Shown here piece by piece: positions 1 through 64,000 of a stretch of DNA of 64,000 bases (positions are counted from its first letter, which is position 1; every line of letters starts with the position of its first letter). The stretch is taken from positions 434,001-498,000 of the forward strand of contig NC_011886.1 of assembly GCF_000022025.1 (NCBI RefSeq), given 5' to 3'. The notes under the pieces are model-generated. The model made no database searches. It was given only the letters and a program-made list of their open reading frames with translations, and had not been told where the DNA came from. The DNA is from Pseudarthrobacter chlorophenolicus A6 (GTDB taxonomy: Bacteria > Actinomycetota > Actinomycetes > Actinomycetales > Micrococcaceae). Both the position numbers and the translations under genes were made by a program.

Positions 1-1494
1 GCAGCCGAGTCCGGCGCCGGCGTCGTTTTCACCTACGGCAACTACGCCGGCGACGTAATGAACTTCGGGATGGCCAGCGAACGCCTGGCCGCCGAGGGCA
101 TCGCCGTGGAGAACGTCCTGGTGACGGACGACATCGCCAGCGCCCCGCCGTCGGACATCGACAAACGCCGCGGCATCGCCGGTGACTTCACCGTCTTCAA
201 AGTGATGGGCGCCGCCGCCGAAACGGGTGCGGACCTGGCGGAGGTGGTCCGGCTGGGCCGCAAGGCCAACAGCCTGACCCGCACCATCGGCACCGCCTTC
301 GCCGGCTGCACCTTCCCCGGCGCGGAGTCGCCGCTGTTCTCACTGCCGGAGGGGCAGATGGGCCTGGGCCTGGGCATCCACGGCGAGCCCGGCCTGCACG
401 ACACGGACCTGCCGTCCGCCAAGGAACTGGGGCAGGAACTGGTGGCCAGGGTGCTCGCCGAAACCCCGTCTGGCGCGGGGGAGCGGATCGCCGTCATCCT
501 CAACGGCCTGGGCTCCACCAAGCACGAGGAACTGTTCGTTCTGTGGGCCGCCGTGGCACCGCTGCTGCGCGGCGCGGGCTACACGCTGGTGATGCCGGAA
601 GTGGGCGAGCTGGTCACCAGCCTGGACATGGCCGGTGTTTCGCTGACCGTCACCTGGCTCGATGACGAACTTGAGGCGCTGTGGGTTGCCCCCGCTGAAA
701 CGCCCGCCTACCGCCGCGGCACTGCGTCGGCGGAGGCCGGGGCGCTGTCCGGAGAGGAAACGTACGACGGCGGTGCCTCCGCATCGGCGTACGTCGCCAC
801 GGACGCCTCCCGCGGCTACGCTGCCGCGTGCGTCGGGGCTCTTGCGGCCGCCCAGGCTTCGCTGCACGGGGCCGAAGAACGGCTGGGCCGGATGGACGCC
901 ATTGCCGGCGACGGTGACCATGGGCGCGGCATGGTGCGTGGGGTAGATGCTGCGGCCGCCGCGGCAACTGCTGCCTACGGCCTCGGTGCCGGAGCGGGCG
1001 ACGTGCTCGCCGCTGCCGGTGACGCCTGGGCGGACAAGGCCGGCGGCACGTCCGGTGTGCTTTGGGGTGCGGGGCTGCGCGCCTTCGGTGAAACGGTGGG
1101 CAACACCACCGTCCCCGGAAGTTCGGAGCTCGCTGCCGGAGTGGCCGCCTTTGCGGACCGCATTGTCGAACTGGGCAAGGCCGAAATCGGCGACAAGACC
1201 ATGGTGGATGCGCTGCTGCCGTTCACCTCCTTCCTCAGCAGCCAGGTGGCGCAGGGGACGGCTCCGGAGGACGCCTGGGCCGCTGCCGCCCGGGAGGCTG
1301 CTGCCGCCGCCGAAGCCACAGCCCAGCTGCTGCCGCTGAAGGGACGGGCCCGGCCGCTGGCAGAAAAGAGCCTGGGCACCGCTGACCCCGGGGCCACCTC
1401 CCTGGCCATGGTGTTCGGCGTCATGGGGCCGCATTTCGCCGGGAACATCCCGGCAGCACAGGACAACGCTTCCCGGGAAAGCATCGGGGCATGA
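1..1494 (+). CDS. Dihydroxyacetone/erythrulose kinase, DhaK-DhaL fusion (5' truncated)
   Basis: ATP-dependent ketose kinase of the dihydroxyacetone kinase family. The frame is open from base 1, so the N-terminus lies outside the window; 497 residues are visible. The DhaK substrate domain fills roughly the first 190 visible residues and carries IHGEPG; its His (visible residue 127) binds the ketose covalently in this family. An Ala-rich linker leads to a DhaL nucleotide domain with GDGDHG (303-308), the Mg-ATP site. One-chain enzymes of this kind use ATP rather than PTS phosphate. The stop overlaps the next ATG (ATGA) of an RpiB-type isomerase. That pairing is known from mycobacterial tetritol catabolism (erythrulose kinase with erythrulose-phosphate isomerase), so I infer erythrulose as substrate; plain dihydroxyacetone is the alternative. 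Confidence 0.9.
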   Translation, partial: AAESGAGVVFTYGNYAGDVMNFGMASERLAAEGIAVENVLVTDDIASAPPSDIDKRRGIAGDFTVFKVMGAAAETGADLAEVVRLGRKANSLTRTIGTAFAGCTFPGAESPLFSLPEGQMGLGLGIHGEPGLHDTDLPSAKELGQELVARVLAETPSGAGERIAVILNGLGSTKHEELFVLWAAVAPLLRGAGYTLVMPEVGELVTSLDMAGVSLTVTWLDDELEALWVAPAETPAYRRGTASAEAGALSGEETYDGGASASAYVATDASRGYAAACVGALAAAQASLHGAEERLGRMDAIAGDGDHGRGMVRGVDAAAAAATAAYGLGAGAGDVLAAAGDAWADKAGGTSGVLWGAGLRAFGETVGNTTVPGSSELAAGVAAFADRIVELGKAEIGDKTMVDALLPFTSFLSSQVAQGTAPEDAWAAAAREAAAAAEATAQLLPLKGRARPLAEKSLGTADPGATSLAMVFGVMGPHFAGNIPAAQDNASRESIGA

Positions 1495-1982
1495 GCACGG
1501 AAGGGCAGGCCATGGGGCTGAGGCTGATTGTTGGCGCGGACGAAGCCGGCGTCGACTACAAGGACAGGGTGCTGGAGGACCTGCGCAACGATCCCCGGGT
1601 CAGCGAGGTCATCGACATCGGCGTCAACCGCGGTGATTCGCCGGAGGACTTCACCAGGCCGTATCCGTACGTGGGCATCGCTGCCGGTGAAATGATCCGG
1701 GACGGCGCTGCCGACCGCGCCATCCTCTTCTGCGGTACCGGAATCGGCGTGGCCATTGCCGCCAACAAGGTGGAAGGTATCCGCGCCACGGCGGCGCACG
1801 ATTCGTTCTCCGTGGAGCGCTCGGTGCTGTCCAATGACTGCCAGGTGCTCACCATGGGCCAGCGGGTGGTGGGCATCGAGCTGGCCCGCAGGCTGGCGAA
1901 GGAATGGATCGGCTACACCTTCGACCCGGGCTCCGCCTCGGCCGGCAAAGTCAAGGTCCTCAGCGACTTCGAGTCCTGCTAG
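1491..1982 (+). CDS. RpiB/LacAB-family sugar-phosphate isomerase
   Basis: Aldose-ketose phosphate isomerase of the ribose-5-phosphate isomerase B fold, 163 residues, the usual family length. The N-terminal strand LRLIVGADEAG resembles the family start, and FCGTGIGVAIAANK holds the catalytic Cys and the phosphate-binding loop. It overlaps the kinase stop by four bases (ATGA), so the two are translationally coupled. An internal ATG at 1512 matches where many family members begin and is a possible alternative start. Next to a DHA/erythrulose kinase, the likely job is interconverting erythrulose 4-phosphate and erythrose 4-phosphate (DerI-like); ribose-5-phosphate isomerase activity cannot be excluded. 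Confidence 0.88.
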   Translation: MSTEGQAMGLRLIVGADEAGVDYKDRVLEDLRNDPRVSEVIDIGVNRGDSPEDFTRPYPYVGIAAGEMIRDGAADRAILFCGTGIGVAIAANKVEGIRATAAHDSFSVERSVLSNDCQVLTMGQRVVGIELARRLAKEWIGYTFDPGSASAGKVKVLSDFESC

Positions 1983-1996
1983 GCAGGAGGGGTGCC

Positions 1997-2266
1997 GTGG
2001 ATTCGTACCCGTATTCGGAGTGGGCGCGCCTGATCGGAGTCCCTGTGGAGGTCCGCCTGGGCCACCGGACGGTGCGCTCCGGCGTGGTGGACAACGCCAT
2101 GCCGGACTCGTCCGCCGTGTGGCTCGCCGGGGACGCGGCCGGCGGCCGGGAACTGTTCACGGCGGCTGACGGATACGAGCTGTGGATCAGCCCCCGGCAG
2201 TTGGGTGGCACACTTTGCTACAAGATGGCTGCCTCCCAGCTGCAGGGTGCTCCTAGACTGGGGTGA
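1997..2266 (+). CDS. Hypothetical protein, 89 aa
   Basis: I do not recognise a family. The GTG at 1997 is chosen because AGGAGG (1985-1990) sits at good spacing in front of it; the longer open frame upstream overlaps the isomerase gene in another frame. The product is short, soluble and has no membrane segment. The central part (VPVEVRLGHRTVRSGVVDNAMP) reads like a small beta-barrel, and a Trp/Arg-containing tail follows. It starts 14 bases after the isomerase stop, and its TGA overlaps the ATG of the next gene (TGATG), so it is read with its neighbours, but nothing ties it to sugar metabolism. Confidence 0.7.
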   Translation: MDSYPYSEWARLIGVPVEVRLGHRTVRSGVVDNAMPDSSAVWLAGDAAGGRELFTAADGYELWISPRQLGGTLCYKMAASQLQGAPRLG

Positions 2267-2706
2267 TGATCACAGTCGCCGGAAGTGTGGAAACCAAACT
2301 GTCCGCTGAGAAGGCGTTTGCCTTCCTGAGTGAATTCGAGAACACCAGCAAGTGGGACCCGGGCACCCCCGTGATGGACAAGATCACGCCCGGACCCGTA
2401 GCCGTGGGACACAAGTACCATGCTGAGGCTGAGTTCCGGGGGAAACGCCAGAAGCTGATCTACGAGGTCATCGAGCTGACGGGCAGCCATATCAAGCTGC
2501 GCGGGGAGAACAAGACCGTGGTCTCCTTCGATTCCATCGATGTCAGCCCCAATGGCGCCGGTTCGGTGGTGAAGTACACGGCCGAGTTCAGCATCAAGGG
2601 GCCGGCCAAGATCATCCAGCCGCTCCTGAAGCCACTGTTCATGCAGCTCCGCGACCCCGCGTTGAAGGGCCTCAGGGACACCCTTAACTCACTGGCTGCT
2701 GCCTGA
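2266..2706 (+). CDS. SRPBCC (START-like) family protein
   Basis: 146-residue protein with the polyketide cyclase/START-like fold: N-terminal VAGSVETKLSAEKAFAFLSE (start strand and helix), the typical W at WDPGTP, a beta-sheet core ending in an EFSIKGP strand, and a long C-terminal helix. Members bind hydrophobic ligands or act as cyclases; the substrate here is unknown. I chose the ATG at 2266, overlapping the previous stop (TGATG), rather than the GTG one codon earlier. Its last 23 bases overlap the convergent carboxylesterase gene. Confidence 0.8.
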   Translation: MITVAGSVETKLSAEKAFAFLSEFENTSKWDPGTPVMDKITPGPVAVGHKYHAEAEFRGKRQKLIYEVIELTGSHIKLRGENKTVVSFDSIDVSPNGAGSVVKYTAEFSIKGPAKIIQPLLKPLFMQLRDPALKGLRDTLNSLAAA

Positions 2707-4243
2707 CCTGGTTCGCGGCAAAAAACATCCGGATCCCGCTCCGTGGGTCGGCCTCCAGCCGGGGCGGGTCGTTGAGGACCATGGTGTGGCGTCGCTGCCC
2801 GTATTCCGGCCAGGCCAGGCCTGGCTGTGCCGGAGTCCCGTTGCGGGCGAACGCCGCCCAGGCTCCGCTCATGGCGTCGCTGAGGGCCTGCGGAGCTTTG
2901 CCCCGGGTCAGGTAGGCGGCGTCCGGAGAGTCCAGGTGCCGGAAAACGAACGGGATGTCCAGCGTGTGGCAGGACCCCAGCTTCCCGCCCATGGCCGGGC
3001 TGGGCCAGGTGAACAGGTAGGCGAACGTCCCGCCGTGCCCTGCGCTGCCTGCTGGCCGGAGCCTCGCATCAAGCAGGTTGTTGCTGGGCTGGCGGTACAC
3101 CGAATCGGCAATGGCCGCCTCCAGCAGCTCCTTGCCCCGGGGCTCGCGCTTCAGCACGCCCGCCAGTGCTTCCGCGTATTCCGGGGCGCAGTCTCCCGGC
3201 AGGCCGCCGGCGGACAGGACCGCGGCTGCGCGGTCCGGGTAGCCGGGATCGTCCGGCAGGTCCGGGCGCATTTCGACGGCGAAGGACCCTTCGTTGAGGT
3301 TGGTGCCCACCAGCAGGTCCACGCCGCTGTTAAGCCCGTTCCGGACGGCGTCCAGTGGAGGTTCCGGCAATGAAGGGGTTCCCACCGCTGGCTGGAAGGG
3401 GAGCGGCACCGCGTAGTTTTCGGCGGCGATCCGCTCCTGCATCCGCTGTTGGGCGGCCAGCAGCCGTTCCGCCGGGAGTGCGGCCATCTCACCGGCCGTC
3501 GATTCGTCCAGGCCGCAGAGCCGCAGGAATTCAGCAGTCACCCGCGCAGACACCTCCGGTGTGCGGAAACGCTCCGCGGTGCCGCTTTGCATGATGGCCC
3601 GCCGGAAGAGGCCTTCCGACGCCGGCATGCCCAGCAGGGTGCCGATGGCTGCCGCGCCCGCCGATTCCCCGAACAGGGTCACGTTATGCGGGTCGCCGCC
3701 GAACCCTGCGATGTTGTCACGCACCCAGCGCAGCGCCTCCAGCTGGTCCAGCAGGCCGAGGTTGGACGAATCCCCGAAGCCCTCGCCGAGCAGATGCGCC
3801 AGGTGGAGGAAGCCGAGCGCTCCCAGCCGGTAATTGATGGCCACCACCACCGTGTCCGTCGCTGCGGCGAGGCGGGCGCCGTCATACATTCCGTCACTGT
3901 TGGCCCCTGTCACGTAGGCGCCGCCGTGAATCCAGACCATCACAGGCCGGGCGGGGCCGCCGGTGTCCGGCGTCCAGACGTTGAGGTTTAGGCAGCCGTC
4001 TTCGCTCCAGGCCAGCGGGGCCTCGCCCGGATCCGCGGCGTCCGGGTTCTGGGGTGCTGCGGGGCCGTACCCGGTGGCGTCCACCTCGCCGGTCCATCCG
4101 GGGAGGGCAGCCGGCGGGTGGAAGCGCAGGTCCCCTGATGGAGGCTGGGCATAGGGGATGCCGAGGAACCGGTGCACGGGGGTGCCGTCCACGGCCAGGG
4201 TGGTTCCGCGGAAGGTTCCGCCATTGCTGGAGGCGAGCTTCAT
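2684..4243 (-). CDS. Carboxylesterase/lipase family (type B)
   Basis: Serine hydrolase of the type-B carboxylesterase family, 519 residues, the usual length. Visible landmarks are RFLGIPYAQPP near the N-terminus, WIHGGAY for the oxyanion hole, NVTLFGESAGA with the nucleophilic Ser in GESAG, and a C-terminal SCHTLDIPFVF segment carrying the catalytic His. No signal peptide, so cytosolic. The ATG at 4243 is preferred because AAGG lies just upstream; an in-frame GTG at 4252 overlaps that ribosome site. The gene is convergent with the SRPBCC gene and divergent from the GAF-ANTAR regulator. The natural ester is not indicated by context. Confidence 0.9.
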   Translation of the reverse strand: MKLASSNGGTFRGTTLAVDGTPVHRFLGIPYAQPPSGDLRFHPPAALPGWTGEVDATGYGPAAPQNPDAADPGEAPLAWSEDGCLNLNVWTPDTGGPARPVMVWIHGGAYVTGANSDGMYDGARLAAATDTVVVAINYRLGALGFLHLAHLLGEGFGDSSNLGLLDQLEALRWVRDNIAGFGGDPHNVTLFGESAGAAAIGTLLGMPASEGLFRRAIMQSGTAERFRTPEVSARVTAEFLRLCGLDESTAGEMAALPAERLLAAQQRMQERIAAENYAVPLPFQPAVGTPSLPEPPLDAVRNGLNSGVDLLVGTNLNEGSFAVEMRPDLPDDPGYPDRAAAVLSAGGLPGDCAPEYAEALAGVLKREPRGKELLEAAIADSVYRQPSNNLLDARLRPAGSAGHGGTFAYLFTWPSPAMGGKLGSCHTLDIPFVFRHLDSPDAAYLTRGKAPQALSDAMSGAWAAFARNGTPAQPGLAWPEYGQRRHTMVLNDPPRLEADPRSGIRMFFAANQVRQQPVS

Positions 4244-4349
4244 GATTGACACCTTACGGGGTGTCCGCGGGTACGCTGAGGACTACCGTTCGGCAGTGGG
4301 CGGCCATGGTGTGCCATGGCTCATCAATTGTGTCCGGGAGGGAAGACTT

Positions 4350-5102
4350 GTGGTTGACACCGGGGTTTCGGGTGGCGAGGTTTTTGCCGATGTTGCAGCC
4401 CATGTGCAGGACCTTGTCCTGCAGAGTCCTGACGTGGTCCGGCTCCTGGACAGTCTTGCCCTCTACGCGGTAGCCCGGCTGGGCAGCGTAGGCCGGGAGC
4501 TTTTCTGCGGCATCTCCGTCAGCCGTCCCAAGAAACCCACAGCAGCGGCTGCCAGCGACACCAAGGCGAGGATGCTTGACCAGCTTGAACTCAAGTACGG
4601 CCAGGGGCCGGCAGATTCCGCGGTGGGCAGCGGATCCACCATCCACGTCAGCGACCTGCGGGAAGAAACGCGGTGGCCGGACTACGCCGCCGCGGCCACA
4701 CATCAGGGTGCCTGTTCCGTGCTGGCCATGCCGCTGCAGCTCGAGGGTGAGGACCGTGGTGTGCTGGTCCTGTACAGCGGGCAGCCTGACGCTTTTGGAC
4801 CCGATGCCGTTGCCATGGCCGAGGCCTTCACAGAACAGGCTGCGAAAGGCCTGGCGCTGACGTTGCGGATGGCCAAGCTCCAGGACACCAAAGACGGCCT
4901 GAGCGCCGCCATGCAGACGCGGACTGTCATCGACCTGGCCACCGGTGCCATCATGGCGCAGAACCGGTGCAGCCAGGATGACGCGTTCAAGGTGCTGCGG
5001 GAAGCCTCCAACAGCAGGAACATGAAGCTGCGGGACGTCGCTTCCCTGGTGGTGTCCTCTGTTGCCGGCGGCGCGAAGACGATCACCTACTTCGACGAAT
5101 AG
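4350..5102 (+). CDS. GAF and ANTAR domain response regulator
   Basis: Predicted cytosolic RNA-binding antitermination regulator of 250 residues. A GAF sensor domain spans about residues 20-170 (RLLDSLALYAVARLG through VLVLYSGQPDAFG), and a C-terminal ANTAR domain begins near residue 180, with the characteristic VIDLATGAIMAQNRCSQDDA three-helix region. ANTAR proteins bind paired hexanucleotide hairpins in nascent RNA; the target is not evident here. The GTG at 4350 is chosen for GGGAGGGAAG (4336-4345) just upstream; the open frame continues further 5' but that stretch overlaps the divergent esterase gene. The 3' end overlaps the convergent small gene by 16 bases. Confidence 0.87.
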   Translation: MVDTGVSGGEVFADVAAHVQDLVLQSPDVVRLLDSLALYAVARLGSVGRELFCGISVSRPKKPTAAAASDTKARMLDQLELKYGQGPADSAVGSGSTIHVSDLREETRWPDYAAAATHQGACSVLAMPLQLEGEDRGVLVLYSGQPDAFGPDAVAMAEAFTEQAAKGLALTLRMAKLQDTKDGLSAAMQTRTVIDLATGAIMAQNRCSQDDAFKVLREASNSRNMKLRDVASLVVSSVAGGAKTITYFDE

Positions 5103-5377
5103 GGATCCTTGGGCTCCACGGGAAGCACCGTCAGCGGGGAACTGCTGTATGGCGCCCTGACCACCAGCTCCGCCTCGGCGCAGCTCTCATTGACGGCCTG
5201 GGACAAGGCATCGCGTTCCTTTTCCGGCAGCGCCCCGGCTTCCAGGCTGTAATTGCGGATGTCCTGCTCGGAGGCGTCGCCGCCGAGGGCCACATAGTCG
5301 AGCCACAGCGCACCGATGTCCAGGTTGTGCAGCCTGATGACCGCGCCGGTCAGGGCCTGCTGGTCCGCCTCATCCAT
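5087..5377 (-). CDS. Hypothetical protein, 96 aa
   Basis: Not a family I can name. It is acidic, begins MDEADQQALTGAVIRLHNLD, is mostly helical in its N-terminal two thirds, and has a strand-rich tail (AELVVRAPYSSSPLTVLPVE). The ATG at 5377 follows AGGAGGG at ideal spacing, which rules out the longer upstream frame. It is convergent with the GAF-ANTAR gene (16-base overlap) and divergent from the AAA ATPase gene. Function unknown; probably a conserved actinobacterial soluble protein. Confidence 0.65.
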   Translation of the reverse strand: MDEADQQALTGAVIRLHNLDIGALWLDYVALGGDASEQDIRNYSLEAGALPEKERDALSQAVNESCAEAELVVRAPYSSSPLTVLPVEPKDPYSSK

Positions 5378-5477
5378 TGTCCCTCCTAGCTTTGGGAGAT
5401 CATCTCCACCGGGATTCGGAACCGGGATGCCTGCGGATGGGTGCGGATTGAACTTTTTTTCCTGTGAGAATGGGTCC

Positions 5478-6194
5478 ATGGATCCCGGCACCTATCCCAT
5501 CCGGCGGCTGGTGGAGAACCCCGGCAACGTCCTGGACCGCGGCCGGTGGCCGGCCGACCTGCCAGTTGTGGCCCAGATCCTGGAGAATGGCCTGGACCTT
5601 GCCCCGGCGACGATCCTGGTGGGGGAGAACGGTTCGGGTAAGTCCACGCTGGTGGAGGCGATCGCCCTGGCGTACGGGTTGTCCCCGGAAGGCGGGTCAA
5701 CGGGCGCCCGGCACTCCACCCGGCCCACCGAATCAGTACTGGCCGGGCACCTGCAACTGGTCCGGAACGCGGGCGCCACCCGCCGCGGGTATTTCCTGCG
5801 CGCCGAGACCATGCATGGGTTCTTTACGTACCTGGAGAACAACCCCGGCGGCCCGGACGCCGCCTTCCACGACATGTCACACGGGGAGTCCTTCCTGGAA
5901 TTGGCGGTCAGCCGGTTCCGCGGACGCGGACTATGGGTCCTGGACGAACCGGAATCCGCCCTGTCCTTCTCCGGCTGCCTCAGCCTGCTGGCGATATTGA
6001 AGGACTTGCTCGCGGAAGGAAACTCACAGGTGGTGATGTCCACCCACTCGCCCCTGCTCGCCGCGCTTCCGGGTGCGCAGATCCTGGAAGCTGGCCCCTG
6101 GGGGCTGCGGGAGCGCGCCTGGGAAGACCTGGACCTCATCACCAATTGGCGCAACTTCCTCGATTCACCCCAGCGGTACCTCCGGCACATCTAA
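5478..6194 (+). CDS. AAA family ATPase (ABC-like P-loop)
   Basis: 238-residue P-loop ATPase. Walker A GENGSGKST is at about residues 51-59; an SHGES signature-like segment (about 138-142) and GLWVLDEPESALS (Walker B plus D-loop) follow, and STHSPLLAALPGA is the H-loop His region. This is the compact ABC/SMC-type nucleotide domain found in predicted RecF/OLD-like ATPases without membrane partners. The ATG at 5478 immediately precedes the conserved DPGTYPIRRL start; no strong ribosome site is visible. There is no transporter permease next to it, so the role (DNA-associated or regulatory ATPase) is unassigned. Confidence 0.85.
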   Translation: MDPGTYPIRRLVENPGNVLDRGRWPADLPVVAQILENGLDLAPATILVGENGSGKSTLVEAIALAYGLSPEGGSTGARHSTRPTESVLAGHLQLVRNAGATRRGYFLRAETMHGFFTYLENNPGGPDAAFHDMSHGESFLELAVSRFRGRGLWVLDEPESALSFSGCLSLLAILKDLLAEGNSQVVMSTHSPLLAALPGAQILEAGPWGLRERAWEDLDLITNWRNFLDSPQRYLRHI

Positions 6195-6246
6195 CAGATA
6201 GCGGGGGTGGCGTCCGTTCCCCGGCGGAGCAGCAACGGCGCAGCGG

Positions 6247-7152
6247 CTACACCCGGCGGAAGGAAGGGAGCCAGCACGGTACTGCCTCGCGGTATGCCTC
6301 GAAGGCGCTGCCGAAGCGGGCCTTGAGATCGGCCTCCTCAAGCGGCCGCACCGCATAGTTCCAGACCAGTGAACCCAGGACGGCATAGCCCACCACAAAC
6401 CAGGAGTGCAGCATGAAACCCACCGCCGCGCCCTGGACAACGCCGGCCACCGCCATCGGATTACGTATCCAGCGGTACGGCCCGGCAACCACCAGCGTGG
6501 TGGCCATGGCAGCGGGCAGCGGTGTCCCCTTGCCCACCGTGGACATCGAAATGGCAGACCAGATGCCCAGCGCGCTGGCCAGGACCAGAATCACCAGGCC
6601 GGCCGCGCCTGCTGCCTGGGGAAAATCAGCAGCCAATCCCCAGCGCCGCTCGAGGAAGTCCAGGAACAGGGGGAGGAGCCCCAGGAAGAAGCCCCAGAAG
6701 ATGATGATCTGGCCGAACGTGGCAGCCACATGGAACCGGGCGTCCCGCTGGCGGGCGGGGCGGAACGCAAACGGTCCGCGGATAATCCACTCCACGGGAA
6801 TTCGTCCCCAGCAGGCCAAGCAGAGGGCCGCGGTTGAACCCGCGGCTGCGGCTGCCATGATGAGGACTCCCGTGCCCGCCTGCATGGTGACAGTGGCGTA
6901 GGCGCCGAGCGCAATGGTGACGATGGTGGACCATGCGGCAACGACGGCGGCAGCGGCCCGGCCACCGGCGGCAGCGGCGGCGGACCCCACCACGAAGAGC
7001 GGGATGTCGAAGACGGCGACCAGGGCGGGATCGAGGTTGCCGAGGGTGGCAGTGCGCACGGTGGGAGACACCGCGACGGCGGCCCACCACAGGGCTCCGG
7101 CCAGCGACTGCAGGGCAAAGTACGCCCGGCCCCACCCGATCCACTGCGGCAC
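6247..7152 (-). CDS. Membrane-bound methyltransferase, ICMT/PEMT-like
   Basis: Integral membrane protein of about 301 residues with roughly seven hydrophobic segments. The C-terminal third carries the isoprenylcysteine/phospholipid methyltransferase pattern: GPYRWIRNPMAVAGVV, the membrane-interface SAM site, then a late Glu-rich segment (RPLEEADLKARFGSAFEAYR) typical of the family. The GTG at 7152 has GGGGG upstream at suitable spacing; the longer open frame beyond it runs antisense to the nucleoside hydrolase gene and is not credible. Substrate unknown (lipid or small thiol/amine). Divergent from the next gene. Confidence 0.8.
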   Translation of the reverse strand: MPQWIGWGRAYFALQSLAGALWWAAVAVSPTVRTATLGNLDPALVAVFDIPLFVVGSAAAAAGGRAAAAVVAAWSTIVTIALGAYATVTMQAGTGVLIMAAAAAGSTAALCLACWGRIPVEWIIRGPFAFRPARQRDARFHVAATFGQIIIFWGFFLGLLPLFLDFLERRWGLAADFPQAAGAAGLVILVLASALGIWSAISMSTVGKGTPLPAAMATTLVVAGPYRWIRNPMAVAGVVQGAAVGFMLHSWFVVGYAVLGSLVWNYAVRPLEEADLKARFGSAFEAYREAVPCWLPSFRRV

Positions 7153-7404
7153 GGATTCCCCCGAATCTCTCCCGGCATCCCTGGCGAATGCCTTCTGTTC
7201 CGCCCTGCCGGCCGCGACGGATCCCGGAGCTTTCCAGTGAATGAAAGCCACGGCCCCGGCATGCGGTGCGGCGGCAAGACTTTTTCCTGAGACTACCCGT
7301 CGAGCCGGGCAGGCGATGCCGGTGCTCCCCGGACGCCCGGCCATACCGACGCCGGGGCAAACCGACGCCCGGCAAACCACATTTGGCGAAGCGAAAGGAC
7401 CAGG

Positions 7405-8241
7405 ATGGATATGATTCGGGTTGAACCCAAATGCAGGGTCATCATCGACAACGATTGGGCAGGTGATCCGGACGGGCTGGTGGGGCTGGCGCATCATGCG
7501 CTTTCCGCGGCAAACCGGATCGTTGCCGTCACGGCATCGCTGACCAATCCCATGTTCGGGCCGCCGGAGGGCCGCGCCGTGGCCGGGGCGGATCTGGCGG
7601 CGGAGTTGTTGCGGGTCCTCAAGTTGACGGCCCCATCCACCGTCCACGCCGGACCCGACGCCCCGTTCACGGGACAACCGCGGGAATCGGCAGCGGCCCG
7701 GGCCATCATCGCCGCAGCTGCCGCACCGGCCGGCGCAGGCCTTCCACTGATCCTGGTCTGCGCAGGTCCCCTGACGAATGTTGCCGATGCCCTCCTGCTG
7801 GAGCCTGCCATCGCGTCGGCATTCACACTTGCCTGGGTGGGCGGAGCGGAGGTCAACGGCGACGAATACAACTACTTCACCGACCCCGCCGCTGCGGAGT
7901 TCGTCCTGGGCAACCAGGATCTTGCCGTGTGGCAGTTTCCGGCTGAAACGTACCGGCGCATTGTCGCCCCGGTGGCGGAGCTGGACCAGCTGTTCCGCAC
8001 TGCCGGGCCGGCAGGTACGTGGTTGTGGGAGCTTTTCCATGGCCTGGACGTGCCGGACTTCGTGAAGTTCGGGCCGCTGTGGTGCCTGGGGGACAGTGCA
8101 CCCTTGGTGGTGACAGGACTCGACGACGTCACCTCCACGTTCACGGAGGCGGGCACCCACCCCGTCCGCCGCACGTACACAGCCGTGGATACCCGGCTGA
8201 TCATGGCGGACTTCGCCGCCAAGCTGCGGCTGCAGGGGTAG
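7405..8241 (+). CDS. Nucleoside hydrolase-like protein
   Basis: 278-residue protein of the inosine-uridine nucleoside N-ribohydrolase fold. The calcium-binding N-terminal motif, classically DTDxGxDD, is present as DNDWAGDPDG (residues 16-25). CAGPLTNVADAL is the conserved helix start, and GDSAPLVVTG near the C-terminus corresponds to the HDxxA region, with Gly-Asp in place of the usual His-Asp. The altered first and last motifs place it in a divergent nucleoside-hydrolase-like branch, so ribohydrolase activity is only probable. An AAAGGA ribosome site precedes the ATG. A strong hairpin follows the stop, shared with the convergent GH1 gene. Confidence 0.8.
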   Translation: MDMIRVEPKCRVIIDNDWAGDPDGLVGLAHHALSAANRIVAVTASLTNPMFGPPEGRAVAGADLAAELLRVLKLTAPSTVHAGPDAPFTGQPRESAAARAIIAAAAAPAGAGLPLILVCAGPLTNVADALLLEPAIASAFTLAWVGGAEVNGDEYNYFTDPAAAEFVLGNQDLAVWQFPAETYRRIVAPVAELDQLFRTAGPAGTWLWELFHGLDVPDFVKFGPLWCLGDSAPLVVTGLDDVTSTFTEAGTHPVRRTYTAVDTRLIMADFAAKLRLQG

Positions 8242-8255
8242 CGCGAAAAAGACAT

Positions 8256-8288
8256 GGCCCGGATTCCCCGTGGGAAATCCGGGCCCTT
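8256..8288. terminator. Bidirectional hairpin terminator
   Basis: GGCCCGGAT (8256-8264) pairs with ATCCGGGCC (8277-8285), and the stem continues inward through TTCCC/GGGAA with one mismatch. It lies between two convergent genes with 14 and 11 bases to the respective stops. The 3' side is followed by CTTC, like two other hairpins in this window. Confidence 0.8.
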
Positions 8289-8296
8289 CGCCGTGG

Positions 8297-9556
8297 TCAG
8301 GCGGGTTGGGCCACCTGGGAGGCCGCATGTTCCCGGGCGAAGCTGCCCAACCAGTGCGCGCTCTCCTTGGGGGTGCGCTCCTGGGTGGTGCGGTCTACGG
8401 CGATCAGTCCGAACTTGGGCCGGTACCCGAACACCCATTCGTAGTTGTCGAATGCTGTCCAGGCGATGTACCCGCCCACTTCGATGCCGTCGGCAAGGCA
8501 GGACGCGACGCCCTCGACTGCGGTCTGCAGGTAGGCCAGCCGCTGGGTGTCATCTTCCGTGGCCAGGCCGTTTTCCGTGACGATTACCGGGATACCCGCT
8601 ATCCGTGCTGCCTCCCGGATGGTCGCTTCCAGGCCCTGCGGGTAGATTTCCTCACCCATCTGGTTGGTTTCCACGCCATCCGGCGCCGGGGCGTGGCCTT
8701 CGGGGCCGTACACCGTGCGGCCATACGTCTGGATGCCCACAAAATCGTCGCCACGGGAAGCTTCAAGGAACCGTTCATTGACGTCGCGGCGCACCTTGTC
8801 AGCAATCGCTTCGCCGCCAGGGATGGACTGGATGTCGGAATTGGCGAGTGTCCAGCCCACCCGCAGGTCCGGGCGGTGCGCCTTGATCACGGCGGTAGCG
8901 GCCTGGTGCGAGGCCAGCTTCACGGCGAACCCGGCCTCAGTGGAGCAGAACTGGAACGGGGCAACGCTGCTCGGGTCAACGCCCAGGCGTTCCGCTGCGG
9001 CGGCCCAGACGGGTACGGATCCGCGGTTTTCCGGGGCTTCCCCGCCAATGCCGAAGGACTCCAGGAGCCAGGGCAGGTTGGGTTCGTTCAGCGTGCAGGC
9101 GACGCCGATGAGGTGGCCCAGGTGAGTCATGGCGCGGTCGCAGTACCGGGCAAACAGCTCTGCCGTGCGGGCCCCCTCCCACCCGCCGGACTGCAGCAGC
9201 CACAGCGGTGAGGCGAAGTGGTGGAACGTCACCACCGGGGTGAGCCCGTGCTCGACGCAGGCCTCCAGGACACGCTTGTAATGGTCCAGCGCGGCCACGG
9301 AGAACTGGCCTTCGGCCGGTTCGATCCGTGCCCACTCGAGGGAGAAGCGGTAGCTGGTGAAGCCCAGCTCCGCAATCAGGGCAATGTCCTCGCGGTAGCG
9401 GTGGTAGTGGTCCACAGCGTCTCCGGACGGCTCAGAAAACATGCTCCCGGGCAGCTGCTCCAGGAACCAGGTATCGCTGTTGACGTTGTTGCCTTCCACC
9501 TGGTGGCCCGCGGTGGCCACGCCCCAAAGGAAGTCCTGCGGAAACTGGTTGGTCAT
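8297..9556 (-). CDS. GH1 family beta-glucosidase
   Basis: Retaining beta-glucosidase of glycoside hydrolase family 1, 419 residues, cytosolic. N-terminal FLWGVATAGHQVEGN is the family signature. CTLNEPN carries the acid/base Glu and VIVTENG the nucleophile Glu; TAFDNYEWVFGY supplies the usual aglycone-site Trp/Glu. The ATG at 9556 has AGAGGA upstream. It is divergent from the ABC transporter/rhamnosidase operon, and the two share the 217-base promoter region with an operator-like element. In this setting it probably removes glucose from rhamnosyl-glucosides or flavonoid glucosides after rhamnosidase action. Confidence 0.93.
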   Translation of the reverse strand: MTNQFPQDFLWGVATAGHQVEGNNVNSDTWFLEQLPGSMFSEPSGDAVDHYHRYREDIALIAELGFTSYRFSLEWARIEPAEGQFSVAALDHYKRVLEACVEHGLTPVVTFHHFASPLWLLQSGGWEGARTAELFARYCDRAMTHLGHLIGVACTLNEPNLPWLLESFGIGGEAPENRGSVPVWAAAAERLGVDPSSVAPFQFCSTEAGFAVKLASHQAATAVIKAHRPDLRVGWTLANSDIQSIPGGEAIADKVRRDVNERFLEASRGDDFVGIQTYGRTVYGPEGHAPAPDGVETNQMGEEIYPQGLEATIREAARIAGIPVIVTENGLATEDDTQRLAYLQTAVEGVASCLADGIEVGGYIAWTAFDNYEWVFGYRPKFGLIAVDRTTQERTPKESAHWLGSFAREHAASQVAQPA

Positions 9557-9640
9557 GTGGTTCCTCTCGTGATGGGGGCCGGCCAGGCGGCCCCCAGGCG
9601 TCTCTGCCTTCATCCATCCTGTCCGTCCGCGTGACGCCCG

Positions 9641-9666
9641 CCACAATACTTTTTCAATCAATGACA
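9641..9666. promoter_or_regulatory. Operator-like element, GH1/ABC divergent region
   Basis: CCACAATACT followed by TTTTCAATCAATGACA. Compared with 26959-26984, in front of the second GH78 gene, 21 of 26 bases agree without gaps. It lies between the GH1 start and the ABC-transporter start. The right part resembles TTTTCA(T)TCA(A/G)TGA elements at 44961 and 51568. The binding protein is not known; the IclR product is one candidate. Confidence 0.5.
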
Positions 9667-9773
9667 TTTTCATGTCTGCCCCCGAGGGCCCCGGCCGATT
9701 CTTGAAAGGTGCCGGACACCACCGGCCCCCTTTCTTTCCGTTGCAGTCACCGAAGAATGCGAAGGCGCACCCG

Positions 9774-11327
9774 ATGAAACTCCTGACCACCACAGCCCGC
9801 GGCAGTGCTGCCGTCCTGACCGGCGCCCTGCTGATGGGCTCCCTGGCCGCCTGTGGCGGCGGCAGCCAGCAGGCGGCCACCGTGGACAAGTCCACCCTGA
9901 CCATCGGCGTCGAAAGCGACTCGGCGTCCTTCGGCTACGATCCCATCCGCGTGGCCGACGCCCAGCGCCAGTTCATGGAAGGCCTTTACGACACCCTCCT
10001 GGACCTCCAGCCGGACGGAACGGCCGGGCCCGGCCTGGCCACGAAGTTCGACTACAACGCAGACAGCACCGTCCTCACCCTGACCCTCAAGGACGGCGTC
10101 ACGTTCACTGACGGTTCCACCCTGGACGCCGCCCTGGTCAAGGCGAACTTCGACCGCCGCACCGACACCGCCCTCAGCACCTACTCGGCCATCGCCAAAG
10201 GCGGCGCGCAGGAAATCGCAAGCGTCGACGTCGTGAGCCCCACCCAGGTGGCCATCACCTTCGCCAAGCCGCAGCCCGGCTTCGAGAAGAACCTCACCTC
10301 AACCATGGGCATGATCGTGGGCAAGACGGGCGTCGCCGACACCGCCAGCCTCGCCACCACGCCCGACGGCTCGGGCCCCTACACCCTTGACCCGTCCACG
10401 GTGAAGGGCAACAAGTACGTGATGGTCAAGAACGAGAAGAACGACGACGCTGCGGACTATGCGTACAGCAAGATTGTCTTCAACGTCATCATGGATCCGC
10501 AGGCCCGCGCCAACGCCCTGGTTTCAGGCCAGGCCGACGTGGCCCAGCTGACCTCGCCCACCGTTGACTTCGCCAAGTCCAAGGGCGTGGGGGTGTCCCG
10601 GATCGGCGGCACTGTGCAGACTATGGTCTCGTTCGACAAGACCGGCAAGACCGCCCCGGCGTTCGCCAGCGAAAAGGTCCGCCAGGCCATCCAGTACGCC
10701 ATCAACCGCCAGGCCCTGGTGGATGCGCTGCACAAGGGTGACATCCCCACCTGGAATGCCCTCCCCAAGGACTCGGCCGGCTTCACCGCGGACCTGGAAA
10801 AGACGTTCGCCTACAACCCGGAAAAGGCCAAGAGCCTGCTGGCAGAGGCCGGCTACCCCAACGGCTTCGAGTTCACCATCATCGCCGGCGCCCAGACCCA
10901 GACCGACCTGCAGGCCGTCCAGAAGGACCTCGCCGCCGTCGGCATCACCATGAATGTGAAGATGGCCGCCTCCACCGATGAGGCGTTCGCCGCCGTTGCC
11001 ACCACCCCGCTGGGCTACGCACCGCTCGGCTGGGACAACCCGATCGGCCTGATGTACGGCGCCATCCTCAACGGTTTCACCAACGTCCAGAAGGCCACCG
11101 ACGATCAGCTGAGCGCTGCCACCGGCGAAGCTGCCGCGGCCAAGGACGACGCCGCCAGGAAGACGGCGCTGACCAAGATGAACACCCGCCTGGTGGAGTC
11201 CGGCTGGCTGATCCCGCTGTTCGAATCGCTGTCCAACTGGGGCTACAACACCAAGAAGGTCCAGGAAGTCCAGTTCGCAGGCACCAACGCCTACCCGCTG
11301 CTCTCTTCCTACAAGCCCACCAACTGA
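9774..11327 (+). CDS. ABC transporter substrate-binding lipoprotein (peptide/opine/sugar type)
   Basis: Extracellular solute-binding protein of family 5 (DppA/OppA-like), 517 residues. A signal peptide with lipobox (GSLAACGGG) starts the protein, so it is membrane-anchored by lipidated Cys. The mature part shows the family pattern: LTIGVESDSASFGYDP, ATKFDYNADSTVLTLTLKDGVTFTDG, KVRQAIQYAINRQALVDALHKG and YNPEKAKSLLAEAGYPNGFEF. GAAGG precedes the ATG at 9774. It is first in an operon with two permease domains, two ATPases and a rhamnosidase, and divergent from a beta-glucosidase. That context suggests an oligosaccharide or plant glycoside as ligand rather than peptides. Confidence 0.92.
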   Translation: MKLLTTTARGSAAVLTGALLMGSLAACGGGSQQAATVDKSTLTIGVESDSASFGYDPIRVADAQRQFMEGLYDTLLDLQPDGTAGPGLATKFDYNADSTVLTLTLKDGVTFTDGSTLDAALVKANFDRRTDTALSTYSAIAKGGAQEIASVDVVSPTQVAITFAKPQPGFEKNLTSTMGMIVGKTGVADTASLATTPDGSGPYTLDPSTVKGNKYVMVKNEKNDDAADYAYSKIVFNVIMDPQARANALVSGQADVAQLTSPTVDFAKSKGVGVSRIGGTVQTMVSFDKTGKTAPAFASEKVRQAIQYAINRQALVDALHKGDIPTWNALPKDSAGFTADLEKTFAYNPEKAKSLLAEAGYPNGFEFTIIAGAQTQTDLQAVQKDLAAVGITMNVKMAASTDEAFAAVATTPLGYAPLGWDNPIGLMYGAILNGFTNVQKATDDQLSAATGEAAAAKDDAARKTALTKMNTRLVESGWLIPLFESLSNWGYNTKKVQEVQFAGTNAYPLLSSYKPTN

Positions 11328-11335
11328 TCCAACCC

Positions 11336-11368
11336 GCCCGGCGCCTCCTGTCGAAGGAGGCGCCGGGC
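11336..11368 (+). promoter_or_regulatory. Perfect 14-bp intra-operon hairpin
   Basis: GCCCGGCGCCTCCT (11336-11349) and its exact complement AGGAGGCGCCGGGC (11355-11368) enclose a five-base loop. It starts eight bases after the binding-protein stop and ends just before the permease ribosome site. There is no T-run, so it is more likely to protect the upstream mRNA or attenuate read-through than to terminate fully; ABC operons often produce excess binding protein in this way. Confidence 0.75.
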
Positions 11369-11389
11369 AAGACCAACGGAGGTCACCCC

Positions 11390-12331
11390 ATGGCATTGTT
11401 CGTTGCCAAGCGCCTGCTCATGGCGCTCGCCACGGTGCTGGTGGTCGCGGTGCTGGCGTTCCTGCTGGTGCACGCGATGCCCGGCAGCCCGGGAGCTGTT
11501 TCGCTCGGCGCCGGCGCCTCCCAGGACGCGATCGACCAGCTCAACCAGCAGCTCGGCTGGAACGATCCGCTGTTCTCCCAGTTCTTCCGCTGGCTGGGCG
11601 ACGCGGTCCAGGGCAACCTGGGCGTTTCGCTGATTGACGGCCGCTCCGTCAGTGCCGACCTGGCGGACCGCCTGCCGGTGACGGCGTCCCTGGCCGCCGG
11701 TGCCACGGTCCTCAGCGCCATCCTCGGCATCGCCCTGGGCGTCACCGCAGCGGTCCGCGGCGGCCTCCTGGACCGGGCCATTGGCGGGTTCGTGGGACTC
11801 CTCGTGGCCCTGCCGGCGTTCTGGGTGGGCATCATCCTGGTCTACCTCCTCGCCGTCCAGTCCTCGGTCTTCCCGGCCACCGGCTACGTCCCGTTCGAGG
11901 TTTCGCCGCAGGACTGGGCGCTGTCCCTGGCACTGCCGGTGATCACCCTGGCCGTGGGCGGCGCCGCGTTCATTGCCCGCCAGACCAGGGCCTCCATGCT
12001 CGAGGCGCTGCAGCAGGAACACATCCGCACCCTGCGCGCCACGGCCACCCCCACGTGGAAAATCCTCTACATCCACGCCCTGCGCTACGCGAGCCTGCCC
12101 ATCGTTGCCGGCATCGCCCTGCAGTTCATCGGCCTGTTCGGCGGTTCCGTGATCGCCGAGCAGCTGTTCGCCATGCCCGGCCTGGGCCAGGCCGTCCAGA
12201 CCTCCGTCAGCACCCACGACGCCCCTGCCGTACAGGGCGTGGTGGTGATCGCCACCGTGGTGGTGGTCGCCGTCAACCTGGTGCTTGAACTCGCCACCAA
12301 GTTCCTCGATCCGAAGTTGCGTGCCTCATGA
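11390..12331 (+). CDS. ABC transporter permease (DppB-like)
   Basis: Inner-membrane permease, 313 residues. It has an N-terminal membrane segment (LLMALATVLVVAVLAFLLVHAMPG), a periplasmic loop, five more membrane helices and the EAA-type cytoplasmic loop (LEALQQEHIRTLRATATP) that contacts the ATPase. Length and order match DppB/OppB. ACGGAGG lies in front of the ATG. Its last four bases overlap the next gene (ATGA), so the transmembrane subunits are made together. Partner of the fused permease/ATPase that follows. Confidence 0.92.
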   Translation: MALFVAKRLLMALATVLVVAVLAFLLVHAMPGSPGAVSLGAGASQDAIDQLNQQLGWNDPLFSQFFRWLGDAVQGNLGVSLIDGRSVSADLADRLPVTASLAAGATVLSAILGIALGVTAAVRGGLLDRAIGGFVGLLVALPAFWVGIILVYLLAVQSSVFPATGYVPFEVSPQDWALSLALPVITLAVGGAAFIARQTRASMLEALQQEHIRTLRATATPTWKILYIHALRYASLPIVAGIALQFIGLFGGSVIAEQLFAMPGLGQAVQTSVSTHDAPAVQGVVVIATVVVVAVNLVLELATKFLDPKLRAS

Positions 12332-14439
12332 TTCCCACAGTTGCCCCGTATCCCGCAGACGCGGACCAGGCAGGAAGTACGACGGCGGCAGGAGCCCCCG
12401 TGCCACGCTCCGGCAAGGCGGCACTCGCCAGGTTCTCCCGGCACCGGCTCTTTGGCTCACCGGGAGCCGTGGCCGGGATGCTCTGGCTGGCGGCCCTGGT
12501 CATCGCATCCCTGACCGCACCCCTGTGGCTGCCGTTCAAGACCGAGGACCAGGATTTCACCGCTGTCCTCTCCGGCCCCACCGCCGCCCACTGGCTGGGT
12601 ACCGACGAACTGGGCCGGGACATCCTCAGCCGCATTTTCGCTGCCGCCGCCGGCACCCTGGGGACCTCGCTGATCACGGTGATTGTCGGCGTCGGGCTGG
12701 GCACCCTCCTGGCCATGGCCGCGGCGGGCGCCGAGCGCACCGAAGCTGTCATCAGCAGGATCACCGAAATCATGATGTCCCTGCCGGGAACCGTGATCAT
12801 CCTGGCGGTGATCGGCGCGGTGGGAACCAACATTCCGCTCATCATGGCCATCCTGGGCGTCCTGATGTCCGCCGGCATCTACCGGGTCATCCTTGGCCAG
12901 GCCAAGTCCCTGCAGTCCCAGCTTTACGTTGACGCCGCCAAGGTGGACGGCCTCAGCCCGGTGGGCATCAGCGTCCGGCATGTCCTTCCCGGCCTGGCCA
13001 ACACCATCGTGGTGCAGGCGGCCCTGATTTTCGCCGTCGGCATGCTGATCCAGGCCGGCCTGGCATTCATCGGGTTCGGCCCGCCCCTCCCGCAGCCCAG
13101 CTGGGGCGGCATGATCCAGGGTGCCTCGCAGCACGTCTACGACGCCCCGTGGATGATGGTTCCCACCGGTGCCGTCCTGGCGCTGACAGTCCTCTCCGCC
13201 AACGCCATCGGCAACGCCCTGGGGAAGGCGCCCAACGCCGCCGCACCCCACCTTCCCTCGGCCGCGGCGCGGAGGCAGCGGGCCAAATCCGCCGCTGCGG
13301 TCGCCGCCGCCCCGGCACCCAACGACGCCGAGGCACAGGAGGCCACCGAAAACGGAACCCTCAGCGTCCGCAACCTGTCCGTCGGCGTGGACGGTACTGG
13401 TGCCGGTAAGGGTGTCGCCCTGGTCACCGGCGTCTCTTTCGACGTCGCCCCGGGCACCGTCCTGGGCCTGGTGGGCGAATCCGGCTGCGGCAAGACCATG
13501 ACGGCGTTGTCCCTGCTGGGCCTGCTCCCGTCCGGCGTCTCCGTCAGCGGCGGCCAGATCCGCTGGAACGGCAGGAACCTCGCCGCCGCAACGGACAAGG
13601 ACATGGAAGGCATCCGCGGCCGCGACATCGCACTGATCAGCCAGGAGCCCATGCGGGCCCTAGATCCCATGTTCACCGTGGGATACCAGCTCACCGCGGC
13701 CATCCGCCGGCTCCGCGGCATGGGCAAGGCCGAAGCGCGCACGGAGGCCCGGAACCTGCTGGAAAAGGTGGGCATCGTGGATGCCCAGCGCATCCTGAAA
13801 ACCTATCCGCACCAGATCAGCGGCGGGATGGCCCAGCGCGTGGCCATCGCCCTGGCCCTTTCCGGGCAGCCCCGGCTGCTGGTGGCGGACGAGCCCACCA
13901 CGGCCCTGGACGTCACAGTGCAGGCCGAGATCCTCTCCCTGCTCCGCGCCCTGGTCAAGGACACCGGCATGTCCGTGGTGATGGTGACCCACGACCTCGG
14001 CGTGGTAGCGGACATCTGCGACCAGGTGGCCGTGATGTACGCCGGCCAGGTGGTGGAGAACGGTAAGACCGCCGCCATCCTGGACAACCCGCGCCACCCC
14101 TACACCCTGGCCCTCCTGGCCGCGGACCCGCACGCCAACGACGCGGACAACATGCCCGAACGCCTCGCCACGATTCAAGGCCAGGTGCCCCAGCCCAAGG
14201 ACTGGCCCACCGGCTGCCGCTTCGCCGCCAGGTGTCAGTTCGCCGGCTCCGCCTGCACGGACCCCGTTCCGCTGCTGGCTTCCGGCACCGGCGAGGGCCT
14301 GGTGCGCTGCGTCAAGGCGGACCAGCTGGCAGTCGAAGGCATGGACTGGCTGGCCACCGACGTGCCAGCCGCCCGCCTCCTGCCGGTCAGCACAGCCACC
14401 CCCCAACACTCCACCGTCATCGAGAAGGACCTGGCATGA
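12328..14439 (+). CDS. Fused ABC permease (DppC-like) and ATPase (DppD-like)
   Basis: 703-residue fusion. Residues about 30-300 form a DppC-type permease (TDELGRDILSRIFAAAAGT; EAA-like loop VDAAKVDGLSPVGISVRHVL). An Ala-rich linker (about 305-340) leads into an ATPase with Walker A GESGCGKT, signature ISGGMAQR and Walker B LLVADEP, and a C-terminal Cys-containing OppD/F tail (GCRFAARCQFAGSACTDPVP). Separate genes are the rule in the Dpp/Opp family; such fusions occur in some actinobacteria. The reading frame is continuous, with no sign of a frameshift. ATGA overlaps join it to both neighbours. Confidence 0.92.
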   Translation: MIPTVAPYPADADQAGSTTAAGAPVPRSGKAALARFSRHRLFGSPGAVAGMLWLAALVIASLTAPLWLPFKTEDQDFTAVLSGPTAAHWLGTDELGRDILSRIFAAAAGTLGTSLITVIVGVGLGTLLAMAAAGAERTEAVISRITEIMMSLPGTVIILAVIGAVGTNIPLIMAILGVLMSAGIYRVILGQAKSLQSQLYVDAAKVDGLSPVGISVRHVLPGLANTIVVQAALIFAVGMLIQAGLAFIGFGPPLPQPSWGGMIQGASQHVYDAPWMMVPTGAVLALTVLSANAIGNALGKAPNAAAPHLPSAAARRQRAKSAAAVAAAPAPNDAEAQEATENGTLSVRNLSVGVDGTGAGKGVALVTGVSFDVAPGTVLGLVGESGCGKTMTALSLLGLLPSGVSVSGGQIRWNGRNLAAATDKDMEGIRGRDIALISQEPMRALDPMFTVGYQLTAAIRRLRGMGKAEARTEARNLLEKVGIVDAQRILKTYPHQISGGMAQRVAIALALSGQPRLLVADEPTTALDVTVQAEILSLLRALVKDTGMSVVMVTHDLGVVADICDQVAVMYAGQVVENGKTAAILDNPRHPYTLALLAADPHANDADNMPERLATIQGQVPQPKDWPTGCRFAARCQFAGSACTDPVPLLASGTGEGLVRCVKADQLAVEGMDWLATDVPAARLLPVSTATPQHSTVIEKDLA

Positions 14440-15443
14440 GCACCACAGTCACGGAACGCCCCGATTCCGCGCGTCCCCACGGCGCCACCCCGATGCTGGA
14501 GGTCAAGGAGCTGGTGGTCCGCTACGGCCGGGGCCGGAAGGCAGCCGCCGCGCCGGCCGCCGTCGACCACGTCAGCTTCAGCATCGCACCCGGTGAAACC
14601 GTGGGGCTGGTGGGGGAGTCCGGCTCCGGAAAGTCCACCATCGGCAAGGCGATCCTGGGCCTGCAGAAGGTCTCCGGCGGGTCCATCAGCTACCAGGGCA
14701 GGGACATCACCTCGGCCGGCGCCGGGCAGCGCCGGGCCCTCGGCGGCGAACTCAGGGCCGTGTTCCAGGACCCCAACTCTTCCCTGAACCCGCGCAACAC
14801 CGTGGGCACGTCCCTTGCGGAGCCGTTGTGGCTCCGAGGCGTCTCCGGCGCGGAGGCGAGAGCCAAGGCTGAAGACATGCTGGAACGTGTCGGCCTTCCG
14901 CGGGAGGCTGTGGACCGGTATCCCAGCCAGTTCTCCGGCGGGCAGCGGCAGCGCATCTCCGTGGCCCGGGCCCTGATCTGCGATCCCCAGCTGGTGGTCT
15001 GCGACGAAGCCGTCAGCGCCCTCGACCTCTCCACCCAGGCGCAGGTGCTCAACCTGCTGGCCGACCTCCGCGACGAGCGCGGCCTGAGCTACCTGTTCAT
15101 TGCCCACGACATCGCCGTGGTGCAGTTCCTGGCCCAGCGTGTGGTGGTGCTGTACCGCGGCGAGGTCATGGAAAGCGGACCGGCGGCGGCCGTCACGGAA
15201 AATCCGAAGCACCCGTTCACCCAAGCCTTGGTGGCCGCCTCGCCGGTGCCGCGGCCCGCCGAACAGGCCGCCCGGCGCGAGGCCCGCGAATCGCTCGGAG
15301 TCCGCACCGGCGCCGCGGCAGTGCCCGGTCCCGGCGGCTGCCCCTTCAGGCTCCGCTGCCCCCTCGCCACCGAGCTGTGCGCCACCGAACGCCCGGCGCT
15401 CCGGCGCGTGGGCACGGCGGACGTCGCCTGCCACTACGCCTGA
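14436..15443 (+). CDS. ABC transporter ATP-binding protein (DppF-like)
   Basis: 335-residue cytosolic ATPase. It shows Walker A GESGSGKST, Q-loop VFQDPNSSLNPRNTVG, signature FSGGQRQR, Walker B LVVCDEAVSALD and the H-loop YLFIAHD. The C-terminal OppF-type extension with GCPFRLRCPLATELC may bind an iron-sulfur cluster, as shown for some Dpp ATPases. The start overlaps the upstream stop (ATGA). With the fused subunit it completes a two-ATPase importer, and it is followed 68 bases later by the GH78 gene in the same direction. Confidence 0.92.
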   Translation: MSTTVTERPDSARPHGATPMLEVKELVVRYGRGRKAAAAPAAVDHVSFSIAPGETVGLVGESGSGKSTIGKAILGLQKVSGGSISYQGRDITSAGAGQRRALGGELRAVFQDPNSSLNPRNTVGTSLAEPLWLRGVSGAEARAKAEDMLERVGLPREAVDRYPSQFSGGQRQRISVARALICDPQLVVCDEAVSALDLSTQAQVLNLLADLRDERGLSYLFIAHDIAVVQFLAQRVVVLYRGEVMESGPAAAVTENPKHPFTQALVAASPVPRPAEQAARREARESLGVRTGAAAVPGPGGCPFRLRCPLATELCATERPALRRVGTADVACHYA

Positions 15444-15511
15444 CAGCTCCTGCGTTTCCACTGACCGAAACTCCCTTGACCCTGCTTCCACCAGAACGGA
15501 ACACTCCCTCC

Positions 15512-17803
15512 ATGACTTCAACCTCCTGGCTCGCCGCCATGATCACGCCCGAGCAGGACTTCGACGGCGCCCCGCTGCTCCGCAGGGAGTTCACCCTTGA
15601 TGATGGCCACGGCGCCGTGGCGAAGGCGACGCTGCGGGCCACGGCATTGGGTGTTTACGAGGCGTCCATCAACGGCGTCCCCGTGGGCCCGGACGTGCTG
15701 AGCCCGGGCTGGAGCTCCTACGAGTGGCGCCTCCGCTACCGCAGCTACGACGTCACCGCCGTCATCACGCCCACCAGCGTGATCGGCGTGGAATTGGGCA
15801 ACGGCTGGTACCGCGGGCGGCTGGCCTGGCACGGCCTGTCCAACCTGTACGGCAGCGAACTGGGATTCTTCGGGCAACTCGATATCGAGTTCGCGGACGG
15901 CCACGTGCAGACCGTCGCCTCGGACACCACCTGGCAGGCCGGCCCGTCCGCCACCACCGTCAACGACCTCTACGACGGCCAGACCATCGACGCCCGCAGG
16001 CTGCAGGCGGGCTGGGCGGAGCCCGGCTTCGCCCGGGATGGTGCGCAGGGCGCGGACTGGACCGGAGTGCGGGAGTTGGCGTTCGACGCCGGCCGGCTGG
16101 CTGAGCCGGTGGGCCCGCCCGTGGTGCGCACCGGCGTCGTGCGTCCCGTGGAAGTCTTTACCTCGCCAGGCGGGAAGACGCTGGTGGACTTCGGCCAGAA
16201 CCTGGTGGGCTGGCTGCGGTTCACCGTGCAGGGCGAAGCCGGCCGCACCATCACCGTCAGGCATGCCGAGGTGCTGGAAGACGGCGAACTGGGTGCCCGG
16301 CCGCTGCGCTCCGCGAAGGCCACGGACACGTTCATCCTCTCGGGCGGCCGGGATTCCTTCGAGCCCACCAAGACCTTCCACGGCTTCCGCTACGCCGAGG
16401 TGACCGGCTGGCCCGGAACCCTCACCGCGGATGACCTTGAGGCCGTGGTGGTCCACTCCTACCTGGAGCGCATCGGCACCTTCGAATGCTCCAACGACCT
16501 GGTCAACCAGCTGCACCGCAACATCGTCTGGGGCCTGCGCGGCAACTTCCTGGACCTGCCCACGGACTGCCCGCAGCGCGACGAGCGGCTCGGCTGGACG
16601 GGCGACATTGCCGTGTTCGCCCCCACCGCCGCCTACCTCTACGACGTCAAGGGCTTCCTGCAGGACTGGCTGCTGGACCTCGCCACGGAACAGAAAGCCC
16701 AGGACGGCCTGGTTCCCATCACCGTGCCGGATGTCCTGAAGTACTGCCCGCAGCCGGCTGAATTCCCGGCACCGGAATCCTCCGCGCTGTGGAGCGAGGC
16801 CTCGGTCTGGGTGCCGTGGGCCCTCTGGGAGGCCTACGGGGACCTCGGCGTGCTCCAGAAGCAGTACGAATCGATGGCCGCCCACACCCGCCGCGTCGAA
16901 GGCCTGCTCTCAGCCAACGGACTGTGGGACTCCGGTTTCCAGTTCGGCGACTGGCTGGACCCTGACGCCGCGCCGGACCAGCCGTGGGCAGCCAAGGCAG
17001 ACACCGCCGTCGTGGCCACCGCCTGCATGTACCGCACCGCTCGCCTCACTGCGCAGGCTGCCGGGCTGCTGGGAAAGCACGACGACGAAGCCCACTTCAA
17101 CGCGCTCGCCGCCCGGGTGCGGAACGCCTTCGCCGAGCACTACGTGGCGGCCAGCGGCACCATCCGCAGCGACTGCACCACCGTGTACGCGCTGGCCATC
17201 GCCTTCGACGTCCTGCTGACGCCCGAACTGCGGGAGTTCGCCGGGAACCGCCTGGCCGAACTGGTCAGGGACAACGGCTACCGGGTGTCCACCGGCTTCG
17301 CGGGAACCCCGTTCATCACGCACGCGCTGACGGACACCGGCCACGTAAACGAGGCGTACCGGCTGCTGCTGGAAGAGGGCTGCCCGTCCTGGCTGTATCC
17401 GGTCACCATGGGCGCCACCACCGTCTGGGAACGCTGGGACTCGATGCTCCCGGACGGCACCATCAATCCGGGCGAAATGACCAGCTTCAACCACTACGCC
17501 CTGGGCGCCGTGGCGGACTGGATGCACAAGGCCATCGGCGGCATCCGCCCGCTGGAACCCGGCTACTCCCGCGTGCTCATCCAGCCGCAGCCGGGGGAAG
17601 GGATCAGTTGGGCCAGGACGTCCCTGAAGACTCCGCATGGTGAGGTCCGCGCAGCCTGGACGCTCGACGGCGGGGAGTTCCGGCTTGAGGCGACCGTCCC
17701 CGACGGGGTTGCGGCCGACGTCGTCCTTCCGGACGGTTCCCGGCACGGCGTCACGGGCGGGACGCACCGTTTCGAAGCCCGGGTTGGCGTCCTGGTGAAC
17801 TGA
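15512..17803 (+). CDS. Alpha-L-rhamnosidase, GH78
   Basis: Inverting alpha-L-rhamnosidase of family GH78, 763 residues, no signal peptide. The N-terminal carbohydrate-binding beta-domain (ATALGVYEASINGVPVG, NGWYRGRLAW) is followed by VDFGQNLVGWLRF, then the catalytic (alpha/alpha)6 barrel with PTDCPQRDERLGWTGD, which holds the general acid, and late ATTVWERWDSM and SFNHYALGAVADWM motifs. It is shorter than the second GH78 in the window because the N-terminal Ig-like module is missing. The ATG at 15512 has only a weak ribosome site. Placed last in the ABC operon, it should cleave imported rhamnosides in the cytosol. Confidence 0.93.
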   Translation: MTSTSWLAAMITPEQDFDGAPLLRREFTLDDGHGAVAKATLRATALGVYEASINGVPVGPDVLSPGWSSYEWRLRYRSYDVTAVITPTSVIGVELGNGWYRGRLAWHGLSNLYGSELGFFGQLDIEFADGHVQTVASDTTWQAGPSATTVNDLYDGQTIDARRLQAGWAEPGFARDGAQGADWTGVRELAFDAGRLAEPVGPPVVRTGVVRPVEVFTSPGGKTLVDFGQNLVGWLRFTVQGEAGRTITVRHAEVLEDGELGARPLRSAKATDTFILSGGRDSFEPTKTFHGFRYAEVTGWPGTLTADDLEAVVVHSYLERIGTFECSNDLVNQLHRNIVWGLRGNFLDLPTDCPQRDERLGWTGDIAVFAPTAAYLYDVKGFLQDWLLDLATEQKAQDGLVPITVPDVLKYCPQPAEFPAPESSALWSEASVWVPWALWEAYGDLGVLQKQYESMAAHTRRVEGLLSANGLWDSGFQFGDWLDPDAAPDQPWAAKADTAVVATACMYRTARLTAQAAGLLGKHDDEAHFNALAARVRNAFAEHYVAASGTIRSDCTTVYALAIAFDVLLTPELREFAGNRLAELVRDNGYRVSTGFAGTPFITHALTDTGHVNEAYRLLLEEGCPSWLYPVTMGATTVWERWDSMLPDGTINPGEMTSFNHYALGAVADWMHKAIGGIRPLEPGYSRVLIQPQPGEGISWARTSLKTPHGEVRAAWTLDGGEFRLEATVPDGVAADVVLPDGSRHGVTGGTHRFEARVGVLVN

Positions 17804-17874
17804 CTCCCTGCCGCAGGCACCGGAGCAGTGGGTGTTCCCGCACCTCCAGCTGTACAACGATGTAGGCTGCCGGA

Positions 17875-18726
17875 ATGAGCGACAGCCCCATCGCGGTCGA
17901 CTGGGAGACCGCACGCGCCACCAACCGGGACAACTGGGAAGACCGGGTGCCGCTGCACGAGGAAGCCTACGGAATCGGGGCGCTGGACGATCCCGGCTAC
18001 CTGACCCCCGTGGTGCGCGCTGATCTGGAAGCCCTGGCACCATACGTTCCTGACGGAACTGTTGCCGGGCTGGACGTGTGCCACCTGCAGTGCCACATCG
18101 GGACGGACACGGTGTCGCTGGCCCGTGCGGGGGCCCGGGTCACCGGCCTGGACTTCTCGCCGTCCGCCCTCGCCTCCGCTGCCGGCCTGGCGGAGAAGCT
18201 GGGCCAGGAGGTCGCGTGGGTGGAAGCGGATGTCCTGCAGGCGAGGGCCGCCGTCTCCGGTGACTTCGACCTCGTCTACACGAGTATCGGAACCATCACC
18301 TGGCTTCCGGACCTGGCGCAGTGGGCGTCCCAGGTGGCTGAGCTCCTCAAACCCGGCGGCACCTTCTACATCCGCGACGGCCATCCCGCCCTCTACGCCG
18401 TGGACGAGGACGCCGAAGGGCTGCAGCTCCGTTACCCGTACTTCAACCGCGGCGAAGCGCAGGTGTGGGACGAAGAATCGACCTACGTGGGCGACGGGAA
18501 GGTGGCGCATTCCCGCACCTACCAGTGGGCCCACCCGCTGTCCGATATCCTCAACTCCCTCATCGGCGCCGGGCTGCAGGTCCTCCGCCTGGACGAAGGC
18601 ACCACGCTGCCGTGGAAGTTCTCGCCCCGGATGGTGGACGTGCCGGACGGCTACGCCTGGCCGGAAGCCGAGCGGGACCTCGTCCCCTGCACCTACACCG
18701 TGGTTGCCCGCAAACCACAGGCCTGA
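17875..18726 (+). CDS. Class I SAM-dependent methyltransferase
   Basis: 283-residue Rossmann-fold methyltransferase (Methyltransf_11/25 type). GLDVCHLQCHIGTDTVSLA is motif I with an unusual Cys/His-rich SAM loop; GARVTGLDFSPSAL gives the acidic ribose-binding residue, DLVYTSIGTITWL motif II and LLKPGGTFYIRDG motif III. It lies 71 bases after the rhamnosidase and ahead of GH95. A role in O-demethylation or methylation of phenolic aglycones is tempting but not shown by the sequence. A 9-base match (CAACGATGT) occurs just upstream of this gene and of the next one. Confidence 0.87.
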   Translation: MSDSPIAVDWETARATNRDNWEDRVPLHEEAYGIGALDDPGYLTPVVRADLEALAPYVPDGTVAGLDVCHLQCHIGTDTVSLARAGARVTGLDFSPSALASAAGLAEKLGQEVAWVEADVLQARAAVSGDFDLVYTSIGTITWLPDLAQWASQVAELLKPGGTFYIRDGHPALYAVDEDAEGLQLRYPYFNRGEAQVWDEESTYVGDGKVAHSRTYQWAHPLSDILNSLIGAGLQVLRLDEGTTLPWKFSPRMVDVPDGYAWPEAERDLVPCTYTVVARKPQA

Positions 18727-18785
18727 GTGCGCACCAGCCGCTGATCTGCAACGATGTGCCACAGGACCAAAATTCAGGAGGACTC

Positions 18786-19250
18786 ATGCCGTACACCGTG
18801 GATTTCAAGAACGTGTCCACTGTTGGCCTGGAATCGTCGCCGGTGGCCGACGCCCTGGCCGGCCTGCGCGCCAACGAGGCACGCTATTACAAGACCAAGT
18901 ACGGCCATGACTTCACCGTCGCCCCTGCCGAAGAGGATCCGGAGACGCTCGCGTACATCCACAACATCCTCGCCACGGAGCGAGACCTGGTGATCGCCTC
19001 GAAGCCCCTTGAGGTGTCTTCCTTCGAGGTGGGCGGGCTGCGGATGGCATACGTGTTCTACGAGTCCGGGCTGTCCATCAACGTCATGTACGGCATCGAG
19101 GAGGGTGGCAAGCGGGCGGTCGGATTCAAGCTGTCCGACGGCATGGAGGTGCCGGAGGAACTGGCCTCCAGCTTCAACTTTGCGCGCCAGAAATCCAAGC
19201 TCGCGGGCACCACCCGTGGCTCGTACTTCGTGATCAAGGGACTGTACTGA
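18786..19250 (+). CDS. Uncharacterised protein, 154 aa
   Basis: I cannot assign a domain with confidence. The protein is compact and soluble, with an N-terminal YTVDFKNVSTVGLESSPVAD, a helical RANEARYYKTKYGHDFTVAP stretch, a VASKPLEVSSFEVGG-like strand region and a C-terminal GTTRGSYFVIKGLY. AGGAGG (18776-18781) sits four bases before the ATG. It lies in one run with the methyltransferase and GH95 genes, so it is probably co-transcribed within the glycoside region. No catalytic motif is evident; a structural or ligand-binding role is possible. Confidence 0.75.
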   Translation: MPYTVDFKNVSTVGLESSPVADALAGLRANEARYYKTKYGHDFTVAPAEEDPETLAYIHNILATERDLVIASKPLEVSSFEVGGLRMAYVFYESGLSINVMYGIEEGGKRAVGFKLSDGMEVPEELASSFNFARQKSKLAGTTRGSYFVIKGLY

Positions 19251-19312
19251 GCCGGCAGGTCCCGGCGGGACAACCGCCGGCCATCGAACTGCCCCGCGCC
19301 GATCCCGGCCAC

Positions 19313-21658
19313 GTGCTCTGGTACCGCGGACCGGCGGAAAAGTTCGTCGAGTCACTGCCAGTGGGTAACGGCCTCGCTGGCGCCACGCTGCGCGGCCTGG
19401 CCGGTGGAGAGCGGATCCAGATTAATGAGGGCTCGGCCTGGTCCGGTCCCACGGACCGGTCCGCACCCCCGCTGGACCCGGCCGAAGGGACAGCCCGGCT
19501 CCACGCCGTCCGCGAGGCCGTCGATGCCGGTGACGTCCGACGGGCTGAAGAACTCCTGCTGGCCTTCCAGGGCACGCATTCGCAGGCGTACCTTCCTTTT
19601 GCCGTGCTGTCGGTCGACGCTGAAGGCACCGCTGCTCCGGCAGATGGCCCCGCCCGCTGGCTCGATCTGCGAACCGGTGTCGCCGGGCACCGCTACCTCC
19701 TGGACGGTGCCGAGGCACGGCACCGGACGTTCGCCTCACACCCCGACGCCGTGATCGTGCACGACATCGCGTTCAGTGCGCCAGCTGACCTGCGGATCGG
19801 GATCGCGCCGGACAAAATCACGGCTACGGGCATGGACGCCGTCACCCGGGACTGGGGAACGGAGCTGCGGCTGGGCCTGCTGCTTCCGGCCGACGTCGCA
19901 CCGGCCCATGAGCAGGCTGACCACCCGGTTGTTTACGGCCACGGTTCCCGCGCCGGAGCGGTCCACGCCGGCGTTGCCACGGACGGCGATGCCGGGTTTG
20001 CCCGCGGAGTCCTGGCTATCCGGGGCGCCACTTTCGTCCGGATCGTGGTGGCAACGGGCACCGTGCTCAACCATCCTTTTGCCCGCCACGCCAACACGGC
20101 GGACGACGCCGATGCGCTGGCAGGGCTCCTCAGCGCACGGATCGCGGGCGTACTGGAGGAGGAAGCCGTCGAGCCGGCCCTTCAGCGCCACCTCGCCGAC
20201 CATGCCAGGCTCTACAGCCGCGTAACCCTCGAACTCGGCGGCGGCCCGGCAGCGGCGGCGGGGAAGCCAACCGATGAACGCATCCGGGCCTTTGAGACGG
20301 ACAAGTCCGACTCTGCCCTGATGGCGCTGCTGTTCCACTACGGCCGGTATCTCCTGATTGCCTCGTCGCGGGAGGGCGGGTTCCCGGCCAACCTCCAAGG
20401 CATCTGGAACGAGGAACTCCAGGCGCCCTGGAGCAGCAACTACACCATCAACATCAACACCCAGATGAATTACTGGCCGGCCCTCACCACCAGCCTCGCG
20501 GAATGCCACGAACCGCTGCTCCGGCTGGTGGATACCCTCGCCCGCACCGGGGCGGCTGCGGCCGGCCTGTACGGTGCCCGTGGCTGGGTGGCGCACCACA
20601 ACACCGACCCCTGGGGCCACCCGTTCGCGGTGGGAGCCGGCAAGGGCAACGCGATGTGGGCCAGCTGGGCCATGGGCGGAACATGGCTGGCCGAGGCCGT
20701 GTGGCGCCACTACGCCTTTACGGGGGACCTGGCACGGCTCGAAAAGTCGTGGCCCGCGCTCGAAGGCGCCTGCCTCTTCGCGCTGGACTGGATCACCGGC
20801 GAACCCGGCAGCGGAACGCACACGTCACCGTCCACCTCGCCTGAAAACCGGTTTGTTGCGGACGACGGCGGCCCCGCGGCGGTGGGCAGGTCGGCCACCA
20901 TGGACGTGTCCCTGCTCAGGGCGCTGTGCGGTTCGGCGCGGCAGGCGGCGGCAGTGCTCGGTGCCCCCGTGCCGTGGCTCGATGAGTTCACCCGGAAGGT
21001 GGCCGCGCTGCCGCAGCCGGCCATCGGCAGCCGCGGTGAAGTCCTGGAATGGTCCTTCCCCGCCACCGAGCACGAGCCGGAACACCGGCATACCTCGCAC
21101 CTGGCAGGCCTGTTCCCGCTGCGGGACTGGAGCCCGGAGGCTACCCCGGAACTGGCTGCTGCGGCAGCCCGGACGCTGGAACTCCGCGGCCCGGAGTCGA
21201 CGGGCTGGGCCATGGCCTGGCGCCTCGGCCTGTGGGCCAGCCTGGGCAACGCCGGCAAAGCGGAAGAGAGCCTGCATCTTGCCTTGCGCGTAGCTGGGGA
21301 CGGGCTGGCTGAACGCGGCGGCGTCTACCCCAACCTGTTCACCGCCCACCCGCCCTTCCAGATCGACGCCAACTTCGGCACGACGGCGGGCATCGCAGAA
21401 ATGCTGGTGCAGAGCGACGCCGCCGCCATCCGGCTCCTCCCGGCACTGCCTGCCGCTTGGGGCGACGGCTCGGTCAGGGGGCTGCGCACTGTGGGCGGCA
21501 TCGGCGTGGACCTCAGGTGGTCCGGCGGGGTCCTCAGGAGCGCCGTGCTCCGTTCGTCCGCCGCCGTGCGGCGGGACATCGTGTGGAACGGGCGTCGAAT
21601 CAGCGTTGAGCTGGCCGGGGGAGCGGACCTGGAGCTCACTGCGGACAGCTTCTCGTAG
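19313..21658 (+). CDS. Alpha-L-fucosidase / alpha-L-galactosidase, GH95
   Basis: Family 95 glycoside hydrolase, 781 residues, without signal peptide. N-terminal LWYRGPAEKFVESLPVGNG and RIQINEGSAWSG are the GH95 beta-domain signature; NINTQMNYWPAL supplies the paired Asn residues, and PPFQIDANFGTTAGIAEMLV the Asp of the catalytic machinery in the (alpha/alpha)6 barrel. Substrates in the family are alpha-1,2-L-fucosides or L-galactosides of plant polysaccharides. The GTG at 19313 lacks a ribosome site and the homologous sequence may begin slightly earlier: the frame stays open back to a CTG at 19247 that overlaps the upstream stop, so the true N-terminus could be about 22 residues longer. Confidence 0.9.
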   Translation: MLWYRGPAEKFVESLPVGNGLAGATLRGLAGGERIQINEGSAWSGPTDRSAPPLDPAEGTARLHAVREAVDAGDVRRAEELLLAFQGTHSQAYLPFAVLSVDAEGTAAPADGPARWLDLRTGVAGHRYLLDGAEARHRTFASHPDAVIVHDIAFSAPADLRIGIAPDKITATGMDAVTRDWGTELRLGLLLPADVAPAHEQADHPVVYGHGSRAGAVHAGVATDGDAGFARGVLAIRGATFVRIVVATGTVLNHPFARHANTADDADALAGLLSARIAGVLEEEAVEPALQRHLADHARLYSRVTLELGGGPAAAAGKPTDERIRAFETDKSDSALMALLFHYGRYLLIASSREGGFPANLQGIWNEELQAPWSSNYTININTQMNYWPALTTSLAECHEPLLRLVDTLARTGAAAAGLYGARGWVAHHNTDPWGHPFAVGAGKGNAMWASWAMGGTWLAEAVWRHYAFTGDLARLEKSWPALEGACLFALDWITGEPGSGTHTSPSTSPENRFVADDGGPAAVGRSATMDVSLLRALCGSARQAAAVLGAPVPWLDEFTRKVAALPQPAIGSRGEVLEWSFPATEHEPEHRHTSHLAGLFPLRDWSPEATPELAAAAARTLELRGPESTGWAMAWRLGLWASLGNAGKAEESLHLALRVAGDGLAERGGVYPNLFTAHPPFQIDANFGTTAGIAEMLVQSDAAAIRLLPALPAAWGDGSVRGLRTVGGIGVDLRWSGGVLRSAVLRSSAAVRRDIVWNGRRISVELAGGADLELTADSFS

Positions 21659-21740
21659 CGGGCAGCCCGCCGGGCAGAATGCCTTCCAAAGGGTGAAACT
21701 GGCCCGGCCCTGAGGCGGCCGCAGCCAGCAGGATGGCTGG

Positions 21741-23234
21741 ATGCACACCAACCCCATCCTGTCCGGATTCAACCCTGACCCCAGCATTGTCAGCACCCCT
21801 GACGGCTATTACCTGGCCACCTCATCCTTTGAGTACCTTCCGGGCCTGCCGGTTTATCACAGCGAGGACCTTGCGGACTGGGAGCTGGTGGGGCACGTGG
21901 CCACCCGCGAGGAGCAGGTCCGGCTCACCAACGTCCCCACGCCCGGCGGGGTCTGGGCCCCCACCCTCCGCTACCGTGACGGTGTCTTCTACCTGATCGT
22001 GTCCGTCTTCCTCGGTGGCCGGGGCTGCGTGGTGTTCACGGCCACCGACCCCGCCGGCCCCTGGAGCGACGGCACTGCCATCGGGGCTGTGGACGGCATC
22101 GACCCGGACCTCGCGTGGGATGCCGACGGCACCGCCTACGTCACCTTCGCCCGCCACCCTGACGCCATCCAGCAGGTGCGGGTGGACCTCGCAACCGGAG
22201 AAGCGCTGGAACAGCCCCGCGCGTTGTGGTCCGGCAGCGGGCTCTATTCACCGGAAGGGCCGCACCTCTACCGGCGCGGCGGCTGGTGGTACCTGATCGC
22301 TGCGGAGGGCGGCACGGACAGGGGCCACGCCGTCACCGTGGCACGGTCACGCCGCCCGGACGGGCCCTTCGAGTCAGCGCCGCATAATCCCGTCCTCACC
22401 GCGGCCGGCACCGGGTCCCCGGTCCAGAACACCGGGCACGCAGACCTGGTGGAGCTTCCCGACGGCGGCACGGCCATGGTCCTGCTGGGCGTACGTCCGG
22501 TAGGGCTCACCCAGGCGTTTTCGCCCCTTGGCCGGGAGGCCTTCATCACCCGGGTGGAGTGGAAGGACGGCTGGCCCCATGCTCAACTGCCCGAAGTGGA
22601 CGGGACCCGGCCGGAACTGGTGGAGTACCACTTCACCCACGGTGCAGGCCTGGACCACCCTGCCTGGATCGGGGTCCGCAGGATGCCCGCCGAATTCACC
22701 GCACCGACGTCCAAGGGCCTCCTGGTCACCGGCGACGGAAGCACCATGGGTTCACCCCGGCCCTGTTTCCTCGCCCAGCGCCAGCGCCACCTCGGCATGG
22801 AATTCCGGGCCGTGCTCAGCGTCGCCGCGGGCAGCGGGGGCGTGGCTGTGCGGAACGCCGAGGACAACTGGTTCGGCATCGAAGCCAGCCAGGGCCAGGA
22901 CTGCGACGGCGTCAGGATCACCGCCCGTGCCGTCGTCGCCGGCTTTGACCGCACCTGGGACGTGACTGTTCCGGCCGGGGACGTGGAGCTGGCCATCGTC
23001 ACCAGCCCACCGCCGTCGGACTTCAGCGCCGGTGCGGTGGGTGGCGACAGGATCCGCCTGACCGCCCGCGCCGCCGGGACTGGGGTGAGCTCGGACGAGG
23101 TGCTGCTGGCCGAGCTCGACGGGCGGCATTGGGCCTTCGAGACCGCCAAGGCTTTCACCGGGAGGGCGTTCGGCGTCTACGCCGTGGACGGTGAGGTGCT
23201 GGTCCGCCGGGTGTCCTACCGCGGCGACGACTGA
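21741..23234 (+). CDS. GH43 family beta-xylosidase/arabinofuranosidase-like
   Basis: 497-residue inverting glycosidase of family 43. The five-bladed propeller occupies about residues 1-300: NPDPSIV holds the catalytic base Asp, GIDPDLAWD the pKa-modulating Asp and SPEGPHLY the general-acid Glu; TGHADLVELPDGG follows. A C-terminal beta-sandwich (about 320-497) of the type that completes the active site in GH43 beta-xylosidases is present. No signal peptide. It starts 82 bases after GH95 and may share its transcript. It is convergent with a small membrane-protein gene 24 bases away. Confidence 0.92.
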   Translation: MHTNPILSGFNPDPSIVSTPDGYYLATSSFEYLPGLPVYHSEDLADWELVGHVATREEQVRLTNVPTPGGVWAPTLRYRDGVFYLIVSVFLGGRGCVVFTATDPAGPWSDGTAIGAVDGIDPDLAWDADGTAYVTFARHPDAIQQVRVDLATGEALEQPRALWSGSGLYSPEGPHLYRRGGWWYLIAAEGGTDRGHAVTVARSRRPDGPFESAPHNPVLTAAGTGSPVQNTGHADLVELPDGGTAMVLLGVRPVGLTQAFSPLGREAFITRVEWKDGWPHAQLPEVDGTRPELVEYHFTHGAGLDHPAWIGVRRMPAEFTAPTSKGLLVTGDGSTMGSPRPCFLAQRQRHLGMEFRAVLSVAAGSGGVAVRNAEDNWFGIEASQGQDCDGVRITARAVVAGFDRTWDVTVPAGDVELAIVTSPPPSDFSAGAVGGDRIRLTARAAGTGVSSDEVLLAELDGRHWAFETAKAFTGRAFGVYAVDGEVLVRRVSYRGDD

Positions 23235-23258
23235 CCGTTCAGCGCGGGGCGGCCACTG

Positions 23259-23726
23259 CTAGATGGCGACGGCGCCCTGCCGGACGGGGGCGGCGGCCGG
23301 CGCGGTGCAGGCAGCGTAGGGCTCAGCGGTGTGCGGCTCGGCGTAATAGGTCCCGGCAGCACCGGCTTCAACCGCGCGCGTCTCTATGGGGTGCGGCCCA
23401 CTGACGCGCGGCTCGATGACGGCGAGCTGACCGGTGGTGTCCGGGACGCCGGGCAGCTGCACAGCGGGAGCGTCGCTGCCGGCAGAGCCGCCGGCGGCAC
23501 GCATGCGAAGAAGCGCCACGGCGGAAATGAGGCACCACGCAACGTTCGTGGCAACGGACGGCCACGCACCGTGGAAGGCGCCGTTGATGATGAATGCGGA
23601 CGCGCCCACGAGGTTCGCGGTCTGGAAAGCCTTCCCGGCCTTCAGCCACCCCATGGAGACGGTCAGGTATGCGCTGAGGATGGCGACGGCGCCGCCCCAG
23701 CCGGCAATTTCCCACAGCAGTTCCAT
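23259..23726 (-). CDS. CBU_0592-type small membrane protein
   Basis: 155-residue protein with three to four membrane segments in the first 90 residues (WEIAGWGGAVAILSAYLTVS, FQTANLVGASAFIINGAFH, WPSVATNVAWCLISAVALL), the pattern of CBU_0592-like proteins, followed by a long low-complexity cytoplasmic tail rich in Ala, Glu and Thr. The ATG at 23726 has AAAGGA upstream. It is divergent from a LysR gene, with only 100 bases between the two starts, so LysR control is likely. Function unknown. Confidence 0.75.
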   Translation of the reverse strand: MELLWEIAGWGGAVAILSAYLTVSMGWLKAGKAFQTANLVGASAFIINGAFHGAWPSVATNVAWCLISAVALLRMRAAGGSAGSDAPAVQLPGVPDTTGQLAVIEPRVSGPHPIETRAVEAGAAGTYYAEPHTAEPYAACTAPAAAPVRQGAVAI

Positions 23727-23826
23727 GGTGTCCTTTCTGAAATCGTTACCTAACGGCAATTGTCGGGTCCGGAAGAGGTGTAGTTCAATTGCATTCTTCT
23801 GAAGACCAGGTTTAGAACGGCTTAAC

Positions 23827-24750
23827 ATGAATCTTGATCCGCGCCGACTGCTGGTGCTGCTGGCCGTTGCCCGTACCGGCGGCGTCCTCGCGGCAGCCGA
23901 TGAGCTCCGGATTACGCCCTCTGCCGTGTCCCAGCAGCTGAGCAAACTGGAACACGAAACGGGCCAGGCGCTGGTACTCCGGACGCCGAAGGGATCAGTG
24001 CTGACGCCCGCCGGCCTGGCCATGGCAGAGGCGGGGGAAGAAATCGAAAGGGCCCTCACCGTGGCCCGGGAGCGGATGGAAAGCGGAGCCAACATCGAAG
24101 GGGTGGTGCGCATCGGCGGATTCACCAGCTTCGTGCGGACAGTGGTGATCCCCAGGCTCCCCGAATGGCGGAACCAGTTCCCCCAGCTGCAGATCCGGAT
24201 CGTGGAGGACGATTACCCCGCCCTGATGCGGCTGCTCCGACAGCGCCAGCTCGATGCCGTGGTGGTGGAGCTGGATTCGACCACGGCGGAGCAACGGACA
24301 CTCGCGGCGGGAATGATCGAGGAGCCGCTCCTGGACGAACCGTGGAAACTGGTGGTCCCCACCGGCGCGCTGCTCACCACCGAGAACGTGGACCTGGGCC
24401 GGCTGCCGCTTCCGTGGCTGGGCGTCGAACAGTCAGCGGCCAACGCCGCTGTGGTGGGACGGCTCCGCCACTCGACCGGAATCTTCAGCGAAACCGTGCA
24501 CCAGTACCAGGAGACGCTGACGGCACTCGCGCTCGTCGCTGCGGGCGAGGGGGTGGCGATCGTGCCCACCCTGGCCCTGGCCGGCGTGATCCAGGACGGC
24601 GTGGAGGTCCTGGACGTCCCCGGGCTGGGAACCAGGCGCATCGTCCTGCGGCGTTTCGCCGGCCGCCGGCCCACCAGCACCCCGCTGGATACCGTGGCCC
24701 GGCTGCTGCGGGAATCGGCGGCCGCGTTCGACACCCGCTCGGCCTCCTGA
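23827..24750 (+). CDS. LysR family transcriptional regulator
   Basis: 307-residue LTTR. The winged helix-turn-helix is N-terminal (LLVLLAVARTGGVLAAADEL, TPSAVSQQLSKLE), followed by a linker helix and a periplasmic-binding-protein-like effector domain (about 95-290) with GEGVAIVPTLAL typical of the family. It is divergent from the small membrane protein gene, the classic arrangement for a LysR target. The shared 100-base region holds two CAATTG hexamers (23757 and 23786) and TCTTCTGAAGA, but I cannot single out a clear T-N11-A operator. Effector unknown. Confidence 0.88.
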   Translation: MNLDPRRLLVLLAVARTGGVLAAADELRITPSAVSQQLSKLEHETGQALVLRTPKGSVLTPAGLAMAEAGEEIERALTVARERMESGANIEGVVRIGGFTSFVRTVVIPRLPEWRNQFPQLQIRIVEDDYPALMRLLRQRQLDAVVVELDSTTAEQRTLAAGMIEEPLLDEPWKLVVPTGALLTTENVDLGRLPLPWLGVEQSAANAAVVGRLRHSTGIFSETVHQYQETLTALALVAAGEGVAIVPTLALAGVIQDGVEVLDVPGLGTRRIVLRRFAGRRPTSTPLDTVARLLRESAAAFDTRSAS

Positions 24751-24887
24751 GCCGCTCCCGGCACCTGCGCCGTTGACCGCCTTCAGGTGCGTGGTTATGG
24801 TGAGCGCACCATCCGTCCCCGACGCTGCCAGGCCGCCGGAGGCTGGAACGGATGGGGGTCCGGGCTCGCCGGCGGAAGGAGGGCTGT

Positions 24888-26039
24888 GTGTCGTTCTTCC
24901 AGCTTTCGCTGATCGCCGCCGTCGCGCTCCTGGGACCCCTGCTGGCGTTCCCGCGGAAATGGCACCTGCCCATGGTGCTGGGGCAGCTGCTGGCCGGCAT
25001 CGCCATCGGACGCACCGGCCTGGGCCTGGTGGACTCCTCGGACCCGACGTTCACGTTCGTGGCGGACGTGGGGTTCGCCCTCGTCATGTTCGTTGCGGGA
25101 ACGCACGTGCCGGTCCGGGACCGGGCCATCCGCCCTGCCCTGGCCGGCGGCGCGCTCCGGGCGGCCGTCGCCGCGGCGCTCGCGGCCGGGGTGGGAACCG
25201 CCATTGCCTTCGCCTTCGGCACCGGACATGCCCCGCTCTACATCGTCCTGCTGGCGTCGTCGTCGGCGGCCCTGGTCCTGCCGATCATTGATTCCCTGCG
25301 GCTGGCCGGCCCGAAGGTCCTCACCACCACTGCGCAGGTTGCCGTGGCGGACATCGCCTGCATCGTGGCGCTGCCGCTCGCCGTGGACCCGCCGAATGCT
25401 GCGCGGGCGGCGGTGGGGGCGGCCGCTGTCGCCGCCTGTTCGGTGGCGTTGTTCTTCGTGCTTCGCTGGCTGGAGCTCAGCGGCACCCGCGGGCGGGTGC
25501 ATGACGTGTCAGAGGACCGGAAGTTCGCCCTGGAACTCCGGATCCAGCTGGCCCTGCTCTTCGCCCTCTCCGGGCTGGCCGTGGCAGGGCACGTGTCCGT
25601 GATGCTGGCCGGATTCTCGTTCGGGCTGGTGGTGGCGGCCGTGGGTGAACCCCGGCGGCTGGCGCACCAGCTCTTCGCGGTGAGCGACGGCTTCCTGGGG
25701 CCCGTGTTCTTCGTCTGGCTGGGCGCATCGCTGGACCTCCGCGCCCTCGCCGGCACCCCCGGCATGGTGCTCCTGGGGCTTTGCCTTGGAGCAGGAACCC
25801 TGCTGGTCCATGGCAGCCTGCGCCTGCTGGGCCAGCCGCTGCCCCTGGCGGTGCTCTCGGCTTCCCAGCTGGGCGTGCCGGTTGCTGCCGCAGCCATCGG
25901 CACGCAGCTGGACCTGCTGGAGCCAGGTGAAGCCTCGGCATTGATCCTGGGCGCCCTCATCACCATCGGGGCCAGTGCCGCCGCCGGTTCCCGGGCGGCC
26001 CGCGCGTTTTCACGGAACGCCCCGGCCACCCCAGGTTAG
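24888..26039 (+). CDS. Cation:proton antiporter, CPA2 (Kef-type) family
   Basis: Integral membrane protein of 383 residues with about twelve hydrophobic segments. It has the Na+/H+ exchanger domain pattern: MVLGQLLAGIAIGRTGLGLV near the N-terminus, DVGFALVMFVAGTHV and the LASSSAALVLPIIDSL half-helix region. There is no C-terminal TrkA-N domain. The GTG at 24888 is chosen because GGAAGGAGGG lies in front of it; an ATG at 24852 would place that ribosome site inside the gene. Convergent with the IclR gene (four bases between the stops). The ion specificity is not readable. Confidence 0.85.
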   Translation: MSFFQLSLIAAVALLGPLLAFPRKWHLPMVLGQLLAGIAIGRTGLGLVDSSDPTFTFVADVGFALVMFVAGTHVPVRDRAIRPALAGGALRAAVAAALAAGVGTAIAFAFGTGHAPLYIVLLASSSAALVLPIIDSLRLAGPKVLTTTAQVAVADIACIVALPLAVDPPNAARAAVGAAAVAACSVALFFVLRWLELSGTRGRVHDVSEDRKFALELRIQLALLFALSGLAVAGHVSVMLAGFSFGLVVAAVGEPRRLAHQLFAVSDGFLGPVFFVWLGASLDLRALAGTPGMVLLGLCLGAGTLLVHGSLRLLGQPLPLAVLSASQLGVPVAAAAIGTQLDLLEPGEASALILGALITIGASAAAGSRAARAFSRNAPATPG

Positions 26040-26043
26040 GCGG

Positions 26044-26898
26044 CTACCCCCGCGAGTGGGTCCTGACGTCCGCGCTGACAGCGGCCTGGTGCCCCAGGTT
26101 CCTGGACACGGCGCGGGCGGCGGCGCGGACCGCCGGCGCCAGCACGTTCGGTGGCGTGGAGCCGTCCGGAACCACGATGGACAGGGCCGCCACCACCGAA
26201 CCCTGCGCATCGAAGACCGGCGACGCCACGGACACCGTCATCGACGGGTGGCTGCGCCGGATCATCGCAATCCCGGTGCGGCGCACGTCGGAGAGGGTCC
26301 GCCGCAGCTGCCCCTCGGGCATCTCCGCCACCCCAGGTTCCTTTTCCGGGGGTTTGGCCATGATTGTTTCCTGAAACTGCTGGTCCGCACCTGCCAGCAG
26401 CACCAGCCCTACGGCCGTGGACCGTAGCGGAGCCCGGCCGCCCACGCGGTACGCCACCTCCGTGGCGTCCTTGGACGAGAGCCGCTCGATCAGCACCGCC
26501 TGCTCGTTGTCCCGAACGGCCAGCAGGACGTGGTGGCGGGTCACCTCAAAGAGGTCCTCAAGGTACGGCAGCGCGATTTCGCGCACGCCGTGGCCGCGCG
26601 GTGACAGGGATGCCACCTCCCAGAGCCTGACGCCCACGACGTACCGGCCGTCGTCGAGCCTTTCCAAGGCACCCCAGGCCACCAGCCGGGAGATCAGGCG
26701 CAGCGCGGTGGGCGCTGGCATGTCCGCGTGGCGGGCGAGCTCCGAAAGGGTCAGCGCCCGGCGGCGGTCCGAGAAGACGGCCAGCAGGCTCAGCGCCCGG
26801 TCGATGACGGGTTCGCCCTGCTTGGGCCGTTTGCCGCGGGCAGGGGCGGCAGTGTTGGGGGTACCCGTGTGCGTTTCTGTGTCCGGGGACAGTGTCAT
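26044..26898 (-). CDS. IclR family transcriptional regulator
   Basis: 284-residue regulator. After a disordered Thr/Pro-rich leader, the winged HTH (ALSLLAVFSDRRRALTLSEL, MPAPTALRLISRL) is followed by the IclR effector domain (about 120-275) ending in SVASPVFDAQGSVVAALSIV, the family signature region. AGGAA precedes the ATG at 26898. It is divergent from the GH78 rhamnosidase operon, with an operator-like element (26959-26984) in the 159-base gap. The same element precedes the GH1/ABC pair and looser versions precede other catabolic units, making this the best local candidate for the regulator of the glycoside/aromatic genes. Confidence 0.88.
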   Translation of the reverse strand: MTLSPDTETHTGTPNTAAPARGKRPKQGEPVIDRALSLLAVFSDRRRALTLSELARHADMPAPTALRLISRLVAWGALERLDDGRYVVGVRLWEVASLSPRGHGVREIALPYLEDLFEVTRHHVLLAVRDNEQAVLIERLSSKDATEVAYRVGGRAPLRSTAVGLVLLAGADQQFQETIMAKPPEKEPGVAEMPEGQLRRTLSDVRRTGIAMIRRSHPSMTVSVASPVFDAQGSVVAALSIVVPDGSTPPNVLAPAVRAAARAVSRNLGHQAAVSADVRTHSRG

Positions 26899-26958
26899 GG
26901 CAGTGGTTCCTAGCGCCGTTGGCAGAGCTGACGGCCCACAGCGGCACCGTGAGCTGAA

Positions 26959-26984
26959 CCACAATACTATTCCAACCATTGAAA
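26959..26984. promoter_or_regulatory. Operator-like element, IclR/GH78 divergent region
   Basis: CCACAATACT followed by ATTCCAACCATTGAAA; 21 of 26 bases match 9641-9666. The right part is an imperfect inverted repeat (TTCCAA...TTGAAA). Position between divergent regulator and target genes fits autoregulation plus control of the rhamnosidase operon. Confidence 0.55.
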
Positions 26985-27057
26985 GCCGCCTGTGCGGGCA
27001 CGGCACAGCCAGCGAAGCTTGAATTCCCAGCACCGCCACCTCCAGGAGTCCTGCCGC

Positions 27058-29790
27058 ATGACCGCCCCCGCCCGGCTCCGGGCCGAACACCTGCGCGAAG
27101 CCATGGGCCTGGCCGTCCGCGAACCCCGCCTCAGCTGGACGCCGCCCGCGGCAACCGCCGGTCAAACCGCGTACCGGATCATGGCGGACAACGGCTGGGA
27201 CACCGGACGGATCGCGTCCGCGGAGTCCGGCGGCATCGCCTACGGCGGCCCTGCACTGGATTCCCGCAGCCGGTTCGACTGGCGGGTGCGCACCTGGAAC
27301 GTCGATTCCGACGGCACGGAAACAGCCAGCGATTGGTCCGAGTCCATGCCCGTGGAGCTGGGCCTCCTGCACCCCTCGGACTGGACGGGGCAGTGGATCA
27401 GCCCCGGCGAGGAGGCGGTCAGCCCACCCGGCGAGCGCCCGGGATACGCTCTCACCAGGACCTTCACGCTGCCGGCGGCACCGGACAAGGCCCGCGCCTA
27501 CGCCACCGCGCACGGCATCTACGAACTCTTTATTAACGGCCAACGCGTGGGCGACCAGCAGCTCACTCCGGGCTCCACCAGCTACAACACCACGCTCCAG
27601 GTCCAGGCCTATGACGTCACCGCCCTGCTCACCGCCGGGCTCAACACCATCCGGGCTGTCCTCACCGACGGCTGGTACCGCGGCACCTTCGGGTACACGC
27701 GCGACGCCGACATGTACGGCACGCACACCGCGTTCCTTGCCCAGCTTGAGCTGGAGTCCGAGGCCGGGCGGCAGGTCATCGGCACCGATCCGTCGTGGCT
27801 AGTGTCCGCCACGGAGGTCATCAGCGCGGACCTCATGGCGGGGCAGCGGGTTGATTTCCGGGCGTACGACACCGGGAGCGCGCCGTCCGCAGGCAAGGCA
27901 CCCGGGGTGCGGGCCGCCGTCGTCCGTCCCGGCAGCTTCGGCGCGCTCACCGGTCCCCTCGCCCCGCCCACGAGGGTGACGGAGGAGCTGGCGCCGGTGT
28001 CCATCACGCGGCTGCGCAACGGACACCAGGTGGTGGACTTCGGCCAGAATATCCACGGGTGGGTCCGCCTAGCGGCACTTGGCGGGCCGGGCGAAACCGT
28101 CACCCTCGAATACGGTGAAGCCCTCGGCCGGGACGGCGACGTCACCCGGGACCATCTGCGGCCACACGACTTCCGCGTTCCCGGAGCTTTCCTGGACGCC
28201 GGGCAGGTGGACACCGTCACCGCTTCCGGCGCTCCCGGCGAAGTCTTCGAGCCCCGGCACACCTCGCACGGCTTCCAGTTCGTTTCGGTCCGGGGCCTCG
28301 CCACGGACCTCCGCCCGCGAGACGTCACTGCCTGCCTGGTCCGGACCGACCTGGAACGCATCGGCACCTTCCACTGCAGCGACGAACGGCTGAACAAGCT
28401 CCACGGGATTGTGGAGTGGAGCTTCCTGGGCAACTCCTGCGAGGTCCCCACCGACTGCCCGCAGCGTGAGAAGGCCGGCTGGACCGGCGACTGGCAGCTG
28501 TTCGTCCCCACCGCCGCGTACCTGTACGACGTCACCGGCTTCACCCGCAAGTGGCTCCGCGACGTCCGCGCCGACCAGTGGGACAACGGCGTCATCGCCA
28601 ACATCTCGCCGTCGCCCGGCCCCGCCATCACCTCGGCGGAGTTCATGGGCTTCACGAACGGCTCCTCCGGCTGGGGTGACGCGATCGTCATGGTGCCCTG
28701 GGAGGCCTACCTGGCCACCGGGGACGCCTCGATCCTCGCCGAAAACTGGGACGCCATGAACCGGTGGCTGGGCTTTGTCCGCACCACGGCGGAAACCCGG
28801 CGGCATGCAGCCCGCGCAACGCAGGCGCCTGTCCCGGCCGATCACGAAAAGTACCTGTGGGACACCGGCTTCCACTTCGGTGAATGGATGGAACCGGACG
28901 GCCCCGGGCCGGACCTGTTCGCCTCCCGCACCGCGGACAACGGCATCGTGGCCACCGCCTACTACCGGCACACCACGGACCTGATGGCCCGCATCGCCCG
29001 GGCCCTGGGGTTGGCGGCCGAAGCCGCTGACCTCGCTAGACTCTCGGACGCCATCAGGGACGCCTGGGCAACGGAATACCTCGACGAGTCCGGCCGGGTC
29101 ACCGTGGCCAGCCAGGCCAACTGCGTCCGGGCCCTGGCGTTCCAGCTGGCCGGCACGGAGCACCGCGCCGCGGTCACCACGCAGCTGGTGGAACTGATCC
29201 GCGACGCCGGCACCCACCTGGGCACCGGCTTCCTGGCCACCCCCTACCTGCTCCCGGTCCTGGCCGACCACGGCCACCTGGGCCTTGCCTATGAACTGCT
29301 GATGCAGGACTCCGAGCCGTCCTGGCTGGCCATGGTGGACCGCGGCGCCACCACGGTCTGGGAACTGTGGAATGGCCTAGACGCCGGCGGCGCGCCGCAC
29401 CAGTCGCTGAACCACTACAGCAAGGGCGCCGTGGTCTCCTTCCTGCACCGCTACACGGCCGGGCTCCGGCAGGCGCCCGGCAGCGCCGGCTGGAACAGGA
29501 TCATCATCGAACCGCGCCCCGGCGCCGGCCTCACCTCCGCCGCCACCTCCCACCAGGGGCCGCACGGCCCGATCACCGTCGCCTGGACCCTGTCGACGGA
29601 TGCTTTGGGGCCTGACGAAATGACGGCCGACGGCGTGCTGACGCTCACCGCGGACATCCCCTCCGGCACCACCGCCGAGATACTGCTGCCCGGCCAGCCG
29701 GCCGCCGTCGTGGGCCCCGGACACCATGTTTTCTCCGCCGCCACCGGCGGGGACACCGCACACCCCGAGCTGATGAGGAGCACACTATGA
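27058..29790 (+). CDS. Alpha-L-rhamnosidase, GH78 (full-length type)
   Basis: 910-residue GH78 enzyme. An N-terminal fibronectin/Ig-like module (about 1-105, [20 protein letters not shown]) is followed by a carbohydrate-binding beta-domain ([19 protein letters not shown]), then [14 protein letters not shown], and the catalytic barrel with [15 protein letters not shown] carrying the general acid, and [11 protein letters not shown] with [14 protein letters not shown] late in the barrel. No signal peptide. AGGAG lies about ten bases before the ATG. Its stop overlaps the esterase ATG (ATGA). Together with the shorter GH78 it gives the strain two intracellular rhamnosidases, probably for different rhamnosides. 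Confidence 0.94.
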
Positions 29791-30809
29791 CAGTGGACCG
29801 CGCTGCAGACGTACTTGACCCTTCCCGCCCTGACGTTTCGCGTCCCGATGTTTCCCGCCCTGATGTTTCCCGCCCTGGAGGGCGGGATGTCCCGCCGTTC
29901 CCCGTGTACGACGCACCCGGCACCCCGGAGGCCGCCTCGGACGCCTCGTGCGTGCACCGCGAAGTCACATATGCCCGCGCCATCGGGTTCCGTCCCCTGA
30001 AGATGGACATCTGGCTGCCGCGGCAGGCATCCGGCCCTACGCCGCTGGTGCTGTGGGTACACGGCGGCGCGTTCCAGCTGGGGGACCGGCGTGAACTGCC
30101 GCCCACGTTCGCGCCGGATTCGGTCTTCAGGCTGCTGAACGAGGCCGGGATCGCCTGCGCCACCGCGGACTACCGGCACTCGCTGGAAGCGCCGTTTCCG
30201 GCCCAGCTCCATGACCTCAAGGCCGCCCTGCGCTACCTCCGCGAATTTGCCGCGGAGCTGAACATCGATCCGGACAGGTTCGGCGCCTGGGGCGAGTCGG
30301 CCGGCGGACACCTGGTGGCGCTGCTGGGGCTCACCGGCAACCGCCCGGACCTGGATGGCGGCCTCGGCGCGCAGGGGCACTCCGCGGGCGTCAGCGCCGT
30401 CGTCGACTTCTACGGCGTGTCCTCCCTGGCGGACATCCCGCCCATGCATAGCCCGGAGGACCTGTTCCCGCCCGCGCTTACGGCAGCGGTCCCGCCCGGC
30501 ATGACGCTGCAGCCGGAATACATGCTGGTGGGCGGCTCGGACGCCCCGGACCTGCTGGCGGCGGCCAGCCCCGTCAGCTACGTGACCGAAGATGCCGCGC
30601 CTTTCCTGCTGGTCCACGGCGACAGCGATGGGCTGGTTCCGCATTCCCAGACCGACCTGCTGGCTGCCGCGCTCGCGGAGGCCGGCGTGGAATACGAGGT
30701 GGTCACCGTTAAAGGCGGCGATCACTGCTTCTTCGGCGCCGAGGACCAGATGGACTCCATCCTGGCCCTCGCCGTCGGCTACCTCTCCGGGAAGCTTGGA
30801 ACACCATGA
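29787..30809 (+). CDS. Alpha/beta hydrolase (BD-FAE-like esterase)
   Basis: 340-residue esterase. [14 protein letters not shown] is the oxyanion-hole segment, [16 protein letters not shown] carries the nucleophile Ser, and [12 protein letters not shown] and GGDHCFF supply the Asp and His. This is the BD-FAE (feruloyl/acetyl esterase) type, and the closest relative in the window is the esterase at 45019. Residues about 13-31 are a SRPDV repeat encoded by a 15-base DNA repeat, probably a disordered leader. It is coupled to the rhamnosidase by ATGA on the 5' side and to the next hydrolase by ATGA on the 3' side, suggesting de-acylation of plant rhamnosides or phenolic esters. Confidence 0.88.
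29823..29876 (+). repeat. 15-bp tandem repeat inside esterase gene (3.6 copies)
   Basis: Unit TCCCGCCCTGATGTT at 29823, 29838 (three changes), 29853 and partially 29868. The period is a multiple of three, so copy changes keep the frame (SRPDV units). Confidence 0.85.
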
Positions 30810-31759
30810 CGCCACGCGAAACAGCCCAGCAGGCAGCCCGGCAGGTACCCGGAGCCCCGGCCGCCGGGTTTGCCGAATACCTTGCCTCGCCGGAAGGCCC
30901 CAGGTTCCTGAACCCCGACGCCGAGCGGTCGTCTGGCCCCGACGTTCCCATCCGCACGGTGACCGCCGAGGGGCGGCACGGCCCCGTGGCCATCCGGATC
31001 TACGGTGAAGCCCCCGGGGCGGACACCCCGGCCCTGGTGTGGCTGCACGGCGGCGGCTTCGTCAGCGGCAGCGTGGACATTCCCGAATCGGACTACCTGG
31101 CGCGCGTACTGGCCGGTTTGGGCACTCCGGTGCTGTCTGTGGACTACCGGCTGGCGCGCGACGGCGTGTCCTACCCCATCCCGCATGACGATGCCCTGGC
31201 CGGCTGGTTCTGGGCCAGGAAGAACGCCACCTCGCTGGGCCTGGATCCGGACCTGCTGTGCCTGGGCGGTGCCGGCGCGGGCGGCAACCTGGCCGTGGGG
31301 GCCGCGCTGTACCTGATTGATGCCGGCAAGCCGCTGCCCGCCAAGCTCCTGCTGGCCTATCCCTTCCTGCACGCCGAACTCCCACCGCCCGCAGCCGGGT
31401 TGGACGGCGAGGTCATGGCAGGCCTGCCCCGGCACCTGCGCTTCACCCTGGAGGACTGCATCCGGACAGCGGAGAACTACGTGGGCGGCCCGGTCAGCAT
31501 GGCGCCGTCCTACGCGATGCCCGGGTATGCGGACCCGGCAGGGCTCCCGCCAACGGCCCTTCTTGCCTGCGAGTACGACGACGCCCGGGGATCGGCCGAG
31601 CTCTTCGCCGCCAGCCTGGAACAGGCCAAAGTCCCCGTCAACTACTTCCTCGCCGAAGGCGGCGTGCACGGGCACCTGAACCACACGGCCGGGCTGCCCG
31701 AAGGCAAGGCTGCGCTGGATTTCCTGGCATCTGAACTCCGGGCCGCGGGGGAGCGGTAG
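30806..31759 (+). CDS. Alpha/beta hydrolase fold-3 protein lacking the nucleophile Ser
   Basis: 317-residue member of the hormone-sensitive-lipase-like family. The HGGG oxyanion motif is intact ([10 protein letters not shown]), as are the acid region [13 protein letters not shown] and the late GVHGHL. The nucleophile elbow, normally GDSAGG, reads GAGAGG: the catalytic Ser is Gly157 (codon GGC at 31274) and the preceding Asp is Ala. As written it should not form an acyl-enzyme. It may be a binding protein or a degenerate copy of its upstream neighbour, although the frame is intact and coupled by ATGA. Confidence 0.85.
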
Positions 31760-31828
31760 GCAGCCTCAGCCTTTCCCGGCGCTGACCGTAGGATGGAACA
31801 AAACCGCAGGCCAGCAGGGAGTTCCACC

Positions 31829-33109
31829 ATGTCCGACCATTCGTCTACCGAGCAGGAAAGCACCAGGAGTCGGTTGTTTTTCAGCCGTGCCAGGGACTGG
31901 GCGCTCCCCGTGGCGGCGGTGCTGGCCGCCGCAGGCATCGGCGTGGCGGGCATCTCCAGCGGGCTGGCCAACCGGGACCGCCCCGCCGGGGAAACGCCGG
32001 CAACCTCCGCCGTCCCGGCGGACCTTCCCTCCTGCCCGGTGACGGACGGGAAAGCCCTGGCGCCGGCGTCGGGCGTCCTCTTCGGCATCAACTCGGACCT
32101 GGACACCAAGCCGCTGGCCACCTACGCGGCGGAACTTGGCCACAAACCGGCCGTGGCCGTGTCCTACGTCGACTTTCCCTACGGCGACCAGGACCGGGAC
32201 CGGCTCAAAGACACCGCCGCGAAGGTCCGGGCTGACGGGCGGATCCTGCTGCTCACCCTCGAACCGAAACAGGACCTCGGATCCGTCACCCCGGAGGTCG
32301 CCGCCGCCCTGGCACAGGACCTGGCCGGCATCAACGCCGCCGGTGTTCCCGTGATTGTCCGCTTCGGGCACGAGATGAACGGCTTCTGGTTCCCCTGGGC
32401 GCAGCAGCCGCTCGAATACAAAGCAGCCTTCACCCGGGTGGCGGACGCGGTCCACGCCGGGGCGCCGGGTTCAGCCATGATGTGGGCGCCGTCCTACGCC
32501 GGCGGGTATGCCTACCCGGGCCGGCAGTACGGGGTTGAAGCGGGCTCGCCGGACTTCGCCGCCCTGGATACAAACAACGACGGCGCCCTCAACACCGCGG
32601 ACGATCCCTACGCCCCGTACTACCCGGGCGATGACGCGGTGGACTGGGTGGGCCTGTCCCTGTTCCACTGGGGCTCCACCTACCCGTGGGGCGAGAACGA
32701 GGTGCCCGAAGCGGGCAAGTTCGCCGGGCAGCTCACCGGCAACTACAACGGCGCCAACGGGGACGAGCGCTCCCTGCCGGACTTCTACGCGGAGTACGCC
32801 GTGAACCACAACAAGCCGCTGGCAATCCCGGGAACGGCCGCCCTCTACAACCCCGGTGCCGGCGGTGCCCCGGAAACCGCCATCAAGCAGGCGTGGTGGG
32901 AGCAGGTCTTCAGCCCGCAAACCCGTGAGCAGTTCCCGCAGCTGAAAATGCTCAACTGGTTCGAATGGGACAAGGACGAGGCCGAGGTGGGCGGCCGGAT
33001 TGACTGGACCGTCACCAGCACCCCGGCCCTCCGGGACTCGTTCGCTGCCGCCCTGCCGGGCTGGCTTGAATACGGCGGCGGCACCGGCTGCGGCGCGGGC
33101 GGGTCCTAG
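31829..33109 (+). CDS. GH26-like secreted/anchored glycoside hydrolase
   Basis: 426-residue protein with an N-terminal membrane anchor (WALPVAAVLAAAGIGVAGIS, about residues 25-45) and an extracytoplasmic TIM-barrel. VRFGHEMNGFWFPWA contains the likely acid/base Glu182, in the GH26 manner. The predicted nucleophile strand NKPLAIPGTAALYNP has Gly335 where the family usually has Glu. A calcium-binding-like loop, DTNNDGALNTADD, is inserted at about 249-261. The ATG at 31829 is favoured by AGGGAG upstream. Substrate unclear (mannan or other beta-glycan); activity is doubtful if Gly335 is really the nucleophile position. Confidence 0.78.
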   Translation: MSDHSSTEQESTRSRLFFSRARDWALPVAAVLAAAGIGVAGISSGLANRDRPAGETPATSAVPADLPSCPVTDGKALAPASGVLFGINSDLDTKPLATYAAELGHKPAVAVSYVDFPYGDQDRDRLKDTAAKVRADGRILLLTLEPKQDLGSVTPEVAAALAQDLAGINAAGVPVIVRFGHEMNGFWFPWAQQPLEYKAAFTRVADAVHAGAPGSAMMWAPSYAGGYAYPGRQYGVEAGSPDFAALDTNNDGALNTADDPYAPYYPGDDAVDWVGLSLFHWGSTYPWGENEVPEAGKFAGQLTGNYNGANGDERSLPDFYAEYAVNHNKPLAIPGTAALYNPGAGGAPETAIKQAWWEQVFSPQTREQFPQLKMLNWFEWDKDEAEVGGRIDWTVTSTPALRDSFAAALPGWLEYGGGTGCGAGGS

Positions 33110-33240
33110 GAACCGCAGCCGCCCACGGTACGTCCCGCCGTCGTCCGCCGGGCCGTTGCCCTGCCGGCCTGGCAGGCCTAGCATGTGCGCACAATCCACT
33201 GCGAAAGTGGACGGTTTGCAAGGAAAGGGCGGGGCAGGCC

Positions 33241-33621
33241 ATGGATGGGACGGGCAGCAACGAGAAGGTGGTGCAACGGCTGATCCAGTGCATCAACGAC
33301 CGGCATATCGAGGTCATGGACGAACTGTTCCATGACGACGCGGTCATGCACTGGCCCCAGTCCGGCGAATACGTCCGCGGCGCGGAGAACCGGCGCGGCA
33401 TCTACAACGCCTTTCCCCAACTGCCCACCATCACGCCGCGGCGGCTGACCAGCGGCGGAAACCTGGTGGTGGCCGAGGCATCCCTGGACTACGGCGGGCC
33501 CGTCTACGAAACCGTGTTCATCTTTGAATTCCGGGACGGCCGCATCGCCACGGAGACCGCCTACTGGAGCGAGGCGTTCCCGGCACCCGAATGGCGGTCA
33601 CAGTGGGCGGAAATCGGTTAG
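33241..33621 (+). CDS. NTF2/SnoaL-like protein
   Basis: 126-residue cone-shaped alpha+beta fold protein of the SnoaL-like group: an N-terminal helix (NEKVVQRLIQCINDRHIEVM), DELFHDDAVMHWPQSGEYVRG with the family's pocket His/Trp, and a C-terminal sheet FIFEFRDGRIATETAYWSEAF. Members are isomerases, hydratases or ligand binders. AAGGAAAGG is upstream of the ATG. The last four bases overlap the stop of the convergent glycerate kinase gene. Small hairpin CCACTGCGAAAGTGG precedes the ribosome site (about 33197). Confidence 0.82.
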   Translation: MDGTGSNEKVVQRLIQCINDRHIEVMDELFHDDAVMHWPQSGEYVRGAENRRGIYNAFPQLPTITPRRLTSGGNLVVAEASLDYGGPVYETVFIFEFRDGRIATETAYWSEAFPAPEWRSQWAEIG

Positions 33622-34787
33622 GCCGGCCCGGCGTTCTGTCCGAGGTCCTGCCCGATTTCCCTGCCGATCCGGCGCAGCAGGGCGGCGGACAGTTCCGGAT
33701 CGCGGGACGAATCCAGCTCCGTGTAGTCCGAAAGTGCGTAAACCCGGTCCAGCGGCAGGTCCGCCCAGCGCTCCCGTGGCAGGAGCGAGCGTCCTGCCAC
33801 GGCGAGGACCGCGCGGTTTCCTGAGCGGCGGGCGACGGCGGCCGGCAGTTTCCCGGCCAGCGTCTGTTCGTCGATGCTTCCTTCGCCGGTGATGACCACG
33901 TCGCAGGGCTCCCGGCGTGCGTCAAAGTCCAGCAGGTCCAGGAAGTAGTCGGCCCCGGAAACCTGGCGTGCCCCCAGCAGCAGGCAGGCGAAGCCGATGC
34001 CGCCGGCGCTGCCGGCGCCCGGATGGGCAGCGAGCTCCGCAGCGGAACCCATGCCCGCCTGCCCTAGGGCCGCCACCAGGTTGCCGAGGCCTTGGTCAAG
34101 GGCGGCGATGTCGCCAACCGTGGCACCCTTCTGGGGTCCGAATACCGCCGGAGCGCCGTCCGGCCCGGCCAGCGGGTTGGACACATCGCTTGCCACGATG
34201 AGCTCCGTGCCTGCCAGCTCCGGTACTGGCCGGACGTCCACGGAGCTGATCGCTGCGAGGTTCCTGCCAGAGCTTGCCAGCACGCGGCCGTGGCTGTCGC
34301 GGAACGTGAAGCCCAGGGCCGTCAGCATGCCCATGCCGCCGTCAGTGCTGGCGCTGCCGCCCAGTGCCAGCACGATCCTGGCCGGATTCAGGCCGAGGGC
34401 CGTCAGGACGGCTTCGCCGAAACCGCGGCTGGAGGCATCCAGGGGTTCCAGCGTCCCGTGGGGAAGCAGCCCGAGCCCGCAGGTGTTGGCCACCTCCACC
34501 ACGGCCGTGACGCCGTCGAACGCGATGCCTGCCTGTACCGGCCGGCCGGTGGGCCCGGAGACCGTGCAGCTGCGTCGGGCGAAACCTGCCGCGACGGCGG
34601 CGTCCACGCTGCCGTCGCCGCCGTCGGCCAGGGGAAGCAGCTCGCACCGGATTCCTGCGGACTGTCCCGTGACACTGGCCGCTGAGCGGATGCCGTCCGC
34701 CAGGGCTTCCGCCACTTCAGCAGCGGTGAGGCTTCCCTTGAATTTGTCCGGGGCGATGAGCACGGTTTTCGCGGTTGCTGCAGCCAT
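33618..34787 (-). CDS. glxK: Glycerate kinase (GlxK/GarK type)
   Basis: 389-residue class II glycerate kinase that phosphorylates D-glycerate, usually to 2-phosphoglycerate. Conserved segments are APDKFKGSLTAAEVA at the N-terminus, PLADGGDGSVD, LALGGSASTDGGMGML and VITGEGSIDEQT. It follows the dicarboxylate symporter with two bases between them, and a tartrate dehydrogenase lies further upstream on the same strand. Tartrate dehydrogenase can produce D-glycerate from meso-tartrate, so this kinase feeds that carbon into lower glycolysis. Cytosolic. Confidence 0.93.
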   Translation of the reverse strand: MAAATAKTVLIAPDKFKGSLTAAEVAEALADGIRSAASVTGQSAGIRCELLPLADGGDGSVDAAVAAGFARRSCTVSGPTGRPVQAGIAFDGVTAVVEVANTCGLGLLPHGTLEPLDASSRGFGEAVLTALGLNPARIVLALGGSASTDGGMGMLTALGFTFRDSHGRVLASSGRNLAAISSVDVRPVPELAGTELIVASDVSNPLAGPDGAPAVFGPQKGATVGDIAALDQGLGNLVAALGQAGMGSAAELAAHPGAGSAGGIGFACLLLGARQVSGADYFLDLLDFDARREPCDVVITGEGSIDEQTLAGKLPAAVARRSGNRAVLAVAGRSLLPRERWADLPLDRVYALSDYTELDSSRDPELSAALLRRIGREIGQDLGQNAGPA

Positions 34788-34789
34788 GG

Positions 34790-36271
34790 TCAGACAGTCT
34801 CCGAATAGGCCGGGCGGCGGTCAGCGGATGTGTGCCCGGCGTCGGCAGCATGCCTGGGTGCCGAACCGTCGGGTTCCTGGTCCTTGGAGGAGTGGTGGCC
34901 GTACTCCACGAGGTCTTCGTCAGTGTCAGTTACCTCGTTGACGTGCAAGGGGTCCTCCGCCTGGAGGGGTTCCACGCTTTCGCCATTGAAGACCCGCCGG
35001 GTTCGGTCGGCATCAAGGCTCCTGTCCCACCAGGCGATGAACAGGGTGGCCACAGCGTTGCCCGTGAAGTTGACCACGGCGCGGCATTCGGACATGAACT
35101 TGTCGATGCCGAAGATCAGCATGATGCCGGCGGCAGGGATGGTGCCGATGGTGGTGAGGGTGGCGGTCAGGGCGATGAACCCGCCGCCGGCGACCCCCGC
35201 TGCGCCCTTGGAGGTGAGCAGCATGACGGCGAGCAACCCTAGCTGCTGGCCGATGGTGAGGTCCGTGTTGGTGGCCTGGGCGATGTACAGCGCGGCGAGG
35301 GACAGGTAGATGGCCGCGCCGTCGAGGTTAAAGCTGTAGCCGGTGGGGACCACCAGGCCCACAGTCTCCTTCTTGACGCCTGCGTGCTCGAGCTTGCGCA
35401 TCAGGCCGGGAAGGGCCGGTTCGGAGCTTGATGTACCCAGGATCAGGAGGTATTCCTCCTTGAAGTGCCGGATCATCTTGAAGATGTTCAGCTTCAGGAA
35501 CGCCATGACGGAGCCAAGAACCACCACGATGAAGAGGATGGAGGTGACGTAAAACAGGGCAATCAGCCCGCCCATGCTGGTCAGGGACGAAACACCGTAC
35601 TTGCCCACGGCGTAAGCCATGGCGCCGAATGCACCCAGCGGGGCGGCCTTCATGATGAAGGCCAGGATTTTGAACATCACTCCGGTAAGGCGCTGGACGC
35701 CGTCCAATACTGGGGCGCCCACCTTGCCCAGGGCGTTCAGGGCGATGCCGAAGATGACGGCGATGAAGATGATCTGGAGGATGTCCCCCTCAACAAACGG
35801 GGCGATGATGCTGTCGGGAATGATGTGGGTCAGGAACTGCCACCACTCCTGGTGCGCACCGGCATCGATCAGCTTCGCAGCGGAATCGGTAGTCTTCAGC
35901 GAGGCGGCGTCGGCGTTGACACCGTCGCCCAGGCGGAACAGGTTGATGGCAACAAGCCCGAAAACCATGGCGCAAATGGTGCCAACCTGGAAGTACGTGA
36001 GGGCTTTCAGGCCCGTCATGCCCACTTTCTTCAGGTCAGCCACGCTCGCTATGCCGCCCACGATGGTGAGGAACACGATGGGACCAATGAGCATCTTCAT
36101 CGCGTTGATGAAGGTGGTGCCGATGGGTTCCATGGCTATTCCGGCTGCCGGCGCCAGCCAGCCGGTCAGGATGCCGATAACAATGGCGGTCAGTACCCAG
36201 AAGTACAGCTGTTTGTACCAGCGGGTCTTGGCTGGTGCTTGTGTTCCTGGAGCGGTGGTGATGTGGTCCAT
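34790..36271 (-). CDS. dctA: Dicarboxylate/amino acid:cation symporter (DctA family)
   Basis: 493-residue DAACS-family membrane transporter for C4-dicarboxylates. It has eight membrane helices plus two re-entrant loops: GTSSSEPALPGLMRKL is the Ser-rich first hairpin, YSFNLDGAAIYLSLAALYIA contains the NMDGT-like ion site (here NLDGA), and DKFMSECRAVVNFTGN is helix 8, with the substrate-binding Asp/Arg/Asn pattern. The C-terminal tail of about 65 residues is hydrophilic and acidic. The gene context with tartrate dehydrogenase and glycerate kinase points to tartrate or malate uptake. Confidence 0.93.
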   Translation of the reverse strand: MDHITTAPGTQAPAKTRWYKQLYFWVLTAIVIGILTGWLAPAAGIAMEPIGTTFINAMKMLIGPIVFLTIVGGIASVADLKKVGMTGLKALTYFQVGTICAMVFGLVAINLFRLGDGVNADAASLKTTDSAAKLIDAGAHQEWWQFLTHIIPDSIIAPFVEGDILQIIFIAVIFGIALNALGKVGAPVLDGVQRLTGVMFKILAFIMKAAPLGAFGAMAYAVGKYGVSSLTSMGGLIALFYVTSILFIVVVLGSVMAFLKLNIFKMIRHFKEEYLLILGTSSSEPALPGLMRKLEHAGVKKETVGLVVPTGYSFNLDGAAIYLSLAALYIAQATNTDLTIGQQLGLLAVMLLTSKGAAGVAGGGFIALTATLTTIGTIPAAGIMLIFGIDKFMSECRAVVNFTGNAVATLFIAWWDRSLDADRTRRVFNGESVEPLQAEDPLHVNEVTDTDEDLVEYGHHSSKDQEPDGSAPRHAADAGHTSADRRPAYSETV

Positions 36272-36341
36272 GATTCCTACCTCATTGTGGAATTTCGCTG
36301 GATAAGAGTGGTGGTGGGTGTAAGCGGCGGCAAGCGGCCGC

Positions 36342-36379
36342 CCGCGGAGGTCCCTTCCCTTTGGCAGGGACCTCCGCGG
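36342..36379 (-). terminator. Hairpin between tartrate dehydrogenase and dctA
   Basis: CCGCGGAGGTCCCT (36342-36355) and AGGGACCTCCGCGG (36366-36379) form a perfect 14-bp stem with a ten-base loop, 12 bases past the tartrate dehydrogenase stop. No T-run is visible, so it may attenuate rather than stop transcription into dctA. Confidence 0.7.
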
Positions 36380-36390
36380 AAATGTTGGAA

Positions 36391-37488
36391 CTAGACGGTG
36401 GCCGGGGACAGGGTCAGGGCCTTGATGATGGCCTCGGTGACGTCCTCGGTATTGGCTTCGCCGCCGACATCGCGGGTCAGGTGCCCGCTGCCCGTGGCTG
36501 CCTCGATGGCTGCCTCGACCTTGCGGGCTTCCTCGTGCAGGCCGAAGTGGTCCAGCATGAGGGCCGCGCTGGCGATCGCGCCGATCGGGTTGCTGATGCC
36601 CTTGCCGGCGATGTCCGGGGCGGAACCGTGGACCGGTTCGAACATGGACGGGAAGCGGCGTTCCGGGTTGAGGTTGGCGCTGGCGGCCAGGCCCAGGCTG
36701 CCGGCCAGGGCGGAACCGAGGTCGGAGAGGATGTCGGCGTTCAGGTTGGACGCCACCACTACGGACAGGTCCTCGGGCTTGAGGATGAACTTGGCACTCA
36801 TCGCGTCCACCAGGACGCTTTCGGTCTGCACATCGGGGTAGTCAAGGGCCACGCGGTTGAAGACTTCGTCCCACAGGACCATGCCGTACTGCTGGGCGTT
36901 GGACTTGGTTACCGAGGACACCTTCTTGACCGTGCGGGTGCGGGCCAGTTCGAAGGCGAAGCGCATGATGCGCTCGCAGCCCTTTTCGGTGAACAGCGCG
37001 GTCTGCAGGGCCACCTCATTGCCGGGGCCGCGTCCGCTGAGGTTGCGTCCGCCCAGGCCGGCGTACTCGCCTTCGCTGTTTTCACGGACCACCACCCAGT
37101 CGAGCTCAGTGGTGTCGGCCTTGCGCAGCGGGGACTGCACTCCGGGGAGGAACTTCACCGGGCGGATGTTGGCCCACTGGTCGAAGTTCTGGGTGATGTT
37201 CAGGCGCAGGCCCCACAGGCTGACGTGGTCCGGGACGTTTTCCCAGCCGACGGCGCCGAAGTAGATGGCATCGAAGTCCTTGAGGGCTTCCAGGCCCTTG
37301 GGGTCCATCATCAGGCCGGTCTTGGCGTAGTACTCCGAGCCCCAGGGGAACTCGGTCCAGTCGAAGGCGAACTTGCCGTTGGAGCTTCCGGCGAGGGCGT
37401 CCAGGACCCGGCGGCCGGCTGAAACGACCTCTTTGCCCACGCCGTCGGCGGGGATGGAAGCGATGCTGAACGTCTGGGTGGTGCTCAT
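36391..37488 (-). CDS. ttuC: Tartrate dehydrogenase / decarboxylating beta-hydroxyacid dehydrogenase
   Basis: 365-residue NAD-dependent enzyme of the isocitrate/isopropylmalate dehydrogenase fold, tartrate dehydrogenase subgroup. Evidence: SIASIPADGVGKEVV at the N-terminus, LWGLRLNITQNFDQWANIRP with substrate-binding Arg residues, NADILSDLGSALAGSLGLA with the metal Asp pair, and MFEPVHGSAPDIAGKGISNP, the cofactor loop. It can oxidise (+)-tartrate, convert meso-tartrate to D-glycerate and decarboxylate D-malate. GAGGAG precedes the ATG at 37488. Upstream sits an ATA-N9-TAT element and a LysR gene in the same orientation. Confidence 0.9.
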   Translation of the reverse strand: MSTTQTFSIASIPADGVGKEVVSAGRRVLDALAGSSNGKFAFDWTEFPWGSEYYAKTGLMMDPKGLEALKDFDAIYFGAVGWENVPDHVSLWGLRLNITQNFDQWANIRPVKFLPGVQSPLRKADTTELDWVVVRENSEGEYAGLGGRNLSGRGPGNEVALQTALFTEKGCERIMRFAFELARTRTVKKVSSVTKSNAQQYGMVLWDEVFNRVALDYPDVQTESVLVDAMSAKFILKPEDLSVVVASNLNADILSDLGSALAGSLGLAASANLNPERRFPSMFEPVHGSAPDIAGKGISNPIGAIASAALMLDHFGLHEEARKVEAAIEAATGSGHLTRDVGGEANTEDVTEAIIKALTLSPATV

Positions 37489-37595
37489 TTTGTGTGTCTC
37501 CTCGTTGAGTGGTTGCCAGTGCGGACCTGTTATCGGCGTCACACTGTTTCCTTCCTCTTCAAGTAGACGGGCGGGGGTCCCATAGCGTCCAAGAC

Positions 37596-37628
37596 CAAGA
37601 TTCGATCCGCTAGATAGGCTCAGCCTAT
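37596..37628 (-). promoter_or_regulatory. LysR operator in front of tartrate dehydrogenase
   Basis: ATAGGCTCAGCCTAT (37614-37628) is a perfect inverted repeat around one base and fits T-N11-A and ATA-N9-TAT. Read on the minus strand, GGTCTT follows at nearly the same distance (GTCTT after 18 bases) as in the Nac-like promoters at the right end of the window. It lies about 125 bases before the dehydrogenase ATG. Confidence 0.72.
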
Positions 37629-37652
37629 GGTTTCCGTCGGTAGCTGTCCGGG

Positions 37653-38540
37653 CTAGGCCGTCACATGGAGTTCGGCCACCTTGAGGAACGCGGCGGCGGC
37701 TGGGGTGAGGCCTTCCTTCCGGCTGAGGATGGCAACTTCCAGATGTGAAACGGGCTCGATCAGCAGGGTGCGCAGCCCCGCTTTGTGCGCCGTGGGGGCC
37801 CATGACGACGGCATTACCGCATGCCCCACACCCGCCAGTACCAGCGGGAGGATGGAGGTCCGGTGGGCCACTTCCACCACGATTTCGGCGTTGATTCCGG
37901 ACGCCAGCGCATCGTCCACCAGTCCGCGCATCAGCGAGCCGCGCTGGCTGGCGATCAGGCGGTGGCCGCCTAGGTCCTCCCGCTGGATGGCCTTCACGTT
38001 GCCGAATGCATCCGCGTGGGGATTGACGATCAGGATCAGCGGCTGCCGTTCCAGTTCCAGGACCTCGACGCCCGGAACACGGATGGCCGTAGGGGAGCCG
38101 GCCAGGCCGATTTCCGTGCTGCCGCTGCGGACGGACTCCACCACTTCTTCAGGGGTGAACGCAGCCGAGACGTTGAGGCGCACCGACGGGTAGGACAGTG
38201 TGAAGTCGCTGATCATGGAGGTCAGCGGCTCGATCCCCGGCGACGGCATGGTGATGATGTCCAGCCGCCCGCTGCGGATTCCCCGCAGCGACTGGACAGC
38301 GGATTGTGCGGCGTCGAGGTCCCGCATCACCACCCGCGCCGGGCCCACCAGTTCCTTGCCGGCATCGCTGAGGACCACCCGCCGCCCGATCCGGTGGAAC
38401 AGCGGCACTCCCAGTTCCTTCTCGAGGCCGGCGATGGTCTGGGACAGCGACGGCTGGGCAATCAGGAGGTGTTCCGCCGCGCGGTTGAACCCGCCGTGGT
38501 CAACCACGGCCAGGAAATACTTCAGTTTCCGGGTGTCCAC
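37653..38540 (-). CDS. LysR family regulator of tartrate genes
   Basis: 295-residue LTTR. DTRKLKYFLAVVDHGGFNRAAE and QPSLSQTIAGLEKELGVPLF form the winged HTH; the effector domain covers about 90-285, with GVGHAVMPSSWAP typical of the fold. I place the start at the GTG at 38540, preceded by AAGGAG at ideal spacing and giving the family-typical MDTRKL; the ATG at 38558 lacks a ribosome site and its first codons overlap that signal. The 15-base inverted repeats at 37614 and 38568 flank the gene and suggest activation of the dehydrogenase and autorepression. Confidence 0.87.
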   Translation of the reverse strand: MDTRKLKYFLAVVDHGGFNRAAEHLLIAQPSLSQTIAGLEKELGVPLFHRIGRRVVLSDAGKELVGPARVVMRDLDAAQSAVQSLRGIRSGRLDIITMPSPGIEPLTSMISDFTLSYPSVRLNVSAAFTPEEVVESVRSGSTEIGLAGSPTAIRVPGVEVLELERQPLILIVNPHADAFGNVKAIQREDLGGHRLIASQRGSLMRGLVDDALASGINAEIVVEVAHRTSILPLVLAGVGHAVMPSSWAPTAHKAGLRTLLIEPVSHLEVAILSRKEGLTPAAAAFLKVAELHVTA

Positions 38541-38567
38541 GTGCAGCTCCTTGGGCATTGGGCTTCA

Positions 38568-38582
38568 ATAGCCTACGCCTAT
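38568..38582. promoter_or_regulatory. LysR operator at its own promoter
   Basis: ATAGCCTACGCCTAT differs by a few central bases from the palindrome at 37614-37628 and again fits ATA-N9-TAT. It ends 28 bases before the GTG start, a position suited to autorepression. Confidence 0.6.
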
Positions 38583-38609
38583 CAAAGAGCCTCGAAGGTT
38601 GGTGCTGTA

Positions 38610-38870
38610 CTAAGCGCTGCGGCCGCGGCGCAAGACGGCAAGCCGGGCCATGTATTCGCTTTCATCAATTTCGCCCCGGGCAAAGCGTTCCGCGAGCAGA
38701 TGCTCCGCCACGCTGTAGGTTCCTCCATCCCCGCCGGAGCCGTGGCGGCCTGCCGTGGCCGAGCGGGCGAACAGGACGATGGCGGCAATGACGGCGCCCC
38801 AGAACAGGATGAAGCTCAGTCCGGAGAGGACGTAACCCCACGTCCCCATACTGCCGTCCCAATACATCAT
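38610..38870 (-). CDS. SHOCT domain membrane protein
   Basis: 86-residue protein: a short N-terminus, one membrane helix (YVLSGLSFILFWGAVIAAIVLFA), a Gly-rich linker and a C-terminal SHOCT motif (AEHLLAERFARGEIDESEYMARLAVL). SHOCT helices are thought to mediate oligomerisation. GGAAGGA precedes the ATG pair at 38870/38867. It lies between a LysR gene and a divergent BASS transporter gene, with no clear link to either. Confidence 0.8.
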   Translation of the reverse strand: MMYWDGSMGTWGYVLSGLSFILFWGAVIAAIVLFARSATAGRHGSGGDGGTYSVAEHLLAERFARGEIDESEYMARLAVLRRGRSA

Positions 38871-39067
38871 TGCGGCGTCCTTCCCTGGCCGGCGCTGCCG
38901 ATAAATGGCCCCAGCTGAATTGTCTCCAGCCTCGCCCGCTCCGGGCAGAGTCTTAGGTCCCCGTGCGGGCCCGGGGAAAGCCGTGGCCTGGGCGGCATGG
39001 ACTGCCGCCATGACGGGCGGTGGTCATCAATTGGCGGAACCATACCAGTCGGTGACAGCATTGTTAG

Positions 39068-40072
39068 ATGCTTGAGGCAACCAAATCGCAGAAATCCCCT
39101 GAGGGCGCACCACTGAATCCGGCACTGGCAGCGGAAAGCAGGATTGCCCGCGTCGCCGTGACGGTCTTCCCGCTCCTCGTGGTGGCCGCTGGCATCGCGG
39201 GGTACCTGCTGCCAGGGACCTTCAAGCCCATGGGCGCTGCAGTGCCTTTCCTGCTGGGCATCATCATGTTTTGCATGGGCCTCACGCTGACCCCGCCAGA
39301 CTTCGCTGCCGTGGCAAAGCGGCCCTGGGCCGTGGCGCTCGGCATCGTGGCGCACTACGTGATCATGCCCGGAGCCGGGTGGCTGATCGCCAATGCACTG
39401 AATCTGGAGCCCGAGCTGGCCGTAGGCCTGATCCTGGTGGGCTGTGCGCCGTCCGGCACCGCGTCCAACGTCATGGCCTTCCTCGCCAAGGGTGATGTTG
39501 CCCTCTCCGTGGCGGTGGCGTCAGTGTCCACGCTGATTGCCCCGATCGTCACCCCGCTGCTCGTGCTGTTCCTGGCCGGCTCCTACCTGAACATCGATGC
39601 CGGCGGCATGGTTGTGGACATCCTCAACACGGTCCTCCTCCCGGTGGTCGCCGGGCTGCTTGCCCGGCTGTTCCTCAAGAAGCTCGTGGACAAGGTGCTG
39701 CCGGCACTGCCGTGGGCGTCCGCCGTCGTGATCTCCCTCATTGTGGCCATCGTGGTGGCCGGCAGCGCCAGCAAGATCGTTGCCGCCGGCGGCATCGTGT
39801 TCCTGGCCGTGGTCCTGCACAACGGATTCGGCCTGGGACTGGGCTACCTCGCCGGAAAACTAGGCCGCCTGGATGACAAGGCGCGCCGCGCCCTGGCCTT
39901 CGAAGTCGGCATGCAAAACTCCGGACTGGCCGCTACGTTGGCCACGGCACACTTCAGCCCGCTGGCCGCGCTGCCGTCCGCCGTTTTCTCGCTGTGGCAC
40001 AATATTTCAGGCGCCATAGTGGCAGCTTGGCTGGCCCGCCGCCCCCTCAAGGACACCCCGGCACCGCAGTGA
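39068..40072 (+). CDS. Bile acid:sodium symporter (BASS) family transporter
   Basis: 334-residue membrane protein with ten predicted helices. Family features visible are FLLGIIMFCMGLTLTPPDFAA, GCAPSGTASNVMAFLAKGDVA (the unwound helix-4 ion site) and EVGMQNSGLAATLATAHFSP (helix-9 crossing). Bacterial members export or import organic anions such as pantoate, bile acids or 2-oxo acids. The neighbouring oleA starts 101 bases downstream on the same strand, but no functional link is evident. Confidence 0.9.
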   Translation: MLEATKSQKSPEGAPLNPALAAESRIARVAVTVFPLLVVAAGIAGYLLPGTFKPMGAAVPFLLGIIMFCMGLTLTPPDFAAVAKRPWAVALGIVAHYVIMPGAGWLIANALNLEPELAVGLILVGCAPSGTASNVMAFLAKGDVALSVAVASVSTLIAPIVTPLLVLFLAGSYLNIDAGGMVVDILNTVLLPVVAGLLARLFLKKLVDKVLPALPWASAVVISLIVAIVVAGSASKIVAAGGIVFLAVVLHNGFGLGLGYLAGKLGRLDDKARRALAFEVGMQNSGLAATLATAHFSPLAALPSAVFSLWHNISGAIVAAWLARRPLKDTPAPQ

Positions 40073-40173
40073 CCCGGGAATAAATGTGCACGACGGGGTA
40101 CTTGCCTGCATAGTTAAGCTCCTGCGCCGGTGGGTAATAGACACCGCAGGACAGAAACGAACAGGGGCTTGAA

Positions 40174-41196
40174 TTGGTAGGTAATGCAACCTTCCGTCAC
40201 ACCAACACCGCGCTGCTCTCGGTGAGCAGCGTCGAAGCTCCAAGGATCGTGAGTTCCGTTGACTTCGACCGCCGGCTGGCATCGACACTGCAGCGGCTGA
40301 AATTCCCGCCCCGGCTCCTGGAGCGCGTCGCCGGGATCACGCACCGCCGCTGGTGGGCGCCTGGCACATCCTTTGACGACGCCGCCATCGAAGCAGGAGC
40401 CAAGGCCCTTGCCGAGGCCGGCGTGGAAGCGTCCGAGGTTGGCCTGCTGATCAACACCTCGGTGACCCGGCGCAACCTGGAGCCGTCCGTTGCGGTGAAG
40501 ATCCACCACGGACTCGGCCTGCCGTCGTCGGCCATGAACTTCGACCTCGCCAACGCGTGCCTCGGATTCGTCAACGGCCTGACCCTCGCGGCCAACATGA
40601 TCGACTCCGGCCAGATCAAGTACGCCGTGATCGTCAACGCTGAGGACGCCGAAGCGACGCAGGAGGCCACGCTCGCCCGGCTGCAGAGGCCCGAAACCAC
40701 CCGCGAGGACTTCAACCGCGAGTTCGCCACCCTCACCCTGGGCTCCGGCGCGGCCGCAGCCGTCCTTGGGCCCGCTGACGGACACCCCGGCGCGCACCGC
40801 CTGGTGGGCGGGGTGATGCGCGCCGGCACCGAACACCACGAACTGTGCGTGGGCGGCATCGACGGCATGAACACAGACACCAAGGGACTGCTCGACGGCG
40901 GCCTGCAGCTTGTGGTGGACGCCTGGCACGAGGCGCAGCCGGAGTGGGACTGGGCCACCATGGACCGGTACGTCACCCACCAGGTGAGCAACGCCTACAC
41001 CCAGGCCATCATCGATGCCATCGACCTGGACCCGACCAAGGTGCCCATCACTTTCCCGCACTGGGGCAACGTGGGACCGGCGTCGCTGCCCATGACCCTT
41101 GCCGCGGAATCACAGTCCCTCGAAGCCGGGGACCGGGTCCTGTGCATGGGTGTGGGCTCCGGGCTGAACACCGCCATGATTGAAATCGTTTGGTAG
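40174..41196 (+). CDS. oleA: OleA, thiolase-superfamily acyl-CoA condensing enzyme
   Basis: 340-residue enzyme that joins two fatty acyl-CoAs to a beta-keto acid, the first step of long-chain olefin synthesis. NACLGFVNG carries the nucleophile Cys129; VTHQVSNAYTQAI and HWGNVGPAS supply the His and Asn of the triad. VGNATFRHTNTALLSV at the N-terminus is typical for OleA and separates it from FabH. The only in-frame start that fits is TTG at 40174, preceded by AGGGG. The following oleB-oleC fusion overlaps its end, so the operon is translationally coupled. Confidence 0.93.
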   Translation: MVGNATFRHTNTALLSVSSVEAPRIVSSVDFDRRLASTLQRLKFPPRLLERVAGITHRRWWAPGTSFDDAAIEAGAKALAEAGVEASEVGLLINTSVTRRNLEPSVAVKIHHGLGLPSSAMNFDLANACLGFVNGLTLAANMIDSGQIKYAVIVNAEDAEATQEATLARLQRPETTREDFNREFATLTLGSGAAAAVLGPADGHPGAHRLVGGVMRAGTEHHELCVGGIDGMNTDTKGLLDGGLQLVVDAWHEAQPEWDWATMDRYVTHQVSNAYTQAIIDAIDLDPTKVPITFPHWGNVGPASLPMTLAAESQSLEAGDRVLCMGVGSGLNTAMIEIVW

Positions 41197-43973
41197 CCGC
41201 CGCCTGGCCCGGCGTGGATCCGCAGTGGTCCCGCGAACTTGCTGTTCCCTCCACCTCCGGTGCGGATGAGCCCGGAACGGTCCGCCACTGGCACGTCCTC
41301 GATAACGGCGCCCAGCTTGAGGCCAGGGGGCTGACGCCCGAAGGCACCCTGCTCTGCGTGCACGGCAACCCCACTTGGTCCTACCTTTGGCGGACACTGC
41401 TTGCCGCCGGGTCCGATCCCGCCCACCCGTGGCGCGTGGTGGCGGTGGACCAGCTGGACATGGGTTTTTCGGAACGCACCGGCACGTTCCGGCGCCTCGC
41501 GGACCGGGTCAACGACCTGGGCGACCTCACCACGGCGCTCGGCCTGGACGGTCCAGTGGTCACCGTGGGACACGACTGGGGCGGGGTCATCAGCCTGGGC
41601 TGGGCACTGGCGCACCAGGACCAGCTCGCCGGGGTGGTCCTGACCAACACAGCCGTCCACCAGCCGTCCACCTCGAAAATTCCGCCGGCGCTCCGGCTGG
41701 CCCTGCACCCCGCCGTGCACCAGTGGGGAACGGTAACCTCTGACGCCTTCCTGCGGGTGACCCATTCGCTGGCCCACCCGCCGCTCGCCGCCGACGTCCA
41801 CGCCGCCTACATGGCCCCCTACCGGGGTGCCAGCCGGCGGTCCGGTGTTGGCAACTTCGTGGCCGATATCCCGGTGGACGAATTCCATCCCAGTTTTGCG
41901 GCGCTGGCCGGCGTGGCGGAGGGGCTGCGCGGGCTGACGGTCCCGGCCCTGATGCTGTGGGGGCCCCGCGATCCCATCTTTTCCGACCGCTACCTCAAGG
42001 ACCTCATCGGCAGGCTTCCGCACGCCAAGGTCCACCGCTTCGAGGGCGCCGGACACCTTGTGGCGGAGGACCGGGACATCGCCACACCGGTGTTTGAGTG
42101 GCTGGCCGCCCGTGAGGGTGCTGGTTCTGCCAGCGGTCTGGGCGGTGAAGGTTCTGACGCCGCCGCTGACACCTCTGCCGCCCCTACTGGCGATCCGGGA
42201 ATCGAGGCCGGCTCGGCGACGCCGGAGACCGCAGCCAGCCCGGCGGCCCCGGAGGCCGCTGGATTCCGCCCGCTCTGGACCTTGCTGGACGAGCAGGCCG
42301 CAGGGCCCGCCGGCACGGGTTCCGCCGTCGTGGAGATGGCCCCCAGTGGCGCCGCAGCCCGGTCGCTCAGCTGGCAGCAGCTGGAACAGAGAATCGCGGA
42401 CCTCGCTGCCGGGCTGGAACAAGCCGGAGTGCAGCGCGGCAGCAGGGTCAGCCTGATGGTGCCGCCCGGGGTTGACCTCACAGTGGCCCTCTACGCCTGC
42501 CTGCGCCTCGGCGCCGTGGTGGTGGTGGCCGACGCCGGACTGGGAACCAAGGGCCTGAGCCGTGCCGTGAAGGGCGCTACCCCGGACTTCATCATCGGCA
42601 TCGACAAAGCGCTGGCTGCCGCCGCCGCCCTTGGCTGGCCCGGCCGTCGGATCAGCGCGGGCACCCTCCCGGGGGCGCGCCGCCGCCTCCTCGGAGCCGA
42701 AACCTCCCTCTCGGAACTGGCCCGCTCCGGCGCCGGCCGCAAAGCCGCAGAGCACGCCGACGCTCTGGACCCGGACGCACTGGACCCGGACGCCCTGGAC
42801 CCGGACGCCCCCGCCGCCGTGCTCTTCACCTCTGGGTCCACCGGGCCGGCCAAGGGCGTGCTCTACACGCACCGGCAGCTGGCCGCGATGCGGGACACCG
42901 TGGCCAACACCTTCGGCATCCGGGCAGGGTCCAACCTGGTAGCAGGCTTCGCTCCCTTCGCGCTCCTCGGCCCGGCGCTGGGTGCAGTGTCCGTCACACC
43001 GGCCATGGACGTCACGGCGCCCCGCACATTGACGGCCCGCACGCTGGCCGAGGCCGCTAAAGCCATCGATGCCACAGTGGTGTTTGCCTCGCCGGCGGCG
43101 CTCCGCAACGTCGTCGCCACCCGCGAAGACCTCGATGAGGCGGGGCTCAAGGCGCTGGCACGAGTAGAGCTTCTGCTCTCCGCCGGAGCCCCCGTCCCGG
43201 AACCGCTCCTGGCAGAGGTCCAGCAACTGGTCCCCGCGGCCTCGCTGCACACCCCCTACGGGATGACCGAAGCCCTTCCGGTGACGGACATCAGCCTGGA
43301 ACAGATCAGGGAAGCCGACGCCGAAACGGCGGCCGGAACCCTCCAGGGCGGCGGCAACGGCGTATGCGTCGGCAAACCCGTCCACGGAGCACGCCTTGCC
43401 ATCATCCCGCTCGCGGCGGACGGCACCGCGTCCGGAACCACCCCGGTGACGGACGCCGGCGTGACCGGCGAAATCCTGGTCAGCGCCCCGCACGTCAAGG
43501 ACTCGTACGACAGGCTCTGGCTGACCCAGCGGGAGAGCGCCGGCATCCCCGGCTGGCACCGCACCGGGGACGTGGGGCACTTCGACGCCGCCGGCGGGCT
43601 CTGGGTGGAAGGCCGCCTCGCCCACGTGGTGAGTGCACCCGGAGCCGCGGTAACCCCCGTGGGTGCCGAGCAGGCCATCGAACGGCTGGACAGCGTCCGC
43701 CTGGCCGCCGTCACAGGCGTCGGACCGGCCGGCACGCAGGCGGTGGTGGCCGTCGTCGAAACCGTGCCTCCAACGCGCACCGCGGGTCCAGCAGAACCCG
43801 CACTCGCCGCAAGCGTCCGCGCGGCAGCCCGCACGGCCGGCGTCGAAATCTCCGCGGTGCTGGCCGTTCCCGCGCAGCCCACCGACATCCGGCACAACGC
43901 CAAGATCGACAGGACGCGGCTATCACGCTGGGCCACGCGCGTGCTGGCCGGCGGCCGGCCGGGAAAGCCATGA
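41190..43973 (+). CDS. oleBC: OleBC fusion: beta-lactone decarboxylase and beta-lactone synthetase
   Basis: 927-residue fusion. The N-terminal alpha/beta hydrolase (about 20-305) is OleB: HGNPTWSYLWR, GHDWGGVISLGWA with the nucleophile Asp, and GAGHLVAED with the His. The C-terminal AMP-ligase-like part (about 360-927) is OleC: VLFTSGSTGPAKGVLYTH is the P-loop, TPYGMTEALPVTD A5-like and WHRTGDVGHFD A7-like. OleC closes the beta-hydroxy acid to a beta-lactone, and OleB decarboxylates it to the alkene. The start may be the TTG at 41190, overlapping oleA by seven bases, or the GTG at 41214. A 15-base repeat encodes the LDPDA linker just before the P-loop. Fused oleBC genes are characteristic of actinobacteria. 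Confidence 0.92.
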   Translation: MVAAAWPGVDPQWSRELAVPSTSGADEPGTVRHWHVLDNGAQLEARGLTPEGTLLCVHGNPTWSYLWRTLLAAGSDPAHPWRVVAVDQLDMGFSERTGTFRRLADRVNDLGDLTTALGLDGPVVTVGHDWGGVISLGWALAHQDQLAGVVLTNTAVHQPSTSKIPPALRLALHPAVHQWGTVTSDAFLRVTHSLAHPPLAADVHAAYMAPYRGASRRSGVGNFVADIPVDEFHPSFAALAGVAEGLRGLTVPALMLWGPRDPIFSDRYLKDLIGRLPHAKVHRFEGAGHLVAEDRDIATPVFEWLAAREGAGSASGLGGEGSDAAADTSAAPTGDPGIEAGSATPETAASPAAPEAAGFRPLWTLLDEQAAGPAGTGSAVVEMAPSGAAARSLSWQQLEQRIADLAAGLEQAGVQRGSRVSLMVPPGVDLTVALYACLRLGAVVVVADAGLGTKGLSRAVKGATPDFIIGIDKALAAAAALGWPGRRISAGTLPGARRRLLGAETSLSELARSGAGRKAAEHADALDPDALDPDALDPDAPAAVLFTSGSTGPAKGVLYTHRQLAAMRDTVANTFGIRAGSNLVAGFAPFALLGPALGAVSVTPAMDVTAPRTLTARTLAEAAKAIDATVVFASPAALRNVVATREDLDEAGLKALARVELLLSAGAPVPEPLLAEVQQLVPAASLHTPYGMTEALPVTDISLEQIREADAETAAGTLQGGGNGVCVGKPVHGARLAIIPLAADGTASGTTPVTDAGVTGEILVSAPHVKDSYDRLWLTQRESAGIPGWHRTGDVGHFDAAGGLWVEGRLAHVVSAPGAAVTPVGAEQAIERLDSVRLAAVTGVGPAGTQAVVAVVETVPPTRTAGPAEPALAASVRAAARTAGVEISAVLAVPAQPTDIRHNAKIDRTRLSRWATRVLAGGRPGKP
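42765..42809 (+). repeat. 15-bp tandem repeat inside oleBC (3 copies)
   Basis: CTGGACCCGGACGC(A/C) occurs three times head to tail (42765, 42780, 42795) and encodes LDPDA units directly in front of the adenylate-forming P-loop. The period keeps the reading frame. Confidence 0.88.
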
Positions 43974-44941
43974 AGGTCCTCGTCACCGGCGCCAGCGGCA
44001 TGCTGGGCGGCACCGTAGCGCGGCTCCTGGTCCGCGAGGGCCACACCGTCACCACGCTGCAGCGGCGCCCGTCGGGGGTCGACGGCGCCACGGACCTTTG
44101 CGGGTCCATCACCGACGCCCGGGTACTGAAGGATGCCGTCCGGGGCCAGGACGGCATCATCCACCTTGCCGCGAAGGTCTCCTTCACGGGACGCGCGGCG
44201 GAGTTCGACGAGGTGAACATCGAGGGCACCCGCCTTCTCCTGGAAGCCGCCCGGGAGGCAGGGGTCCCGGATTTCGTGTTCGTCTCGTCCCCGTCAGTGG
44301 CGAACTCCGGCGCCGCCATTGTGGGGCTGGGAGCAGGCCCAGCAGACCCGGAGCACGCCCACGGCGACTACGCCCGTACCAAGGGAGCCGCCGAACTGCT
44401 GGCCCTGGCCGCAGATTCCCCGGGCTTCCGGGTGGCCGCCGTGCGCCCGCACATTGTCTGGGGCCCGGGCGACACCCAACTGGTGGAGCGCGTCCTGGCG
44501 CGGGCCGCCGTCGGCCGCCTGCCCTTGCTGGACGCCGGGGCGGCCCTGATCGACACCACCTACGTGGAGAACGCGGCGTCCGCCATGGTGGCCGCGCTGG
44601 AACGCATGGAGAAGGTCCACGGCCAGGCGGTGGTGGTCAGCAACGGCGAACCCCGGCCGGTGGGTGAACTCATCGCAGGCATCTGCGCAGCCGGCGGCGT
44701 TGCGGCACCGTCATGGGCCGTTCCCGGAGCCGTGGCCCGGGGCATTGGGGCTGTGGTGGAAAAGATCTGGCTGTGGGCCGGACGCACGGAAGAGCCACCC
44801 ATGACCAAATTCCTGGCCGAGCAGCTGTCCACGGCCCACTGGTTCGACCAGCGCCGCACCCGGGAACTCCTGGACTGGACCCCCGCGGTGTCGCTCGATG
44901 AAGGCCTGGCCAAGCTGGCCGCGCACTACCAGCCCCGATAA
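43970..44941 (+). CDS. oleD: OleD, NAD(P)-dependent beta-keto acid reductase
   Basis: 323-residue extended short-chain dehydrogenase that reduces the OleA product to a 2-alkyl-3-hydroxyalkanoic acid. VLVTGASGMLGGTVA is the nucleotide-binding glycine motif, DYARTKGAAEL carries the catalytic Tyr/Lys, and VSSPSVAN the Ser region. The start overlaps the oleBC stop (ATGA). Completes the set oleA-oleBC-oleD; a hairpin terminator begins within the stop codon. Confidence 0.91.
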   Translation: MKVLVTGASGMLGGTVARLLVREGHTVTTLQRRPSGVDGATDLCGSITDARVLKDAVRGQDGIIHLAAKVSFTGRAAEFDEVNIEGTRLLLEAAREAGVPDFVFVSSPSVANSGAAIVGLGAGPADPEHAHGDYARTKGAAELLALAADSPGFRVAAVRPHIVWGPGDTQLVERVLARAAVGRLPLLDAGAALIDTTYVENAASAMVAALERMEKVHGQAVVVSNGEPRPVGELIAGICAAGGVAAPSWAVPGAVARGIGAVVEKIWLWAGRTEEPPMTKFLAEQLSTAHWFDQRRTRELLDWTPAVSLDEGLAKLAAHYQPR

Positions 44942-44965
44942 GGCTTTCGCTCCGCAAGCCTTTTC
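44940..44965 (+). terminator. Intrinsic terminator of the ole operon
   Basis: AAGGCTT (44940-44946) and AAGCCTT (44956-44962) form a stem with a nine-base loop followed by TT. It begins inside the oleD stop codon. Confidence 0.75.
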
Positions 44966-44977
44966 ATTCAGTGAAAC
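44961..44977. promoter_or_regulatory. Operator-like inverted repeat TTTTCATTCAGTGAAAC
   Basis: An imperfect palindrome (TTTCA...TGAAA) about 40 bases before the esterase/FAH/monooxygenase operon. It matches 51568-51584 in front of the quercetinase gene at 14 of 17 positions. It overlaps the tail of the ole terminator. Confidence 0.55.
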
Positions 44978-45018
44978 CGGCCGCGCCGCGCGGCTCCCCG
45001 ATACCCCACAGTTGATTC

Positions 45019-45984
45019 ATGACGCAGCCCACACCGGGCGGCTTGTCAGGCAGTCAGCACGGGATCATTACGGGACAGAACGGCGCGGTACACATGGAGT
45101 CAACGACGACGGCGGGGCGGATCCTTCGGGGAATCGAGTTCGCCCGCCCCGATGGCGGAGCGCCGCTGCTGCTGGACCTGTACCTCCCCGTGGCGGATCC
45201 CGCCCGGCGCACCGGCGCCCCACACCCTGCCGTGGTCCACTTCCACGGCGGCGGCTGGCGGACGGGGGAGCGGTCCTCGTTGGGTCCCACCGTGGACGGT
45301 TTCGGCCTCAGCCCCATTGAACAGCTGGTGGACGCCGGCTTCGTGGTGGCCTCCGCAGACTACCGGCTCACGGACACCGTCACATTTCCCGCCCAGCTGC
45401 ACGACGCAAAGGCAGCTGTCCGCTGGCTGCGGACCCACGCCGCCGCCTACAACGTGGACCCAGGGCGGATCTACGCGTGGGGAGATTCCGCGGGCGGCCA
45501 CCTTGCCAGCCTGGTTGGCCTGACGGGAGGGTCGGCCGCATTTACGGACGACGGCGGCACAGACCCGGCGGACAGCGTCGCCGCGGTAGTGGCCTGGTAT
45601 CCGCCCACCGACCTGGTGCGAATGGGCGCCCAGGCCCGGCCCGATGCCGTTGCCCGCGCCGACGACCCGGGTTCCAGGGAAGCCCTGCTGATCGGCGCCC
45701 AGCCCGCCGACGCACCGGACAAGGCCAGGGCCGCCAGCCCCCTCGCCTACGTGCATGCTGGTGCCCCGCCGTTCCTCCTCATCCACGGAACGGCGGACCG
45801 GTTCGTCCCAGCGGCCCAGTCCGCCGGCCTTGCCGGGGCGCTGGAAGACGCGGGCGCCGCCGTCGAACTCCTCCTGCTGGACGGTGCGGACCACATGTGG
45901 GCCACCCCGGACGGCAGCAGCGCGGCTGCCGAAACGGCCACCGCAGCAACCCTCGATTTCCTCCGCCGCCAGTCGGAGCACTGA
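45019..45984 (+). CDS. Alpha/beta hydrolase (BD-FAE-like esterase)
   Basis: 321-residue esterase: HFHGGGWRTGERSS (oxyanion hole), YAWGDSAGGHLASLVGL (nucleophile Ser), HGTADRFVPAAQS (Asp) and DGADHMW (His). It is related to the esterase at 29787, without the repeat leader. The ATG at 45019 has no good ribosome site; an internal ATG at 45094 is an alternative. It begins the run esterase, FAH hydrolase, FAD monooxygenase, DUF3500, with an operator-like palindrome in front. In that setting it is a candidate for hydrolysing the phenolic ester (depside) made by a quercetinase. Confidence 0.87.
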   Translation: MTQPTPGGLSGSQHGIITGQNGAVHMESTTTAGRILRGIEFARPDGGAPLLLDLYLPVADPARRTGAPHPAVVHFHGGGWRTGERSSLGPTVDGFGLSPIEQLVDAGFVVASADYRLTDTVTFPAQLHDAKAAVRWLRTHAAAYNVDPGRIYAWGDSAGGHLASLVGLTGGSAAFTDDGGTDPADSVAAVVAWYPPTDLVRMGAQARPDAVARADDPGSREALLIGAQPADAPDKARAASPLAYVHAGAPPFLLIHGTADRFVPAAQSAGLAGALEDAGAAVELLLLDGADHMWATPDGSSAAAETATAATLDFLRRQSEH

Positions 45985-46042
45985 TTTCCCACCACGCCCG
46001 GGCAGCCCGCCTGCCCGGCCGCCAGACCTGAAAGGCCACCTC

Positions 46043-46942
46043 ATGCAGTTCATCGGCATCAACCGCAACGGCGAACCCTGGGCGGCAGCCCTCGCCGGAT
46101 CACGCGTCCTTCCGCTCGCCACCGTCGCCGATTTCTGGGCCGACCCCGAAGGCTGGCAGGACAAGGCCGTCACGGTGGTTGCCGGCGGTGCGTCCCAGGC
46201 CGGTGCGGAGGGCAACGACGCGTCCGACGCCGGCGCCTGGCTGGAACGGGACAGCGTCACCGAGGTGCCCCTCGTCCCCGCCTCAGCCCGGGTGATTTGC
46301 GTGGGCCTGAATTACAAGGCACACGTGGCTGAAGGAAGCTTCAAGGACCAGGAACTGCCCCCGTACCCCACTCTGTTCGCCCGCTGGACGGCATCCTTGT
46401 CTGTGGGCGGCGTCCCTGTCCCGGTCCCCGCAGGCGAGGCCGGGCTGGACTGGGAAGGGGAAGTTGCCGCCTATGTGGGCCGCCGGGTCGAATCGGCAGA
46501 CGAGGCCACCGCGGCGGACTCCGTCTTCGGCTACTCCACCTTCAACGACATCACCTCCCGCAAGGCCCAGAAACTGACCTCGCAGTGGACGCTGGGCAAG
46601 AACGGCGACTTCAGCGGTCCCCTGGGACCGCTGGTCAGCCGCGACGAGGTGGGCGATCTCCGCGACGGGCTCCAGGTCCGGACGCTCGTCAACGGCCTCG
46701 AAGCCCAGAACGGCAACACCAGGGACATGATCTTCAGCGTCCCGGCCATCATCTCGCTCATCAGCCAGACCTTCACGCTGCACCCGGGCGATGTCATCGC
46801 CACCGGCACCCCGGAAGGCGTGGGCTACGCCCGCACCCCGCAGTGGCTGCTGCAGCCAGGCGACACCGTGGTGGTGGAGATCGAGAAGCTCGGCAGCCTG
46901 ACCACTCCGGTGGGCGATATTTCCCTGCGGAGCCGTGCCTGA
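46043..46942 (+). CDS. Fumarylacetoacetate hydrolase family protein
   Basis: 299-residue FAH-fold enzyme. ICVGLNYKAHVAE, PTLFARW, GLDWEGEVAAYVGRRV and GYSTFNDITSRKAQ hold the metal-binding acidic residues, and GDVIATGTPEGVGYART is the C-terminal family signature. Members cleave C-C bonds of acylpyruvates or decarboxylate oxo acids late in aromatic degradation. AAAGG precedes the ATG at 46043. The stop overlaps the next ATG (TGATG), so it is coupled to the ring hydroxylase, which supports a shared aromatic pathway. Confidence 0.9.
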   Translation: MQFIGINRNGEPWAAALAGSRVLPLATVADFWADPEGWQDKAVTVVAGGASQAGAEGNDASDAGAWLERDSVTEVPLVPASARVICVGLNYKAHVAEGSFKDQELPPYPTLFARWTASLSVGGVPVPVPAGEAGLDWEGEVAAYVGRRVESADEATAADSVFGYSTFNDITSRKAQKLTSQWTLGKNGDFSGPLGPLVSRDEVGDLRDGLQVRTLVNGLEAQNGNTRDMIFSVPAIISLISQTFTLHPGDVIATGTPEGVGYARTPQWLLQPGDTVVVEIEKLGSLTTPVGDISLRSRA

Positions 46943-48795
46943 TGGACACCCTGCAGGGCACCTTCCCGCGCATTTTCCCCGTGACGGATGCGGCGGACAT
47001 CCCGGACACGGCCCAGGTCCTCATTGCCGGCGGCGGGCCCAGCGGACTGTTCCTGGCGCTGGATCTCGCCTCCCGCGGCGTTGCCAGCACGGTCATCGAA
47101 CCCCGCACCGGCGTTGACCACACCAGGCCCCGTGCCAAGACCACCAATGCCCGCACCATGACCCACCTGCGCCGGTTGGGGCTTGCGGGGGCGCTCCGGG
47201 ACGCGTCGCCGCTGCCGGTGGACTATGCCCAGGATGTCATCTTCTGCACCGGTCTCACGGGTCTGGCCGCACACGAGCTGCGGCGTTTCCGCAACGCCTT
47301 CCAGCTGGTTCCCGGCCGCTACCGCCCGCAGCCCGAAGGCGGGCAGCAGGTGCCGCAGCCGGTCCTCGAGGAAGTGCTCCGGGCCGCCGCCGCGGAGAAT
47401 CCGCTGGTGACCTTCGTGACCGGATGGTCTGTCACGCAGGTTGAAATCGCTGGGGTGAGTGCAGGCGCCGGTGAGGATACCGCTGCGCAGGGTGCCGTCG
47501 TCGTCATCGCGGATGCCTCGGGCACGTCGCGCACCATCGCGGCCGGATATGTGATCGGGGCCGACGGCGGGTCCTCCGCCGTGCGCCGCAGCCTGGGGAT
47601 CCGCCTGGAGGGCGGCTCCGCGGCGCTGTCCAACATCAGCATCCTGTTCCGATCGGAGTCGCTGGCCTCCGCCATCACGCTGGACCCGGCCGTGCAGTAC
47701 TGGGTGGTGGGCGCGGAAACGTCCGGCATGGTGGGGCCCATGGACCTGGCCGGCACCTGGTGGGCCATCGTGCAGGGCGTGGACCCTGCCCTCACCGTCA
47801 GCATGCAGGACGCAGGCGCCATGGTCCGCGCTCTGGTGGGCGCCGAGGTGGACATCGAGGTGCTCGCCACAGATCCGTGGACCGCCCGCATGCTGCTGGC
47901 CCCCGAGTACAGCCGGGACACCGTCTTCCTGGTGGGCGACGCCGCGCACCTCAACCCGCCGTGGGGCGGGCACGGCTTCAACACCTGCATCGGCGATGCC
48001 GCCAACCTGGCCTGGAAGCTCGCCGCCACCATCAACGGCTGGGGCGGCTCTGCGCTGTTGGCCAGCTACGGCCAGGAGCGCCGGCCGGTGGCGGCCCGCA
48101 CCATCGGCGACGCCGCCCGGAACGGCAAGGCGCTGGCGTACCACTTCGCGGATCCGGAGCTTGCGGCGTCCGGGCCCGCCGGCGACGCCGCCCGGCGTGC
48201 CGCCCGCGAAGCCCTGGCCGTCAAGCAGAGCGAGTTCGATTCCCTGGGGCTGGTGCTCGGTTATGCGTATACCGATTCGCCCCTGGTGGTGCCCGATGGC
48301 CTGCCTGTGCCGCCTGAGGACCCCATCCATTACGTCCCGTCCGCCAGCCCGGGGTCACTGCTGCCGCATGCCTGGCTGGCGGAGTCCTACTCCCTGTACA
48401 GTGCGCTGGGCCCCGGGTTCACGCTGCTGGCCGACGCCGGTGCGCTGGGTAGGGTGCCGGCGGATGAGGCTTTTGCGCCGGTAGTGGAAGCCGCGGCCCG
48501 GCAGGGCATTCCGGTGACCGTCGCCGCCGTGGGACTAACCGAGGCGGGCACCCGTCTTTCGGAAATGTGGGGAGCCGAAGCCGTACTGGTCCGGCCCGAC
48601 CAGCATGTGGCCTGGCGGGGCAACTCCGCCGAAGCCGCCGCGGCCGCACTGTCCCTTGCCGCGGGCCGGCTTCCCGGAGCGCCGCAGGAAACCGCAGCCA
48701 CTGGGCCTGAGCACGTCCCGGCCACAGAAATCCCAGATTTTCCAGCAGCAGACTTTCCAGCGAGGAGCACCCGTGCCAACGCCGTCATTCCGTGA
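46942..48795 (+). CDS. FAD-dependent aromatic hydroxylase (PheA/TfdB family)
   Basis: 617-residue class A flavoprotein monooxygenase. QVLIAGGGPSGLFLALDLA is the FAD dinucleotide motif, VIGADGGSSAVRRSLGI the DG motif, and TVFLVGDAAHLNPPWGGHGFN the GD motif contacting the flavin ribityl chain. A C-terminal thioredoxin-like domain (about 450-590) is as in phenol hydroxylases. It should ortho-hydroxylate a phenolic ring using NAD(P)H and O2. With quercetinase and esterases nearby, phloroglucinol-carboxylate or phloroglucinol is a plausible substrate, but resorcinol-like rings are also possible. Its end overlaps the DUF3500 gene by 23 bases. Confidence 0.91.
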   Translation: MDTLQGTFPRIFPVTDAADIPDTAQVLIAGGGPSGLFLALDLASRGVASTVIEPRTGVDHTRPRAKTTNARTMTHLRRLGLAGALRDASPLPVDYAQDVIFCTGLTGLAAHELRRFRNAFQLVPGRYRPQPEGGQQVPQPVLEEVLRAAAAENPLVTFVTGWSVTQVEIAGVSAGAGEDTAAQGAVVVIADASGTSRTIAAGYVIGADGGSSAVRRSLGIRLEGGSAALSNISILFRSESLASAITLDPAVQYWVVGAETSGMVGPMDLAGTWWAIVQGVDPALTVSMQDAGAMVRALVGAEVDIEVLATDPWTARMLLAPEYSRDTVFLVGDAAHLNPPWGGHGFNTCIGDAANLAWKLAATINGWGGSALLASYGQERRPVAARTIGDAARNGKALAYHFADPELAASGPAGDAARRAAREALAVKQSEFDSLGLVLGYAYTDSPLVVPDGLPVPPEDPIHYVPSASPGSLLPHAWLAESYSLYSALGPGFTLLADAGALGRVPADEAFAPVVEAAARQGIPVTVAAVGLTEAGTRLSEMWGAEAVLVRPDQHVAWRGNSAEAAAAALSLAAGRLPGAPQETAATGPEHVPATEIPDFPAADFPARSTRANAVIP

Positions 48796-50008
48796 CTACC
48801 TGTTCGCCCCGGACCACCCGCGCGTTGCGGAGATCCGCGGCCTGAACGCCCGCGACTACGCCGAGGCCGCGAAGACCGACTCCTTCGCCGGGCCCATGAT
48901 CGAGGGCTGGCAGAAGCTCTACCCGCAGCCGTTCACCGGCATCACCAGCGACGGCGTGCGGCGCGGGGGCCTGTTTCCGCTCGCTGCCGCCCGGCCGGGG
49001 GAGGAGGCGCCGACGGCGGACATGGTGGCCGCCGCGCGCAAGCTCCTCGGCACCCTCACGCCGGAACAGGCGCGGAAGCTGTCCTACGCCGTGGACGCGC
49101 CCGAGTGGCAGAGCTGGGCCAACCCCGAGTTCATGCAGCACGACACCGGGCTGCGCCTGGACGAGCTCGGCGGGCCGGCCCGGGACGCGATCCTGGGCGT
49201 GGTGGAGGCGAGCCTGTCCGGGCAAGGGTTTGAGCTGGTCCGGAACCTGATGCGCATCAACGGTTTCCTGGGCGAGCTGGTGGAACTGCCGCTGCTGATG
49301 AACGAGTTCAGCTACAACTTCGCCCTCTACGGGGAGCCGTCCGAAACGGAACCGTGGGGGTGGCAGCTCTTTGGCCACCACGCGGCGCTGAACTGCCTGG
49401 TGGCCGGCACTCAGCTGGTCATCTCGCCGGTGTTCATGGGGGCCGAGCCGGACATGATCGACGCCGGCCCGCACCGGGGCGTGAAGGTGTTCAAGGAACG
49501 CATCGCCCTGGCCCGGCAGCTGATGGGAGCACTGCCGGCCGAGCTCCGTTCACGTGCAGTGTCCTACGGCGCCATGGTTGACCCGGCGATGCCCGAGGGC
49601 CGGATCCACCCCGGCGACGAGCGGCACCTGGGCGGCTGCTTCCAGGACAACAGGGTGATCCCGTACGAGGGCATCCTGGTGGCGGACATGCCGGCGGAAG
49701 CCCGCGAACTCCTGGACGCCGTGGTGGACGACTTCATCGGCTACCTTCCGGACGGACCCCGCGCGGCCCGCCGTCGGGAAATCCAGGAGCAGTACGGCGA
49801 GACGTACTTCAGCTGGATCGGCGGCTGGGAGGGGGAGGATGCGTTCTACCTCCGCCTCCAGAGCCCGGTGGTGGTGCTGGAACTGGACCACCACACCGGG
49901 GTGTTCCTCAGCAACGATGAACCGGCCCCGTTCCACATGCACACCGTGGTCCGCACCCCCAACGGCAACGACTACGGCCGCGAACTCGTCAGGCAGGCCA
50001 CCCCCTGA
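48773..50008 (+). CDS. DUF3500 domain protein
   Basis: 411-residue protein of the DUF3500 family, whose reaction is unknown. Visible conserved features are PWGWQLFGHHAALNCLV, VISPVFMGAEPDM, ELDHHTGVFLSND and APFHMHTVVRTPNGNDYG, a set of His/Glu/Asp residues that could form a metal site. The GTG at 48773 has GAGGAG at good spacing, overlapping the monooxygenase end. As the last gene of an esterase, FAH, hydroxylase operon that shows no ring-cleavage dioxygenase, it is a candidate for a missing catabolic step; this is inference only. A hairpin terminator follows. Confidence 0.83.
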   Translation: MPTPSFRDYLFAPDHPRVAEIRGLNARDYAEAAKTDSFAGPMIEGWQKLYPQPFTGITSDGVRRGGLFPLAAARPGEEAPTADMVAAARKLLGTLTPEQARKLSYAVDAPEWQSWANPEFMQHDTGLRLDELGGPARDAILGVVEASLSGQGFELVRNLMRINGFLGELVELPLLMNEFSYNFALYGEPSETEPWGWQLFGHHAALNCLVAGTQLVISPVFMGAEPDMIDAGPHRGVKVFKERIALARQLMGALPAELRSRAVSYGAMVDPAMPEGRIHPGDERHLGGCFQDNRVIPYEGILVADMPAEARELLDAVVDDFIGYLPDGPRAARRREIQEQYGETYFSWIGGWEGEDAFYLRLQSPVVVLELDHHTGVFLSNDEPAPFHMHTVVRTPNGNDYGRELVRQATP

Positions 50009-50017
50009 CCCGCGGAA

Positions 50018-50084
50018 GGGCCCGTGGCCGGTGGTTGCCACAGGACATCGCAACTCTGTAACAACCACCGGACCGTGCCCTTCT
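50018..50084 (+). terminator. Terminator of the hydroxylase/DUF3500 operon
   Basis: CCGGTGGTTG (50028-50037) pairs with CAACCACCGG (50062-50071), with the outer GGGC/GCCC also complementary; a TTCTT stretch follows. Ten bases after the DUF3500 stop. Confidence 0.65.
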
Positions 50085-50149
50085 TACCCGATGTGGGACT
50101 GCTGTCCCGGTTACGGTGGGAGGACATACAGGCCAAAAGGGGGAAGCTT

Positions 50150-50347
50150 GTGGATATCGAAAGAATTGTTTACCTGGGCGTTATAGCGGTGATCGTTGCT
50201 GTGGCCTGGTTTGTCCTGGTTCCGCGGACCGCCTCGACGTCGGAAGGCCTGCTCTACGCTTTCCTGGCGGTTGGTGCAGCTGCAGCTCTTCGGCTGTGGT
50301 TCACCGCTGCAGTACGGCGCCGTGAGCTGAAGAAGCACTTGCAATGA
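50150..50347 (+). CDS. Small two-helix membrane protein, 65 aa
   Basis: A GTG start with GGGGGA upstream gives a 65-residue protein with two hydrophobic segments (IVYLGVIAVIVAVAWFVLV and GLLYAFLAVGAAAALRLWF) and a basic C-terminal end (RRRELKKHLQ). No family recognised. It stands alone between two terminators, so it has its own promoter. Confidence 0.65.
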   Translation: MDIERIVYLGVIAVIVAVAWFVLVPRTASTSEGLLYAFLAVGAAAALRLWFTAAVRRRELKKHLQ

Positions 50348-50365
50348 ACGGTCATTGAACAGCAG

Positions 50366-50401
50366 AAGGCCCGGATTTCCTTTCGGAAGTCCGGGCCTTC
50401 G
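50366..50401. terminator. Hairpin terminator between convergent genes
   Basis: AAGGCCCGGA (50366-50375) pairs with TCCGGGCCTT (50390-50399) around a TTTC-containing loop with further TTCC/GGAA pairing. It lies between the small membrane protein and the convergent quercetinase gene. It closely resembles the hairpin at 60481. Confidence 0.85.
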
Positions 50402-50411
50402 TCATGTCCGT

Positions 50412-51482
50412 TTAGGGGATGTCCAGGGCTGCGCGGCGCTGCGGCGGGGGCCCGACGACGGTCAGGTCCATCTCCGCCTGGGCGCGGCCGAAGCCTTCCA
50501 TGTCCATGTACGGCTCGCCGCCCTCGGTGTACATGTAGTCCTCGGTGGGCTTGTTGAAGTACTCGAAGAAGCCGTTGAAGACGGACGGTGTCAGGAAGCC
50601 CACCATCTGGGTGTTGTGGGCGTCGAACGCGAACGAGTGGATGGTGCCGGCGGGGGCGTGCAGGAAGTCCCCCTTGGTCAGCAGTACCTCGCGGCCGTTG
50701 GCGTAGAGCCACATCCGGCCCTCGGTGCAGAGGAAGTTCTCCGTGTGCTCGGAGTGGAAGTGCAGCGGGATGTAGGGCGACTTGGCGCCCTTGGTGTGCA
50801 CGGCGAAGTAGTTGGAGCCGGTGTTGGCCGGGCGGGACAGGTAGGTGAACATCGTCTGGTAACTGACCAGCCGCTCACCCTCCCCGGTACTGAGGAAGTA
50901 CGGGCTCTGCGTGGGCGGCAGGCCGGCGTCGTGCTTGAACGATGGCGCCACGCGCTCCACGTCCGGGAACGTGATACCGAACTCGGCACCCACCTCTGCC
51001 TGCTCCTGCAGGCTTGCTTTGTGGCCGGGGCGGACCGGCGGGACGTGCGAATCGATGGGCGTGCCCACCCGCTCGTAGTACGCCTCGCCGCCGCCGGGCG
51101 TCATCCAGTTCAGGAACCGGGTGTAATGGCTGGCCATGCGGTAGGCGTGCGGCGTGTTCGGCGGGATGACCACCGAATCGCCGGGAGTGAGGATGCGGCT
51201 TTCGCCGGGCAGCCAGACGTGCAGGATGCCGTCGAAGACGTAGAGGGTCTTGTGCTCGATGGCGTGGCTGACGAACGGGGACTCCGCGCCCATGCCGCCC
51301 GAGATGTAGGCGGCGCTGAAAATACCGCCGGTGTCAGCAGCCCGGGCGATGACCGTGACCAGCTGGCCGTTGATTTCATACCTGGCGCCCTCGCCGGAGG
51401 CCATGTAGTACGGGACGGCCTCGCCCGGCAGCGCATTGGCCACCGGCAGCTGCTTGTTCATTTCCTCCACGCTGAGGGACAT
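50412..51482 (-). CDS. Quercetin 2,3-dioxygenase-type bicupin
   Basis: 356-residue two-cupin protein of the bacterial quercetinase (QdoI/QueD) type. The N-terminal cupin (about 30-130) shows SHAIEHKTLYVFDG and DSVVIPPNTPHAYRM; the C-terminal cupin (about 200-310) shows PLHFHSEHTENFLCTEG and GDFLHAPAGTIHSF. The HxHxxxxE plus His patterns bind the catalytic metal. The reaction opens the central ring of flavonols to a phenolic depside with release of CO. GAAGGAA precedes the ATG at 51482, and the element TTTTCATTCAATGAACA lies about 90 bases upstream. Other bicupins (pirin-like) are less likely on length and motif grounds. Confidence 0.85.
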   Translation of the reverse strand: MSLSVEEMNKQLPVANALPGEAVPYYMASGEGARYEINGQLVTVIARAADTGGIFSAAYISGGMGAESPFVSHAIEHKTLYVFDGILHVWLPGESRILTPGDSVVIPPNTPHAYRMASHYTRFLNWMTPGGGEAYYERVGTPIDSHVPPVRPGHKASLQEQAEVGAEFGITFPDVERVAPSFKHDAGLPPTQSPYFLSTGEGERLVSYQTMFTYLSRPANTGSNYFAVHTKGAKSPYIPLHFHSEHTENFLCTEGRMWLYANGREVLLTKGDFLHAPAGTIHSFAFDAHNTQMVGFLTPSVFNGFFEYFNKPTEDYMYTEGGEPYMDMEGFGRAQAEMDLTVVGPPPQRRAALDIP

Positions 51483-51567
51483 CGGTTCCTTCTTTCGGGT
51501 CGCCCGGCACGGCCGGAGAGTGAGTCCCCACCAGCATGACGGACTGTCTGCCGCGCGTCAGGCCAGA

Positions 51568-51584
51568 TTTTCATTCAATGAACA
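51568..51584. promoter_or_regulatory. Operator-like element before the quercetinase gene
   Basis: TTTTCATTCAATGAACA, matching 44961-44977 at 14 of 17 positions. An outer inverted repeat, GGACTGT (51541) and ACAGTCC (51583), brackets the region. Distance to the ATG is about 85 bases. Confidence 0.55.
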
Positions 51585-51603
51585 GTCCGGTTCCGGCGCG
51601 CGG

Positions 51604-53319
51604 CTACAGCGTGGGAAGCAGGAACGCCGGCTCTGGCCGGTGCACGCCGCGGGGGCGGTAGCCCAGCGCCTCCGAGTGTCCCAGCAGGTCCGCCAGGTAC
51701 CAGATGATGCTGAGCCACATTTCGGTGCCCTGCAGGCCGGGCAGGTTCTGCTGGCCGCTTTCCGGTGCCGCACTGAAGGCCATGCCCTGCCCGGGGTGCC
51801 ACTGGCCCAGGGCGTGGTCCAGCTGGGTTGATGCCCAGGCCTTGATGTCAGCCTCCCGGTGCGTCACCTGTTTCCGTGCGAGCCAGAGCGGATGAACAAC
51901 GTCCAGCACGTTGCAGGCGTTCTGGCGGCCGGCCGCGAAGTACCGGGGATCAGCCCCGTGCTCCAGGACGGTATCGATCAGTTGTTCCGGGTGGGGAACC
52001 GGAAGGCCGAACTGGGCGAAGGTGCCGCGGGTGAGTCGGTAGTAGCCGTTGACCACTTTGAGCCGGGTATCGGCCGACGGCGTTCCCCAGGTTCCCGCGG
52101 CGCTGTTGACCCGGGTCAGGAGCCAGCCGAACAGGGCCTCCAGGGTGCCGGTGCTTCCAGGGCCCTCCGCGGTCCGGGCCAGGTTCCAGTACTCCGCAGT
52201 TCCCCAGGCATCCACCCAGGCGCCGGACTCCCAAGCTTCCTTCCGCCACGGCAGCGCGTTCAGCCGTTCCGCCAGATCGGCTGGTCCGGTCCCCGCCACG
52301 GCGTGGATGGGGTGCTTGAAGCCGCTGCCCAGCAGATCGAGGGCGTACCCCACGGAGAGCACATGGTACGTGGCCGCCCCGTTCCCGAAAGCCAGTTCAC
52401 CGGCGGCCGGCAGTCCGTCCGGGCCGTACTCGGGCACCAGCCCGGTCCGTGGATCCTGCAGCGACGCGAGCCGGTCCACGTGCGCGTCCCTGCTGAGCTG
52501 CGGGGGAGCCGCGCGGAGCAGGAGATCTGCGATTTCCACCGCATCGCAGTGGGCGCGGACTGTTGCCGCCGCGCCGGGCCGGTCCACGTAGCGGCCCTCG
52601 CCGAAGCCTCCGGTGCCGGACGCCTCCTGCTGCCATGAGCGGGCGATGATCGCCGGTGCATCGGCCCGGGCCGTTCCTGCGAAGGACGCCAGCCGTTCCC
52701 GCAGGATCCCCTCACCGTTGGCGGCGGCCCCTTGCCCGCTGGCGGCCTTGCGCGGCGTGCGCCTGTCCCGGATAAACCGTGCGGGGTTGCCGCCAACCAC
52801 CGCCCAGTCGGGCACGTCCTTGGTCACCACGGCCCCGGCGGCGAGGACCGCGTGGGAACCCACCGTGACGCCGTCGAGCACCACCGCGTTGGAACCGATC
52901 CAGACGTCGTCGCCCAAAACGATGCCCTTGCTGGTGAGCGGCTGCCGGAACACCGGTTGGGAGGGGTCCATGGAGTGGTTGAACCCCAGGATGGAGGTGT
53001 GCGCGCCGATGCGGACGCCGTCGCCCATGCTGACGGTGCCGCGCACCACCGTGAAAGCGTTCACCGTGCAGTTGCTGCCGATCCGCAGGTCCCCGGTGAG
53101 GTACGCGTGGGCGGCGATCAGCGATTCGTCCCCCAGGGCCAGGCTGTCCGGGTCCACCATGGCGAGCGGGGACACGTAGGCCGCGTCGCCGATGGTGATG
53201 CCGTCCTTGCCCGCCAGCGCCTGCTGCCGTTCCAGCTGCGCCTCGCGCTGTGCGGCGGTGGCGTTGGCCTGGAAGGTCCAGGGGGAGTAGTCGAAACTGA
53301 GGTCTGGCTGGGGGTTCAC
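51604..53319 (-). CDS. Hexapeptide-repeat acyltransferase fused to an alpha-toroid domain
   Basis: 571-residue two-domain protein. Residues about 40-205 form a left-handed beta-helix of the WcaF/LacA acyltransferase type (IGSNCTVNAFTVVRG, GVRIGAHTSILGFNHSM, DDVWIGSNAVVLDGVTVG, GNPARFIRDR). Residues about 225-571 are helical and resemble an (alpha/alpha)-barrel of terpene-cyclase/glycosidase type (FGNGAATYHVLSVGYALDLLG, NVLDVVHPLWLARK). GTG at 53319 has TGGAG upstream and overlaps the preceding stop (GTGA). The combination is unusual; the substrate is perhaps a sugar or sugar lactone made by the upstream isomerase. The fusion is in one uninterrupted frame. Confidence 0.8.
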   Translation of the reverse strand: MNPQPDLSFDYSPWTFQANATAAQREAQLERQQALAGKDGITIGDAAYVSPLAMVDPDSLALGDESLIAAHAYLTGDLRIGSNCTVNAFTVVRGTVSMGDGVRIGAHTSILGFNHSMDPSQPVFRQPLTSKGIVLGDDVWIGSNAVVLDGVTVGSHAVLAAGAVVTKDVPDWAVVGGNPARFIRDRRTPRKAASGQGAAANGEGILRERLASFAGTARADAPAIIARSWQQEASGTGGFGEGRYVDRPGAAATVRAHCDAVEIADLLLRAAPPQLSRDAHVDRLASLQDPRTGLVPEYGPDGLPAAGELAFGNGAATYHVLSVGYALDLLGSGFKHPIHAVAGTGPADLAERLNALPWRKEAWESGAWVDAWGTAEYWNLARTAEGPGSTGTLEALFGWLLTRVNSAAGTWGTPSADTRLKVVNGYYRLTRGTFAQFGLPVPHPEQLIDTVLEHGADPRYFAAGRQNACNVLDVVHPLWLARKQVTHREADIKAWASTQLDHALGQWHPGQGMAFSAAPESGQQNLPGLQGTEMWLSIIWYLADLLGHSEALGYRPRGVHRPEPAFLLPTL

Positions 53320-54242
53320 GGCGTCTCCACAACGGTGTCTCGGGCTGGGGCTGGCTGGTTCCGGGAATTGTCGGCGGGAGGGCGGTCCGGCCAGTGGCGG
53401 AGGTACCACGCCTTGGTGGACTCCAGTGCGGTGTCCAGCCGGACCGCATCGGGGTGCCACGCCTTCTCCCATTCCAGGCACAGCAGTCCGGTGTAGCCGC
53501 GGTCCCTGAGGAGCCGCGCGAATCCGTCCACCGGGAGGGTGCCGTCCCCGATCGGCACCGGGGTCCGGCTCGCCGGCAGCCCGGCGTCCTTGACCTGGAC
53601 ACTGCCCAGGCCGCTGATGAGCCACGGCGCCAGGACGTTCCAGGTATCCTCAAGGCCTTCGCCCACCCGCCAGGGGTGCATCAGGTCCCACACGGCACCC
53701 ACCCTTCCCTCCACTTGGGCCAGGATGGCGGCAATGTCTTGTCCGCGGGGGTGGGAATCGTGGGTTTCCAGCGCCGGGAACACGTCCAGCTCTTCGGCGA
53801 GGCGGCCGACGGCGGTGAGGCGGCGGGCGGCGAGGGCGTCGACTTCGTGCCGGGCCGCCGTCGTCCGGGGAACCTCCTGGTAGTCGGCGGGCTCCGTGGG
53901 GGCGCCGGGAAAGACCCGGACCGTGGGTGCTCCAAGGTCGGCGGCCAGGAACAGTGCGGCCTCCAGGGCGCCCACTACGAGTTCGTCCGGCGCCGGGTCC
54001 GCCACCCGGATGTAGCTGGCCAGTCCGGTGATGGCCACGCCGGCGTCCGCAACTTCGGAGCGGAGCCGTGCGCGTTCTTGCCGGGTCATCGCCGGCGCCG
54101 CTATCTCGCCCGGCGCGAGCCGCAGTTCAACGCCTGATACGCCGTTCGCGGCCAGCCAGCCCAGCACGGTGCCGAGCCCTTCGCCGGGGGCGCCCAGGGT
54201 GGAAACGGTCAGGACCGGGCGGCCCTCTGGAAGGTACTGCAA
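53316..54242 (-). CDS. Sugar phosphate isomerase/epimerase (xylose isomerase-like TIM barrel)
   Basis: 308-residue TIM barrel of the AP-endonuclease-2/IolE group. Supporting segments are GVSGVELRLAPGE, VRVFPGAP, LDVFPALETHDSHPRG (metal Glu and His), VGAVWDLMHPWRVGEG (metal Asp/His), SVQVKDAG and LCLEWEKAWHPD (metal Glu). The start is TTG at 54242 with GGGGAG at suitable spacing; no ATG fits. It is coupled to the acyltransferase fusion by GTGA. Likely epimerises or isomerises a sugar or keto-inositol; the exact substrate is open. Confidence 0.86.
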   Translation of the reverse strand: MQYLPEGRPVLTVSTLGAPGEGLGTVLGWLAANGVSGVELRLAPGEIAAPAMTRQERARLRSEVADAGVAITGLASYIRVADPAPDELVVGALEAALFLAADLGAPTVRVFPGAPTEPADYQEVPRTTAARHEVDALAARRLTAVGRLAEELDVFPALETHDSHPRGQDIAAILAQVEGRVGAVWDLMHPWRVGEGLEDTWNVLAPWLISGLGSVQVKDAGLPASRTPVPIGDGTLPVDGFARLLRDRGYTGLLCLEWEKAWHPDAVRLDTALESTKAWYLRHWPDRPPADNSRNQPAPARDTVVETP

Positions 54243-54269
54243 GGGTCTCCCCGGTGTGTGAGAAATATC

Positions 54270-54286
54270 GTTTCAACCATTCTTTG
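54270..54286. promoter_or_regulatory. Operator-like element before the isomerase gene
   Basis: GTTTCAACCATTCTTTG shares TT(C/T)CAACCATT with 26969-26980 in front of the rhamnosidase. It lies about 28 bases before the isomerase start, within the gap to the BNR gene. Confidence 0.4.
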
Positions 54287-54303
54287 CGGGGGCCCCGGAC
54301 GGG

Positions 54304-55665
54304 TCAACGGGTTTGGGCGGTTCGATCAGACTCGTTCAGGCGGCTGACGCGCCCCACAACTTCTGCCGTGTACGCCTGCGACGAGCTCATGCTGCCGCGG
54401 AACCAGAGGACGGCGTGGACGGACGGATCTCCTGGCACCACGATGGGGCGGAGGTTGTCCATGCCGGAGTTTTCCGTCACCGCGGTCCAGCTCCAGCTGG
54501 CACCGCCGTCGGCCGTCCGTCCCCGGTAGATCTCGTAATGGTCCGTGGCCTCACCGGTGCCGGGGTGGACCGGCGCGGAGATGTAGACCTGGTCCAGGTT
54601 GTTGGGATCCACGGCACCCAGCCCGGTGTAGTCCTGCTCGTGGGGGAGCAGGCCCGGGCCGGCCACAGCCAGCGGATGCAGGGCCCAGTCCGTTCCGTCG
54701 AAGCGCGCGTACAGCAGCCGGTGGTCGTCGACGTCGAGCCGTTGCTCCCGCTGGAGGGGCCCGTTGACGTCGTTGGCCCGGCAGCTGATGATGGCCGCCA
54801 GCTGGTTGCCCTGACCGCGCAGGTCTGCGGTCCAGGCGTGGGTGAGGATGTCGCCGTCGATCTCGGTCCCGGCCCGGAAGACGGTGGTGAGGGTGTCCTG
54901 GTTGATGCCCGTGGACCCCAGGAGCGGCTTGCTCACCACCTGGCCCTCGGCATCGTGCAGCGCATCGCCGCGGATGAAGCCGTGGTAGATGCTGTTGTTG
55001 AAGTCGCGGGGGTGGTGGTCCGTGGTGATCAGGTCGATCCGGTCCACACCATTGCCCCAGTAACGGGTGTAGCCGTTGACGTAGCCCACTTTGGGGCGGG
55101 TGAAGAGCTTGCCGCCGTAGCTCCAGGTGGTCCCGTCGTCCCCGGACACCAGCATGGTGGGATCGTCATTGATGGCGCGGACAAAGTTGTAGACGCGGGA
55201 TTCGGCCTCCAGCCAGTGCAGGTTGGAATAGGTGGCGCCGCGGCCGCCGGCCAGCTCGGTCCAGTCGAAGACCTGCTCGGGCTCCCACTCGGAGGCGTCA
55301 TGCGGCCGGACGGAGACGCGCCAGCGGGAGTAGTTGTCCGTCTTGTGCCTGGCGTACATGGCCACGTACCTGCCATCCGGCCGGATCAGCAGCGCCGGGG
55401 CGTTGTGGTCGTCGGATTCCAGCCGTTCATGCAGCACGTGGACCTGGCTTTGCCCCGTGGCTAAGTCAAGGACTGCCACCTCGATGTTGCCGCCCCGTTC
55501 AGCACCGCCAAGCCCCTCCGGTGCGGCGACGGAACCCACCAGCAGAGTGTTGTTGGCCGGATCGATGAGGGCGCGTTCGTCTTGAAACCAGCACCATGCC
55601 CCGTTGTCATTGATGCGCACTGTGAAAGCCGTTCTGTGTGGTTGGAGAAGGGTCGCGTGCTTCAT
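54304..55665 (-). CDS. BNR repeat-containing protein (BNR_4 family)
   Basis: 453-residue predicted beta-propeller of the BNR_4 family, seen in polysaccharide lyases/hydrolases acting on rhamnose-rich or uronic glycans. NDNGAWCWFQDERALIDP at the N-terminus is characteristic; repeats such as GDDGTTWSYGGKLF, YARFDGTDWALHPL and TADGGASWSW are the Asp-box-like blades. No signal peptide, so intracellular. It is first in a minus-strand run with the isomerase and acyltransferase fusion. A TTCAACCA element (55664-55672) overlaps the start region. Lyase versus hydrolase activity cannot be decided from sequence alone. Confidence 0.83.
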   Translation of the reverse strand: MKHATLLQPHRTAFTVRINDNGAWCWFQDERALIDPANNTLLVGSVAAPEGLGGAERGGNIEVAVLDLATGQSQVHVLHERLESDDHNAPALLIRPDGRYVAMYARHKTDNYSRWRVSVRPHDASEWEPEQVFDWTELAGGRGATYSNLHWLEAESRVYNFVRAINDDPTMLVSGDDGTTWSYGGKLFTRPKVGYVNGYTRYWGNGVDRIDLITTDHHPRDFNNSIYHGFIRGDALHDAEGQVVSKPLLGSTGINQDTLTTVFRAGTEIDGDILTHAWTADLRGQGNQLAAIISCRANDVNGPLQREQRLDVDDHRLLYARFDGTDWALHPLAVAGPGLLPHEQDYTGLGAVDPNNLDQVYISAPVHPGTGEATDHYEIYRGRTADGGASWSWTAVTENSGMDNLRPIVVPGDPSVHAVLWFRGSMSSSQAYTAEVVGRVSRLNESDRTAQTR

Positions 55666-55676
55666 TCAACCAGTGG
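55664..55676. promoter_or_regulatory. Weak operator-like element at the BNR gene start
   Basis: ATTCAACCAGTGG resembles the TT(C)CAACCA(T)TG core of the elements at 26969 and 54270. It overlaps the start codon region, where a repressor could block transcription. The match is short and could be chance. Confidence 0.3.
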
Positions 55677-55761
55677 CAACGAGCTTTGGAAAGGGCTTTC
55701 CGTTAGTAGCGGCCCAACGGGGCCGGGCGGAAGCGGCCATCCGCCGCCTCCGCAGGACCAC

Positions 55762-56061
55762 TCAGGACTCGCATTCCCTGCAGTACTTCTTCCCGTCCTT
55801 TTCCCGTGCCAGCTGGCTGCGGTGGTGGACCAGGAAACAGGACATGCAGGTGAATTCATCCGCCTGCACCGGGACAACCTGGACCTGCAGTTCCTCGTGG
55901 GACAGGTCAGCCCCGGGGAGCTCGAAGCTGTCCGCAAGGTCCGTCTCGTCCACATCGGGAGCAGCTTCCCGGCGTCCGGGCTTTTCGGCCTTCAGCTCCT
56001 CGATGGCAACGTTCGGCTCGTCTTCCGGCGTCACCCGTGGAGCGTCGTAGTCAACTGCCAT
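55762..56061 (-). CDS. DUF4193 domain protein
   Basis: 99-residue acidic protein conserved in actinobacteria. MAVDYDAPRV starts it; the C-terminal part has a CMSC...CREC zinc-ribbon-like pair of motifs (TCMSCFLVHHRSQLA and KKYCRECES). AGGAG lies upstream of the ATG at 56061. Its promoter side contains four degenerate 14-base repeats. Function unknown; the paired Cys motifs suggest metal binding and perhaps an RNA-polymerase or translation-related role as for other small zinc-ribbon proteins. Confidence 0.88.
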   Translation of the reverse strand: MAVDYDAPRVTPEDEPNVAIEELKAEKPGRREAAPDVDETDLADSFELPGADLSHEELQVQVVPVQADEFTCMSCFLVHHRSQLAREKDGKKYCRECES

Positions 56062-56110
56062 TAATACGTTCTCCTCTCTGGCTGTTGAAATCCGGAATCG
56101 CCTGCACAGG

Positions 56111-56166
56111 TTCTTCCGACGGGATTCTTCCCGACCGATTCTTCTGGACAGATACTTCCGAACACG
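56111..56166. repeat. Four degenerate 14-bp tandem repeats
   Basis: Units TTCTTCCGACGGGA, TTCTTCCCGACCGA, TTCTTCTGGACAGA and TACTTCCGAACACG lie head to tail, 50 bases before the DUF4193 start (GAAGAA on the coding strand). The period is exact although the bases diverge. Confidence 0.75.
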
Positions 56167-56271
56167 GCAACAACGCCGGGCCGGGGCCATATTATTCCCC
56201 TCACGCCCGGCAATTCCAGCACCGTTTCGGAGCGCTCAACAGGGTCCGAAGAACCTGCCGGATGCGTCCGG

Positions 56272-56880
56272 TCAGGCCTCCGGGCCGGTGTTCACGCCCC
56301 GGGTCATCTTGCGTATTTCGTCGTGCTTCAGGCCGCTGGCGGAGGCGAGCTGGTAATCGTCCAGCAGGCGCTGCTTCCGCGCTGCCGCCAGCACCTGGAC
56401 ACGGTGGCGTTCGACGGCGGCACGCGCCGCTTCAACGGCGGTCACCTCGTCCGCGAGTCTGGATATGCTGCGCAGCTGCTCCTCGGCGGGCAGGCCCGAG
56501 GGGTACAGCCCGTCCCTGCCCAGGCCGATGCCGCGGATCGTGGTGACCGGCACGCCGGCGGCCTGTGCGATGGTGGTGACCTTCACGCCGTCGCAGACGG
56601 CCTGCGCCACGCGTTCGTTGAGCTCGGAGAAAAGGGCCCGCAGCCGGCTGGACCGGAGGGAAATCATCTGCCGCTGCTGCTCCAGCAGGTCCCGGATCTC
56701 GCCAACCCGGGCGGCGGCAGGGTCGGGCCGGGCTGAACCCCGGTACCGGTAGGCACCCCTGGGGGAGCCGCCGGAGTGCGTGGCCGCGGCAGCGGCAGTT
56801 GGATGGAAGGCGTGGTGGGCGGGCACGGCCGGCTCCTTGCTGCCAAAAGGCTCCTGGGACGAAAGTTGGCGGCGGACCAT
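56272..56880 (-). CDS. Hypothetical protein with a putative HTH, about 202 aa
   Basis: I do not recognise the family. After an Ala/Pro-rich leader of about 55 residues comes a helical region (VGEIRDLLEQQRQMISLRSS), then VCDGVKVTTIAQAAGVPVTTIRGIG, which reads like a helix-turn-helix, and a C-terminal helical segment ending KHDEIRKMTRG. Such small HTH proteins are common in Arthrobacter. The ATG at 56880 has no clear ribosome site, so the true start may be inside the leader. Divergent from the aminotransferase, with 266 bases between the starts. Confidence 0.6.
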   Translation of the reverse strand: MVRRQLSSQEPFGSKEPAVPAHHAFHPTAAAAATHSGGSPRGAYRYRGSARPDPAAARVGEIRDLLEQQRQMISLRSSRLRALFSELNERVAQAVCDGVKVTTIAQAAGVPVTTIRGIGLGRDGLYPSGLPAEEQLRSISRLADEVTAVEAARAAVERHRVQVLAAARKQRLLDDYQLASASGLKHDEIRKMTRGVNTGPEA

Positions 56881-57035
56881 CCCGGACGGACGGCGGAAAG
56901 CCGGCCGCCGGCGTCGTCCGTTATGGCACGGAGCGCGGGAAGGATGTCCAGCCTGCCACGCTACGCGGACCCGCTGGCTGGCGGGGAATACCTATTTGGC
57001 GTGGTGCTATAGCGGATTCTTCTGGGTGGAGTGTC

Positions 57036-57105
57036 ATAAGGGCCGCTTATCCGTCCACGCACTTTAGGTCTTATCCAAGGGGGACCTTCGTTCCCTACGC
57101 TCGAA
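57036..57105 (+). promoter_or_regulatory. Nac-like LysR promoter of the aminotransferase operon
   Basis: ATAAGGGCCGCTTAT (57036-57050; ATA-N9-TAT) is followed after 17 bases by GTCTTATCC (57068-57076) and by a -10-like CTACGCT (57095-57101). The same order and spacing occur at 60885-60925 on the minus strand and twice upstream of pxpA. The ATG is at 57147. Confidence 0.75.
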
Positions 57106-57146
57106 TGAACCACCCTCATCCGCCCCGGACCCCCTTGGAAGAGACC

Positions 57147-58355
57147 ATGCCTGAATTCGTGCCAGCGTCACGCGTCACCCGAATCAAATCCTCACCCAGT
57201 GTGGCCGCAGCGGCCCGCGTCCGGGAGCTCAAGGCCGAGGGCCGGCGGATCCTGGACCTGACGGTGGGCGAACCGGATTTCGACACCCCCCAGCACATCA
57301 AGGACGCCGCCATCGCCGCCATTGGCCGCGGCGAAACCAAGTACACCTCCGTCACGGGAACACCCGAGCTCCAGCGGGCCATCCTGCAGACGCTCGAGCG
57401 TAAGACCGGGCAGCCGTACACGCCCGCCGAAATCACCATCGGAGGCGGCGGCAAGCAGGTCATCTTCACCGCGTTCATGGCCACCCTCGACGCCGGCGAT
57501 GAAGTAGTCATTCCCGCCCCCTACTGGGTGTCCTACCCGGACATGGTGCTGGCCAACGAGGGCACGCCCGTGATCGTCCCCTGTTCGGAGGAGACGGGCT
57601 TCAAGCTCACTCCGGAGGTGCTGGCAGCCGCCCTCACTGACCGCACCAAGTGGGTCATCCTCAACACGCCGTCCAACCCCACAGGGGCTGTCTACTCCCG
57701 TGACGAACTTGCCGGCCTGGCTGCGGTCCTCAGGGAGCACCCCTCCGTCCACGTCCTCACCGACGAGATCTACGATGAGATCCACTTCGGCGCCGAACCC
57801 ATCACCAGCCTTGTTGCCGTGGCGCCGGAACTCAAGGACCGCGTGCTGGTCACCAACGGCGTCTCCAAGGCGTACGCGATGACCGGCTGGCGGCTGGGCT
57901 ACGCCGGCGGTCCGGCGACCCTGGTGGCAGCCATTAACAAGCTCCAGTCCCAGATGTCCTCCTGCCCGTCGTCCGTCAGCCAGGCGGCCGCCGCCGCGGC
58001 ACTCACCGGCGACCAGTCCTTCGTCCGCGAAAGCGTGGCCGTGTACCGCGAACGCCGGGACGCGGCAGTCGCCGGGCTCAACGCCATCGAAGGCCTGCAC
58101 TGCGCGACGCCGGACGGCGCCTTCTACGCGTACGTCAACTGCGGCGGGGTCATTGGCAAGACGACGCCGGGCGGACAGCTGATTGCCAATGACGAGGACT
58201 TCACCCTCTATCTGCTCGACGCCGCCTCCGTGGCCGTCATCCAGGGATCGGCCTACGGCGTGGGCCCGTACTTCCGGATCTCCTACGCCACGGGATTGCC
58301 CGTGATCGAGGAATCCATCGCTGCCATCGAAAAATCGGTCCTGGCGCTCTCCTGA
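57147..58355 (+). CDS. Aspartate/aromatic aminotransferase, class I
   Basis: 402-residue PLP-dependent fold-type I aminotransferase. LDLTVGEPDFDTPQHI starts the substrate arm, NTPSNPTGAVYS is the conserved NPTG region, VLTDEIYDEIHF has the Asp/Tyr contacting PLP, and VTNGVSKAYAMTGWRLGY contains the Schiff-base Lys and phosphate Arg. FRISYA carries the alpha-carboxylate Arg. It is followed by an RraA-family aldolase gene 62 bases later and preceded by a Nac-like LysR promoter. With pxpABC in the same regulon, transfer of nitrogen from glutamate or a related amino acid is likely. Confidence 0.91.
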   Translation: MPEFVPASRVTRIKSSPSVAAAARVRELKAEGRRILDLTVGEPDFDTPQHIKDAAIAAIGRGETKYTSVTGTPELQRAILQTLERKTGQPYTPAEITIGGGGKQVIFTAFMATLDAGDEVVIPAPYWVSYPDMVLANEGTPVIVPCSEETGFKLTPEVLAAALTDRTKWVILNTPSNPTGAVYSRDELAGLAAVLREHPSVHVLTDEIYDEIHFGAEPITSLVAVAPELKDRVLVTNGVSKAYAMTGWRLGYAGGPATLVAAINKLQSQMSSCPSSVSQAAAAAALTGDQSFVRESVAVYRERRDAAVAGLNAIEGLHCATPDGAFYAYVNCGGVIGKTTPGGQLIANDEDFTLYLLDAASVAVIQGSAYGVGPYFRISYATGLPVIEESIAAIEKSVLALS

Positions 58356-58417
58356 GCCCGGGTTCCGCATCCGCCCCCTGAAACACCTCCCTTTCCAGCC
58401 TCTCCAGGAGCCATCCC

Positions 58418-59113
58418 GTGATCCACGTCAAGACCAAGTTCGACAAGCCCTCCGAGGACGCCATCGAACGCCTCTCCAAGTTCTCCTCCGCCACAGTCCA
58501 CGAAGCCCAGGGGCGCAAAGGTGCGCTGAGCTCCAAGATCAAGCCGATCGACCGCAGCATGTCCTTTTGTGGCCCGGCCGTCACCGTAGTGTGCGCGCCG
58601 CGGGACAACCTCATGCTGCAGGTGGCCATCCACTACGCCCAGAAGGGTGACGTTGTCCTGGTCGCCGCCGGTGAGTTCGAGGAAGCCGGAACGTTCGGCG
58701 ATGTGCTGGGCAACGCCATGAAGGCCAAGGGCGTGGCCGCCATGGTCACCGATTCCGGCGTCCGCGACACCAAGGACCTGATCGAGCTCGGGCTACCCGT
58801 ATTCTCCGGCAGCGTCTGCATCAAGGGGACTGTCAAGGAAACCATCGGCCCCATCAACCACCCCCTGGTGTTCGGCGATGAAATCGTCTACCCCGGGGAC
58901 GTCCTGCTGGGCGACGCCGACGGCGTGGTGGTGGTCCGCAAGGACGAGATCGAGGAAGTCATCAAGCTGTCCCAGGCACGCGTGGACGCCGAAGACGAAC
59001 TCATCCGCCTCTACAAGGCCGGCGGCACCACCATCGAGCTGTGCAAGCTGACGGATGTCCTGAAGGCCAAGGGCCTGCTGGTGGAGGACGCCGAGCTGGA
59101 GCCGGCTCTGTAG
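58418..59113 (+). CDS. RraA/HMG-CHA aldolase family protein
   Basis: 231-residue member of the RraA-like superfamily that includes 4-hydroxy-4-methyl-2-oxoglutarate and 4-carboxy-4-hydroxy-2-oxoadipate aldolases with oxaloacetate decarboxylase activity. FGDVLGNAMKAKGVAAMVTDSGVRD (about 95-119) has the conserved Gly, Arg and Asp residues of the active site, distinguishing a true aldolase from RraA (RNase E inhibitor). The GTG at 58418 has AGGAG upstream. Paired with an aminotransferase, it could cleave the 2-oxo acid formed from a branched glutamate-type amino acid. An IS30 element begins 13 bases after the stop. Confidence 0.86.
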   Translation: MIHVKTKFDKPSEDAIERLSKFSSATVHEAQGRKGALSSKIKPIDRSMSFCGPAVTVVCAPRDNLMLQVAIHYAQKGDVVLVAAGEFEEAGTFGDVLGNAMKAKGVAAMVTDSGVRDTKDLIELGLPVFSGSVCIKGTVKETIGPINHPLVFGDEIVYPGDVLLGDADGVVVVRKDEIEEVIKLSQARVDAEDELIRLYKAGGTTIELCKLTDVLKAKGLLVEDAELEPAL

Positions 59114-59126
59114 CTCCCGCCACCTC

Positions 59127-59150
59127 ATCGATTGCTGGGTAATTGCCGTT
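59127..59150 (+). repeat. IS30 left inverted repeat
   Basis: ATCGATTGCTGGGTAATTGCCGTT positions 59127-59150; begins 14 bases after the RraA-like stop codon. Pairs with 60444-60467 with two mismatches. Confidence 0.9.
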
Positions 59151-59184
59151 TTGACCTTGGAAAGTCAAGTGGTGGTTGCAACGG

Positions 59185-60387
59185 TTAGGCTGCTGCGGCG
59201 AGGAGGAGTTCGTTGAATTTCTGCTTGGGGGTTGCGAGGCCGAGGGTGGGGCGTGGCCGGTTGTTGAGGCTGTCCTGAACCCGTTTGAGGTCCTTTGCCG
59301 TGTGGACGGACAGGTCCGTGCTTTTTGCGAACCAGTGCCGCAGGAGTCTGTTGGTGTTCTCGTTGGTGCCTCGTTGCCAGGGCGAGTGGGGGTCGCAGAA
59401 ATAGACGTCCGCATCGATCGCTATCTGGATTTGGGCGTAGCGGGCCATCTCGATGCCGCGGTCGTAGGTCAGGGTCTTGCGCAGGTCCGCCGGCAGTTCC
59501 GCAAACGCGGTGATCATGGCTCTGGCGACCTCGTCTGCGCTGTGGCCGTTGGGCAGGTGCAGCAGCATGGTGTACCGGGTCGAGCGTTCAACACAGGTTC
59601 CGATCGCTGAGTTGCTGGCGACCGAGCCAAGGATCAAGTCGCATTCCCAGTGTCCGGGTACGGCCCGGTCCGCGGCTTCGGCCGGGCGTTCGGGGATTTT
59701 CAGCGCGTCCTTGAACGGGCTGTTGTTCCGGCCCCGGCCGCGTCCATCGCTGACCCGTTTGGCCCGGCCGGTGCTCAACTGCCGGTACAGGTCCTGGCGG
59801 ACATGTCCGCGGCCCTGGACGTAAATGGCCTGGTAGATCGTCTCGTGGCTGATCTGCATCCTCTCATCGTCCGGGAAAGCACGGGCCAGCACCAGCGAGC
59901 ACAGCTGCGGGGACCAGCCCTCGTCCATGGCGGACTCCACGAACCGGGCCAGCGGCTTATGGGCGAGTTTATGCTCCTTGGGCCGGCGGGCATTCTGCCC
60001 GGCCTTCAACTGCGCGACGTCGGACTGGTATGTGCCGTCCTCGCAGCAGTTCCGCCTGGCCTCGCGCCAGATCACCGATCGGTCCCGGCCCAGTTCCCTG
60101 CCGATCGCCGCGTAGGACCAGCCATCGCGCGGGCGGACCATGATCACCGCCCGTTCCGACAGGCTCAACCTGCCCGAGCCAGGGGCGCCGTCCGGAAACG
60201 GCGCCCCTACCGGTCCTTCACGTTTGCCTCTCGACATCTCCACAGGGCCCATCCTCCGGACCCAATGCCGCACCGTAGAGGACCACAGGCCCGACACGCG
60301 GCACGTCTCACTGATCGAGGCCCCCTGCCGCAAAAGCGCAAAGAACCCGTCCCTGACCGCATCCCCAAAAACGTACCCCGCCGGCAT
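59185..60387 (-). CDS. IS30-family transposase
   Basis: 400-residue DDE transposase. Two N-terminal helix-turn-helix regions (SISETCRVSGLWSSTVRHWV and DGWSYAAIGRELGRDRSVIW) bind the ends. The catalytic core shows GHWECDLILG (first Asp), LTYDRGIEM (second Asp) and GTNENTNRLLRHW (Glu), the IS30 DDE signature. The length and domain order are those of a complete transposase, and no frameshift is visible, so the element may still be mobile. It is transcribed opposite to the operon it interrupts. Confidence 0.95.
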   Translation of the reverse strand: MPAGYVFGDAVRDGFFALLRQGASISETCRVSGLWSSTVRHWVRRMGPVEMSRGKREGPVGAPFPDGAPGSGRLSLSERAVIMVRPRDGWSYAAIGRELGRDRSVIWREARRNCCEDGTYQSDVAQLKAGQNARRPKEHKLAHKPLARFVESAMDEGWSPQLCSLVLARAFPDDERMQISHETIYQAIYVQGRGHVRQDLYRQLSTGRAKRVSDGRGRGRNNSPFKDALKIPERPAEAADRAVPGHWECDLILGSVASNSAIGTCVERSTRYTMLLHLPNGHSADEVARAMITAFAELPADLRKTLTYDRGIEMARYAQIQIAIDADVYFCDPHSPWQRGTNENTNRLLRHWFAKSTDLSVHTAKDLKRVQDSLNNRPRPTLGLATPKQKFNELLLAAAA

Positions 60388-60443
60388 CGCAACACCCCTT
60401 CAACGGTTTCGTTGCAACGACCGTATGAATCCGCCCCTCTCAT

Positions 60444-60467
60444 AACGGCAGTTACTCAGCAATCGAT
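60444..60467 (-). repeat. IS30 right inverted repeat
   Basis: AACGGCAGTTACTCAGCAATCGAT at 60444-60467; reverse complement of the left end with two mismatches. Confidence 0.9.
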
Positions 60468-60480
60468 TCTTAAATGACGG

Positions 60481-60513
60481 GGCCCGGGGTTCCTTTCGGA
60501 ACTCCGGGCCTTC
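60481..60513. terminator. Hairpin terminator displaced by IS30
   Basis: GGCCCGG-GTTCC (60481-60493) pairs with GGAAC-CCGGGCC (60498-60510) around TTTC, then TTCC. Without the IS it would lie about 26 bases behind the RraA-like stop, so it is probably the original terminator of the aminotransferase operon; it also serves the convergent 80-residue gene. Confidence 0.75.
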
Positions 60514-60553
60514 CCCGTGCCGGACTGTATTTCAACCGATGATGTGGCGGGTG

Positions 60554-60796
60554 TCAGTTCATGCCGGGCAGGAGGTGCGACGGCGGACCTGCCTGGGAAT
60601 CGTCCAGGTACCACATGGTGGAACCGCGCTTGCCCGGCGGCATCATGCTTCCTTCAAAGACAAAGACGGGGTCCGACGCCGGTCCGTCCTCGGGCCGCCA
60701 GAATCCGTTCGTGGGGCAATGCGAACCGGTGCTCGCCTTGAGTTGGATCCTTCTGTCCGAGGATTTCCGGTACTGCAGGGTGGTGATCTTTTTCAT
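60554..60796 (-). CDS. Small conserved-looking unknown protein, 80 aa
   Basis: 80-residue basic protein beginning MKKITTLQYRKSSDRRIQLK, with a central TGSHCPTNGFWRPEDG and a C-terminal VFEGSMMPPGKRGSTMWYLD. It resembles a compact SH3-like or zinc-free ribbon fold but has a single Cys, and I cannot name a family. GGAG precedes the ATG at 60796. Its upstream region (60820-60925) carries the same LysR promoter layout as the aminotransferase and pxp operons, including a -10-like TAGGAT, so it is a dedicated member of that regulon and not a random open frame. Confidence 0.75.
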   Translation of the reverse strand: MKKITTLQYRKSSDRRIQLKASTGSHCPTNGFWRPEDGPASDPVFVFEGSMMPPGKRGSTMWYLDDSQAGPPSHLLPGMN

Positions 60797-60854
60797 TGCT
60801 GGGCTCCAAAGGAATTATTTGTGCCGGGAAAACGCCGTTGGCGAACCCTTTATG

Positions 60855-60925
60855 GCTTTTATCCTAGGACTTCCGTAATTCCGTGGATAAGACCAATGGA
60901 GCGTGACCTGATAAGGCCGCCTTAT
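60855..60925 (-). promoter_or_regulatory. Nac-like LysR promoter of the 80-aa gene
   Basis: Read on the minus strand: ATAAGGCGGCCTTAT (60925-60911, perfect palindrome around one base), 17 bases, GTCTTATCC (60893-60885), then -10-like TAGGAT (about 60866-60861). It aligns without gaps with 57036-57076, including the CACGC in the spacer. Confidence 0.75.
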
Positions 60926-60932
60926 GATGCGT

Positions 60933-61883
60933 TTAAGGAGTTTCCCGGGCTCCATCAGAGAGCGGCTGGTATTTGCTGCGCAGCATTTCCTGGAGCATTT
61001 CCTTCAGGACCAGCAGCACGGCCGAGCCTGCCTCGGACAGCGGCTCATGGTCCGGGGTGCACAGGGCGATCTTGCACTGCAGCGCCGGATCCACAATCCG
61101 GAGGACCCGGAAGTCTTCCTCGTGGAACAGGGCGTCCGCCGCGGACTTCGGCAGGATCGTGGCGCCCAGGTCGCTGCGCAGCAGCCGCGTGAGGGAAGGG
61201 ACGGATTCCACCTCGCCCACCAGGTGCAGTTTAAGCCCCTTGCCCTCGATGCCCGCCTGCACCACCTGGCGAAGGGTGTGGATCTGCTCAGGGAGGAAAA
61301 GCCCCAGTGTGGAGGCCTCTTCCAGGGTGATGGTGCCCGCGTCCGGCCCCACCGGAAGCTCACGGCCGGCGTTGACGATCAGGTAGAGGTCCTCAACGAT
61401 CAGCGTGGTGAACTGCACGCCCCGGATGGGCCCGGGCTCGTAAATCAGGGCCATGTCCAGCCGGCCGTTCTTGATGGCCTCGCTCAGCACGCCGCCGTAG
61501 ATCTCCGTCAGGTGCAGCACGATGTCCGGGTAGCGCCGGTTCACTTCGCTGATGATCCGCGGCGTCAGGCTGGACGCCATGCTGTAGGGGGCGATGGCGA
61601 TGGAGACCCGCCCCGACGGCGCAGCGCCTGACGCTGCAACATCCAGCCGTGCCTGCTCCACCAGCCTCAGGATGGTCTGCGAGTGGCGGTAGAGGGTGTG
61701 GCCCGCAGCGGTGGGCTCCACGCCCTGCTTGCTCCGGATCAGGAGCCTCTGCTTCAGCTCCGTTTCCAGGGAGGACACCTGCTGGCTCAGGGCCGGCTGG
61801 GCGACATGGAGGGCGGCGGCGGCCTTGGTAATGCTGCCGGAGTCGACGATCTTCACGAAGTACGCCAGCTTGCGGGTGTCCAT
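60933..61883 (-). CDS. Nac-like LysR family regulator
   Basis: 316-residue LTTR that closely follows enterobacterial Nac (nitrogen assimilation control) along its length: RKLAYFVKIVDSGSITKAAA, HVAQPALSQQVSSLE, LLIRSKQGVEPTAAGHTLY, SGRVSIAIAP and NGRLDMALIYEPGP. The effector domain runs from about 90 to 300. AGAGGAA precedes the ATG at 61883. Nac-type proteins recognise ATA-N9-TAT, and four such sites with a common downstream GTCTT element occur within 5.2 kb. I infer that it controls the aminotransferase operon, the 80-residue gene and pxpABC. Confidence 0.88.
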   Translation of the reverse strand: MDTRKLAYFVKIVDSGSITKAAAALHVAQPALSQQVSSLETELKQRLLIRSKQGVEPTAAGHTLYRHSQTILRLVEQARLDVAASGAAPSGRVSIAIAPYSMASSLTPRIISEVNRRYPDIVLHLTEIYGGVLSEAIKNGRLDMALIYEPGPIRGVQFTTLIVEDLYLIVNAGRELPVGPDAGTITLEEASTLGLFLPEQIHTLRQVVQAGIEGKGLKLHLVGEVESVPSLTRLLRSDLGATILPKSAADALFHEEDFRVLRIVDPALQCKIALCTPDHEPLSEAGSAVLLVLKEMLQEMLRSKYQPLSDGARETP

Positions 61884-61928
61884 AGCGTTCCTCTTTCCGG
61901 CGGGGACGGCACAGTACTGCGGGGGGTC

Positions 61929-61994
61929 ATACGTTGGCGCTATGGCGGGACAGGCATTACGTCTTTGTGTGATCCCGGCCTCAGGCATAGGTTA
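61929..61994 (+). promoter_or_regulatory. pxp upstream promoter P1 (LysR-type)
   Basis: ATACGTTGGCGCTAT (61929-61943), 17 bases, GTCTTTGTGTGA (61961-61972), -10-like TAGGTT (61988-61993). It points toward pxpA but its operator is also 46 bases from the LysR start codon, so it could repress the regulator gene. Confidence 0.65.
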
Positions 61995-62065
61995 ATTGCA
62001 GATGACTTCCCAATGACCAGAACATTCTATCCCCGCTCCGGTCATAGCGGCTTCCGATGACGGCA

Positions 62066-62080
62066 TATGCAATTTGCATA
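62066..62080. promoter_or_regulatory. Perfect 15-bp palindrome TATGCAATTTGCATA
   Basis: Seven-base arms around one central T, positioned between the two LysR-type promoters. Different from the ATA-N9-TAT sites and probably bound by another regulator, for example a GntR- or TetR-type protein encoded elsewhere. Confidence 0.6.
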
Positions 62081-62178
62081 AACCGCAGAAGTGTCATTTG
62101 GCCGCATTGTTTTTACATTTCCGAAACAAGCCATAAGTACATTTCCAGGTGTCGGCCAACGTGCCGCAAATGGGGGTC

Positions 62179-62244
62179 ATAACCGTCCCCTATCCCGTGA
62201 CACCGATTACGTCTTTGTGTGAGTCAAGTCTCCGGTGCCACACT
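62179..62244 (+). promoter_or_regulatory. pxp proximal promoter P2 (LysR-type)
   Basis: ATAACCGTCCCCTAT (62179-62193), 17 bases, GTCTTTGTGTGA (62211-62222), -10-like CACACT (62239-62244) about 40 bases before the pxpA ATG. The stretch 62171-62222 repeats 61921-61972 without gaps. Confidence 0.68.
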
Positions 62245-62283
62245 TTTTTACATCCCCGAACATGCAGCAGAGGAAGGCCCGCA

Positions 62284-63069
62284 ATGCCCACAGTTGATCT
62301 CGTAGCGGATCTTGGTGAAGGTTTTGGTGCCTACTCGATCGGTGACGACAAGGCCCTCCTGGATATCGTTTCCAGCGCCAACATCGCCTGCGGTTTCCAC
62401 GCCGGCGATCCGGACATCATGGACGCCACCGTCGCTGAATGCGTCCGCAAGGGAGTGGGCATCGGTGCCCACCCGAGCTTCCCGGACCTCCGCGGCTTCG
62501 GCCGCCGGGCCATGGACCTCACCGCGGACGAGGTCCGCAACGACGTCGTCTACCAGCTCGGCGCCCTCACGGCCTTTGCCGCCTACCACGGCGGATCCGT
62601 CTCCCACCTGGCACCGCACGGCCGCCTCGGCAACCTCGTAGCCACCCGCGCCGACTACGCGCAGGCCGTGGCGGACGCCGCAGTCCGCGTGGATCCCAAC
62701 CTGATAGTGCTCGCCCAGGACGGCGAGCTGGCCACCGCCGCAGCTGACCGTGGCCTGCAGGTTGCCATCGTGGGCATCGCCGACCGCGCCTACCAGGAGG
62801 ACGGCACCCTGGTTCCCCGCAGCCAGCCCGGCGCCGTCATCCACGACCCCTCAGCCATCGTCGAACGGACCGTCCGGATGGTCTGCGAAGGCCTGATCAC
62901 CACGGCCTCGGGTACGGACCTTGCCATTCAGGCGGACACCATCCTGCTGCACGGGGACAACCCCGGCGCCGTCGAACTCGCCCGCCTGATCCGCAGCGAA
63001 CTGATCGCCGCCGGCGTCACCGTGGCCCCGCTGGCGCAGGTGCTCGCCGCGAAGCAGAAGGTTTCCTGA
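62284..63069 (+). CDS. pxpA: 5-oxoprolinase subunit PxpA (LamB/YcsF family)
   Basis: 261-residue subunit that with PxpB and PxpC hydrolyses 5-oxoproline to glutamate with ATP. VDLVADLGEGFGAY, SSANIACGFHAGDPDIM, GIGAHPSFPDLRGFGRR and ILLHGDNPGAVELAR are the family motifs, with the conserved Asp/His residues of the (beta/alpha) barrel. AGGAAGG precedes the ATG at 62284; the longer open frame upstream runs through the regulatory region. Cytosolic. Followed by pxpB after two bases. Confidence 0.94.
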   Translation: MPTVDLVADLGEGFGAYSIGDDKALLDIVSSANIACGFHAGDPDIMDATVAECVRKGVGIGAHPSFPDLRGFGRRAMDLTADEVRNDVVYQLGALTAFAAYHGGSVSHLAPHGRLGNLVATRADYAQAVADAAVRVDPNLIVLAQDGELATAAADRGLQVAIVGIADRAYQEDGTLVPRSQPGAVIHDPSAIVERTVRMVCEGLITTASGTDLAIQADTILLHGDNPGAVELARLIRSELIAAGVTVAPLAQVLAAKQKVS

Positions 63070-63071
63070 CC

Positions 63072-63803
63072 ATGCCCGCCCCAACCACCGCCGCCCCCGC
63101 GGCACTGGAAATCCACGAGTCGGGTGACGCCGCCCTCCGGGTGGTGGCAACCTCCGGCAACCCCGAAGCCGACTGGGCCACCGTCCACTCCCTGGCAGGC
63201 TGGCTGGCAACGGCCGGCGTCGATGGCGTCCACGGCGCGGTGCCCACCTACGACTCCGTGCTGGTGGAATTCGACCCCTACCTCACCTCCGCGCGGCAGG
63301 TCCGGGCATTCGTGCTCCTCGCCATGCGCCAGCTGGACTTCACCGGCGCCACCGTCCGCGAGCCGCGCCGCTTCGACGTGCCGGTGGTGTACGGCGGCAG
63401 CTACGGACCGGACCTGGACCGCGTCGCTGAGCAGCAGGGCCTGGACGCCGCAGACGTCATCGCCCGGCACACCGAAAAGACCTACGTCATCCGCTGCCTG
63501 GGAGCACCCGCAGGCTCTCCCATGATGGACGGCCCGGACTTCCCGTTTCCCGTCCCCAGGCTGAAGGACCCGCGGCTCTCCGTCCCCGCCGGGGCGGTCT
63601 CCGTGGCCGGACGCCAGGCAGTGATCGCCCCGGCCACGGCCCCCGGCGGCTGGTGCGTCATCGGCCAGACGCCGCTGACCGTCCTGGATGCCACCCGCGA
63701 ACCTCTGGTGCCCTACGTTCCGGGCGACGAACTGCGCTTTTACGCCATCCCGGAAAAGGACTTCGAAGACCTCGCCGGCAAGTTCCTGGAGGCGCGGCCA
63801 TGA
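63072..63803 (+). CDS. pxpB: 5-oxoprolinase subunit PxpB (KipI family)
   Basis: 243-residue subunit, AHS1/KipI-like. IHESGDAALRVVATSG, AVPTYDSVLVEFDPY, HTEKTYVIRCLGAPAGSPMMDG and GGWCVIGQTPLTVLD follow the family pattern; the usual PGFPYLGG segment is AGSPMMDG here, a mild variation. It forms a complex with PxpC that phosphorylates the substrate. Two bases after pxpA, and overlapping pxpC by ATGA. Confidence 0.92.
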   Translation: MPAPTTAAPAALEIHESGDAALRVVATSGNPEADWATVHSLAGWLATAGVDGVHGAVPTYDSVLVEFDPYLTSARQVRAFVLLAMRQLDFTGATVREPRRFDVPVVYGGSYGPDLDRVAEQQGLDAADVIARHTEKTYVIRCLGAPAGSPMMDGPDFPFPVPRLKDPRLSVPAGAVSVAGRQAVIAPATAPGGWCVIGQTPLTVLDATREPLVPYVPGDELRFYAIPEKDFEDLAGKFLEARP

Positions 63804-64000
63804 CCGGCTCCCTCGTCATCCTTCAGCCCGGACACTCCGTGGTCACCGACCTCGGCCGCACCAAGGGCCCCGCCTTTGGCCTCCCGGTCAACGGCGCCTT
63901 GGACCAGTTCTCGGCCAAGGCCGCCAACATCCTGGCGGGCAACCCGGATAACGAACCTCTGCTGGAACTCACCGCACTCGACTTCCGGATGCGCGCCACC
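63800..64000 (+). CDS. pxpC: 5-oxoprolinase subunit PxpC (KipA family), 3' truncated
   Basis: Only the first 67 residues are in the window. ILQPGHSVVTDLGRTKGPAFGLPVNGALDQFSAKAAN and GNPDNEPLLELTALDF are the AHS2/KipA N-terminus. The ATG overlaps the pxpB stop (ATGA). The gene is cut by the window edge. Confidence 0.9.
   Translation, partial: MTGSLVILQPGHSVVTDLGRTKGPAFGLPVNGALDQFSAKAANILAGNPDNEPLLELTALDFRMRAT

Follow-up and report, generated by a model that had tools for sequence, protein, structure and literature searches.

LysR-type transcriptional regulators (LTTRs) bind a recognition site (RBS) near -65 and an activation site (ABS) near -35, and respond to a co-inducer. NAC of Escherichia coli and Klebsiella is expressed from a sigma54/NtrC promoter and works without a co-inducer. 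Its recognition pattern is ATA-N9-TAT, a dyad that it shares with the system described here; none of the literature matches listed gives this pattern for NAC.

BhbR1 of Pigmentiphaga has a DNase-footprinted RBS consisting of ATA-N9-TAT, followed by N17 and GGCTTT at -38, with A1 at -70. This geometry equals that of the operator reported here, a likeness at the level of the DNA site, while BhbR1 differs in having TAA at columns 21-23 and in controlling 3-bromo-4-hydroxybenzoate catabolism (PMC12016517). In BenM/CatM, T-N11-A lies within ATAC-N7-GTAT, which contains ATA-N9-TAT, and sites 1 and 2 are used on induction (PMC6628147); their targets are different and their protein similarity is weaker (E 4.6e-18). 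For the enzymes, the closest described system is PxpR of Corynebacterium glutamicum, a GntR repressor of pxpTABC that senses 5-oxoproline. It resembles the present module in joining an actinobacterial pxpABC to a neighbouring regulator and a transporter, but the regulator here is a LysR protein, and the main text of that study names neither LysR nor an aminotransferase (PMC13274462).

The window (the whole analysed stretch of 64,000 nucleotides from Pseudarthrobacter chlorophenolicus A6) holds a regulator with 42% identity to E. coli Nac, including an identical AQPALSQQV. Unlike NAC, it is accompanied by a local regulon of four promoters with a fixed activation half-site. The features are as follows.

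57036..57073, + strand: operator-promoter 1, class A, from the pattern scan; predicted to drive aminotransferase-rraA; in 62 of 63 loci, the orthologous gene has a site ahead of it
57147..58355, + strand: class I aminotransferase (PRK06107 aspartate transaminase; NF004769, 711.2 bits against a cut-off of 617)
58418..59113, + strand: RraA-type aldolase (CHA/HMG aldolase, oxaloacetate decarboxylase family; NF006731, 220.2 against 179)
59132..60463, - strand: IS30-family insertion (transposase 59185-60387; NF033563; TCGA at both ends)
60554..60796, - strand: 80-aa protein, p80 (17 residues invariant across an alignment of 25 sequences)
60888..60925, - strand: operator-promoter 2, class A; predicted to drive the 80-aa gene; 54 of 63 loci have it exactly, and 9 match 12-13 of 13 consensus bases
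60933..61883, - strand: Nac-like LysR regulator (Pfam HTH_1 and LysR_substrate)
61929..61966, + strand: operator-promoter 3, class B, divergent from lysR; in relatives, the ABC-importer operon promoter
62179..62216, + strand: operator-promoter 4, class B; predicted to drive pxpABC; a site lies at pxpA in 64 of 66 loci
62284..63069, + strand: pxpA (LamB/YcsF; Pfam and NCBIfam models)
63072..63803, + strand: pxpB (CT_C_D; Pfam model)
63800..64000, + strand: pxpC, extending beyond the window; an MHS transporter and an SDR come next in the genome

Four promoters share a bipartite operator

The pattern ATA-N9-TAT-N17-GTCTTW matches the window four times (57036 +, 60925 -, 61929 + and 62179 +), with the exact spacing that the earlier note had described, and 100 shuffles of the window yielded no match. 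The note's argument that such spacing is unlikely to arise by chance also stood up to a genome-wide check of background frequency: the whole 4.98-Mb genome contains the same four sites and none outside, and the reversed-pattern control gives 0. Scanning the genome with the class patterns, with up to three mismatches allowed, again returned just those four, and a shorter pattern (RBS, A22, GT) returned the four plus one extra, with one match for its reversed control.

The distance between TAT and GTCTTW, looked for over up to 60 bases, was determined in positions 55001-64000 of the window and in 19 other loci (L035-L054 minus L046), and it was 17 in all 67 cases. L046 was left out of this count, its single site being chance-like. 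Columns outside the fixed pattern are conserved as well, with a mean top frequency of 0.80 at the aminotransferase promoter versus 0.41 in the flank. T60, A61 and T65 each reach 84% among 31 unique class-A sites; class B is weaker, and its sites 61929 and 62179 are partly similar beyond the pattern. A -10-like hexamer had been claimed for all four promoters, and it is fair at three of them (TACGCT at column 61, TAGGAT and TAGGTT at column 60) but poor at 62179 (CACACT at column 61). A second dyad is convincing at A22/T34 only, being broken at column 21 in class A and at column 23 in some proteobacterial sites.

The site at 61929 lies in the gap between lysR and the operon that follows, and has the LTTR trait of T-N11-A in an interrupted dyad divergent from the regulator's own gene; the lysR start is read here as 61883, not 61988, which places the beginning of the HTH at residue 4. 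The ABC-importer operon of relatives is missing in P. chlorophenolicus A6, and its promoter is still there. In origin, 61929 fits the promoter divergent from lysR, which serves the ABC operon in relatives, better than the pxpA promoter assigned to it earlier. Operator-promoter 4 probably also drives the MHS transporter and SDR downstream, with the operon extent predicted.

The regulator and the genes around it

The protein encoded at 60933-61883 scores 75.5 bits for HTH_1 and 99.7 bits for LysR_substrate, both above cut-off. It is strikingly Nac-like, as had been noted, sharing 41 of the first 60 residues with E. coli Nac and having NAC (PRK11233) as its best NCBIfam model, with a score just below the cut-off (305.2 versus 309). 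Three proteobacterial relatives pass this cut-off (328.2, 316.7 and 453.6), and the E. coli protein scores 600.4. We do not accept NAC membership for the regulator because of this score and the local spread of the bipartite site. The dyad ATA-N9-TAT, taken earlier as a mark of Nac, is not Nac-specific, since it occurs in the BhbR1 footprint and inside the BenM/CatM site. Because Cbl, the sole outgroup of the regulator tree, sits on a very long branch, the tree does not separate NAC nested among these regulators from NAC as their sister.

The nearest solved chains of the aminotransferase are aspartate aminotransferases A and B. The aldolase exceeds the cut-off of NF006731 and falls below that of TIGR02798 (193.9 versus 304.5). 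An Arg-Asp pair at 123-124 of the Pseudomonas putida enzyme marks HMG/CHA aldolases of the RraA fold; this pair is kept, with GVRDT aligning to R123-D124 of 3NOJ. The IS30 insertion sits between rraA and the 80-aa gene, outside the regulon. No Pfam or NCBIfam family was found for p80, and its AlphaFold model (mean pLDDT 66.9) had no PDB match at E 0.001; Imm72 was not adopted, as only one of 25 aligned sequences touches it (E 0.018). PxpA exceeds the cut-off of its subfamily model (332.6 versus 226), and PxpB and PxpC score below theirs (108.2 versus 145.55 and 132.6 versus 500). These two cut-offs do not discriminate, since the paralogue on the GntR side also misses them (119.9 and 164.7). 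That paralogue belongs to a second set in the genome, pxpA-MFS-pxpBC, which lies beside a GntR/FCD gene and is arranged similarly to the C. glutamicum genes.

Sites accompany the regulator in the genus and in further loci

Among 150 genomes of the genus, our own included, 73 have the LysR orthologue, and all 73 carry at least two exact sites. Of the remaining 77 genomes, 75 lack a site and two have one, so that presence of the regulator and of sites agrees in 148 of 150 genomes; the reversed pattern matches in 8 of 150. Family genomes that carry a site and no LysR number 15, which is about the control level.

A set of 69 loci (68 named loci and the window) contains 221 exact sites, and 68 of the loci have at least one; the sequences are related, and these locus numbers are therefore not independent counts. 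All except two of the sites lie within 450 bp before the aminotransferase, p80, abcSBP or pxpA gene, or divergent from lysR. One exception (L090) precedes an additional MFS gene, and the other (L118) lies 3' of lysR near a contig end, at the place of the p80 promoter of relatives. Sites were absent before the aminotransferase gene of L126, from the 10.5-kb locus of a second LysR copy in A. terricola (L148) and, as exact matches, from a Sinomonas paralogue cluster (L072). In a Propionicimonas MAG the module is rearranged, with lysR, aminotransferase and rraA genes in line, and the class-A site before the aminotransferase and the class-B site before the ABC operon are kept. Site and spacing are conserved in orthologous promoters, and the compact LysR regulon proposed earlier, joining aminotransferase/aldolase, the 80-aa gene and pxpABC, is borne out by sites before the same genes across loci. 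Genes of the idn/gnt type are frequently found downstream of the module.

The module recurs on proteobacterial plasmids

Plasmids of Alpha- and Betaproteobacteria encode relatives of the regulator with 40-46% identity, alongside a similar gene set. Where annotated, these relatives are named NAC. Exact sites number 13 in fifteen such loci, with 7 more at one mismatch, against none of either kind for the reversed control; C21-A22 is present in 19 of the 20. When eight of these records were searched in full (8.0 Mb), the module accounted for 13 of 14 exact matches, with a control of 0. Five of the 15 loci have no site at up to one mismatch; four of these have only two-mismatch candidates near lysR, a count made without a control, and one has none. 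Three plasmid loci have HyuA/HyuB as the lactamase and an HpcH/HpaI-type aldolase, and the set of steps is the same. At two enterobacterial nac loci (L152 and L166), no bipartite site was found within one mismatch.

Discussion

We have observed the site, its spacing, its co-occurrence with the regulator, synteny and conservation across phyla. The LysR protein of 60933-61883 is very probably a dedicated, activator-type regulator of the surrounding module, acting through a two-part operator at each promoter. From the sequences we infer binding, tetramer geometry, start positions, operon extent, direction of control and inducer. Each promoter would hold two LysR dimers. The first would sit on the recognition site ATA-N9-TAT, centred at about -64, and the second on an activation site directly upstream of and touching -35, with A22 and GTCTT (columns 33-37) as its fixed parts, positions relative to the start being taken only from the -10-like hexamers. 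The two site centres would be 20 bp, or two helical turns, apart. So bound, the regulator would turn on uptake (the MHS symporter and, in many relatives, the ABC importer) together with the ATP-dependent lactamase PxpABC, the transaminase, the RraA-type aldolase, the SDR and the 80-aa protein, and would probably repress lysR itself by way of the divergent 61929 site.

Could the element instead be bound by another factor, or be a recent, functionless duplication of one promoter? The partial similarity of the two class B sites outside the pattern would suit a duplication, but sites go with the presence of lysR and, with N9 and N17 letters that have diverged, persist in genera as distant as Pseudarthrobacter and Rhizobium or Variovorax, which already largely refutes this explanation and leaves it hardly credible. 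It is also quite unlikely that the protein is a true NAC, a global regulator of nitrogen limitation with pxpABC and the aminotransferase as nitrogen-scavenging targets. Its identity to E. coli Nac, its best NCBIfam model and the nitrogen released by the module genes agree with such a role, whereas its PRK11233 score is below cut-off, no bipartite site within one mismatch occurs at the two enterobacterial nac loci, and the bipartite site is only local (genome counts that cover the bipartite pattern, not lone ATA-N9-TAT boxes).

Regarding the substrate of a module under such dedicated control, conserved sites, regulator and enzyme set across phyla point to a dedicated, apparently undescribed nutrient-degradation pathway. 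None of the titles and abstracts listed, a set with most subscription papers outside its scope, joins LysR, aminotransferase, RraA aldolase and pxpABC. The module might just degrade 5-oxoproline: PxpABC would give glutamate, the transaminase 2-oxoglutarate and aspartate, and RraA would decarboxylate oxaloacetate. The PxpA model score, the oxaloacetate decarboxylase in the RraA family name and the use of pxpTABC for this purpose in C. glutamicum (PMC13274462) speak for this possibility, which we consider less likely than not: the genome already has its other, C. glutamicum-like set, an aldolase and an SDR would seem unneeded, and the three plasmid loci exchange lactamase and aldolase types with the steps unchanged. 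An aldonic lactam, considered because of the idn/gnt genes, would account for gntK and not for the aldolase. Hydroxylated pyroglutamate or glutamate fits as a candidate substrate.

A joint reading, which we offer tentatively and at less than even confidence, is that Nac-type LysR proteins outside enterobacteria are dedicated switches of an undescribed catabolic pathway that crosses phyla under one conserved operator code. PxpABC (HyuAB in some rhizobia) would open a hydroxylated gamma-lactam such as 4-hydroxy(-4-methyl)pyroglutamate, and the aspartate-type transaminase would yield a 4-hydroxy-2-oxo acid for cleavage by a pyruvate aldolase (of the RraA type, or of the HpcH/HpaI type with HyuAB) into pyruvate plus another oxo acid. 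On this reading, the NAC of enterobacteria would be a relative that left the pathway and lost the activation half-site.

The sequence rule C-ATA-N9-TAT-N5-[CG]A-N10-GTCTT, with a -10 near column 60, can be used to find the catabolic module and its operons in Actinomycetota and Pseudomonadota. Our results suggest pathway regulators behind many of the genes now labelled 'NAC'. They make a so far unnamed pathway in soil and root bacteria testable, and the module lets one ask by what route a global nitrogen regulator evolved from a local one or next to it.

Specificity of the bipartite element

The earlier note had described four promoters with identically spaced half-elements around a Nac-like LysR regulator, and these sites are borne out: the window contains four exact copies of ATA-N9-TAT-N17-GTCTTW, and 100 shuffles contain none. 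The features concerned are:

56272-56880: 202-aa protein, divergent to the aminotransferase promoter, an arrangement conserved across many relatives, frequently with low identity of the protein
57036, plus strand: site before the aminotransferase gene (class A)
59132-60463: IS30-family element of ~1.33 kb between rraA and the 80-aa gene, TCGA at both ends
60925, minus strand: site before the 80-aa gene, p80 (class A)
60933-61883, minus strand: lysR, the Nac-like regulator
61929, plus strand: site divergent to lysR (class B)
62179, plus strand: site before pxpA (class B)

A scan of the whole 4.98-Mb genome, which the same note had proposed, returned the same four sites only, and none for the reversed pattern. 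Longer class-specific patterns searched with up to three mismatches likewise gave these four only, and a shorter pattern (ATA-N9-TAT, A at column 22 and GT at columns 33-34, counted from the first A) gave the four and one other place (reversed control, one). Because long, short and exact searches return almost solely these sites, the bipartite element is specific and local. ATA-N9-TAT dyads lacking the N17-GTCTT part also lie at window positions 37614 (ATAGGCTCAGCCTAT) and 38568 (ATAGCCTACGCCTAT), ~950 bp apart.

Co-occurrence of sites and regulator

Across the genus, the exact site is present in 75 of 150 genomes (own genome included) and a LysR orthologue (E at most 1e-80) in 73. All 73 carry at least two sites; among the 77 genomes without the orthologue, 75 are siteless and G014 and G065 have one site each. 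The reversed pattern matches in 8 of the 150. A family sample of 197 genomes, 12 of them from the genus, holds the regulator (E at most 1e-60) in 11, with sites in all 11; sites without regulator occur in 15 genomes, roughly the level of the reversed control (14). At E 1e-70, the regulator was found in a phylum sample of 396 genomes in none but the own genome.

Scanning the genome collection yielded 68 loci (69 with the window), nearly all recorded as Micrococcaceae, plus a Propionicimonas MAG. One of them, L126, is recorded as Sporosarcina beigongshangi and has a Micrococcaceae-type locus with a LysR 79% identical; the record is probably misnamed or misassembled. Other genera of the family show the bipartite pattern immediately ahead of different LysR genes, on the same strand (L079:6036, L082:6392, L083:6658). 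The products of these genes are 27-30% identical, and further LTTRs may share the layout.

Gene order and regulon members

The usual order is [SDR, MHS transporter, pxpC, pxpB, pxpA] - site - [ABC importer operon] - site - lysR - site - 80-aa gene - [rraA, aminotransferase] - site - next gene. An ABC gene of this kind is absent from 49 of the 69 loci, window included, some loci being truncated at contig ends, and the class B pair then stands in tandem. The promoter comparison in relatives suggested by the earlier note finds sites before the same genes, counting those within 450 bp of genes with room upstream: the aminotransferase in 62/63 (exception L126), pxpA in 64/66 (exceptions L126 and L151, with the ABC operon directly upstream), the ABC importer gene abcSBP in 19/20 (in L104 the site is slightly further off) and p80 in 54/63, the remaining nine having 12-13 of 13 consensus bases in the same place. 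The locus of a second LysR copy, L148, has no site. A Sinomonas paralogue cluster (L072, G328:C2) carries LysR2 (47%), pxpABC and RraA (63%), the exact site being absent.

The off-cluster sites inspected are on theme; one further such site lies in G071 (C7:947284). Those inspected precede a further MFS/MHS transporter (L069, L171, L172, L173 and, by like sequence only, L090), another copy of p80 (L172), a full ABC operon standing apart (L175) and an aminotransferase with rraA (L176). In one genome, a gluconokinase-like gene (54% to the gntK of the window's genome) is preceded at ~135 bp by a class A site (L174:4594, G121:C1:764593), which ties idn/gnt genes to the regulon; idn/gnt/2-hydroxyacid dehydrogenase genes occur in 25 of the 69 loci. 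Since p80-like copies adjoin detached members in L171, L172, L175 and L176 (transporter, ABC operon, aminotransferase-rraA), p80 seems to move together with members of the regulon.

The 202-aa protein has no Pfam or NCBIfam match. Where the IS30 element sits here, relative L084 shows just a short stretch between the genes; the insertion leaves the regulon intact.

Operator anatomy

The exact 17-base spacing holds in 67 of 67 sites. Conservation extends to columns that the search pattern leaves free: of 58 unique sites, taken from the window plus 19 loci, every one has C at column 0 and A at column 22, and 91% have T at column 30. Class A sites mostly have CAC at columns 21-23 and GTCTTA, often with TCCA behind, and TAnnnT at 60-65; class B sites have GAC or GAT at 21-23, GTCTTTGTG. 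The class B GAC-N9-GTC forms a second dyad, also of 15 bp and centred 20 bp from the first, which we take as the putative activation site, although A22/T34 are its only constant positions beyond class B. Mean top frequency over unfixed site columns is 0.80 at aminotransferase promoters versus 0.41 in the upstream flank, and 0.68-0.73 versus 0.41-0.45 in the other classes. The footprinted BhbR1 site (PMC12016517) has ATA at -70, N17 and GGCTTT at -38, numbers that match this operator, and reads TAA at 21-23.

Relation to Nac

The regulator does resemble Nac, as the earlier note held: it shares 42% identity with E. coli Nac over 303 residues (41 identities in the first 60, with AQPALSQQV unchanged), and NAC is the best model, scoring 305.2, below its cut-off of 309, with the next at 131. 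In a 27-protein tree of unsure root, two enterobacterial NACs fall between two module-linked regulator groups. The note's appeal to ATA-N9-TAT is not supported, since BhbR1 and BenM/CatM also share that motif (PMC12016517, PMC6628147); alone, it is not diagnostic of Nac.

Plasmid loci across phyla

A tblastn search of the plasmid collection (E 1e-50) gave 230 records with a LysR relative, of which 16 loci were fetched for variety. Twelve contain pxpA and SDR, 11 of these with an aminotransferase and 11 with an RraA-like gene in the stretch. L159, L163 and L165 carry hyuA/hyuB, SDR and an HpcH/HpaI-type aldolase (Pfam), two with an aspartate transaminase; L166 is Citrobacter nac beside cbl, with none of these module genes. 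Six stretches have no gene table, and the regulator product is named NAC in nine of the other ten (in L168, gene nac, product LysR family).

The 15 loci other than L166 (313,506 bases) hold 13 exact and seven one-mismatch sites (reversed, 0 and 0). CA stands at columns 21-22 in all but one of these 20, and that one lies inside the lysR frame. Searched whole, eight records place 13 of 14 exact matches at the module (control, 0). No site with at most one mismatch occurs in L159, L161, L162, L167 or L168; all of these but L168 show, near lysR, a tentative candidate with two mismatches.

The putative pathway

The core set comprises lactamase, transaminase, aldolase, SDR and uptake. The Arg-Asp pair found in 3NOJ, the HMG/CHA aldolase of P. 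putida, is retained in RraA here. In three loci, HyuAB replaces PxpABC and HpcH/HpaI replaces RraA together. Mainly because this paired swap keeps the step chemistry, we propose that lactam opening would be followed by transamination and then retro-aldol cleavage.

Among the matches listed, no literature on this regulon or pathway was found. PMC13274462 reports a GntR repressor, and its authors knew of no earlier study on how bacterial 5-oxoproline metabolism is regulated. The own genome has two further pxpA paralogues (G000:C3:202689 and 586151; L066, L067). One paralogue set, with an MFS transporter, fused pxpBC and biotin carboxylase, lies beside a GntR/FCD regulator gene; this set and the one in the module both miss the curated PxpB/PxpC cut-offs, and the models do not separate the two. 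Because of these further pxpA genes, one in the GntR/FCD-side set, plain 5-oxoproline use may lie with that set.
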